From: Deltaproteobacteria bacterium
GTDB taxonomy: Bacteria; Desulfobacterota; Dissulfuribacteria; Dissulfuribacterales; QOAL01
NCBI GenBank assembly: GCA_024275145.1
Contig: JAJRZR010000032.1
Location: forward strand, 1 to 38,856
Length of the DNA: 38,856 bases
Reading direction: 5' to 3'
The first letter of the stretch is position 1. Each line of letters starts with the position of its first letter. This document shows, piece after piece, positions 1 through 38,856 of the stretch. A program made the translations under genes and the position numbers. The notes under the pieces were generated by a model. The model had not been told where the DNA came from. It ran no database searches and saw nothing but the letters and a program-made list of their open reading frames with translations.

Positions 1-63
1 CCTGAAATGATGGGCTATATCCTGAAGCGGTACAATTCTACGTTTCCTGAGATATTTCTTTAA
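1..63 (+). CDS. possible 3' end of an upstream gene (partial)
   Basis: An open frame enters from the left edge and ends at TAA (61-63). It encodes about 20 residues with ordinary protein-like composition, ending NSTFPEIFL. It is too short to assign to a family and could be open by chance. If real, the gene is convergent with feoB. Confidence 0.25.
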   Translation, partial: PEMMGYILKRYNSTFPEIFL

Positions 64-84
64 TTGTATAGGGTCCATATCTTC

Positions 85-173
85 ACGTAAATGTATCCTG
101 GTTTGGATTGAATTTTTCATGCCCCTGGAAATGCGGCGGCCAAAGGGCACGGGCCGCCGCATGAAGGTTTGGG
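85..173 (-). repeat. R2 repeat, copy 1 (hairpin element)
   Basis: The outer inverted repeat TTCATGC (116-122) / GCATGAA (159-165) encloses a perfect 11-bp stem, ATGCGGCGGCC (131-141) with GGCCGCCGCAT (152-162). Read on the minus strand it continues into an AGGATACATTTACGTGAAG-like tail that matches the tail of the copies at 4431, 9040 and 12021. It lies just downstream of feoB. Neither strand has a T-run after the stem, so a canonical intrinsic terminator is not evident. Confidence 0.6.
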
Positions 174-216
174 TGCAAGACCCCGGATATTTACATGACA
201 TCCTGTAAATACTGGC

Positions 217-2553
217 CTAACCCTTGGCTGCCTGTGCCACTGTCAGGCTCTTGCCCCCCTTTTCACCTCTTGCCCCAAAGAATTTGAGTGTAACGAGTGC
301 TGCCACAAAGGCGGTAATATCGCCAACGATCCAGGTGATCGAATCCGCTGGATGGCTTCCAAAAGTGGCCACCTGGTAAAAAAATGTGGATGCAAGGTAG
401 GCCATGAAAGTTGTCCAGAACCCTGCAAACAAGGTCCACCTAAAATTGGTCTCCCTGTACACAGCGGCGATTGCAGCAGAACACGGGAAGTAGAGCAACA
501 CGAAAAGAAGATAGGCGAATGCCGACACCTTTGAACCAAACAATGTGACCATGGAACCAAAGGTATTTCTGCTGACATCAAGCTCCCTTGAGGCTTCATC
601 CATATCACTTGTTTCAGCCATAGACAAACCGAGCGGATCCAGTACTGCCCCTGCAACCTCCCTGAGATTTGCAGGAATAGTTGCAAAGGAGCCTACTATT
701 GCCTCCGTGAGATCGAAGTCCTCATTCCTCTCCTTTACATCATTCGCCCTTTGATCCATGCCGCTGTAAAGGGAATCAAGGGTTCCCACCACTGTCTCCT
801 TGGCAAATATACCGGTAAAGAGACCCACTGTTGCTGGCCAGTTCTCCTGGGTGATGCCCATGGGTGCAAAGGCTGGGGTAATGGCCCTGCCGATGGAAGA
901 CAGCATCGATTTAGGAGAATCCTCGTTTCCAAAGGTGCCATCGGTCCCGAGGGAGTTAAAGAAGACCAACACTACGATGACAGGAATCAATATCTTGCCT
1001 GCCCTGAAGAGGAATGCCCGTAAGCGGTCATAAGAACGAAGGAGAACCGACTTGAGCGTAGGCAGGTGGTATGGTGGAAGCTCCATGACAAAGGGGGTTA
1101 TCTCTCCTTTGAGCAGGGTATTCTTTAGTATAAGACCCGTGATGACTGCAAAGCCTATACCTACCAGGTAAAGGAGAAAGACCAGATTCTGTCCACCATG
1201 GGTGAAGAAAGCTGCTGCAAAAAGGGCATAAACAGGAAGCCTTGCACCACAGGACATGAATGGATTCATCATGATGGTAAGCAACCTGTCCCTTTCATTT
1301 TCAAGGGTCCTGGTAGCCATGATAGCAGGAACATTGCAGCCGAAACCCACCAGCATGGGTATGAAGGATTTCCCGGGAAGCCCTATGAAACGCATGAACC
1401 TGTCCATGACAAAGGCAGCCCTTGCCATGTAGCCTGAATCCTCAAGGAAGGACAGGCACAGGAACATAAACCCGATCGGCGGGATAAAGGTGGCCATGGT
1501 CTGGATGCCGCCTCCAACCCCATCTGCAAGTATGGTCTTGAACCAGACGGGGGAATGCATTGCGGTGAGAACCCGTGCGAACCCATCCACGAAAATGGCC
1601 CCTGCGAGTTGATCGAAGAAATCAATAAATGCCCCCCCAACGTTTATGGTGAAAAGGAACATGAGATACATGGCAAGCAAAAATACCGGAACACCAAGGA
1701 TACGATTCAACACCACCTTGTCGATTCTGTCCGAGATGGGGGGCTTGAGCTGACCGATCTTCTTCACCGTGTCTTCGGTAAGCCAGTGTATAAATCCGTA
1801 ACGGGCAGAGGCTATCACAATATCTGCATCCTCACCCAGCCTGTCCTCTATCACCTCTTGCAGGGCCAAGGCCTTCTTCAAGGCAGGTTTATCAACCATG
1901 GTTATCGCCAGTTCGTCTCCCTCGAGAAGCTTGATGGCAAGCCATGATGCATTGACATCGTTTTTTATTGCAACAGGCTCAATCATGGGAAGAAGCCGAC
2001 CTATAGCATCCTGCACCTCTACTGGATATACTATCTTGGCCGCAGTGGGCTTCATTCCGGCTATCTGTCTGTCTATGACCCTCTTAAGCTCATCAACCCC
2101 TTGGTTTTTCGAGGCCACAACAGGTACGACAGTGCATCCCAAGCGCCTAGAAAGTCCTTCAACATCTATCTCTATCCGCCTGTCTTTTGCCACATCCATC
2201 ATGTTAAGAGCGATTACGACGGCCACCCTCATCTCGAGAAGCTGGGAAGTAAGATAGAGATTCCTCTCGATGTTTGATGCATCGACGATATTTACAACAA
2301 GTCCGGCATCACCGGAAAGCACGTAATCCCTTGCCACCTGCTCGTCAATCGAAGAGGCAGACATGGAGTAGATACCAGGGGTGTCCACCACCCGGATCTC
2401 GTATTCTCCATATCTGTAAAACCCCTCTTTACGGTCAACTGTAACACCTGGCCAGTTTCCAACACGTTGTCTTGCACCTGTAAGGGAATTGAACAGCGTG
2501 GTCTTACCACAATTTGGATTGCCAGCTATAGCGATGGTAAATCTCTTCATCAT
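217..2553 (-). CDS. feoB: FeoB ferrous iron transporter
   Basis: This is the inner-membrane Fe(II) transporter with a cytosolic GTPase domain. The N-terminus carries the G1 loop GNPNCGKTT, the G3 motif DTPG and the G4-like NMMD within about the first 120 residues. After residue 280 come many hydrophobic segments, including the conserved FeoB core with GYMARAAFVMDR and GFGCNVPAIMATRT. The length of about 778 residues is normal for the family. The start is taken at ATG 2553, which overlaps the upstream feoA stop as TGATG and has GGAAGGGGG before it; an in-frame TTG one codon earlier is less likely. It is the last gene of a feoA-feoA-feoB operon, so Feo regulation should act at the promoter near 3300. 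No frameshift or missing motif was noticed. Confidence 0.97.
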   Translation of the reverse strand: MMKRFTIAIAGNPNCGKTTLFNSLTGARQRVGNWPGVTVDRKEGFYRYGEYEIRVVDTPGIYSMSASSIDEQVARDYVLSGDAGLVVNIVDASNIERNLYLTSQLLEMRVAVVIALNMMDVAKDRRIEIDVEGLSRRLGCTVVPVVASKNQGVDELKRVIDRQIAGMKPTAAKIVYPVEVQDAIGRLLPMIEPVAIKNDVNASWLAIKLLEGDELAITMVDKPALKKALALQEVIEDRLGEDADIVIASARYGFIHWLTEDTVKKIGQLKPPISDRIDKVVLNRILGVPVFLLAMYLMFLFTINVGGAFIDFFDQLAGAIFVDGFARVLTAMHSPVWFKTILADGVGGGIQTMATFIPPIGFMFLCLSFLEDSGYMARAAFVMDRFMRFIGLPGKSFIPMLVGFGCNVPAIMATRTLENERDRLLTIMMNPFMSCGARLPVYALFAAAFFTHGGQNLVFLLYLVGIGFAVITGLILKNTLLKGEITPFVMELPPYHLPTLKSVLLRSYDRLRAFLFRAGKILIPVIVVLVFFNSLGTDGTFGNEDSPKSMLSSIGRAITPAFAPMGITQENWPATVGLFTGIFAKETVVGTLDSLYSGMDQRANDVKERNEDFDLTEAIVGSFATIPANLREVAGAVLDPLGLSMAETSDMDEASRELDVSRNTFGSMVTLFGSKVSAFAYLLFVLLYFPCSAAIAAVYRETNFRWTLFAGFWTTFMAYLASTFFYQVATFGSHPADSITWIVGDITAFVAALVTLKFFGARGEKGGKSLTVAQAAKG

Positions 2554-2786
2554 CAACCCCCTTCCACAACCAGGGCCTTAGCCTCGTCTTTCCTGAGGCT
2601 GAGGCTATAGTCCCTCACCTCTATCTCTATCGGATCCCCCATGGGGGCCACCCTGGTAACCCTGAAGGGAGTACCTTTTACAAGCCCCATGGCCATGAGT
2701 TTCTGCCGATATGCTTTGAAGCCTTTTACATAACCTGAAACCCTGCCGGTATCCCCCACAGAGAGTTCAAAAAGTCTGCCACCCAT
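2553..2786 (-). CDS. feoA: FeoA-type SH3-like protein (second copy)
   Basis: A 77-residue FeoA-domain protein thought to assist or regulate FeoB at the cytoplasmic face of the membrane. The FeoA signature is clear in the central LMAMGLVKGTPF and in RVAPMGDPIEIEV, followed by LSLRKDEA. Its second half closely resembles the C-terminal FeoA domain of the divergent regulator at 3525 (RVAPMGDPVEVNV, LSLRRDEI). It starts at ATG 2786, eight bases after the stop of the preceding feoA, and its stop overlaps the feoB start, which suggests translational coupling. Confidence 0.93.
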   Translation of the reverse strand: MGGRLFELSVGDTGRVSGYVKGFKAYRQKLMAMGLVKGTPFRVTRVAPMGDPIEIEVRDYSLSLRKDEAKALVVEGG

Positions 2787-2794
2787 ACCCTAAA

Positions 2795-3085
2795 TCACTC
2801 CTTTTCAACCAGAATCTTTTGGGCCATACCACCCCCAAGGCCATAACGACTCCCATCCTTGGAGATGATCACGGCCCCCCTATGATGCCGCTGTATTACC
2901 TTGACCACGTCGTCAACATGAATTCCCATACTTGAAAGCCTTTCATGCAGGTTCCTGCCGCTCCTGACAGATACGATCCGAACCCTTTCCCCATCATTAG
3001 CAAGAGCAAGTGGAAAGGCACCGGGATTTCCATTGAAACAAGGTGAAATCTGAAGTCTGTTGTCGCCAGGCATGTTTTCGACCAC
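2795..3085 (-). CDS. feoA: FeoA-type protein (first copy)
   Basis: First gene of the feo operon, up to 96 residues. The FeoA fold is visible from about residue 30: GERVRIVSVRSGRNLHERL, then SSMGIHVDDVVKVIQ and ending in a GLGGGMAQKILV strand. The N-terminal 25 residues are extra and poorly conserved in type. The start could be GTG 3085 or the in-frame ATG at 3073; an AGGAAAAG stretch just upstream suits either. It differs strongly from the second FeoA, so the pair is not a recent duplication. Two-FeoA operons are known in anaerobes; the division of labour is not established here. Confidence 0.88.
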   Translation of the reverse strand: MVENMPGDNRLQISPCFNGNPGAFPLALANDGERVRIVSVRSGRNLHERLSSMGIHVDDVVKVIQRHHRGAVIISKDGSRYGLGGGMAQKILVEKE

Positions 3086-3271
3086 CAGCTTTTCCTTAGA
3101 AATTATCTTATAGATGTCTCTAAAAATTGCCTTTTTATCCGATGGCTACGCCGCATTTAAGAAATAATCCTTGAAATATCAGTAAGATATCTGAGGTTAT
3201 TTCTTTCATGTGTCTCGCCCTTGAACAAAATTTCTCATTTTTAAAATACCCATATGTTTATGCTCCCTCAA

Positions 3272-3289
3272 TTAGTTAGATAACGCTAA
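3272..3289. promoter_or_regulatory. putative metal-regulator operator near the feo start
   Basis: TTAGTTAGATAACGCTAA is an imperfect palindrome with TTAG/CTAA ends, resembling DtxR/IdeR-type boxes. It lies just downstream of the predicted minus-strand -10 (3301-3306), where a bound repressor would block feo transcription. Its right flank CTAAATTCTT (3286-3295) recurs in the second palindrome at 3352-3361. Binding by the regulator at 3525 is inferred. Confidence 0.5.
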
Positions 3290-3300
3290 ATTCTTAAGGT

Positions 3301-3329
3301 TTTTTAAACTACGTTGCATTTGTTGTCAA
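3301..3329 (-). promoter_or_regulatory. predicted promoter of feoA-feoA-feoB
   Basis: Read on the minus strand, TTGACA (3329-3324) is followed after exactly 17 bases by TAAAAA (3306-3301). The -35 box is a perfect sigma-70 match and the -10 box matches at four of six positions. It faces the feo genes and has a palindromic site immediately downstream. The untranslated leader would be about 200 bases. Confidence 0.55.
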
Positions 3330-3339
3330 TGCCTTATTT

Positions 3340-3358
3340 TTTAAGTCTAGACTAAATT
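3340..3358. promoter_or_regulatory. putative operator between the divergent promoters
   Basis: A palindrome with perfect core AGTCTAGACT, flanked by TTA and AAA, sits between the two predicted promoters and directly upstream of the regulator's -35 box. It shares the flank CTAAATTCTT with the site at 3272. The placement fits autoregulation of the DtxR-family gene and co-regulation of feo; this is inferred from position and sequence only. Confidence 0.5.
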
Positions 3359-3364
3359 CTTTTA

Positions 3365-3393
3365 TTGACACGTGCCCACCTTCCCTGTATTAA
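3365..3393 (+). promoter_or_regulatory. predicted promoter of the DtxR-family regulator
   Basis: TTGACA (3365-3370), a 17-base spacer, and TATTAA (3388-3393) form a good sigma-70 promoter facing the regulator gene at 3525. The leader would be about 125 bases. Confidence 0.6.
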
Positions 3394-3524
3394 AACGGAT
3401 GTAGATATGGGCATATGGGCATTCCCTGTTTGACTCACCTTTACCAGCAAAGCCAACAGGGATAATTGGGGATGATTCCGGGATACAACGTCAGGATCAT
3501 TCACGAATAAGAGGGAAACCATAC

Positions 3525-4277
3525 ATGAATGCCGAAATAGCTCTTTCTGCCAGCCTGGAGGATTATCTGGAGGCCATCTATAATATCATCCGGCAAAAGA
3601 ATGCGGTCAGGGCAAAGGACATTGCCGCAAGGCTGAAGGTAAGCAACGCCTCGGTTACAGGTGCACTGCGTGCCCTTTCCAAGCGAAAATTTCTGAATTA
3701 TGCCCCCTACGACGTAATAACCCTCACGCCGGCAGGCGAAGAAGTCGCAAGGGAGGTCGTGCGGAAGCATGAGGTGCTCAGGGATTTTATGGTGAAGGTC
3801 CTTGCAGTGGAATATCGAGATGCCGATGTTGCAGCATGCAGGCTTGAACATGATATCCCAAAGGACATCGTGGACCGGCTCGTAGAATTCATTGAGTTCA
3901 TTGAAACCTGCCCCCTTGGCGGCCCCAAGCTCATAGAGGGTTTCCACCGGCATCTTGAATGCCGGGACAAAGAACTCAGGTGTAAACAATGCGTGGAACA
4001 GGCCTTGGACATCAGCAAAGGGTTGTCCGGGACGGACGACTCCTCAAAAAGGCCCCTTGCGCTGCTTAAACCTGGTGAAGCTGGCAGAATAAAACGTATA
4101 AGGACCAGGGGACCGCTCAGGAGAAAGCTTCTTGAGATGGGATTGACCCCAGGCTCCTTGATAAAAGTGGAAAGGGTTGCCCCAATGGGAGATCCTGTAG
4201 AGGTAAACGTGAAAGGCTATCACCTATCCCTAAGAAGGGATGAGATCGAATGTATAGAAGTAGAGGCTAAACGATAA
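3525..4277 (+). CDS. DtxR/MntR-family metal-dependent regulator with FeoA domain
   Basis: A 250-residue DNA-binding regulator expected to sense Fe(II) or Mn(II) and control the adjacent feo operon. Residues 1-70 form the winged helix, with LEAIYNII, VRAKDIAARLKVSNASVTGAL and the wing after KRKFLNYAPYDVITLTPAG. Residues 75-140 are the metal-binding and dimerisation region (LEHDIPKDIVDRLVEFIEF). The middle contains a cysteine pair, CRDKELRCKQC, which is unusual and might bind metal. Residues 175-250 are an SH3-like FeoA domain (LLEMGLTPGSLIKVERV). The ATG follows AGAGGG. The gene diverges from feoA; two palindromes in the shared promoter region fit a self-regulating iron repressor. Iron rather than manganese is inferred from the neighbours. 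Confidence 0.92.
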   Translation: MNAEIALSASLEDYLEAIYNIIRQKNAVRAKDIAARLKVSNASVTGALRALSKRKFLNYAPYDVITLTPAGEEVAREVVRKHEVLRDFMVKVLAVEYRDADVAACRLEHDIPKDIVDRLVEFIEFIETCPLGGPKLIEGFHRHLECRDKELRCKQCVEQALDISKGLSGTDDSSKRPLALLKPGEAGRIKRIRTRGPLRRKLLEMGLTPGSLIKVERVAPMGDPVEVNVKGYHLSLRRDEIECIEVEAKR

Positions 4278-4554
4278 AATCCTCCCAGGCCTTATGCCTT
4301 ATACCAGACCTCCATCATGCAGCCCCCATCCTTGGCGCCGCATCCCAAGGACAAGATGTACCTTCACGGTGAACTTGCCCGGCCCACAAGTCAGCGATGC
4401 GTACCCTCCCCTTCATATATTCGACAACCTCGTGAAGATGCATCCTCCATAGGGCTGTATTTCCATGTCCGGGGATGCCAGAGAAGGACCGGACAGGCAT
4501 GAAGGTTTAGGATCGCATACCGGGATGTGCACAGATAGGGGGAGGAGGGCCAAA
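4278..4554. other. convergent gap between the regulator and hypB
   Basis: No gene is supported. The right half holds R2 copy 2 (4431-4508). No clear intrinsic terminator for either convergent gene was found. Confidence 0.5.
4431..4508 (-). repeat. R2 repeat, copy 2
   Basis: On the minus strand it reads TTCATGCC, then TGTCCGG pairing with CCGGACA, then TGGAAATAC, and ends with CCCTATGGAGGATGCAT and TTCACG. The same order of blocks occurs at 9040-9118 and 12021-12092. Here the outer right arm is ACATGGAA rather than GCATGAA. It lies just downstream of hypB. Confidence 0.65.
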
Positions 4555-5223
4555 TCATGGGGTCTGCGCCAACGGCGTAAGGTTTAAGAGTCCTTCCAAA
4601 AAGGTTATCCACTGATCAAAACCATCGTTATTAACAGAAGATAAAGATATTATCTCAAGTTCTGGATTAAGCTTCAAGGCCTCGGATCTGGCCTCATCCA
4701 CAAGGAAATCAAAATACGGCAAGAGATCCGTTTTGGTAATCAGAAACAGGTCAGCTCCCATAAATGCCCTTGGATATTTTGCCGGCTTGTCCGGTCCTTC
4801 CGGCACCGATACCAAAACAGCCCGTTTGTGCTCACCAAGATAGAACGTGGCAGGACAAACCAAGTTTCCCACATTTTCTATGAAGATGAGGTCCAGATCT
4901 CCACCATTGAGTTTATCTGCAAGGGCATGGAGTCCTTTGTTCACCAGGCTGGCATCAAGATGGCAGGCACCCCCTGTAGTAAGCTGGACCGCAGGGACCC
5001 CCTTTGCCCTGATCCTTTCCGCATCCCTGGCGGTCTCTATGTCGCCCTCGATAACCCCTATATGCACCCTGTCTGCCAGACACTCTATGGTCTTTTCAAG
5101 GAGTGTAGTCTTACCAGAACCAGGGGCACTTATGAGATTGAGCGCTATAGCCCCCATCCCTTCGATTATCTCCCTGTTCTTCCCAGCAAGTACATCGTTT
5201 GCAGCAAGGAGGTCGCGATGCAC
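4555..5223 (-). CDS. hypB: HypB GTPase domain, nickel insertion (N-terminus cut off by an amber codon)
   Basis: HypB is the GTPase that works with HypA to load nickel into NiFe-hydrogenase. This reading frame has the P-loop SAPGSGKTT, IEGDIETARDAERI, the GGACHLDASLV region, the nickel/zinc-site segment FIENVGNLVCPATFYLG, and the G4-like ITKTDLLPYFDF. The open frame begins at GTG 5223, directly after an in-frame TAG (5226-5224). The same frame continues upstream of the TAG to an ATG at 5307 that encodes a typical HypB beginning, MCETCGC. So the GTPase domain is intact while the N-terminal nickel motif is separated by one stop codon. The GTG start has only a weak AAGG before it; reinitiation, amber readthrough or sequence error are all possible. 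Last gene of the hyp cluster. Confidence 0.93.
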   Translation of the reverse strand: MHRDLLAANDVLAGKNREIIEGMGAIALNLISAPGSGKTTLLEKTIECLADRVHIGVIEGDIETARDAERIRAKGVPAVQLTTGGACHLDASLVNKGLHALADKLNGGDLDLIFIENVGNLVCPATFYLGEHKRAVLVSVPEGPDKPAKYPRAFMGADLFLITKTDLLPYFDFLVDEARSEALKLNPELEIISLSSVNNDGFDQWITFLEGLLNLTPLAQTP

Positions 5224-5307
5224 CTAGACGACCTTGCCGACACCCGGACCATCACCTGTTCCGTCCTCCTTTTCCGTACCTGTATGACAGCCGCATGTTT
5301 CGCACAT
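5224..5307 (-). pseudogene. hypB: HypB N-terminal nickel-binding segment ending at an in-frame TAG
   Basis: From ATG 5307 the frame reads MCETCGCHTGTEKEDG, then 11 residues, then TAG, then directly the HypB frame at 5223. The Cys-x-x-Cys-Gly-Cys motif at the N-terminus is the high-affinity nickel site known from E. coli HypB. The ATG has a good ribosome-binding site (AAGGGG, eight-base spacing), better than the GTG after the stop. One base change (GAG or CAG to TAG) would explain the stop. TAG is used as a normal stop elsewhere in the window (feoB, hypF). Confidence 0.8.
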
Positions 5308-5319
5308 GATCAATACCCC

Positions 5320-5667
5320 TTATTCCATTTCTACCTGCATCAAAAGAAGCTCGTCGCCCCCAACGGGGAAAAGCCCATCTCCTCCACAACTTGGACAACT
5401 TTCCGGACGCATTTCCGTGTCAGGCACAGTCCAACCACAATCCTTGCACCTGTAAGATGGCAGTGGCCTCTCTATTTGAAGGACTGCATCCCTGGCAAAA
5501 TCACTATTGGGCGCCAGTACCTTGAACCCAAAGACAAACGAATCAACGACCACCCCGGAGAAGGGCCCGATAGCCACCTTGACCCTTACGACCCTCTTGG
5601 CACCATTCTCTGATGCCAGTTCCCTGAGTTGATCAAGCAGGCCCTGGACCAGAGAGATTTCATGCAA
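5320..5667 (-). CDS. hypA: HypA hydrogenase nickel chaperone
   Basis: HypA delivers nickel to the hydrogenase large subunit together with HypB. The conserved start is HEISLVQGLL, where the N-terminal amine and His2 bind nickel. Here it is preceded by TTG (5667-5665), read as Met, giving 115 residues, the usual length. AGGTGG lies about eight bases upstream and the TTG comes one base after the stop of the protease gene. A longer frame to 5712 would bury the His and overlap the protease, so it is rejected. The zinc site is present as CKDCG and CPSCGG near residues 75-95. The gene is followed closely by the hypB N-terminal segment. Confidence 0.92.
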   Translation of the reverse strand: MHEISLVQGLLDQLRELASENGAKRVVRVKVAIGPFSGVVVDSFVFGFKVLAPNSDFARDAVLQIERPLPSYRCKDCGWTVPDTEMRPESCPSCGGDGLFPVGGDELLLMQVEME

Positions 5668-5668
5668 A

Positions 5669-6193
5669 TCAGCCCACCTGCCTTTCCTGAATCCTGAAAC
5701 CAAAATCCGCAAGGCGACCCGTCACCATATTTGCCACCACCTCCACCTTCGATTCAAGGGTAGAGGAAAGCCCTATACCCGTGGACACATCTCCGGGCAC
5801 GATCCCGACAAACTCCATATGAGAGGGGGCATTGCCGCGAAGTCTGCAAATCTCCAGTACCTCCATGAGCCCCACCTGGTGAGGGGACATACTGGCCTGG
5901 ATTCGTCCCGACCGCATCTCTCCTGGTCTGAAAAACCTCGTGGTACCGGCAGGCCCATCCATTGCCACCACATCGATAACGAGCAAGGGATCTGTCTCCT
6001 CAATGAACGGTGCCATATATATCCCCGCGGTCCCACCGTCCATTATCCGTACATTTCCTGGGAAGAGATACCGTGCTTCAAGATAACGGACCACATGTAC
6101 ACCAAAGCCCTCGTCCCTCAACAACAGGTTCCCGATTCCAAGGATACCCGCAGGCTTGGCCCCTGTACGTATATGTACGCTCATGTCTGACAA
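5669..6193 (-). CDS. NiFe-hydrogenase maturation endopeptidase (HycI/HyaD/HoxM type)
   Basis: A 174-residue nickel-dependent protease that trims the C-terminus of the hydrogenase large subunit after metal insertion. The family start GIGNLLLRDEGFGVHVVRYL includes the nickel-ligand Glu; the second ligand is in LLVIDVVAMDG and the His in SPHQVGLMEVL. The gene lies between hypE and hypA with short spacers. Its hydrogenase substrate is not in the window. Confidence 0.9.
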   Translation of the reverse strand: MSDMSVHIRTGAKPAGILGIGNLLLRDEGFGVHVVRYLEARYLFPGNVRIMDGGTAGIYMAPFIEETDPLLVIDVVAMDGPAGTTRFFRPGEMRSGRIQASMSPHQVGLMEVLEICRLRGNAPSHMEFVGIVPGDVSTGIGLSSTLESKVEVVANMVTGRLADFGFRIQERQVG

Positions 6194-6214
6194 TTCGAAG
6201 CCACCTATCCCATC

Positions 6215-7222
6215 TCAACAAATCCTCGGAAGTGGTTCGCCCTCGAGGGGAACAATGAGCCTGGCACCACCGGCCCTGGTCCTCAGGGTTACCCGTCCCG
6301 CCGGTCCTGATATCACCTCTCCGATAACCGTCGCATCCTTTCCCTCTGGCATGGAACGTATTGTCTCAAGGACCGCGGCAACCTGGTCAGAGGCAGCTAT
6401 CACGATGCACTTTCCCTCGTTTGCAAGATACAACGGGTCCAGCCCAAGCAGTTCACAGGCCGCCTTTATACCTGGCTTGACAGGTATCTTGGCTTCATCT
6501 ACTTCCATTGCCACACCCGATGCCTGGGCTATTTCCGTAAGGGCCGTTGCGACTCCACCCCTGGTAGGATCACGCATCGCATGAACCGTCCCTGGCAACC
6601 GGCTGACAAGCCCTTCGACCATCCTGTTCAGGGCGGCAGTATCGCTTTCAAGCTCACCCCCCAGGGATAGCCCTGCCCTTGATCCCATTATCGTAACACC
6701 GTGATCAGCCACACTACCCGAGATAATAATTACGTCTCCAGCCCTGGCACTTGCCCCGGATATCTCCACGTGGTCCGGCACCACACCCATCCCCGTAGTG
6801 TTTATAAAGATCTTATCGGCCTTTTGCCTTGGCACCACCTTCGTGTCCCCGGTGACCACGGGTACGCCGGCTTCATCCGAGGCATGTGCTACGGATTCGA
6901 TCACCCGTTCGAGATCCGCCATTGGAAAGCCCTCTTCTAGGATGAGGCTTAAGCTCATGCAAAAGGGTATGGCACCGCGCATTGAAAGATCGTTTATGGT
7001 GCCATTTACTGCAAGCCTTCCGATATCGCCCCCTGGGAAAAATATCGGATCCACCACATAGCTATCCGTGCTAAAGGCCAACTTACCTTGACGGCCTGGT
7101 ATTATGGCACAGTCCTCGAGACCGAGTATCCTCTGGGTAGGTAGATATTTCAGAAAAAGGCCCTGGATCAACTCCTGGCTCAAGAGCCCTCCGCTACCAT
7201 GGTCGATAAGAATTTTGTCCAT
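6215..7222 (-). CDS. hypE: HypE, carbamoyl dehydratase making the cyanide ligand
   Basis: HypE accepts a carbamoyl group from HypF on its C-terminal cysteine and dehydrates it with ATP to a thiocyanate, the source of the Fe-CN ligands. The N-terminal DHGSGG, the PurM-like ATP-binding core (FSTDSYVVDPIFFPGGDIG, VVTGDTKVV, MRDPTRGGVATAL) and the C-terminal end PRIC are all present. The start is taken at ATG 7222 (MDKILIDHGSGG); an in-frame TTG at 7237 would add five residues. Its upstream side faces the truncated R1 copy A, which separates it from hypD. Confidence 0.95.
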   Translation of the reverse strand: MDKILIDHGSGGLLSQELIQGLFLKYLPTQRILGLEDCAIIPGRQGKLAFSTDSYVVDPIFFPGGDIGRLAVNGTINDLSMRGAIPFCMSLSLILEEGFPMADLERVIESVAHASDEAGVPVVTGDTKVVPRQKADKIFINTTGMGVVPDHVEISGASARAGDVIIISGSVADHGVTIMGSRAGLSLGGELESDTAALNRMVEGLVSRLPGTVHAMRDPTRGGVATALTEIAQASGVAMEVDEAKIPVKPGIKAACELLGLDPLYLANEGKCIVIAASDQVAAVLETIRSMPEGKDATVIGEVISGPAGRVTLRTRAGGARLIVPLEGEPLPRIC

Positions 7223-7382
7223 CTTACCTGTGTTCAACCTTCGTTATATCGGTCATAGAGACGCACATCTACTGGCTTATCAAGCACTTGAATACTGTGG
7301 AATAAACCTGCCCCCTTCCGTCCTAAATACCTGGTAAACTTGCAACCTGCACAATTTACCGTAAAAGCACGCCATACATAAT

Positions 7383-7529
7383 CCCGGATTATGCAGCTCG
7401 CAAGTTTGCTGAAGATGCAAGGCGGAAGGACATGCAGACGTACTTGTGTACTTCAACTGACCGACAACGCAGTAAATTCGGCAAACTTGCGAGCCCCTTT
7501 TGGCTTCAAATGCTGGATGATTTCGTTGA
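7383..7529 (+). repeat. R1 repeat, copy A (type 1, right half missing)
   Basis: The left terminal repeat CCCGGATTATGCA is followed by a complete arm 1 with a perfect 14-bp base stem, GCTCGCAAGTTTGC ... GCAAACTTGCGAGC, and apical GTAC-TTGT-GTAC. Arm 2 begins with CTTCAAATGCTGGATG and matches copy E up to about 7529, where hypD coding sequence takes over. The last codons and stop of hypD lie inside this copy. The left flank CATAATC makes a CATAATC-CCG-GATTATG palindrome with the terminus. Confidence 0.85.
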
Positions 7530-8630
7530 TCGGTTACCTTCCGTTCTATAATATGCGGCGCAGGCCCCTTCGCTGGACACCATGCAAGGGCCAACCGGCC
7601 TCAGGGGGGTACAGCGCCTTGCGAACAAGGGACAATCCAACGGGACGAGCCTGCCCATCAGGACGTCTCCGCACCTGCAACCCTCTGGCTCCCGGACCTG
7701 GCCTGTTTTTATTCCAAGCCTGTGGCTTGCATCAAAGGCCTTGAACCTCGACCTTATGGCAAGACCGCTTCCAGGTATTGTTCCAAGTCCCCGCCACTTA
7801 GCATCAACAGGTTCGAAGACCTGGAACATCAAATCCCTGGCCTGTTGGTTTCCCTCCCTTGTGACAACCCTTGGGTAGCAATTCTCCACCCTTGCCATAC
7901 CGGCGTCCACCTGTACGACCAACCGAATAAGGCCGCCGATGATGTCCGCAGGTTCAAAACCGGCTATGACACAGGCGATACCGTACTTGGTTACCAACGG
8001 TTCATAGGCCTGGGCGCCAATGATCGCACTCACATGTCCCGGGCACAAAACCCCCTGGATCTTTAAGTCAGGATCAGAAAACAGTGCATCGAGCACAGGT
8101 GGCATCAACTTATTGGATGCATATACACAAAAATTTCCTAATCGCCTTCTGGCAGCTTCCAGGATAGTGGCGGCAATAGCGGGAGTAGTGGTTTCAAAAC
8201 CAACACCGATGAAAACCACAAGATCCTTCCGTTCATCAGCGGCAAGTTCCAGAGCATCCATGGGAGAGTAGACCACCTCGACCCTGGCTCCGCGGGATCT
8301 TGCCTCTGAAAGGGAACCCGATGCCCCTGGAACGCGCAACAAATCTCCAAAAACAGCCGCAATTACCCCTGGCGTAAGGGCAATCTCGATAAATGCATCT
8401 ATGTCCCCGGCAGATGTTACACAGACCGGGCAGCCAGGGCCGGATACCAGCCTCAGGCCAGCAGGGAAAAGATCCCTCAGGCCATGCCTGGCAACGGCCA
8501 TAGTGTGCGTTCCACACACCTCCATGAGGCTGATCGGCCTGTTTACCACCCTTTCCCGCTCGAAGGCAAGGCCTGAAACCAGGTCCCTGCCCCCGAATTC
8601 CTCTACGTACCTCAAACCGTATGATTTCAT
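7506..8630 (-). CDS. hypD: HypD, iron-sulfur scaffold for Fe(CN)2CO assembly
   Basis: HypD with HypC is the scaffold on which the Fe(CN)2CO unit is built. Conserved parts are MEVCGTHTMAVARHGL, SGPGCPVCVT, GFETTTPAIA, and the C-terminal cysteine-rich region (GCRCGDVL, CPLFARRCTP, SSEGACAAYYR) that binds the 4Fe-4S cluster. At 374 residues it is close to normal. The start is ATG 8630 with AAGGTCTGGA upstream. The last seven residues (STKSSSI) and the TGA lie in R1 copy A, so the original end was replaced. All catalytic cysteines are upstream of this junction, so function should be kept. hypC is the upstream partner. Confidence 0.95.
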   Translation of the reverse strand: MKSYGLRYVEEFGGRDLVSGLAFERERVVNRPISLMEVCGTHTMAVARHGLRDLFPAGLRLVSGPGCPVCVTSAGDIDAFIEIALTPGVIAAVFGDLLRVPGASGSLSEARSRGARVEVVYSPMDALELAADERKDLVVFIGVGFETTTPAIAATILEAARRRLGNFCVYASNKLMPPVLDALFSDPDLKIQGVLCPGHVSAIIGAQAYEPLVTKYGIACVIAGFEPADIIGGLIRLVVQVDAGMARVENCYPRVVTREGNQQARDLMFQVFEPVDAKWRGLGTIPGSGLAIRSRFKAFDASHRLGIKTGQVREPEGCRCGDVLMGRLVPLDCPLFARRCTPLRPVGPCMVSSEGACAAYYRTEGNRSTKSSSI

Positions 8631-8708
8631 TCCAGACCTTCATATGGCAGGCCCATTTGTATGAACGGCCATGGGCGCAAAAACACAGCACTTATCATGA
8701 AGCACATA

Positions 8709-8966
8709 TCAACCACCTACACCCCTGGCCATCTGCCTAAAGAGTATCAGGTTCTCAAGGGCCGCATCCTTGCTCAACACCTGAATGGCAAAGCCCGCAT
8801 GGACTATAAGATAGTCGCCCACAGCCGGTTTAAAACCGAGCAGATCCAAATGAACCTCCTTCCTTATACCCCCGGCGTCTACGATAGCGGTAGCACCAGA
8901 CAACCGCTTCTCTGCTACGTCACCGCCAGTAAGCTCAATAATACGCATCGGTATTGCCAAACACAT
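8709..8966 (-). CDS. hypC: HypC hydrogenase assembly chaperone
   Basis: An 85-residue OB-fold chaperone that binds HypD and then the hydrogenase large-subunit precursor. It starts with the diagnostic MCLAIPMRI, whose Cys2 is essential, and has the GDYLIVHAGFAIQVL region typical of the family. It lies 78 bases upstream of hypD in the same direction and is separated from hypF by R1 copy B and R2 copy 3. Confidence 0.95.
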   Translation of the reverse strand: MCLAIPMRIIELTGGDVAEKRLSGATAIVDAGGIRKEVHLDLLGFKPAVGDYLIVHAGFAIQVLSKDAALENLILFRQMARGVGG

Positions 8967-9039
8967 ATCTTTATCCTCCGATTGGGAGCATTTCCACCTT
9001 GTCCACCTCCGGCCAGCATCGGGCTTTTAAACTCAAACA

Positions 9040-9118
9040 TTCATGCCTGTTTCACGGCCCTCGTGCAGGTGTCCACGGGCATGAAAATACCACCCTGATG
9101 GAGGGATACCTTTTCACG
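9040..9118 (+). repeat. R2 repeat, copy 3
   Basis: The outer inverted repeat TTCATGC (9040-9046) / GCATGAA (9079-9085) is perfect. It is followed by AATACCACCCTGATGGAGG and TTTTCACG, matching copies 2 and 4. It lies upstream of hypC, near R1 copy B, and is in the orientation opposite to copies 1, 2 and 5. Confidence 0.7.
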
Positions 9119-9170
9119 CCAAGTTGCACGTTCTCAAATGCACAACAAGGCGAACGTATACTCCGATGAG

Positions 9171-9431
9171 CCCGGATTATGCAGCTCGCAAGTTTGCCGA
9201 AGATGCGAGGCGAAAGGACAGGCAGACGTACTTGTGTACTTCAACTGACCGACAATACGGCAGATTAGGTAAAATTGCAGGCCCCTTGCGGCTTCAAGTG
9301 CTGGATGATTTCATTGAGAAGTTGATGCACCTTTTGGGTGAACCGAAAGGGATGCTGATTTGCCTATAATATCTTGTAATTTTAGCACAATTCTATTTAT
9401 TCAGCAGTTGAAGTGCATACCCCGGGATAAA
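9171..9431 (+). repeat. R1 repeat, copy B (type 1)
   Basis: Left terminus CCCGGATTATGCA at 9171. Arm 1 has GCTCGCAAGTTTGCCG and apical GTAC-TTGT-GTAC; its 3' strand is partly decayed. The linker is CCCTTGCGG. Arm 2 runs from CTTCAAGTGCTGG to CAGCAGTTGAAG, and the right end is TGCATACCCCGGGATAAA. The right 39 bases encode, on the minus strand, the C-terminal 12 residues and TAG stop of hypF. Confidence 0.85.
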
Positions 9432-11741
9432 GGCCTGACCCAGCGATACACCTGCGTCGTTTACAGGCACCTGCTCCCCAGTATACACATCAAAGCCCCT
9501 TGTAGCCAACACGGACATAAGTCCTTCCAACAGGATCACGTTCTGGAACACCCCTCCGGCAAGGACGATTCGATTAACACCTGTCAGGCTGGAAAGCCAT
9601 TCTAACACCTTTACCAGGGAATCGACCAGCCAGATATGGAACTTCAAGGCAATTTCCTCCCTGGACATACCAAGGCCAAGATCACGTAGCACCCCTCCCA
9701 CCATTTCCCTGGTACCTATCACTATCTGGCTTGTATCCGAAGCACCTCCCTCCTTCCGCGACAATGTCACCGGATACCCCCGGCCCCTGTCCATTTCAAA
9801 AACAGTAGGGTCTCCAGGTTCGGTCAGAAGGCGGCGGGCCAATCCCTCCAGTTCCATGGCTGCCTGCCCCTCATATTCTGAAAAGTATCTTTGCCCCAAA
9901 AGTGCACAGATACCATCGAACAGCCGCCCACAGCTCGAGGTCGCAGGCGAATTGATGCCCTTTTCCATCATCTCCACGATCGTGCGCCTGTTCACAATCG
10001 GAATGGGTCCAAACCTGCGGTTGCTTTCAGCCAGGCAGTCCGCCCCAAGGATACCGAAGAGAAGCGCCATGCCCATACGCCAAGGCTCCCTTGCGGCTGC
10101 GTCCCCACCCGGCAAGGGCATGTATGCAAGGTGCCCCATGCGCATCAACTCCGTCCCATCGAGCATCAGCAATTCTCCGCCCCATATGGTTTGATCCGGC
10201 CCTATGCCGGCACCGTCCAGAACCACCGCCAGCACCCTGCCCTCAAGGCCGTGCTCAGCGATGACTGCCGCTGCGTGGGCCTGATGGTGCTGCACCGACT
10301 TACATGGAATAACAAGTCCCTTTGCATATCTTGTACTCAGATAATCCGGATGCAGATCGCAGACTGCCACCCTGGGCTCTATACCCAGGCACTTTTCCAG
10401 GTGCTCTATGGCTTCAATGTAAAAATCAAAAGAGTCCGGGCTAACCAAGTCGCCTATGTGCTGGCTGATAAAGGCCTTGCCATCCCTAAAGAGACAAAAG
10501 GTATTCTTAAGCTCCGCCCCACAGCCCAGGATGGTTGAAAAGCCACTCTTCACATCCACAGGGGCAGGCACATAGCCCCTGGATCTCCTGATGATCCTGA
10601 TTCTGCCCGCTGCAAACCTGGCAACCGAATCGTCCACCCTGGCGACGATGTGCCTGTCATGCATGAGGAAATAATCGGCCATCCCTCCAAGCCTTTCGAT
10701 AGCCTCCTGGTTCCCTGCACAGATGACCCCTCCGCCAGGATTTCCGCTGGTCATGACCAGGGCCTTTGGTGCCTGCGGGGCGGAAAGAAGCAGATGATGG
10801 ACCGGGGTATAGGGCAACATTATCCCTATCTCCAGGATTCCGGGCGCAACTCCATGCGCAATGGTACAGCCAGATTTTTTCCTCAGCAGCACTATGGGAC
10901 GTTGCCTGGAAGAAAGAAGCTCTGCCTCGGCTGTGGAAACATGACAAATGGAACGGGCGGCCTCAATCGTCTGGACCATGATGGCAAAGGGCTTCGATCG
11001 GCGTCCCTTCCTGCATCGCAGCAGGCCAACCGCCTTTTCAGAAAAGGCGTCGACCGCCAGGTGAAATCCCCCAAGCCCCTTGATAGCCACGACCTTGCCA
11101 TTACCCAATGCCTTTGCAGCGGCGCTGATACAATGATCTCTTGCAATGAGCTCTCCCCTGTAATCGTGCCATGAGAGCGAAGGGCCGCAGGCCTGGCAGG
11201 CGTCAGGCTGGGCATGGAATCTCCTGTTGGCAGGGTCATGGTACTCTGCCTCACACTCGGGGCACATGGGGAAATGCTTCATGGATGTATTGGGGCGGTC
11301 ATAGGGTGTAGATTCGACGATACTGAATCGCGGGCCACAATTCGTACAGTTTATGAACGGATAGCCATAACGCCTGTCTCCAGGGTCGGCAAGCTCCGCG
11401 AGACAATCATCACAGGTAGCTAGGTCCGGGGATATCAAAGCCGATCTTTCCTCCCCCTCCAGACTTTCTGCTATCGAAAACCCCTTACTCCCCGGATAAT
11501 ACCGGAGTGCACTTATCTCTACAGAGGTTATCACGGCAACGGAAGGTGCATCTTCCTTGATGCGTTTCGAAAATTGTTTTAAGGCATGGCCGTTACCGGA
11601 TGCCTGTATAATTACCCCCTGCCCTGAATTTGCGACCCAGCCACCGATCCCCATATTACGGGCAAGCCTGTAAACAAAAGGCCGGAACCCCACGCCTTGA
11701 ACGATCCCGTTGATCCTTATTTCTATCGTGTGTTCCTTCAT
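9393..11741 (-). CDS. hypF: HypF carbamoyltransferase
   Basis: HypF turns carbamoyl phosphate into a carbamoyl group on HypE, the first step of cyanide-ligand synthesis. The 782 residues show an N-terminal acylphosphatase domain (INGIVQGVGFRPFVYRL), paired zinc fingers (CDDCLAEL, CTNCGPRFSI, CPECEAEYHDP, CQACGP), a YrdC-like domain with KGLGGFHL, and a Kae1-like C-terminal domain with HHQAHAAAVIAEHG and VVLDGAGIG. ATG 11741 follows AAGGG. The last residues, IPGYALQLLNK, and the TAG are encoded by R1 copy B; the 5' side abuts copy C, about 14 bases from the start codon. The gene is therefore bracketed by two repeats. Confidence 0.96.
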   Translation of the reverse strand: MKEHTIEIRINGIVQGVGFRPFVYRLARNMGIGGWVANSGQGVIIQASGNGHALKQFSKRIKEDAPSVAVITSVEISALRYYPGSKGFSIAESLEGEERSALISPDLATCDDCLAELADPGDRRYGYPFINCTNCGPRFSIVESTPYDRPNTSMKHFPMCPECEAEYHDPANRRFHAQPDACQACGPSLSWHDYRGELIARDHCISAAAKALGNGKVVAIKGLGGFHLAVDAFSEKAVGLLRCRKGRRSKPFAIMVQTIEAARSICHVSTAEAELLSSRQRPIVLLRKKSGCTIAHGVAPGILEIGIMLPYTPVHHLLLSAPQAPKALVMTSGNPGGGVICAGNQEAIERLGGMADYFLMHDRHIVARVDDSVARFAAGRIRIIRRSRGYVPAPVDVKSGFSTILGCGAELKNTFCLFRDGKAFISQHIGDLVSPDSFDFYIEAIEHLEKCLGIEPRVAVCDLHPDYLSTRYAKGLVIPCKSVQHHQAHAAAVIAEHGLEGRVLAVVLDGAGIGPDQTIWGGELLMLDGTELMRMGHLAYMPLPGGDAAAREPWRMGMALLFGILGADCLAESNRRFGPIPIVNRRTIVEMMEKGINSPATSSCGRLFDGICALLGQRYFSEYEGQAAMELEGLARRLLTEPGDPTVFEMDRGRGYPVTLSRKEGGASDTSQIVIGTREMVGGVLRDLGLGMSREEIALKFHIWLVDSLVKVLEWLSSLTGVNRIVLAGGVFQNVILLEGLMSVLATRGFDVYTGEQVPVNDAGVSLGQAFIPGYALQLLNK

Positions 11742-11754
11742 CTCAACCCTTCAT

Positions 11755-12019
11755 CCCGGATTATCCCAGATTATGCAGCTCGAAAGTTTGCCGGAGATGC
11801 AAGGCATCAGGGGCGCAGACATACTTAGGTATTTCAAGTCCCTGATAACGCAGCAGATTCGGTAAACTTTCGAGCCCCTTGCGGCTTCAAATGCCGAACA
11901 ACTTCATTGCATTTTGCTTGCACCTTTTAGGTGAAAAAACGAAAACGGTTTCTTGCTTATAACATCTTGAAATTTAAGGAATAATATTTTTGTTCGGCAT
12001 TTGAAGTGCATAATTTGAG
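11755..12019 (+). repeat. R1 repeat, copy C (type 2)
   Basis: Left terminus CCCAGATTATGCA at 11765, preceded by a second partial terminus CCCGGATTAT at 11755. Arm 1 (11778-11875) has base stem GCTCGAAAGTTTGCCG / CGGTAAACTTTCGAGC, inner stem ATCAGGG / CCCTGAT and apical ATAC-TTAG-GTAT. The linker is CCCTTGCGG. Arm 2 (11885-12006) has a perfect 17-bp stem, CTTCAAATGCCGAACAA / TTGTTCGGCATTTGAAG, and an internal CACCT-TTT-AGGTG hairpin. The right terminus is TGCATAATTTGAG. Nearly identical to copy F. Confidence 0.9.
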
Positions 12020-12020
12020 A

Positions 12021-12092
12021 TTATGCCTGCCCGACCCGCATCCAGGCACCCCGGGACATAAAAGTACCGCCCTGATGGAGGATGTATTTTAC
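12021..12092 (+). repeat. R2 repeat, copy 4, abutting R1 copy C
   Basis: TTATGCCTG, then a GC-rich centre, then CCCCGGGACATAAAAGTACC, CCCTGATGGAGGATGTAT and TTTTACG follow the block order of copies 2 and 3. It begins within two bases of the right end of R1 copy C. Confidence 0.55.
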
Positions 12093-12374
12093 GCTAAATT
12101 GTTGCGCAGTCTACAACATCGAAACCGCATACTGGCAGTAGACTCTGTGTACAATCTTACCGAGTCTTGTATGGGCTATCATACACCTGCATGTTGATGG
12201 AACATAGAAAATTTGCACGCTGTATAAATACGGTTTGATCAATACTGCACCCGGCTATCCCTCGGTCGCCATCAATACCCTGGCAGATGAATTGCAGATG
12301 CCGGTGTGACTGCCAATGAATGAACCAAGCCAAATGGAAATTGGTGGCGGAAATATACCGATGGAGGTGACAAC
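12093..12374. other. gap upstream of the first FG-GAP gene
   Basis: No supported gene. A short open frame ending at TGA near 12309 has protein-like composition (NTAPGYPSVAINTLADELQ) but no credible start codon. It may be a relic. No clear promoter was identified. Confidence 0.35.
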
Positions 12375-14168
12375 ATGTTTATTGCGTCAACTAGAAGCCC
12401 CTTCAACATGACGAGACCTTTTGAGGCATTCCTGCGTAGCGGCCTTCTAATATATCTTGCTTCATGCCTTTTCATTCCACCCGTCTCAACAGAAACGGCC
12501 ATGGCAGCAGTGAATGCCCCTGTGCTCAAATGGAAACTTGGAGGCTGCTATTCCTCCTGGTGTGAGACCGGATGGTACTCATCCCCTGCGGTGGCGGACC
12601 TAGATGGAGACGGAAACATGGAGATTGTCGGTTCGGCCTACTCGATAGTCGTATTGGATGGGGCTACAGGCGCCCTCAAATGGCGGGTCAAGTCAGGTCA
12701 TGACCGCTCCGAGCCTCCCTCCACTGTGAACAATGTGGGAAGGACCTGGCCGGGGGTGGTAGTGGCGGACCTGGACGGGGATGGAAATCTTGAAATAGTG
12801 ACTGCCCATGGAGGTGGTTATGTCTCCGTCTATGACAACCAGGGCTATTTCAAACCCGGCTGGCCCCAACATCCTGTTACCAACGAACTTCGTTCGCTGG
12901 CAGTATCAGACCTGGATGGGGATGGAAATCTTGAAATAGTGACAGGGCAGGCAAAGCTGACACGAACCAATGTGTGGGTCTTTGACAAAGACGGAGCACT
13001 ACTTGATGGATGGCCGCAGCTATCTGTGGATGAAGAAGGCTCCGCTGCGGGAATCTACAATGACAACATAGGCATTGGGGACCTGAATGACGACGGTGAA
13101 AAAGAGATCATAGTTCCATCGGATACATTGACTATATGTGCCTACAGACCGGACGGCTCTGAACTTATGACCAACATCATGTACCATGATCATCCTGGGC
13201 ATGATATGGACTACTGGGGAGAGGTGCCCGCCTATGTGGACCTCGAATATGAAACCCGAGGATGGGGACCGTGCTATGAAGAACCTACCGCCAGGGCAAA
13301 TTTTGCCAGCGGCCCGGCCAACGTGGTCGATATGAACAGAGACGGAATAAATGAACTGGTGGTCATAGGAAACGTGCACAATTGTAATACCAGCCCCTAT
13401 ACCGATCTCTATAATACCCCTTACATATTCAATGCGGATCGAAGCCGCTTCAATAGCAACGGGTTCGACTGGACCAGCATACCGGTAGATACCGGCGCAC
13501 CGCTCAGCGAAGACTACAACATAATTGAAAACGTGCAGCCCAATCCCGTTACAGTAGACCTGGATGGGGATGGAATGCTTGAAATACTCTTTCCCTCATA
13601 CGATGGCAGGATGCATGCATTTTGGTTGGACAAGACAGAACATGGCGATTGGCCTTTTTCAGTCTACGATCCATCCGAAGGCGTGCTGCGCTTCGCATCC
13701 GAACCCGTAGTGGCGGACCTGGATGGGGATGGCCATCCAGAGATATTGTTTTGCTCATGGGTGCAAAAGGGGTCCTCACTCCCTGGTAGGCTTTATATCC
13801 TGGACTACCTTGGAAGGCCTATCCACATCGTAGACCTGCCCCCTGCATATTCTGGCTCCTGGAATGGCAGCCTTGCGGCACCAACCCTTGCAAACATCGA
13901 TGACGATTCCGATCTTGAGCTTGTCCTGAATACTGTCCACAGCGGTATAGTCGCATACGACCTGCCGGGTAGCGCCAATGCTACCGTATTGTGGCCTACA
14001 GGAAGGGGCAGTTACAGGCGCGACGGTACAACCCGGGTAAAACTGGCTGCAGATCTTGACGAAGACGGCGATGTGGATGGCAGGGACATGGCAATCCTCA
14101 TTGTCAAAGGCATTGAGATCGCCATCAAGATCTTTGCCCATGAATATGGATGGAGTACCAATTTTTGA
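12375..14168 (+). CDS. secreted FG-GAP/VCBS repeat protein with dockerin-like tail
   Basis: A 597-residue exported protein. The N-terminus has a hydrophobic signal-like segment ending near residue 40 (SGLLIYLASCLFIPPVSTETAMA). About eight repeats of the type VADLDGDGNLEIV follow, the calcium-binding loops of integrin-like FG-GAP beta-propellers. The end carries DLDEDGDVDGRDMAIL, an EF-hand/dockerin-like segment often seen at the C-terminus of surface proteins; no PEP-CTERM anchor follows. ATG 12375 has GGAGGTGAC upstream. Two of the repeats are nearly identical at the DNA level (near 12770 and 12905), which suggests recent internal duplication or gene conversion. A surface adhesion or matrix role is inferred. 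Confidence 0.85.
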   Translation: MFIASTRSPFNMTRPFEAFLRSGLLIYLASCLFIPPVSTETAMAAVNAPVLKWKLGGCYSSWCETGWYSSPAVADLDGDGNMEIVGSAYSIVVLDGATGALKWRVKSGHDRSEPPSTVNNVGRTWPGVVVADLDGDGNLEIVTAHGGGYVSVYDNQGYFKPGWPQHPVTNELRSLAVSDLDGDGNLEIVTGQAKLTRTNVWVFDKDGALLDGWPQLSVDEEGSAAGIYNDNIGIGDLNDDGEKEIIVPSDTLTICAYRPDGSELMTNIMYHDHPGHDMDYWGEVPAYVDLEYETRGWGPCYEEPTARANFASGPANVVDMNRDGINELVVIGNVHNCNTSPYTDLYNTPYIFNADRSRFNSNGFDWTSIPVDTGAPLSEDYNIIENVQPNPVTVDLDGDGMLEILFPSYDGRMHAFWLDKTEHGDWPFSVYDPSEGVLRFASEPVVADLDGDGHPEILFCSWVQKGSSLPGRLYILDYLGRPIHIVDLPPAYSGSWNGSLAAPTLANIDDDSDLELVLNTVHSGIVAYDLPGSANATVLWPTGRGSYRRDGTTRVKLAADLDEDGDVDGRDMAILIVKGIEIAIKIFAHEYGWSTNF

Positions 14169-14433
14169 TCAAGATCTTCATGTAGCACCCTGCCCTGGTG
14201 ACGCCCAACCGGGGGGATGAAAAAAATACGGTTTCGGGGCTAGGTATACTTTCATGGCAAAATTGCACTCAAATAAAGGACAAAAACGCTTTGATATTTA
14301 TTCCAAATTGTTATAAAGATCTACATGTAACCATGCTTCATCCACACATGTTCCTAAAAAGGGGGGACCTAAGCCCTTCTGCGGCCTGTATCTTTGACGC
14401 CGTGTGAAGGTGCAGATTGAAAGCCCTGTAGTA

Positions 14434-14643
14434 ATGATGTTCAACTCTACCTCAATCTTGATAGGCGTATTGTTCGGCTCAGTCGGAATGGGATACCTGG
14501 TTTATGGCAAAAAGCAACGAAAGGGCGTCCCTCTTCTTTCTGGCATTGCACTTTGTATATTCCCTTATTTTGTTACCAACATCTTTCTTGCGCTCATACT
14601 GGGAATTGTTCTGATGATACTGCCGTTTTTCATAAGATATTGA
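14434..14643 (+). CDS. small integral membrane protein
   Basis: About 69 residues from ATG 14434 or one codon later; an in-frame GTG at 14404 would add 10 residues, but the hydrophobic part starts after the ATGs. Two to three membrane segments are seen: STSILIGVLFGSVGMGYLVY, then a KKQRKG loop, then PLLSGIALCIFPYF and a last hydrophobic stretch ending FFIRY. This resembles a small conserved proteobacterial membrane protein sometimes loosely named 'amino acid transport protein'; the function is unknown. Confidence 0.65.
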   Translation: MMFNSTSILIGVLFGSVGMGYLVYGKKQRKGVPLLSGIALCIFPYFVTNIFLALILGIVLMILPFFIRY

Positions 14644-15052
14644 TGATCTTGTATCAATTCCGGCACATGGTCAGCCTGCCCGGCCATTTCTACCGCCCCT
14701 CAAAACCCTATTGCAGACCGCCGGGATGGTACCACAGGAATAGGTATTCCACAAAAGCTGGGGACAGGGGATGGCCATTTTGGCATAACTTTCATCTAAA
14801 ATTTATGCGGCTTGCAAGTTTGCCAAGGAATACAAGGAAGGCGAAAATGCAACGGTCTTCACGTAAAAACAGTGGGTTTGCAAATCCTTTGATTTTCTTC
14901 TAAACTATTTTTTTATTTGAGCGGATTTCGAAGTATCACCCAAGTGTGAATATTCATGCATATCAAAAATACCCATAACTGCCTTAAATAAAAAATTATC
15001 TTTGTTCTGTATGTGAAAATGCATAATTCGGGATGAAGGCAAGGAGGTATAG
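14644..15052. other. gap upstream of the polysaccharide export gene
   Basis: No gene supported. It contains a decayed R1 relic (14803-15033), whose right end comes directly before the AAGGAGG of the next gene. Confidence 0.5.
14803..15033 (+). repeat. R1 repeat, decayed relic
   Basis: The left end TTATGCGGCTTGCAAGTTTG resembles the R1 terminus plus arm 1 (TTATGCAGCTCGCAAGTTTG). The right end ATGCATAATTCGGGAT resembles TGCATAATCCGGGAT. The distance of about 230 bases is right for the family, but the centre no longer aligns well. Confidence 0.5.
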
Positions 15053-15625
15053 ATGAGAACTCTTTCTGCAGCTTCTCTTTTTTTTATGCTATTGCTAAGC
15101 AATCTGCCCATGACCGGTAGTCTTTCCGCTGCCCATGCCAACACCTTCCTTCTAGGCCCTGGAGACGTGCTTGAGATATCGGTATGGAAGGATCAAGACC
15201 TGAGCAGACAGGTAATCGTTCAGCCGGATGGATTCATCAGCTTCCCGTTGATCGGCCAGGTAGTTGCGGCGGGCCGCACGATCCCCCAAGTCCAGGCAGA
15301 AATCTCAAAAAGGCTCCAGGAATTCATCGCAACCCCTACGGTAACCGTCCTGCCCTTGAAGATAGAAAGCTACAAGATCTACGTGGTCGGGAAGGTCAAC
15401 AAGCCTGGCATGTTCGTTGTCCTGCCGCCCATCAACGTAATGCAGGCGCTCAGCATGGCAGGCGGGATGACCCCCTTTGCGAAACTCGGTTCCATATCCA
15501 TCTTGAGAAACGGCCCGAACGGCCACCAGGAGAGGTTGAAGTTTGATTACAAGGCCGTTGCCAAGGGCAAAGGACTGGAACAAAACATAGAGCTCATGAG
15601 CGGTGATGTCGTGGTAGTGCCTTGA
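15053..15625 (+). CDS. polysaccharide export protein (Wza/OPX family, short form)
   Basis: A periplasmic/outer-membrane export component of 190 residues. A signal peptide covers residues 1-29 (LSAASLFFMLLLSNLP, then SAAHAN). The Poly_export domain follows (FLLGPGDVLEISVWKDQDLS, VQPDGFISFPLIG), then one SLBB domain (YKIYVVGKVNKPGMF, INVMQALSMAGGMTPFA), ending VVVP. It lacks a lipobox cysteine and the Wza C-terminal membrane helix, as in the short exporters of PEP-CTERM-associated EPS loci. ATG 15053 follows AAGGAGG at ideal spacing. The stop overlaps the next gene. Confidence 0.92.
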   Translation: MRTLSAASLFFMLLLSNLPMTGSLSAAHANTFLLGPGDVLEISVWKDQDLSRQVIVQPDGFISFPLIGQVVAAGRTIPQVQAEISKRLQEFIATPTVTVLPLKIESYKIYVVGKVNKPGMFVVLPPINVMQALSMAGGMTPFAKLGSISILRNGPNGHQERLKFDYKAVAKGKGLEQNIELMSGDVVVVP

Positions 15626-16887
15626 AGACCTTCATACAGCGCTTCCATCTTCCCGTAAGACGATCTCTGGCAGCGGTTTGTCTTGGGCTGTACCTTGTTG
15701 CCACGTTCACCTGCCAGGCACAGGCGGCCCAGAAGATAACACCCCGTATCAGGCTTCGGTATACATACGATGACAACATATTGTTTTCCAGGGGGCACCA
15801 GGTGCGCGACTGGCTATACGAGGCATGGCCGTCTCTATCCTGGAGGCAAATCAGTGAAAGGGATCTCCTCGATATGAAGGCCACCCTTCACGCCCAGAAG
15901 TTTGATACGGAAAGGAAACTTGATACCCTTGACCAGGATTACCAGCTTGAGATGTCTAGAAAAATCACAGAGGCCTTCACGGCATCCATCAACGGCAGGT
16001 ACCGCGTGGACACCAGCCTGAACGAAGAATTCACAGAAGAAGGATTCCGCCCTACCAGGAAGAAACGAAAATCCTATGCCTTTTCACCCCGCATCCAGTG
16101 GCAGGCAACGGAGAGAAGCACGTTCAGCCTGTCGCTTCCTGTCTATCATGTCAATTACAAGGGCAGCGGCAACGTAGACTACGGCTCCGCATATCTCAAC
16201 CTGGTCTATAGCCTGTTGTTATCCGATGAAAAGACAAGCCTTTTCATCCAACCGAGTCTTGGAACCATAGATTTTGAAAATGGCAATACCAGGACATATG
16301 ATTTAATGATCGGGGTTGGGAAAAATTTTTCGGAACGTCTCTCTGGCACGCTCATGGCGGGTTTCAACTATACCAGGTCGCACACGCGGATTTCAGGTAT
16401 ACGCACGGTATGGGGCACCTCCCTGTTACCATCTGGTGAGACGATCGAGTATGGATATACAGAGGCATACAGGAAGATACAGGCATTTGATAAAACCGGA
16501 TGGATCGGCCAGGGAAGCCTGGAATGGAAATGGGATACAGGCCATTGTAACCTGCATCTGTCGCGGTCGGTTACCGGAAGCAGCTACGGGGAAACACTCC
16601 TCAGGAACAACCTGAGCGCTGATATAAGGACAGGCATCTCTGCGAGATTGGGGGCGTACCTTGGCCTCAGCATATCCTCTGTGAAATCACAGGCCGAGAA
16701 GCTCTATACGGACTATACCGCAACCTACCTATCCCCTGGTATCTACTACAAGATTACCCCCACTGTGGACCTTGGTATATATTACCGATACGGTTTTATA
16801 GACGACCGAAAGACATCGGAAACCGGTCAGAGAAACCGCTTTATGATCCAGCTAAACTTCAGGGACCTTACTGGCATAGGAGGCTGA
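15622..16887 (+). CDS. outer-membrane beta-barrel protein of the EPS locus
   Basis: 421 residues from TTG 15622, which overlaps the TGA of the export gene. The signal peptide is about residues 14-36 (SLAAVCLGLYLVATFTCQAQA). The rest is rich in alternating aromatic/polar strands (RYTYDDNILFSRGH, MAGFNYTRSHTR, DLGIYYRYGFID) and ends in a phenylalanine-containing strand (FMIQLNFRDL), typical of outer-membrane barrels. It fits the uncharacterised barrel family found next to PEP-CTERM-associated chain-length determinants. Working with the short exporter to form the outer-membrane channel is inferred. Confidence 0.85.
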   Translation: MKTFIQRFHLPVRRSLAAVCLGLYLVATFTCQAQAAQKITPRIRLRYTYDDNILFSRGHQVRDWLYEAWPSLSWRQISERDLLDMKATLHAQKFDTERKLDTLDQDYQLEMSRKITEAFTASINGRYRVDTSLNEEFTEEGFRPTRKKRKSYAFSPRIQWQATERSTFSLSLPVYHVNYKGSGNVDYGSAYLNLVYSLLLSDEKTSLFIQPSLGTIDFENGNTRTYDLMIGVGKNFSERLSGTLMAGFNYTRSHTRISGIRTVWGTSLLPSGETIEYGYTEAYRKIQAFDKTGWIGQGSLEWKWDTGHCNLHLSRSVTGSSYGETLLRNNLSADIRTGISARLGAYLGLSISSVKSQAEKLYTDYTATYLSPGIYYKITPTVDLGIYYRYGFIDDRKTSETGQRNRFMIQLNFRDLTGIGG

Positions 16888-16935
16888 CCCTTCCTATCCC
16901 CGGAGAAACTGTAACATCAAAGGACTGACATATTC

Positions 16936-18564
16936 ATGACTACCCAATCTGGCCTGACCAGCATAGAGGATTACAAGGATTTCTTAAAAAGGCGTAAATG
17001 GCAGATCCTCATCCCCTGGATCCTGGTAGTGCTCATTGCCAGTGGACTCGCCTACGTGCTTCCGCCGGTCTACCGCTCTACCTCTACCATTCTGATCGAA
17101 TCCCAGCAGGTACCCCAGGACCTGATCCGCACCACCGTGACCGGTTATGCCGAAGAACGCATAAAGGCCATCACGGCCCAGATCCTGAGCCGCCAGGTAC
17201 TGCTGAAGATCGTGAAGGACTTTGACCTCTACCCTGAGAAACGTTCCAGTGCCCCGGTGGAGGATATACTGGACCAGATGAAAAAGGACATATCCATAGA
17301 AATGATAAGCGCAGAGGTGCCGGACAGGCGGGGCGGAAGGCCTGTGACCGTAAACGTCGCCTTTACCGTATCATATGAAGGGCACGATCCACAAAAGGTC
17401 ATGGCCGTGGCCAATCGGCTGACCTCGCTTTTCCTGGAACACAACCTACAGATGAGGGAAGGGCTGGCAAAAACCACTACCAAGTTCCTGGAACAACAAC
17501 TGGACCAGTACCGGGAGATAACGCGAAAACTGGAAGAAAAGATCGCCAAATTCAAGGAAGCGCATATCAAGGAGCTGCCTGAACTGATGAATATCAATTT
17601 CGAGACGGAACGTCAGCTTCGTCACCAGATAGACGGCCTGGACGACCAGATGCGGACACTCAAAGACCGCATCGTCTACCTCGAAGGCCAACTCGCCACC
17701 ATACCCCCGGACGTAAGTACCGTGGATGCAAACGGAAAGATCATAACGGACCCAGCCCAGCGCCTGAAGCTACTGAAGAACCAGCTCGTTACGCTGGAGG
17801 CAAACCTTTCCCCTAAGCACCCGGATGTCATAAAATTGAAAAGGGAGATCGCCGAGCTTGAAAAACAAACCGGTGCCACGGCCCAAAAGACAGAACTCGA
17901 GGCACTTCTAAAGGCCAAGCAGGAAAGACTCCAACAGCTCTCTTCCACCCTCAAACCCAGGCATCCTGACATCATCAAGTTGAAGAAAGAGATTAAAACC
18001 CTAAAGGAACAACTGGCTACGGCCAAGGAAAAGGCCGGCCCATCCCCTGACTCCACCCCGACAAATCCAGCGTACATAAACCTCAAAACCCAGATAAAGG
18101 CGGCACAGATAGACCTGGATGGCCTGAAGAGAAAAAAACGCCAGCTTGAGGCCAAATGGCAGGACTACGTAAAACGTCTGGAGATGATGCCAGGGGTGGA
18201 GAAACAGTACAGGGATCTCACCAGGGATTATGATGCTGCCCAGCAACAGTACAGGGAAACCATGGCAAAACTCATGGAGGCCCGCCAGGGACAAAGCCTT
18301 GAGCAACACCAGGCAGGGGAAAAATTTACCGTTATAGATCCACCAGAGCTTCCCGAAAGACCGATCAGGCCCAACCGCCCTGCCATAGTATTGATAGGAT
18401 TCATCCTGGGAATGGGCTTCGGCATTGGTATCGCGGCGGTTGTAGAGATGTCGGATTCCACCATACGTACAGCCAAGGATGTGAAACGCATAACCGGCAA
18501 GCCAGTGCTTGCCTCCATTGCAGATGTGGCGGAAATCAAAAAAATCAGGGGCAAAAAAAGATGA
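16936..18564 (+). CDS. polysaccharide chain-length determinant (Wzz/GumC-type co-polymerase)
   Basis: 542 residues, inner-membrane co-polymerase setting chain length and linking polymerase to exporter. Membrane segment 1 is near residues 21-43 (WQILIPWILVVLIASGLAYV), followed by the Wzz motif PPVYRSTSTILIE. The long periplasmic middle is coiled coil. The second membrane segment (AIVLIGFILGMGFGIGIAAV) is near residue 490 and is preceded by the proline-rich PPELPERPIRPNRP. A roughly 50-residue unit is duplicated, with LSPKHPDVIKLKREI near residue 295 and LKPRHPDIIKLKKEI near residue 340. It lacks the kinase domain, which is encoded by the next, overlapping gene. Confidence 0.93.
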   Translation: MTTQSGLTSIEDYKDFLKRRKWQILIPWILVVLIASGLAYVLPPVYRSTSTILIESQQVPQDLIRTTVTGYAEERIKAITAQILSRQVLLKIVKDFDLYPEKRSSAPVEDILDQMKKDISIEMISAEVPDRRGGRPVTVNVAFTVSYEGHDPQKVMAVANRLTSLFLEHNLQMREGLAKTTTKFLEQQLDQYREITRKLEEKIAKFKEAHIKELPELMNINFETERQLRHQIDGLDDQMRTLKDRIVYLEGQLATIPPDVSTVDANGKIITDPAQRLKLLKNQLVTLEANLSPKHPDVIKLKREIAELEKQTGATAQKTELEALLKAKQERLQQLSSTLKPRHPDIIKLKKEIKTLKEQLATAKEKAGPSPDSTPTNPAYINLKTQIKAAQIDLDGLKRKKRQLEAKWQDYVKRLEMMPGVEKQYRDLTRDYDAAQQQYRETMAKLMEARQGQSLEQHQAGEKFTVIDPPELPERPIRPNRPAIVLIGFILGMGFGIGIAAVVEMSDSTIRTAKDVKRITGKPVLASIADVAEIKKIRGKKR

Positions 18565-19397
18565 GCATGCTCGAAAAGGCATTAAACCGGGCAAGACAGG
18601 CAAGGCAGGAAGGCAAGGCAGGTCCGATACGGGATCATCAAGAACCGGAAACCGTTTCGCAGACTGGTTCGGAAGGAATAATCAACCCTGTCTATACCCA
18701 CACAAAGGTATGCCGGGCGGATCATGCCCTGCTCGAAAGGCGCGGTGTTATCACGCCTGACTTCCACCCAGCCATAGTGGAGGAATACAACCTGCTCAGG
18801 GCAAAACTTGAGGCCATCATGATCAAGAACGGCTTCAAATCCATACTCATAACCAGCCCTGGCCCTGAGGAGGGGAAGACCCTCACCGCTGTAAACCTGG
18901 CCATAAGCCTTTCCAGGGAGGCATCAAGGACCGTGCTCCTTGTGGATGCAGACATGCGGAATCCGGCGGTCACCGAATATCTTGGCATATCCAAGGGGCC
19001 AGTGCTGTTCGAACACCTTACTAAGGATGCTCCCCTCAAGGACCTGCTTATAAATCCTGGTCTTCCAAGGCTGACCGTGCTGCCGGCTGGTACGCCATCT
19101 GACTATCCAGCAGACCTGCTTGCCAGCCCTGCCATGAAACGCCTCGTGGCAGACATCAAGGACCGGTATCCGGAAAGGACCATAATATTCGACAGTCCCC
19201 CACTTACTGCCTTCTCAGACGGGCTGTACCTGGCAAGATATGCTGATGCTGTACTCATGGTGGTAAGAAGCGGGGTCACCAAGGAAAACGACCTGATCCA
19301 TGCCCTTGAAAACGTATCCGATCGCCCATTGCTCGGTACGGTATTGAATCGGGTGAAGAAGGACCAATGTGCAGCCTACAGTTATGGGAAATATTGA
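18561..19397 (+). CDS. BY-kinase-like ATPase (CpsD/CapB type) of the EPS locus
   Basis: 278-residue cytoplasmic partner of the chain-length protein, expected to phosphorylate itself on tyrosine. The ATP site is SPGPEEGKTLTAVNLA (Walker A), VLLVDADMRNP (Walker A') and IIFDSPP (Walker B). The C-terminus YSYGKY supplies a short tyrosine cluster, smaller than in E. coli Wzc. The N-terminal 60 residues are a basic, poorly conserved extension. The ATG overlaps the preceding stop as ATGA, so the two halves are translationally coupled. It resembles the PEP-CTERM-associated tyrosine kinase family. Confidence 0.92.
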   Translation: MSMLEKALNRARQARQEGKAGPIRDHQEPETVSQTGSEGIINPVYTHTKVCRADHALLERRGVITPDFHPAIVEEYNLLRAKLEAIMIKNGFKSILITSPGPEEGKTLTAVNLAISLSREASRTVLLVDADMRNPAVTEYLGISKGPVLFEHLTKDAPLKDLLINPGLPRLTVLPAGTPSDYPADLLASPAMKRLVADIKDRYPERTIIFDSPPLTAFSDGLYLARYADAVLMVVRSGVTKENDLIHALENVSDRPLLGTVLNRVKKDQCAAYSYGKY

Positions 19398-19410
19398 TTC
19401 CTGGACCAGG

Positions 19411-19457
19411 TTTCCATGCTCCGGGGGTGCGGCGTCAAAGGCACGGGCCGCATGAAG
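19411..19457 (+). repeat. R2-like repeat, copy 5
   Basis: TTTCCATGC ... GTGCGGCGTCAAAGGCACGG ... GCCGCATGAAG resembles copy 1 (same centre CAAAGGGCACGGGCCG and GCATGAAG end). It fills most of the gap between the kinase and the ATPase gene, ending about 16 bases before the ATPase start. Confidence 0.55.
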
Positions 19458-19473
19458 CTTTTGGTCGATAACC

Positions 19474-20703
19474 ATGTATGAGAACTTCTATGGGCTCAAA
19501 GACAGACCGTTCAAGCTGCCTCCTGATCCTGAATATTTGTTTTTGAGCCACCAGCACAGGCTGGCACTGGTGCATCTGGAATACGGCCTTGAGCACCAGG
19601 CAGGATTTGTGGTCATAACCGGTGAAATCGGCACAGGGAAGACCACACTTATCAAAACCCTATTAAGGCGCTTGTCCAGTGATACCTTGGTGGCCACCGT
19701 ATTCAATACCACGGTCGGACCGGATGAATTCCTTGCCCTGATCCTAAGCGAGTTCGAGCTGGATACAAACATGCCACCAAGTCACCAGGAACGATTGAAC
19801 CTCCTCGCTGAATTTCTCATTTCATGCTATGCAACCAACCGCACCGCTGTGCTGATAGTGGATGAGGCACAAAACCTCAGCCTTGAGACACTGGAAGAGC
19901 TTAGGTTGCTATCCAACCTGCAAACCGAAAAGGACTACCTCATCCACATCATCCTGGTAGGTCAGCCCGAGCTTAAGGACAAACTTACCAATCCCTCCCT
20001 CAGGCAGCTTGCCCAAAGGATATCTGTTCACTATCACCTGAAGGCACTGGATGAACAGGAAACATCCGATTACATAGTCCACAGGTTGAGGAAATCCGGA
20101 GCACGCGATCCGTTCTCATGCATATCGGCCGATGCGATGCGCGAAATATACGGATACAGCAAGGGGGTCCCAAGACTGATAAACCTGCTATGCGATGCCT
20201 GCCTGGTCAACGGTTTTGCAGACGAAATCAGGCCTGTAACCGCAGCACTGGTCACCGATACGGTAAAGGGGGATGGCGCTGGTAAATTCTGGGACATAGC
20301 AAACCCGCAGGTGGCCACAAAGGTAAAAAAGAATCAAATGGCGGCAAGGCCCCAGCCGGATACTAGCCGTGGCAGGCCTTATACCTCACTGGAATCCAGG
20401 GTCTTCAACCTGGAAAGACACGTACTGACACTGAGCAGGCTGGTAAGCGAACAATTGGTCGCCAAGGATTCCAGGTATCGTGACAAAGGGCCAGACAGGG
20501 AAAGGGTATTACTTGACAGGCTCAAGGCGGAGCAAGAAAAGGTAAAAAGGCTGGAAGCAGAACGCGAAGGGTTGAAACGGAGGCTGAAAGAGGTTTCTAA
20601 CAGGCTGGAAGCCATCGAGTCCGCAAGAAAGGATTCAAAGGCGTGTGCTGACAACAACCATGGCAGCATATGGAGATTTTTCCGTCCACGTGAAAATTCA
20701 TGA
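19474..20703 (+). CDS. ExeA/GspA-like AAA ATPase of the EPS locus
   Basis: 409 residues. The N-terminus MYENFYGLKDRPFKLPPDP is the hallmark of the ExeA-like ATPase family found next to PEP-CTERM/exosortase EPS genes. Walker A is GEIGTGKTTLIKTL and Walker B VLIVDEAQNLS; sensor region LIHIILVGQPEL. After about residue 270 the protein changes to a charged linker and a coiled coil (LKAEQEKVKRLEAEREGLKRR region). No membrane segment is evident. It probably powers assembly or placement of the export machine; the exact role is not established. Confidence 0.92.
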   Translation: MYENFYGLKDRPFKLPPDPEYLFLSHQHRLALVHLEYGLEHQAGFVVITGEIGTGKTTLIKTLLRRLSSDTLVATVFNTTVGPDEFLALILSEFELDTNMPPSHQERLNLLAEFLISCYATNRTAVLIVDEAQNLSLETLEELRLLSNLQTEKDYLIHIILVGQPELKDKLTNPSLRQLAQRISVHYHLKALDEQETSDYIVHRLRKSGARDPFSCISADAMREIYGYSKGVPRLINLLCDACLVNGFADEIRPVTAALVTDTVKGDGAGKFWDIANPQVATKVKKNQMAARPQPDTSRGRPYTSLESRVFNLERHVLTLSRLVSEQLVAKDSRYRDKGPDRERVLLDRLKAEQEKVKRLEAEREGLKRRLKEVSNRLEAIESARKDSKACADNNHGSIWRFFRPRENS

Positions 20704-20746
20704 TCACTTAAGCAGATCGTAACATAGCCGATGGGGAAAATATAAA

Positions 20747-22828
20747 ATGAGGCTAACCCAAAAGACATTCTTACTCATGTTCATATGCCTGGCCCTTGTT
20801 GCCTGCTCGTCTCCTGCAGAAAAGCGGGACAAATTCATGTCAAGGGGCAAGGGGCTCGAACAAAAAAAGGATTATATACGTGCAAGGCTGGAGTATAAAA
20901 ACGCCATCCAGGTAGACCCTAAGTGCGTAGAATGCTATCAGCGCCTGGCAAGGATAGACCTTGCCCTCAAGGACTACCGCGGGGCCTATGCCGCCTACAG
21001 CAGGGCCGTCGAGATAGATCCAGGAAGGATGGACATACAGCTTGCCCTTGGAAATCTCTTGTACCTTGGGCGTTCCGGCAAAAAGGCGGAGGAAAAGGCC
21101 AGACTGGTCCTGAAGAACCAACCGGACAATGCAAAGGCCCGTATACTCCTGGCCCTGGCGCTTTCCATACAAAAGGGGAAGGAAAAGGAGGCCCTTAAGA
21201 TCCTTGAAGGATGCAGGGAGCAGAGGCCCGAGAGCCCGGATGCCTACATACTGGCAGCCAGGATCATGGCGAATCACGGCAACCTCGAGGGGGCGGAAAA
21301 ACTGCTTGATCAGGGAATCGAAAAATGCCCGGACAAGAAACCCTTTCTCTCTACACTGCTTGCCGTCTACTCGGCAAAGAAGGAATGGAACAAGGCCATA
21401 GGGACGGCAAAGGAAATCGCTGCCTTTGCGCCTGAAAATCCCACCATCTATATAACCATGGCGAGGCTCCATGAGAAAAAGGGGGAGATGACCGATGCAG
21501 AGGCGCAGTGGAAGAAGGCCATGGAGGTCTCGAAGGATTCTCCAAGGGTGATCCTTTCCTACGTACAGTTTCTCGTGAGGAATAAGAGGATAGGCGAGGC
21601 AAGGAACCTTCTTGAATTCAACCTGAAAAAAGACCCTTCCAGGCTGGATTACAGGATCACACTTGCCAGGCTCCTTACCGCAACCGGCAAAGGCCAAAAG
21701 GGACTGGCCCTGCTGGACGAAGTCAATGCAAAGGAGCTCAAGACCCCGGAACGTCTTGCACTCATGAGGGAAAAGGCCAAGATAAATCTTGCCCTGGACC
21801 GGGCGGATAAGGCCCGCTCTATTGTTAACAAGATACTCAAAGAGAATCCCAAGGATGCGGAGGCACTTTTCATGCGGGCCAGGCTTGCGCTCATGAAAAG
21901 GGACGGCACCCGGGCCGTTTCGAGCCTCAGGATCCTCTTGAAGGATAGCCCTGGCAACACGACTTATATGTTGATGCTGGCACAGGCCTATATTCTCAAC
22001 AAGGAATTCAAGCTTGCCGAAGACCAACTCAAAAGGGCCATAAAGTTAAAACCGGCCGATGAGAGGCCGTGGGTCTCGCTGATAAAGGCATACATGGCGG
22101 AAAACGACCTGGAAATGGCCCGCGCGGTCCTTTCCGATGCACTTAAGGCAAACCCGGGATCGGCGATTCTTTACGATCTCGAAGGCTGGCTAAGGTGGCT
22201 TTCCAAGGATATAGACGGGGCAAAGGCGAGCTTCCAGAGGGCCATTGAGCTTGCGCCTAAATCCCTTATCCCATACAGGGACATGGCAAGTATGCTCGCC
22301 CGCTCAGGGAAACCCGATCAGGCGGAAAAGGCATTGAAAGAGGCGGTAAAGGGGCACCCGAAGGCCCTTGGACCCAAAATTCTCCTTGCAACGTTCTATG
22401 AACAAACCGGCAAACCCGAAAAGGCCATGGCAATCTACGATGCCTTGTTGAAAACCCATCCCAGAGAGCCCTTGCTGATGAACAACCTAGCCTATCTCTA
22501 TGCCGAGACGTCAAAGGATCCTGAAATCCTCTCCAAGGCCCTGCAACTGGCCGATGCCGCCATGAAAAGGATAAAAAACGTCCCCACCCTTCTTGACACG
22601 AAGGCATGGGTCCTTTTCAAGCAGGGGAAATACGCAGAGGCCCTTGCCCTGATCAACCAGGCACTAGCCAAGGCAGGGGATCACCCTACCCTGCTCTATC
22701 ACAAGGGTGCCATTCTTGTCGCCCTTGGGGAAAAAGACGAGGCACGCCAGGTCCTCAACAAGGCGATAGAGGAAAAACGTCCATTCCCGGAGAAAAGGCG
22801 CACGCAGGAATTATTGAAAAAATTGTAG
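20747..22828 (+). CDS. TPR-repeat lipoprotein (PrsT-like)
   Basis: 693 residues. A lipoprotein signal with lipobox LVAC (Cys at residue 20) implies membrane anchoring outside the cytoplasm. The rest is a chain of tetratricopeptide helices, for example YIRARLEYKNAIQVDPKCVECY, YRGAYAAYSRAVEIDPG and FKLAEDQLKRAIKLKPAD. This matches the PrsT-type TPR lipoprotein of PEP-CTERM EPS loci, though shorter than many members. TPR proteins of this kind scaffold polysaccharide synthase or export complexes; that role is inferred here. Confidence 0.9.
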   Translation: MRLTQKTFLLMFICLALVACSSPAEKRDKFMSRGKGLEQKKDYIRARLEYKNAIQVDPKCVECYQRLARIDLALKDYRGAYAAYSRAVEIDPGRMDIQLALGNLLYLGRSGKKAEEKARLVLKNQPDNAKARILLALALSIQKGKEKEALKILEGCREQRPESPDAYILAARIMANHGNLEGAEKLLDQGIEKCPDKKPFLSTLLAVYSAKKEWNKAIGTAKEIAAFAPENPTIYITMARLHEKKGEMTDAEAQWKKAMEVSKDSPRVILSYVQFLVRNKRIGEARNLLEFNLKKDPSRLDYRITLARLLTATGKGQKGLALLDEVNAKELKTPERLALMREKAKINLALDRADKARSIVNKILKENPKDAEALFMRARLALMKRDGTRAVSSLRILLKDSPGNTTYMLMLAQAYILNKEFKLAEDQLKRAIKLKPADERPWVSLIKAYMAENDLEMARAVLSDALKANPGSAILYDLEGWLRWLSKDIDGAKASFQRAIELAPKSLIPYRDMASMLARSGKPDQAEKALKEAVKGHPKALGPKILLATFYEQTGKPEKAMAIYDALLKTHPREPLLMNNLAYLYAETSKDPEILSKALQLADAAMKRIKNVPTLLDTKAWVLFKQGKYAEALALINQALAKAGDHPTLLYHKGAILVALGEKDEARQVLNKAIEEKRPFPEKRRTQELLKKL

Positions 22829-22937
22829 AAGAAACATCCTACTAGCAGAGCCAGTGCCAGGTCCTACAGGCCTGGAATGGACGGTTACAAAAATTCAGCC
22901 ATCACCCGTTTGTGCCGATAAGTAATCTGGATACAGT

Positions 22938-22970
22938 GTAGCCGAAGTGGCTACCGTGGCAAAAGATGCC
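22938..22970 (+). other. two adjacent small hairpins upstream of the second FG-GAP gene
   Basis: GTAGCC-GAAGT-GGCTAC (22938-22954) and GGCA-AAAGA-TGCC (22958-22970) lie back to back in the 200-bp gap before the gene at 23030, followed by GGGGTGAAG. They could be a leader RNA structure, but no known riboswitch class was recognised. Confidence 0.3.
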
Positions 22971-23029
22971 GGGGTGAAGCACATGTCATCAACCGGTCGC
23001 CCCCCAAAATCGGATCAAACGGGACAAAG

Positions 23030-24742
23030 ATGAAAAATGCCGTCACCACTCCCCTGGTGAAATTCCTGAAATGGCTTCCCTGGTGGCAGATCGCCAGGCT
23101 TTCAAGTCTTGCCGTACTTGCCTGTCTGATAACCTGGCCGTTTTTCGAGATACGCGCCTTTGACAGCTCGGTGATATTCTTCAATGGGAAGAAGGCAGTA
23201 CTTGCATGGGATCCGCCTGAATCAGGAACAGTGGATCATTACCTGGTGGAGGTAACCACTACACGGGTGCTGGACGGGCCGTCCAATACAATCACAACGG
23301 TGGCCCAGTACGCCACGAAGGAAAATCAATACGAGATTCCAACCAGTGACGGCAACATCTATTCCTTCAGGGTAAAGGCCGTGGGGCCCAATGGCGCAGA
23401 ATCCCCCTTTTCCGATGAAACCCTCACCGTAATATGCGACTGTAAAAATCCTGAGGTAGATGTCCTTCCTATAAACGGTGGACAAAAGGTAAGAAGCCGC
23501 ACCCTTCACCTTACAGGCAGCTTTTTCGACACGAACATCTCCAGCATAGAGATAAACGGCAAATCCGTAAAAATTGATCTATCCAGTGGAAAATGGTCTG
23601 CGGATATCCCCCTTGCGGAGGGAAGAAACCAGATCAGGCTAGTAGCAAAGGATTTTGCAGGCAATACCTACAGACGGACATTCGATGTATGGCAGGAACC
23701 CGTGGTGGTAACATCTGAGCCCGAAGGCGCGGATCTCTATATCATGGGAAGCCCTGCATACCCTGGGATATACATCACCCGAACCCCGATCAAGATCTAT
23801 CAGGTAATCGATCCGGCGCTAAAGGTCCCGGTATGCCTGAAAAAGGAAAACCACGCCGTGGCCAACTCCATGCTCAGCTTTCCAGAAGGCCAGGACCGGA
23901 TCGTCCTTCCCGTTGCAAACCAGGTAATGCCCGCAGGCTATGAGATCCACCGGATCGCTGAGACGGACCTGGAAGGCATGGACGACATGGTCTATCCATT
24001 CCCTGTAGACTATGACCAGGATGGCAAACCCGAGATACTGGTGAATACCACGGGCGGGACCGTCTTTTTGGTCGAGCAGGTAGCAGATCTTGCCTCCGGG
24101 ACCTGGAAGGCCTCTCCCCTCCAAATTCAAACGGAGCAATCGTTTCACGGGAACCCGTTCCTGATTGACTTCAATAACGACATCAGGTATGAACTTGCCC
24201 TCTTCAACCCCTCTGATGACAGCCTCCATATCCTTGAAGACCGGGCAGGGACATGGGGTGACGGCAGAGACATAAAACTTGCTGTTCCGGAAGGCGAGGG
24301 GCACGCGAAGGATTTCGGTTTCCTGGACTGGAACCGGGACCACAAAAAGGATCTCTTCTTGGACGACCCAGATACTGGCAAAATATTTGTGTTACTGAAT
24401 ACCGGCCAAGACAATGCCCCACTGTTTGGCCAGGATGTCAAGAAATTTTCATTGACAGGCAGAAAGGCCGGGGCACCGGCAAACGTATTCGACTGGAATG
24501 ATGATGGTCGGCCTGATTTCGTAGGCGAAACCGATTCCGGCAGCCTGGCAGTATGGATAAGAGAGGATAAGGGCCCATCATTCCTTGCCCCTGAATTCTC
24601 CAGGATCATACTGCCAATCAAAGCCGTTGATCTCGGCGCTGACATACTCTATCCATCGATAGTTGACTGGAATCGGGACGGCATCCCGGATCTGGTCGTA
24701 GGTACCGATACAGGTGAGTTGTTTTTACTAATAGGCACTTAG
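23030..24742 (+). CDS. exported fibronectin-III / FG-GAP repeat protein
   Basis: 570 residues. An N-terminal hydrophobic segment (IARLSSLAVLACLITWPFF, about residues 22-40) is a signal anchor. Residues 50-140 look like a fibronectin type III domain (KKAVLAWDPPESGTVDHYLV, YSFRVKAVGPNGAESPFSD). A second Ig-like region follows (ISSIEINGKSVKI, LAEGRNQIRLVAKDFAGN). The C-terminal half has FG-GAP-like repeats (PVDYDQDGKPEILVNT, LDWNRDHKKDLFLDD, FDWNDDGRPDFVG, VDWNRDGIPDLVVG). A cell-surface role in the EPS locus is inferred. It is 10 bases from the next gene. Confidence 0.82.
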   Translation: MKNAVTTPLVKFLKWLPWWQIARLSSLAVLACLITWPFFEIRAFDSSVIFFNGKKAVLAWDPPESGTVDHYLVEVTTTRVLDGPSNTITTVAQYATKENQYEIPTSDGNIYSFRVKAVGPNGAESPFSDETLTVICDCKNPEVDVLPINGGQKVRSRTLHLTGSFFDTNISSIEINGKSVKIDLSSGKWSADIPLAEGRNQIRLVAKDFAGNTYRRTFDVWQEPVVVTSEPEGADLYIMGSPAYPGIYITRTPIKIYQVIDPALKVPVCLKKENHAVANSMLSFPEGQDRIVLPVANQVMPAGYEIHRIAETDLEGMDDMVYPFPVDYDQDGKPEILVNTTGGTVFLVEQVADLASGTWKASPLQIQTEQSFHGNPFLIDFNNDIRYELALFNPSDDSLHILEDRAGTWGDGRDIKLAVPEGEGHAKDFGFLDWNRDHKKDLFLDDPDTGKIFVLLNTGQDNAPLFGQDVKKFSLTGRKAGAPANVFDWNDDGRPDFVGETDSGSLAVWIREDKGPSFLAPEFSRIILPIKAVDLGADILYPSIVDWNRDGIPDLVVGTDTGELFLLIGT

Positions 24743-24752
24743 GAGCAAGGAT

Positions 24753-25163
24753 ATGAAAAAACGGGTCATGAGGCGACAGTACGTGATAAACAAAAAACTC
24801 CAGTTGGGTCTTGCCATTAGATTCTTTCTATGTATGTGCCTTGTGGCGTTGGCTACAGGCTGGGCCGTGTATTACGCGGTATGGAAGACCGTATTGGTAG
24901 AGTTCCACGGCGTACATCTATCGAGGCTGTACCTGGCCATATCCCAACGCCTGGTCTTGTATGGCCTGGGTGCAATATTTTCGTTGAGTGTACTTAGTAT
25001 CTTTTTCTCCCATAAGATCGCAGGCCCAATATACAAGATCACCCGTGTACTTGATCAAAGTGCCAGGGAAGGCAAGAGACCGCCTGAAATACGCCTGAGA
25101 CGCGGGGATGCATTCCAGGAATTCGCAGAGACGCTGAATCGCTTCTTCAAGAAGGTGTGTTGA
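24753..25163 (+). CDS. small membrane protein with HAMP-like C-terminus
   Basis: 136 residues with a basic N-terminus (RRQYVINKKLQLGL), two membrane segments (AIRFFLCMCLVALATGWAVY and LVLYGLGAIFSLSVLSIFFS), and a HAMP-like cytoplasmic end containing KIAGPIYKITRVLDQ. No kinase or methyl-accepting domain follows. Stand-alone proteins of this shape occur in deltaproteobacteria; the role is unknown. ATG follows AGGAGCAAGG. It is the last gene before the AT-rich region starts. Confidence 0.7.
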   Translation: MKKRVMRRQYVINKKLQLGLAIRFFLCMCLVALATGWAVYYAVWKTVLVEFHGVHLSRLYLAISQRLVLYGLGAIFSLSVLSIFFSHKIAGPIYKITRVLDQSAREGKRPPEIRLRRGDAFQEFAETLNRFFKKVC

Positions 25164-25243
25164 TATTGCAATATGTCCAACTGCTTTAAAATTAGCTATA
25201 CAAATCTAAATTTATTTTATTTTTAAATTATTAAATATAAAAA

Positions 25244-26917
25244 ATGGACTATAAGCCAATGGCTGTCGCCAAATTAGACACTATATCAACATTATTTTAT
25301 AAAAACAGAATAGATCTACTACTTATACTAATATGCCTTTTTATATCTTCTCAAGTATACGCACAAAATTATTATGTTAGTTCATCAGAAGGAAACGATA
25401 ATAATAAAGGTACTTCAATTAAAGCTCCATGGAAAACTTTAAGTAAAGTTGAAAATTATTCATTTTCTCCTGGTGATAGTATTTACTTAAAGTGCGGAGA
25501 CATATGGAGAGAAGATTTACATTTTCCCTCTTCAGGATCCAAAGATGCAAATATCATAATATCTTCTTATGGTACTGGAAAGCAACCTATCATATCAGGC
25601 GCTATGATATTAAAAAATTGGATTCCCTCATTATATGGTTTTTACAAATCACCATATTCTGGAACTTGTTATAGCCTACTTGAAGACTCAAAACATTTGA
25701 AAAAGGCAAATGACTTAACAGATCTAAAACCTGGATTCTGGTATCAGGATAATAAATTCTTATATTATTATCCGACACATGGAAATCCTAGTGAACATTT
25801 AATAGAGCGTTGCTCGAAAGGTGCATGTATTTTTATTACAAATAAACATAACTTGATTATCCAAAAATTATATTTATATGGAGCAAATGCAGATGGTATC
25901 TTAATAAGAGATAGCAATCATATAAAAATTCTAAATTGCACAATTACTCTAAATGGGATACAAGGTATAGAATTAAGTAGAGAAAAAAGGCAGGCAGACT
26001 GTAGCAATATATATATAAAAAATTGTACCATAACACGAAATGGAAATGGAATTTATATAAAGGCACCAGCAGGAGGATATCAAGGATCAGGATATAATTC
26101 ATGCGAAATAATAAACAATGAAATTGCTTACAATGATTTTGGAGAGAAACTAAGTCATCTGACCAAAGATGGACATGCCATCGGGATACAAAATAGTAAT
26201 TATATTACGATATCGGGAAACAAAATCCATCATAACTATTCAGGAATAGCTTTATGGACAGCCCCAAAATATTATAGTAATAATAATAAAATAATTCAAA
26301 ATTTTATTTATAAAAATCAATTCTTTGGAATATCACAAGGAGGCGAGGGATCCAATAATTCTTATAACAATATTTGGGGTTGGAATATTATTGTAGAAAA
26401 TGGCATGCTGCCTGACAAAATGAGTGGGGGAATGCGTATCAATAGAAACAATTATAACTTATTTATATACAACACATTGTACAAAAATGATGTAAATATT
26501 TTTTTATATTCACTTACCAATCAACAAGTTATTCAATATAATATTTCTGTAGACCCAATTAAATATCATATCATTATAGAACCTTCAGCAGGGGAAAAAA
26601 ACTTAATAGATAAAAATATATATTATTCTGAAAAAATAGCAAAATTCTATTATAAAAATAAAGTGGCTAGAAATATAAATTCTTGGCAAAAAATTTCACA
26701 TTATGATTTAAATTCATCTTATGGTGATCCAAAATTTGAAAAAAAATCAAGCCCTGACAATCCAATCTACTATAAATTGAAATCTAATAGCCCATATATT
26801 AATATTAATAATAGCTATAGTCAATATGATTTATCTGGAAATAATATCGATATTAAGGACATAAAATTTAAAAAGAATATTATATTATCTCCGAGTAATC
26901 TTCATCTCTTACAATAA
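25244..26917 (+). CDS. secreted right-handed beta-helix protein, AT-rich
   Basis: 557 residues. A hydrophobic signal segment at about residues 20-41 (IDLLLILICLFISSQVYAQ) precedes NYYVSSSEGND, typical of exported beta-helix/pectate-lyase-like proteins. Many short Asn-rich turns follow (NSNYITISGNKIHHNYSGIAL, then NNKIIQNFIY), the signature of parallel beta-helix coils. Related proteins in EPS loci are polysaccharide lyases or epimerases, or bind glycans; no catalytic residues could be assigned. The start could be ATG 25244 or ATG 25259; neither has a good ribosome site. Base and codon use is much more AT-rich than the genes to the left, consistent with transfer. Confidence 0.75.
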   Translation: MDYKPMAVAKLDTISTLFYKNRIDLLLILICLFISSQVYAQNYYVSSSEGNDNNKGTSIKAPWKTLSKVENYSFSPGDSIYLKCGDIWREDLHFPSSGSKDANIIISSYGTGKQPIISGAMILKNWIPSLYGFYKSPYSGTCYSLLEDSKHLKKANDLTDLKPGFWYQDNKFLYYYPTHGNPSEHLIERCSKGACIFITNKHNLIIQKLYLYGANADGILIRDSNHIKILNCTITLNGIQGIELSREKRQADCSNIYIKNCTITRNGNGIYIKAPAGGYQGSGYNSCEIINNEIAYNDFGEKLSHLTKDGHAIGIQNSNYITISGNKIHHNYSGIALWTAPKYYSNNNKIIQNFIYKNQFFGISQGGEGSNNSYNNIWGWNIIVENGMLPDKMSGGMRINRNNYNLFIYNTLYKNDVNIFLYSLTNQQVIQYNISVDPIKYHIIIEPSAGEKNLIDKNIYYSEKIAKFYYKNKVARNINSWQKISHYDLNSSYGDPKFEKKSSPDNPIYYKLKSNSPYININNSYSQYDLSGNNIDIKDIKFKKNIILSPSNLHLLQ

Positions 26918-27000
26918 TTGGAAATAAAACCTGCCCGATGATATCCAACTTTCTATCTGTACGCTCCAACGGAAAGCGGCCACTGCTAATGCACCTCATA

Positions 27001-27293
27001 GGGGAGCATTTCCCTCGTTTGTCCCAAGTTTCTCAAATGCCGAACAAAAATATTGTTCCTTAAATTTCAAGATATTATAAGCAAGAAACCGTTTTCGTTT
27101 TTTCACCTAAAAGGTGCAAGCAAAATGCAATGAAGTTGTTCGACATTTGAAGCCGCAAGGGGCTCGAAATTTTACCGAATCTGCAGGGGCTTGAAATACT
27201 TAAGTATGTCTGCGCCCCTGATGTCTTGCATCTCCGGCAAACTTTAGAGCTGCATAATCTGGGCTAAAATGGGACAAACCGGGAATGCTTCCC
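27001..27293. repeat. inverted repeat flanking R1 copy D
   Basis: GGGGAGCATTTCCC plus TCGTTTGTCCCA (27001-27026) is nearly the reverse complement of TGGGACAAACCGGGAATGCTTCCC (27270-27293). Each arm itself has a short CGGGAA/TTCCCG-type hairpin. The pair encloses R1 copy D almost exactly. Confidence 0.7.
27032..27263 (-). repeat. R1 repeat, copy D (type 2, inverted)
   Basis: Read on the minus strand: terminus CCCAGATTATGCA, arm 1 starting AGCTCTAAAGTTTGCCGGAG with apical ATAC-TTAA-GTAT, then a short deletion in the 3' strand of arm 1, linker CCCCTTGCGG and arm 2 with CTTCAAATGTCGAACAA and TTGTTCGGCATTTGAG. The outer right terminus has decayed. This is the only copy in the reverse orientation. 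Confidence 0.85.
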
Positions 27294-27472
27294 GGAACAA
27301 CCAACAAGATACGCCATTTCTATTCCTTGCCCATACATCAGATTTGATCATAACTCCTTTTTCCTCCATAAGTTCCTCCTTAGTTTACGAGCATGGCCAT
27401 TTTGTGCTATATTTCCGTCACCTTATTTTCAAGCAATTGCCGTGTTGAATATCCATAACAGGCAGTTAAACA

Positions 27473-27489
27473 GCATAATTTAGGATAAA
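27473..27489 (+). repeat. orphan right end of an R1 repeat
   Basis: GCATAATTTAGGATAAA equals the R1 right terminus and directly precedes the left terminus of copy E, as though two copies once lay in tandem. Confidence 0.5.
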
Positions 27490-27748
27490 CCCGGATTATG
27501 CAGCTCGCAAGTTTGTTGAAGATGCAAAGCGGAGGACACGCTGACGTACTTGTGTACTTCAAGTGCCCGACAACGCACTAAATTCGGCAAAATTACGAGC
27601 CCCTTGCTTCTTCAAATGCTGGATGATTTCGTTGAGAAATTGATGCACCTTTTGGGTGAACCGAAGAGGATGCTGATTTGCTATAACATCTTGTGATTTT
27701 AACACAATTCTATTTATTCAGCATTTGAAGTGCATAATCCGGGATAAA
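27490..27748 (+). repeat. R1 repeat, copy E (type 1)
   Basis: This copy has perfect 13-bp termini, CCCGGATTATGCA (27490-27502) and TGCATAATCCGGG (27731-27743). Arm 1 spans 27503-27600 with apical GTAC-TTGT-GTAC and a base stem with a few mismatches. The linker is CCCTTGCTT (27601-27609). Arm 2 spans 27610-27730 with the perfect 12-bp stem CTTCAAATGCTG / CAGCATTTGAAG. Termini and arms join without spacer on two sides. Both flanks read ATAAA. Confidence 0.9.
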
Positions 27749-27791
27749 AAATCACCTTCAAGGTGGCATCACTTACAAATGCGGGGAAACT

Positions 27792-29096
27792 TTGCTTAAG
27801 CTAATTAGTCTTCTTTTTACATTTATTTGTACATTATTTTTATGCATGATGCCTGGTCCCAAAAGCTGGCTTCATTCTATAAAAGATAAACCAATCATTA
27901 CCCTATTTATTTTTTGCCTTATACTATCTATATTCCTTGGATCTCCAAGAGGTTTAATAGACATTTCTAAGAATCCTGTCGATTCTATTAGATTAACTAG
28001 AATCATTCTTCTACTAGTTACAACTTTTGCCTCTTATTTATATATCTTCTTTGGAGCTATCCATCATTCAAATGGCTATGCCATAAAATCGTTTCTACTT
28101 TATTCATTTCTTGCTATGTTTTCATCTGCCTATTCTGCCTATCCACTTTTTACCCTCTGGAAAGGATTTGAAGTGTTTGCATTCGCCTCTTTCGGTTTGA
28201 TGTTAGGTCGTTATTTGAAATCTTTGGAAGATTTACAAGACTTAATAAATATTATATCTTTTTTTCTTTTATTTTTGATAATTTCTGCACTACTTAATGG
28301 CATTATTATGCCAAATGAAGCTTTTGTTAAACTAAAAGCTTCCAACAGTTTTTCTTTTATTCTTCACGGTTCGTTTCCTTTATTAAATGCTAATACATTA
28401 ACTCAACTTTCTGGAATTGTCGCACTTATTTCTCTAAATAATTTCTTAAATCACTATAAAATCATTGATAAATTATCCTTTTTTTTTATATATTTTCTTG
28501 CCACAATTATCTTATTATTATCTCATAGCAGAACTTCTCTTTTAGCTTATTTTATTACATTTATGTTAATAATATTAATTTATAACAAAAAGAAACTCTT
28601 TATTTTTTTGACATGGATTACATCTATTGCTATTATTTCAGGCTTAATCAGTAAAATAGTTCTACCATACATCTATAGAGGCCAAAGCCAAACTCTCTTT
28701 TTAAGTTTATCCGGAAGAACTGAATTCTGGCCCTTGGTTTGGAATAAATTTTTGCAATCACCACTATTCGGTTACGGTTTTTACACAGCTCAACGTTTTA
28801 CATGGGGTGTTGGGAGTGTCGATAATACCTACTTAGAAGTCCTTATTGGACTCGGCTTGATTGGCTTTATAGTTTTTATAGTTCCTCTCGTTAATATATC
28901 AATTTTATTATTAAAAACTTATTTTAATTTAAATAATAATAAATTTTTGTGGACTAATTTTGCTATATTATTTATCTTTTTGTTTATACGTAGTCTTACT
29001 GGTCCCTCCTTTCAAGTACTTCATATTGATATGTTATGTTATGTAATTTTGATGGTTACATTATATAGTTATTCAAAGGCCATGCTAAAAGTTTAG
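27792..29096 (+). CDS. wzy: O-antigen/EPS polymerase, Wzy-like
   Basis: 434 residues, a very hydrophobic inner-membrane protein with roughly ten or more membrane segments and a large periplasmic loop. The RGQSQTLFLSLSGRTEFWP region followed by SPLFGYGF and VDNTYLEVLIGLGLIG is the typical Wzy/WaaL pattern (SGRxxxW, then GxGxG/HNxxL-like). It joins repeat units on the lipid carrier in the periplasm. The start is TTG 27792 with GGGGA just upstream, less than 50 bases after R1 copy E. The gene is markedly AT-rich, as usual for wzy, and differs from the flanking EPS assembly genes. Confidence 0.88.
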   Translation: MLKLISLLFTFICTLFLCMMPGPKSWLHSIKDKPIITLFIFCLILSIFLGSPRGLIDISKNPVDSIRLTRIILLLVTTFASYLYIFFGAIHHSNGYAIKSFLLYSFLAMFSSAYSAYPLFTLWKGFEVFAFASFGLMLGRYLKSLEDLQDLINIISFFLLFLIISALLNGIIMPNEAFVKLKASNSFSFILHGSFPLLNANTLTQLSGIVALISLNNFLNHYKIIDKLSFFFIYFLATIILLLSHSRTSLLAYFITFMLIILIYNKKKLFIFLTWITSIAIISGLISKIVLPYIYRGQSQTLFLSLSGRTEFWPLVWNKFLQSPLFGYGFYTAQRFTWGVGSVDNTYLEVLIGLGLIGFIVFIVPLVNISILLLKTYFNLNNNKFLWTNFAILFIFLFIRSLTGPSFQVLHIDMLCYVILMVTLYSYSKAMLKV

Positions 29097-29157
29097 TCTT
29101 TAAATCTAGATAAAAACTGACTAAGATGATTAACTGGTACAAATACCTAGATCAGAT

Positions 29158-30474
29158 ATGCGAAGATCAGCAATAATAAAAGGATCAATTTTTTCCATAA
29201 TTGATCAAGGTATTATTTCATTTTCTAATTTTGTTTCAGGAATAATTATAGCCAGGGCCTTGGCTCCTAGTGGTTATGGAATTTACTCCCTCTTCTTTGG
29301 GGCGTTAATGCTATTAGCAGGAATCCAAAATGCATTAATGACTGGTCCGGTTAGAGTCTTGGGCGTTAAAACAAATGAAGAAGAAACCCTATACTATTTT
29401 AACACACAATTAATTCTTCAGTACATTCTAGGAACTCTAATCAGTATTTCCGCAATCTTCATCTTGTATGTATTCCTTCATGTTGAATGGAAGCTAATAG
29501 TTAATTTTTCAATCTGCCTTTTTTCCTGGCAATTGATGGAACTTACAAGGGTAATTTACCTTACTCGCCTTACCCTAAAAAAATTATTTCTCGTCGACCT
29601 AATCACACAAATTCTAAGAATTTCGGCTCTTTATTATCTAGCCAGCTCAACTCTGCTTGATCCAGCAAATGCCTTAGCTGCAATCAGCGCGAGTTCATTG
29701 CTAGGAGTTCTTATATTTTTTTTAACTGAACCTGGCATCGGCCTTAGAAATAACAATCCAATATTGGAAACCATGCATTCAAATTGGGAATTTGGACGCT
29801 GGTTATTATTGGAGACTATTGTTTACAGTGCTTCAACACAGGCTTATCTGTACTTTACTGCTTTGTGGATAGATACTAAATCCGTTGGTGCGCTAAGCGC
29901 AGTCCAAAATATCTTGAATGTTTTCAATATATTCTTGATTGGATTAATGGGCTTTGCCGTGCCAGTGGCCAGGAAAAAACTATTGGCTTTTGGCTACAGG
30001 ATATGGAAGAGATGGCTTTTACAAGTCGGATTCACCCTCTTCCTTTTAGCTGCAATGATAGGTCTATTCATGTCAATTTTTGCAAGACCCATTCTCGCTC
30101 TTGTCTATTCCTCGACATTTACAACCTACTCTTATCTCATGCCAATTTTTGCGGTTATATTATGTTTCAAGGCATTAAATTCCATATTTTCAGCATGTTT
30201 TAGAACTGCTCTCTTTCCCCAGGTCGGATTTTCAGCAAAATTGGTATCTGCGATATTGACAGTGGTTATCGCTTACCCGCTTCTCAAAACCTATAGATTA
30301 ACCGGTGCAGCGATGGGCCTGCTATTCACCCAGGTGTTTTGGACCGCAGTATATCTAATATATTTAAAGAGAGGCATCCTGGACAAAGAGGCTGTCCTAG
30401 AACGCATAAACCCAGATTATGGAGCTCGAAAGTTTGCCGGAGATGCAAGACATCAGGGGCGCAGACATACTTAG
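29158..30474 (+). CDS. wzx: Wzx-like lipid-linked oligosaccharide flippase
   Basis: 438 residues with about twelve membrane segments, MATE/MOP superfamily polysaccharide flippase. The N-terminus IKGSIFSIIDQGIISFSNFV and GIIIARALAPSGYGIYSLFF is characteristic. It moves undecaprenyl-linked repeat units across the inner membrane for the Wzy next door. The native part ends near ILDKEAVLERI; the last 22 residues (starting NPDYGARKFAGDARHQGRRH) and the stop are read from arm 1 of R1 copy F. Composition is AT-rich but less so than wzy. Confidence 0.88.
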   Translation: MRRSAIIKGSIFSIIDQGIISFSNFVSGIIIARALAPSGYGIYSLFFGALMLLAGIQNALMTGPVRVLGVKTNEEETLYYFNTQLILQYILGTLISISAIFILYVFLHVEWKLIVNFSICLFSWQLMELTRVIYLTRLTLKKLFLVDLITQILRISALYYLASSTLLDPANALAAISASSLLGVLIFFLTEPGIGLRNNNPILETMHSNWEFGRWLLLETIVYSASTQAYLYFTALWIDTKSVGALSAVQNILNVFNIFLIGLMGFAVPVARKKLLAFGYRIWKRWLLQVGFTLFLLAAMIGLFMSIFARPILALVYSSTFTTYSYLMPIFAVILCFKALNSIFSACFRTALFPQVGFSAKLVSAILTVVIAYPLLKTYRLTGAAMGLLFTQVFWTAVYLIYLKRGILDKEAVLERINPDYGARKFAGDARHQGRRHT

Positions 30475-30670
30475 GTATTTCAAGTCTCTGATAACGCAGC
30501 AGATTCGGTAAAATTTCGAGCCCTTTGCGGCTTCAAATGCCGAACAACTTCATTGCATTTTGCTTGCATCTTTTAGGTGAAAAAACGAAAACGGTTTCTT
30601 GCTTATAACATCTTGAAATTTAAGGAACAATATTTTTGTTCGACATTTGAAGTGCATAATTTGGGATAAA
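30411..30670 (+). repeat. R1 repeat, copy F (type 2)
   Basis: Left terminus CCCAGATTATGGA at 30411; arm 1 with GCTCGAAAGTTTGCCG, inner ATCAGGG / TCTGAT and apical ATAC-TTAG-GTAT; arm 2 with CTTCAAATGCCGAACAA / TTGTTCGACATTTGAAG; right end TGCATAATTTGGGATAAA. It differs from copy C, 18 kb away, at only a handful of positions. Both flanks read ATAAA. Its left part is translated as the wzx C-terminus. Confidence 0.9.
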
Positions 30671-30696
30671 GGCTGTTTGAAGGGGGAGAAAACAAA

Positions 30697-31875
30697 TTGG
30701 AAAAAGATAGCCTCAAAATAAGGACCCTGATATTTCACCCAGCACTAGCACCATACCGGATTGATCTATTCAATGCCCTCTCAGAATATTTGGATCTGAA
30801 GGTAGTTTTTTTCAGAAAGAATCTAGAAAGTCAAAAGTTCAACCAGGATATATTGGAATCAAAGCTAAAATGCGATCATGACTTTTTGTTGTCCGGCCTT
30901 GACTGGAAGGGCAGAAGTGTCCGCTGGGGCATTTCAAGAACGATTTCAAGCTACAGGCCTGATGTGGTCGTTAGTACGGAATTCTCTGCTGTCAGCTTGT
31001 GGATATGCTACCTAAGAAAATGGCTAAAAGCGCACACCTGGGGAATCGCAATATGGACAGGCGATAATATTCATATGTGTAACCATCTTAGTTTTCATAG
31101 AAAGACTGCTCGCCGCCAGGTGCTTAAGAATACAAACAGTTTAATAGTAAATTCTGAATCTATAAAGGACTGGTACAGTCAAAACAATTACATTGAGAAA
31201 ACACGCATATTCATCACCCCTACTATACAAAAAGAAGACTCCTTTCGTAAAGATCTCAAGGCCGCCGCTCCACTGGTACCTAGAGACATGAACAAGTTTT
31301 CCCTGAGGGGGAAAAGGGTTATATTGTTTGTGGGAAGGTTGGTAAAAATAAAAGGTATCGATGCCCTTATAAGGGCCGCAGCACTCATGGGGCAAGGCTA
31401 TCCCGAGACGGTAATCATGATAATCGGCGATGGACCTGAAAAAGATAATTTGTTGAAACTTGCCTCCCAACTTGGGATAAAAGATAAAATTATTTTTACT
31501 GGACGTCTTGAAGGGAAAAAGCTGTATGCCAAGTATCTCATTGGAGATCTATTTGTATTACCGAGCAAACAAGAATTATTCGGTGCTGTCGTAAACGAGG
31601 CACTGCTAGCCGGATTGCCGGTGGTGTGTTCCTCGCTTGCAGGGGCGGCAGACCTAATTCGAGAAGGGGTTAATGGCTTCATATTTGATCCCTATGATAT
31701 TAACCAGCTTGCCAATCTAATAGTAAAATCCCTCAAAACATGGCCACCATCTAACAAAGAAAAAAGAATCAGGCCTAGCATAATGCCTATCAGCTTTCAC
31801 AAGGGTGTAAAAGGCTTTGTAGATGCAATAAAATATACCTATAACCTCAAAAAAATATGCACCTCAAGCGTTTAA
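30697..31875 (+). CDS. GT4-type glycosyltransferase
   Basis: 392 residues, GT-B fold. The N-terminal domain starts IRTLIFHPALAPYRIDLFNAL. The C-terminal nucleotide-sugar domain has ILFVGRLVKIKGIDALIRA, IIGDGPEKDNL, IIFTGRLEG and the E-x7-E motif in LFGAVVNEALLAGLPVV. It adds a sugar to the lipid-linked EPS repeat unit at the inner face of the membrane; the sugar cannot be predicted. The start is TTG 30697 with AGGGGGAG eight bases upstream. It lies just right of R1 copy F, outside the most AT-rich part. Confidence 0.9.
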   Translation: MEKDSLKIRTLIFHPALAPYRIDLFNALSEYLDLKVVFFRKNLESQKFNQDILESKLKCDHDFLLSGLDWKGRSVRWGISRTISSYRPDVVVSTEFSAVSLWICYLRKWLKAHTWGIAIWTGDNIHMCNHLSFHRKTARRQVLKNTNSLIVNSESIKDWYSQNNYIEKTRIFITPTIQKEDSFRKDLKAAAPLVPRDMNKFSLRGKRVILFVGRLVKIKGIDALIRAAALMGQGYPETVIMIIGDGPEKDNLLKLASQLGIKDKIIFTGRLEGKKLYAKYLIGDLFVLPSKQELFGAVVNEALLAGLPVVCSSLAGAADLIREGVNGFIFDPYDINQLANLIVKSLKTWPPSNKEKRIRPSIMPISFHKGVKGFVDAIKYTYNLKKICTSSV

Positions 31876-31960
31876 AATATCTGTATATAATTAGCATTCT
31901 TAGCAAATCTACAGTCTGCACGAATACAGCTATAAATACTGTATCTATGAGTTTAACTAT

Positions 31961-33352
31961 ATGAACAGTGAGTCAAAGCTAAATTTATCTAGATCTAAAT
32001 TACATAATGAAGAGCTTCAGTCACCAGAATCAGGATTCCTACAGGAACTATTTCGAAATCTCAACAAAAAAAATATCCGCTATTGCGTACTAAGGAACTA
32101 CGAGAAATTACCTTCTGGTCTTGGAGAAAGTGACCTGGATATCCTGTTTCATCCCGATGACTTTGAAAACGCAAAGCAAACAATCCTGGTATCTGCCCGG
32201 AAGAAAGGCGGAAAATGCATAGCAATGGCATGCGCCTTCCAAGTTACAAGCATTGCACTTTGTGGACGTACGAATGACACATGGTGGGGCGCAAAGTTAG
32301 ACATGTTTTCTTATGTTGGAACAAATGGTTGTGATATTATGCCTGCCCTTGAGGTCTTAGCACGGGCTTGCAAATACAATGGCATCAAGGTCGCCCATGA
32401 AGGAGATGATGCAATAATTGCTGCTATTAAAGAAATCATAGGCGCTGGTATAATATGCGAAAAATACCATAAAAGGGCTATACAGGCATTCAAGCTACAC
32501 AGAGACTTGTACGAAAAAACCCTGAAAAGCTATTTTGGTAATACTAGCTTTGAAAAAATCCTCTTACCTTTTTTGCAGGGAAACGAAATAGATCTTCAAA
32601 AGGCTCGCAAAATTCTTAGAAGAAAATGGTTTCTCAACATGGTATCCAAGGATCCAATTAAAATAATAAAGAGCAGATTCGTAAATTTTTTACTACGCAC
32701 AAAACGTGTAATTTTCCCTCCTGGCTTTTGCGTAGCAGTTATAGGAACGGATGGCTCTGGCAAATCTACTATTATAAATAGAATATGTTTTCCACTTGGA
32801 TCAGCTCTACATTCAAAGCCTCTGTATAAACACTTGCGCCCGAACCTCCTACCCAGCATTGCAACCCTATTTGGTAAACGTGTCCATGAAGGCCCTGTCA
32901 CAAATCCCCATGGAAGCAAACCATCTGGTTTTTTGGGTTCGCTTGCCAGACTCGGATACTATTCGACAGACTATATCCTTGGCTACTGGCTAAAGATCTA
33001 TCCTGGTATGGCAAGAAGATCCTGCCTCTTCATATTTGACCGTTATTTCCATGACTTTTTGATCGATCCCGCCAGGAGCCGCATCCGTCTTCCGAAATGG
33101 ATGGTCAACCTATTCTGTATGATGATTCCAAGACCAGATCTCATCTTGTGCCTTGGAGCAGATCCACTTGTCATACATGCCAGGAAACCGGAATTACCGC
33201 TTACCGAGGTAGTTAAGCAGGTCACCGAACTAAAAAGACATTGTAGAAAGACCAGGAATGCTGTGTGGATCGATACTGGGAAGGCAGTAAAAGAATCGAT
33301 AGATCAAGCCCTTGATACCATCGTAGATCACATGGCCACAAGATATGAATGA
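31961..33352 (+). CDS. nucleotidyltransferase-like / thymidylate-kinase-like fusion protein
   Basis: 463 residues. Residues 25-110 look like a minimal nucleotidyltransferase fold (RYCVLRNYEKLPSGLGESDLDILF, with the GlyxSer-AspxAsp pattern). Residues 255-455 are a P-loop kinase: Walker A in VAVIGTDGSGKST, and a later DRYFHDFLIDPARSR region like the DRY/LID segments of thymidylate kinases. Such fusions occur in EPS and capsule loci, but the substrate is unknown; housekeeping dTMP kinase is unlikely given the extra domain and the setting. It overlaps the next gene by 8 bases. Confidence 0.8.
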   Translation: MNSESKLNLSRSKLHNEELQSPESGFLQELFRNLNKKNIRYCVLRNYEKLPSGLGESDLDILFHPDDFENAKQTILVSARKKGGKCIAMACAFQVTSIALCGRTNDTWWGAKLDMFSYVGTNGCDIMPALEVLARACKYNGIKVAHEGDDAIIAAIKEIIGAGIICEKYHKRAIQAFKLHRDLYEKTLKSYFGNTSFEKILLPFLQGNEIDLQKARKILRRKWFLNMVSKDPIKIIKSRFVNFLLRTKRVIFPPGFCVAVIGTDGSGKSTIINRICFPLGSALHSKPLYKHLRPNLLPSIATLFGKRVHEGPVTNPHGSKPSGFLGSLARLGYYSTDYILGYWLKIYPGMARRSCLFIFDRYFHDFLIDPARSRIRLPKWMVNLFCMMIPRPDLILCLGADPLVIHARKPELPLTEVVKQVTELKRHCRKTRNAVWIDTGKAVKESIDQALDTIVDHMATRYE

Positions 33353-34861
33353 TAACAACACTAAACTGGGGGATGAGCGATGGGCCTCTTGGAAATTCTT
33401 GCTACCATTGTCATACCACAAGAGGTGCCTGCTAATAGGAGATACGCAATGGCTTATAACCGCCCTGGCCAGATCATACGATCGTGTAGACGTAATTACA
33501 GGTAAGGATCACAACCTGCAGATAGGCCCAAGTGATGTCGTATTTGACGAAATCAGGCCAATTACTGAAAGCAACCTAAAGAATGCTAATGCTAAATATA
33601 ACCTAATAGTTACACATGACAAGGCAGAAGAAAAATTTCCGGCTTCAAGGCTTGCCCGTCTCCTTGAAAAAGGAGGGATTCTTGTCGTTCGAAGAACAGG
33701 GATCAAAGCTAGAATAGCCTATCATTCCCCAAAAGATATACAAGGGAAATACTATTTCGCCGCGCTTCCAGCTACCGCTCCAAGGCTTTTCATCCCATTA
33801 ATGCCACGCAATTTTCGTCAAAAATGCCTATTATTTCACCAACCCGGTAGCAAACCTGCAAAGCTTACCATGAGCCTTATAAGGGCCGCTAGTAGACTAG
33901 GCTTCACCTTCCCCCTAAAAAATCATGGGATAACGATAAGATCAATGAAAAAGCCCCCGTGGCAGGGCACACCAGCCTCGTGGCTAGGTAAGAGGATAGG
34001 ATGTGACTGTATCAACATGGCGGTATATTGTGGTTCAAGCTCTCCCAGGCGTAAAGTGACCCTGCTCGCGGAAACAGCCAACCAGGATTGCCTAATCCTG
34101 AAAATATCGGATACAGTCCTTGGGGCAGAGGCTATACACCAAGAGGCCGAGGCGCTAAAGGCATTGGCTGGCAATTCCATATCCTTTGAAGTCCCAAAAT
34201 TGTTATTGTTAGACAGATGGGCAGGGCATACCATACAGGTCCAGACCCCTGTCCCACTGGATTCGGATCAACAAATCCAAAGGCCTACACGAGCACATAT
34301 CAAAATAATCAAGGCATTGGCCGCTATCGGCAGGGAACTAAAACCCCTTAAGGCAACCAGCACATGGAAACATATTGAAACGGGATGGATTGCCTGCAAT
34401 CCGGCCAGGTTCCACCCTATTATGCACCATATATTCAATTACTTACGTACAAGTGCGCTTGAAAAACGGGTAATATGCCATCGAACACATGGCGATTTTG
34501 CTCCGTGGAATATGAGAAGCAAAGAAGGAATATATTATATTTTGACTGGGAAGACAGTCTGCCAGACGGCATAGCCCTTTCTGACCTGTTTCATTTTATT
34601 TACAGGCAGGCCTCACTTGTAGGGCCATGGCCTGGCGCAAGGGCTATCTGGAGGCAGCTAAATAAAGGGATCAAAGGACTTTCAGGCACGATTGATCTTT
34701 CAATAGAGATGCTAAATACCATCATTCCTACGCTTATACTCAATGAATATCTCAGGCGTCCACACAGGCATATAATAGAGCTTGCTTCTTTTTATATGGA
34801 ACGACATCGGCAAATTCATAACCCGATCCCCAGATTAAAGAATCCAAGGGATAAAGAATGA
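33345..34861 (+). pseudogene. EPS-locus phosphotransferase (APH/choline-kinase fold), frameshifted
   Basis: Two overlapping frames make one protein of about 505 residues. Frame 1 (33345-34574) has an N-terminal region that may be a Rossmann-like domain (KRCLLIGDTQWLITALARSYDRVDVI) and then an aminoglycoside-phosphotransferase-like fold ending with the catalytic loop HRTHGDFAPWNMR. It then runs into TAG. Frame 2 (34475-34861) continues with YFDWEDSLPDGIALSDLFHF, the metal-binding DWE of the same kinase. The break lies at 34530-34543 in an AT-rich run; adding one base, or a -1 slip, restores GIYYYFDWED. No canonical slippery heptamer is in frame. Mutation or sequencing error is most likely. The substrate, perhaps a glycan or lipid carrier, is unknown. 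Confidence 0.82.
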
Positions 34862-36126
34862 TCCAACGGCTTAAGATATTGATCTCTGCATATGCATGTA
34901 GCCCTATCCGTGGTTCAGAGCCTGGAATGGGATGGGGATTTATTAAGGCCCTTGCAAGGCTCCACGATCTTTGGGTGATTACCGAACAAGAAAAATTCCA
35001 GCATGAAATTGAAGACTGGACTAGAACCCACCCAAATTCACTAGAAAACGTAAGATTCTTCTTCATAAGAAAGCAGAGGCACAGAACCCTCAGGAAAATC
35101 TGGCCACCCTCTTATTACTGGTTTTACAAAACGTGGCACCTCAAGGCCATGGAACTTGCCAAGTCACTCGATAGAAATATAGGTTTCGACGTGCTACACC
35201 AATTAAACATGGTGGGCTTCAGAGAGCCGGGTTATTTGTGGAGACTAGAGGCACCATTCGTATGGGGCCCTATAGGCGGATTTACCCAGGTACCTTGGCG
35301 CTTTCTACCAATGATGGGACCCCAAGGCTGTCTCTACCAACTCGGCTACAATACATTCAACTCGGCTCATATACACATGCTGATACGTCCACGCCTTGCA
35401 GCAAAACGCGCAGGTAAAGGCCTCATCGCAGCCACATCTGATACTGCTGCCAAGATCAGACATTACTGGGGAAAAGAGGCGCATGTCATGTGCGAGGTAG
35501 GGCCTCCGGGGCCTATAGCGCAGACCTTTTCGAAAAGGCAGCCTGGCGAACCATTAAGATTGGTATGGAGTGGAAGGCATGTCTCCCACAAGGCCTTGCC
35601 ATTGCTTCTTGAGGCCATGGCACAGGCTCCTAGGGATCTCAAGTGGGTCCTTGAGATACTGGGTAATGGCATTGAAACAGCAAAATGGAAAAGGCTTGCT
35701 AAGGATCTTGGCATCTTCGACCATTGTGTATGGCATGGATGGATCCCAAGACAAAATGCCCTACATATACTGAAAACCGGCCACCTATTCATAATAACTA
35801 GTCTCAAGGATCTCACATCTACTGTAATTATTGAGGCCTTATCCCTAGGGTCACCAGTAATATGCCTTGATCATTGCGGCTTTTCAGATGTCGTTACGCC
35901 TGAATGCGGGATCAAGATCCCTGTAACCACACCTAGAAAGATCGCCAGAGATATTGCCGTGGCGATAACCGCCTTATCTACAAATGAAATGAAACGCAGA
36001 AAACTGGCTGCAGGTGCCCTTAGACGGGCAAACCATTTCAGCTGGGAAGCCAAGGCGCGCAGGCTAGCAAAAATCTATCACCAGGTCATCAAGGAGTGGA
36101 AAATTGAAAATACTGCTCGTTCATGA
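34858..36126 (+). CDS. GT4-type glycosyltransferase
   Basis: 422 residues. The N-terminus KILISAYACSPIRGSEPGMGW is typical of a GT4 subgroup in EPS loci. The donor domain includes LRLVWSGRHVSHKALPLLLEA, VLEILGNGIE, CVWHGWIPRQNALHIL and the E-x7-E region STVIIEALSLGSPVICLD. The ATG overlaps the stop of the phosphotransferase frame (ATGA). The C-terminus overlaps the next gene by 23 bases. Confidence 0.9.
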   Translation: MIQRLKILISAYACSPIRGSEPGMGWGFIKALARLHDLWVITEQEKFQHEIEDWTRTHPNSLENVRFFFIRKQRHRTLRKIWPPSYYWFYKTWHLKAMELAKSLDRNIGFDVLHQLNMVGFREPGYLWRLEAPFVWGPIGGFTQVPWRFLPMMGPQGCLYQLGYNTFNSAHIHMLIRPRLAAKRAGKGLIAATSDTAAKIRHYWGKEAHVMCEVGPPGPIAQTFSKRQPGEPLRLVWSGRHVSHKALPLLLEAMAQAPRDLKWVLEILGNGIETAKWKRLAKDLGIFDHCVWHGWIPRQNALHILKTGHLFIITSLKDLTSTVIIEALSLGSPVICLDHCGFSDVVTPECGIKIPVTTPRKIARDIAVAITALSTNEMKRRKLAAGALRRANHFSWEAKARRLAKIYHQVIKEWKIENTARS

Positions 36127-37342
36127 ATATTACCAATCGAGCAGTCCTTCAGGGGAGAACAAGGTATTTGAAAAGGAGAAAGAACTCCTTGAGAAAAATG
36201 GACTGGACGTACAAACAGTTACCTTCAAAAACGACGACATCGGCACAAGTAACGGCCCCTCGATACTCAAAACAGCTCTATATACGCCATGGTCACCTAT
36301 AGGAAAACAACTTATAAAACATGCAATAAACAATTTTAAACCAGATGTAATACATTTTCACAATACCTTTCCGGTATTATCGCCGGCGGCACTAGTTGCG
36401 GCTAAAGAAATGGATATTGCCACCGTACAAACCTTTCATAATTTCCGTTCCGTGTGCGCGCAGGCCATGTTGATAAAGGGGAATAGAATATGCAAAAAAT
36501 GTATAGGGGCTTATCCTTGGCCAGCCCTTATCTATAGGTGCTACAGGCATTCTCTCAAGGCCACCTTACCCCTGGTACTGAGCATCGCCCTGCACCGCCT
36601 TAGAAAGACATGGATCAGAAAGGTTGACCGCTTCATAGTACTATCTGAATCTAATAAAGACGTCTTTGTCCAAGCTGGTTTCCCAAGGGAAAGGATACGG
36701 ATTAAACCAAACTTTTTCGCAGACCCCTTCAAAAAGAAAAAAAATGATATCTTGTTTGACAAGGGAAATTACTGGATTTTCATAGGGCGTCTAAAAAAGG
36801 AAAAGGGGGTGCAGCTCTTACCAACTACATGGCAATTATTAAGAGAAATAGCGCCACGATTACGCATAGTTGGGGACGGACCATACCGCAAAAAGCTGGA
36901 GAACGAGATAAGACGTCTAGGTCTAAGGGACAAGATATTGCTCATGGGACACTGCTCCACATCACTTGTTCAAAAAACCTTGAGAAATGCCTCTCTACTA
37001 TTGCTTCCATCAATATGCTTAGAGGGTTTCCCACTAGTCATAGGTGAAGCATATGCTGCCGGTGTACCCGTAGCTGCATCAAGATTAGGGGCCCCGGCGT
37101 CTATTGTGAAGGATGGCATTACCGGTATACACTTTGAGCCGGGCAATCCGGGCGATATGGCCCAGCGACTTGAAAAGCTTGTATCAAAACCTGGGATACT
37201 TGAGCGAATGGGTAAGGCCGCAAGAAAGGAATTTGAACGATTTTATACTGCCGAAAAAAACTACAAGACCTTGATGGACATCTACCACGAGGCAATAGAG
37301 CAAAACAGGCACAAGGCCCAAAAGGTTGATCGTGTATCATGA
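36104..37342 (+). CDS. GT4-type glycosyltransferase
   Basis: 412 residues from TTG 36104, with AAGGAG seven bases upstream, inside the end of the previous gene. The N-terminus is KILLVHEYYQSSSPSGENKV. The acceptor domain contains a CKKC pair (RICKKCIGAYPWPALIYRCY), common in one GT4 subgroup. The donor domain has WIFIGRLKKEKGVQLL, LRIVGDGPYRKKLE, ILLMGHCSTSLVQ and CLEGFPLVIGEAYAAGVPV. It adds one sugar of the EPS repeat; specificity is not predictable. The stop overlaps the next start as ATGA. Confidence 0.9.
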   Translation: MKILLVHEYYQSSSPSGENKVFEKEKELLEKNGLDVQTVTFKNDDIGTSNGPSILKTALYTPWSPIGKQLIKHAINNFKPDVIHFHNTFPVLSPAALVAAKEMDIATVQTFHNFRSVCAQAMLIKGNRICKKCIGAYPWPALIYRCYRHSLKATLPLVLSIALHRLRKTWIRKVDRFIVLSESNKDVFVQAGFPRERIRIKPNFFADPFKKKKNDILFDKGNYWIFIGRLKKEKGVQLLPTTWQLLREIAPRLRIVGDGPYRKKLENEIRRLGLRDKILLMGHCSTSLVQKTLRNASLLLLPSICLEGFPLVIGEAYAAGVPVAASRLGAPASIVKDGITGIHFEPGNPGDMAQRLEKLVSKPGILERMGKAARKEFERFYTAEKNYKTLMDIYHEAIEQNRHKAQKVDRVS

Positions 37343-38103
37343 ATTCAGTAGATTTATTTGGCTACCGAATAAGCAACCGGGACCTCAAGGGGAATATAGA
37401 TACCGCCATGGAGATGATTGGTGAATGGACAGGAACTACCCGGTACATGGCTTGTGCCAATCCTCATTCCCTTGTTATTGCATCAAGGGATTCCGTTTTT
37501 CAGAAGGCACTTAGAAAGGCCGATATGTTGTTGCCGGATGGAAGTGGTATTATACTTGCTGCCAGGATATTGCGACTATCGATTCCGGGGAAAATCGCCG
37601 GTTTTGATTTTTTTCATGGCCTGAGCAAATTAGCTCAGGCTCATGGAGGCATTAGGTATTTCTTTCTTGGCTCTTCACCAATGGTTCTCGAAATGATTGT
37701 ATCCAGAATAAATAGTGAATTCCCCAAAATCCATATCTGTGGCACTTACAGCCCGCCTTTCAAGCCAGAATTTTCTCCTTCTGATAATGAATCCATGATT
37801 AATGCCATTAATTCCGCTAGGCCACATGTATTATGGGTAGGAATGACTGCACCCAAGCAAGAAAAATGGATCTATAATCATCTAAAATACCTAAGGGTAC
37901 CATTTGCAGGGGCAATTGGAGCAGTATTCGATTTTTATGCAGGTACAAAACAACGCTCATCGGAATTCTGGATCAAGATGGGACTTGAATGGCTCCCTAG
38001 GTTCGTCAGGGAACCAGGAAGGTTATGGGAAAGAAATCTCAAGTCCACCCCAATATTCCTTGGCTGGATTATTAGAGAAAAACTTAAAATAATCACAAGA
38101 TAG
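37339..38103 (+). CDS. WecG/TagA/CpsF-family glycosyltransferase (GT26)
   Basis: 254 residues. Family hallmarks are the N-terminal CANPHSLVIASRD in place of the usual TxNxD-like loop, LLPDGSGIILAARI with the likely catalytic Asp, YFFLGSSPMVLEMI, LWVGMTAPKQEKWIYNH and AGAIGAVFDFYAGTKQRS, followed by WLPRFVREPGRLWER. Members transfer ManNAcA, ManNAc or related sugars early in repeat-unit synthesis. It is the last gene of the polysaccharide run; IS remnants follow. Confidence 0.93.
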   Translation: MNSVDLFGYRISNRDLKGNIDTAMEMIGEWTGTTRYMACANPHSLVIASRDSVFQKALRKADMLLPDGSGIILAARILRLSIPGKIAGFDFFHGLSKLAQAHGGIRYFFLGSSPMVLEMIVSRINSEFPKIHICGTYSPPFKPEFSPSDNESMINAINSARPHVLWVGMTAPKQEKWIYNHLKYLRVPFAGAIGAVFDFYAGTKQRSSEFWIKMGLEWLPRFVREPGRLWERNLKSTPIFLGWIIREKLKIITR

Positions 38104-38198
38104 AAACAAAATTAAACCATGCTACATGATAAACAGATATCTAGATCTTATCCTAATTGAGACAGCCAATAGGAAACAATCATCGTACTGGCTTAGAC

Positions 38199-38595
38199 TT
38201 AATCTGAGACTTTTTCCATTGGCAAAGGTGTCTGTCTGGCATCCAGCATTTTTTCTTTGGCAATATGTAACGAATCCAGAAAGGTCTGCATAGGGGTTTT
38301 GCCAAAACAGTATTTTCCTGAATGAGTTTTTTTCTTCATTATACCATTTCAACCACTGGTTCAAGTCTTCCTGTAGTTCATCCAGCGAAGAATATACCTT
38401 TTTTCGGAAGGCAATCTGGTAAAACTCATTCAGTACGATTTTATGGAAGCATTCACAGATTCCATTGGCTTGAGGGCTCCTGGCCCTGGTTTTTGAATGA
38501 TCGATATATTCAATGGCAAGATAAAGCTGGTATTCGTGTGTGAGGTGGATCCCATTGTCAAGACAGAAAATCGTTAAAGTTAAGCAATAATCCAC
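38199..38595 (-). pseudogene. IS3-like transposase remnant (integrase core, frameshifted)
   Basis: The minus-strand frame contains LDNGIHLTHEYQLYLAIEYI, ARSPQANGICECFHKIVLNE and DLNQWLKWYNEEK, the second Asp and the Glu regions of the DDE core. At a 7-base T-run (38327-38333) the frame is lost; shifting by one base restores KTHSGKYCFGKTPMQTFLDS and the normal end, stopping at TAA (38201-38199). The N-terminal half, with the first Asp, is missing. An inactive remnant. Confidence 0.85.
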
Positions 38596-38727
38596 CTGTT
38601 GTTTGGCTGAAAAATAATGGTCATAGGTAAAACAATCTCCTCCTTTGATTAAATTGTACCCCGTCCTTGAACCCGAGGTAAAGGTTGGCGTCCTCTCACC
38701 GTCGGCACCCTCAGGTTCACCGTCATG

Positions 38728-38856
38728 TTACTGGAGACACCACTTGTATACCTCGATCGGGGCCTTTTCTTTAAGCCCTGCATGTGGACGCTCAGTGTTA
38801 TAAAAATCGAAATATACGTACAAAGATTCTCTAAGTGCCTGAACTGATGGATATTC
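38728..38856 (-). mobile_element. 3' end of a second IS3-family transposase (partial)
   Basis: From the right edge the minus strand reads EYPSVQALRESLYVYFDFYN, then TERPHAGLKEKAPIEVYKWC and stops at TAA (38730-38728). YNTERPHAGL is the classic end of an IS3-family OrfB. The gene continues beyond the window. It is different from the adjacent remnant, so at least two insertions are stacked here. GTACCCCGTCCTTGA near 38657 may be the IS end. Confidence 0.85.

Follow-up and report, generated by a model that had tools for sequence, protein, structure and literature searches.

Short dispersed repeats of the MITE type have been described from several bacteria, among them CREE/NEMIS of Neisseria, ERIC, and QMITE1/2 of Coxiella (PMC5896051, PMC4133298). 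They are non-coding, multicopy sequences bounded by terminal inverted repeats (TIRs), lie mostly between genes, are accompanied by target duplications and form strong hairpins. QMITE2 provides the C-terminal 33 residues of the Coxiella protein EnhC, with the stop codon immediately downstream (PMC5896051). BOX and RUP of Streptococcus pneumoniae (PMC3049150) are likewise small repeats interspersed through a bacterial chromosome; they belong to an unrelated host group and are likened here by description, not by sequence. Among transposase-encoding elements, those of the IS1380 family produce target duplications of 4-5 bp (PMC12116815), for which a 5-bp example is on record (PMC4133298). The repeat analysed here, R1, agrees with CREE/NEMIS, ERIC and QMITE1/2 in all of the general properties named above and with QMITE2 also in contributing C-terminal residues to a host protein, and differs from them in termini, sequence, size and host group; unlike theirs, its termini match an IS1380-type element. 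With the IS1380 family (DDE_Tnp_1_4, PF13701) R1 has its 13-bp termini and its 5-bp duplication in common, and it differs from that family in having no transposase.

The window, that is, the whole stretch of DNA analysed, comprises 38,856 nucleotides of a 2.65-Mb draft genome in 120 contigs. A complete hyp set is encoded on its minus strand (gene order F-C-D-E-protease-A-B), and several copies of R1 and of a second dispersed motif, R2, are present as well (Table 1). As the earlier note had described, hypC and hypD lie between R1 copies B and A, and hypE, the protease gene, hypA and hypB follow beyond copy A. Its statement that hypF is bracketed by copies B and C also stands, including the position of the hypF stop (9393) within copy B; only the spacing of copy C from the hypF start codon, put there at about 14 bases, had to be corrected to 23 bp. 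R1 is absent from the four remaining gene borders inside the operon (hypC/D, E/protease, protease/A and A/B).

Table 1. Positions of hyp genes and of R1 and R2 copies in the window.
Feature	Position	Strand	Remarks
R2 copy	4413-4508	-	
hypB	4555..5223	-	Pfam PF02492 cobW/HypB/UreG
hypA	5320..5712	-	Pfam PF01155
Hydrogenase maturation protease (HycI-type)	5669..6193	-	Pfam PF01750
hypE	6215..7237	-	Pfam AIRS/AIRS_C; order conserved in relatives
R1 copy A	7383..7529	+	T2 subfamily, 3' part missing; hypD/hypE border
hypD	7506..8630	-	Pfam PF01924
hypC	8709..8966	-	Pfam PF01455
R2 (about 90 nt)	9033..9130	+	between hypC and R1 copy B
R1 copy B	9171..9426	+	T2 subfamily, full length, both TIRs; hypF/hypC border
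hypF	9393..11741	-	Pfam HypF domains
R1 copy C	11765..12019	+	T1 subfamily, full length; 23 bp upstream of hypF ATG
R2 copy	12024-12110	+	
Diverged R1-like copy	14803..15032	+	
R1 copy	27023..27263	-	T1 subfamily; one end imperfect
R1 copy	27490..27743	+	T2 subfamily; perfect duplication ATAAA
R1 copy	30411..30665	+	T1 subfamily; perfect duplication ATAAA

Full-length R1 is about 255 bp long, is bounded by 13-bp TIRs (CCCRRATTATGCA) and contains neither a transposase gene nor any long ORF of its own, which agrees with the shortness expected of a MITE. The TIR pattern was matched 138 times in the draft genome and a reversed control pattern once, so chance falls far short of accounting for the repeat. 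Searching the genome by BLAST with one query for each of the two subfamilies, T1 and T2, returned 44 matches per query. In the stretches retrieved, 47 non-redundant copies of at least 150 bp were mapped, so that the genome has at least this number, on dozens of contigs. The copy ends were anchored by BLAST, and a scan for TIR pairs with 4 mismatches was dropped as too noisy. In 43 aligned copies both ends carry the TIR, with at least 9 of 13 positions each. Target duplications were assessed on the 43 copies from this genome and its relatives in which both ends are present, and perfect 5-bp duplications (consensus WTNAW) flank 29 of them, where 3.2 were expected from shuffles. Identity to the respective subfamily reference is 93-98% for most T1 copies and 82-91% for most T2 copies, and between the two subfamilies it is about 74%; these identity levels suggest one older and one younger burst. 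TIRs, a target duplication of fixed length, multicopy dispersal and empty sites in relatives are thus all found for R1. A named family for it was not found in the literature examined, in Rfam, or in plasmid and phage collections, the last two without any R1 match; Rfam gave no covariance match above gathering score across the whole window, and nothing over threshold at the hypC-hypF junction.

Within the hyp operon, copy C lies between two identical 5-bp sequences (ATTAT; 11760-11764 and 12020-12024), and copies A and B lack such a perfect duplication. The flanks of copy B, ATGAG and ATAAA, represent a decayed duplication. Copy A starts with its TIR (CCCGGATTATGCA) at 7383 and is 90% identical to T2 over positions 2-152 (BLAST). 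Copy C apparently landed in an older R1-like terminus (window 11752-11777, CCCGGATTATGC before insertion), and its ATTAT target apparently lay within this relic.

One 1,672-bp element of this genome shares its termini with R1 and carries between them a decayed IS1380-type transposase (PF13701) with many stops; its flanks are imperfect (TTATA/ATTAA), and its similarity to R1, judged by eye, ends after about 20 nt on one side and 13 on the other. Similar transposases occur in eight genomes of the order. In five of these, namely this one, G007, G027, G035 and G026, an R1 terminus adjoins the transposase, and in a sixth (G022) a weaker match to the terminus does. An intact autonomous element, which would support membership in an IS1380-derived group rather than strictly define it, was not found, the single decayed copy being the only one detected in this draft. 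Given the termini in common with IS1380-type loci and the duplication of 5 bp, R1 is best filed as an IS1380-type MITE, and since no intact partner was found in this genome we infer that it was mobilised in trans.

The reading that we favour, with a probability of about 0.92, is that R1 is a non-autonomous IS1380-type MITE whose insertions came to lie in tolerated gaps and left the hyp gene order unchanged. The transposase that moved R1 would have been of the IS1380 type and have had matching ends (a decayed copy is all that was found of it here), and R1 would have inserted at many places, making a 5-bp WTNAW duplication. Copies that broke needed genes would have been lost, and the survivors would be intergenic and mostly near the 3' ends of genes, where they would have taken the place of dispensable C-terminal tails and brought stop codons with them. 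Three insertions, one of which was later truncated, would have hit the hyp operon, with probably little effect on hyp expression. Counting against this reading are the missing autonomous element, the imperfect duplications at copies A and B, and hairpins that have been kept better than pure junk requires, as described below.

The placement of R1 in the genome is an insertion pattern with subsequent loss of harmful copies, for which purifying selection would be the cause. None of the 47 copies lies inside a called gene, the calls having been made with a simple home-made caller that missed some AT-rich genes. Twenty-six copies lie between tandem genes, 8 between divergent and 5 between convergent ones, and the remaining 8 are located at contig ends or beside an uncalled gene. 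The median distance to gene 3' ends is 82 bp and that to 5' ends 265 bp (P = 6e-5); overlaps with gene ends number eight at 3' ends and none at 5' ends. The copy at 30411, for instance, provides the stop for an upstream ORF (29158-30474). These figures bear out the suggestion of the earlier note that the copies may mark tolerated insertion sites. The same note had placed R1 exactly at gene-block borders and had named copies at random positions, including inside genes, as the observation that would speak against this. Three copies do lie at borders in the hyp operon and the association with 3' ends is general; joining the flanks of full copies revealed a single copy that splits a gene, a transposase, so that the contrary observation was made in part. 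This copy (L016:1505-1716; G000:C111:11638-11849) is shortened to 212 bp and has a perfect TTTAA duplication, and the gene that it splits is rve-like, so that one mobile element lies within another. A fragment of an rve-type transposase (PF13683) is also found at the contig end in the window (38122-38595, minus strand), and an ORF similar to it adjoins the R1 copy in L016.

In the hyp operon two genes end within R1. Besides the hypF stop in copy B, the hypD stop (7506-7508) falls within copy A, a point absent from the earlier note; as copy A lacks its 3' part and hypD extends into it, copy A supplies the hypD stop. The conserved core of HypF in the window ends in ...NDAGVSLGQAF and is followed by the tail IPGYALQLLNK*, which is encoded by copy B. 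That of HypD ends in ...GACAAYYR, followed by the tail TEGNRSTKSSSI*, which is mostly encoded by copy A. In relatives, the cores end in ...NDGGLSLGQ (HypF) and ...CMVSSEGTCAAYYRY (HypD), after which variable tails follow. Compared with these, both proteins are changed solely past the last conserved residue, and their Pfam domains are otherwise complete.

The regions around hypF and hypD were compared with those of 34 other genomes of the order. F-C-D is uninterrupted with small gaps in about 30 of the 34, and in most of these E, protease, A and B come next. R1 was found inside the hyp operon in none of the 34, and several of these relatives carry it elsewhere in the genome; the junctions that correspond to copies A and B are R1-free. 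The window therefore has the ancestral gene order and orientation, and R1 has reshuffled nothing. A search of named genomes with HypF yielded only distant relatives (38-48% identity), too remote to serve for empty sites. Around the R1 copies that lie outside hyp in the window, the synteny comparison with G001, G004 and G007 yielded almost exclusively matches to further R1 copies.

G001, the one congeneric genome available for comparison, retains the neighbouring gene (83% identity) and the start of hypF, without copy C. The distance from the hypF start to a conserved TGTATGGGCTATCATACA is 93 bp in G001 and 427 bp in the window, copy C interrupting the hypF leader relative to G001; as the flanks have partly diverged, the empty site is not base-perfect. 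The TGTATGGGCTATCATACA itself (window 12168-12187; L236 about 764-782), located upstream of hypF and palindromic at its ends, is identical in the congener despite the diverged surroundings and is possibly an operator. In G001 the hyp set has collapsed (L236, G001:C94, 1-680): after codons 1-35 of hypF the sequence continues with the region immediately before hypB, hypB carries an in-frame stop, and no other hyp gene was found at this locus. G039 has two hyp sets, of which one (L238, G039:C237) is broken, its hypF, hypD and hypE being interrupted by internal gaps, and the other, on a different contig, is better preserved.

Among the alternatives, the one that fares best holds that R1 acts at the RNA level, its hairpins being processed by an RNase III-like activity or serving as attenuators or insulators, which would uncouple the expression of hypF, hypCD and hypEAB from one another. 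We regard this as unlikely, although part of the evidence is in its favour. In both subfamilies the fold of R1 comprises a terminal stem and two long hairpins (z -9.4 for T1, -6.7 for T2), and in 39 copies 90% of the pair cells are standard. Double-sided changes occur in 128 cells (21 pairs), as against 41 in shuffles and 11-28 in slid controls, and such compensatory changes indicate that the structure has been maintained across subfamilies and genomes. The strand transcribed with hyp folds as well (z -6.0 for C, -2.9 for B and -1.9 for A), and a MITE of similar build, QMITE2, has been suggested as an RNase III substrate (PMC5896051). Against it stand the random orientation of R1 to tandem genes (15:11, P = 0.56), the failure to find a terminator-like site in the R1 copies, the poor folding of A and B compared with the consensus, and the relatives that have the same operon without R1. 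Moreover, the conservation of structure could equally serve transposition or an RNA function. An RNA role of R1 is possible and is not needed to explain the pattern. Less probable still, and in our view quite improbable, is a further idea by which R1 is not mere junk: RNA-level selection would keep the hairpins, and copies at 3' ends would act as ready-made gene ends that tune operon segments. If this were true, an R1 copy would equip a gene, for example in hyp, with a stop codon as well as with a stable hairpin at its 3' end.

The earlier note had also considered that the copies are recombination borders which allow blocks of the hyp set to move as cassettes. In principle, recombination between repeats at borders is conceivable, and copies A and B are about 87% identical and in the same orientation; B and C, however, belong to subfamilies of only about 74% identity, no R1-flanked hyp block was seen in the operon regions of relatives, and relatives without R1 show an identical, almost gapless order F-C-D-E-protease-A-B. 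One rearrangement alone was analysed in detail: the deletion in G001 that joins hypF at about codon 35 to the hypA-hypB gap. It has no R1 at its junction and ends at neither R1 site. This reading is accordingly highly improbable. Equally improbable is a specific targeting of hyp or of operon junctions, which three copies at three borders of a single operon might suggest: most of the 47 mapped copies are found at unrelated genes, many relatives have R1 and none has it in hyp, the target consensus is merely WTNAW, and with 47-70 randomly placed copies a triple within 4.64 kb would arise somewhere with a probability of 13-37%, so that the clustering at hyp is not beyond chance.

The second motif, R2 (TTCATGCC...GGRCATGAAAATACAGCCCTGATGGAGGGTGCATTTTCACGGTAAA), has 16 BLAST matches in this genome and a copy in the congener (L077:1388-1502). 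It sometimes adjoins R1, and some copies fold into two hairpins; a convincing consensus structure was not obtained, and R2 is absent from Rfam. The R2-like blocks beside hypC and hypF were considered as a duplicated hyp promoter, an idea that was given up since R2 is also present at more than 10 further places.

Read as the result of MITE insertion, an odd-looking operon is explained without special machinery, and the case is largely an ordinary one. It adds R1, a MITE family linked to an IS1380-type transposase and found in about half of the sampled genomes of a bacterial order, and it offers a clear example of a MITE from which two genes of one conserved pathway have obtained their stop codons and C-terminal tails. 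For annotation it counsels caution, both with regard to such artificial tails and against reading breaks in an operon as function.
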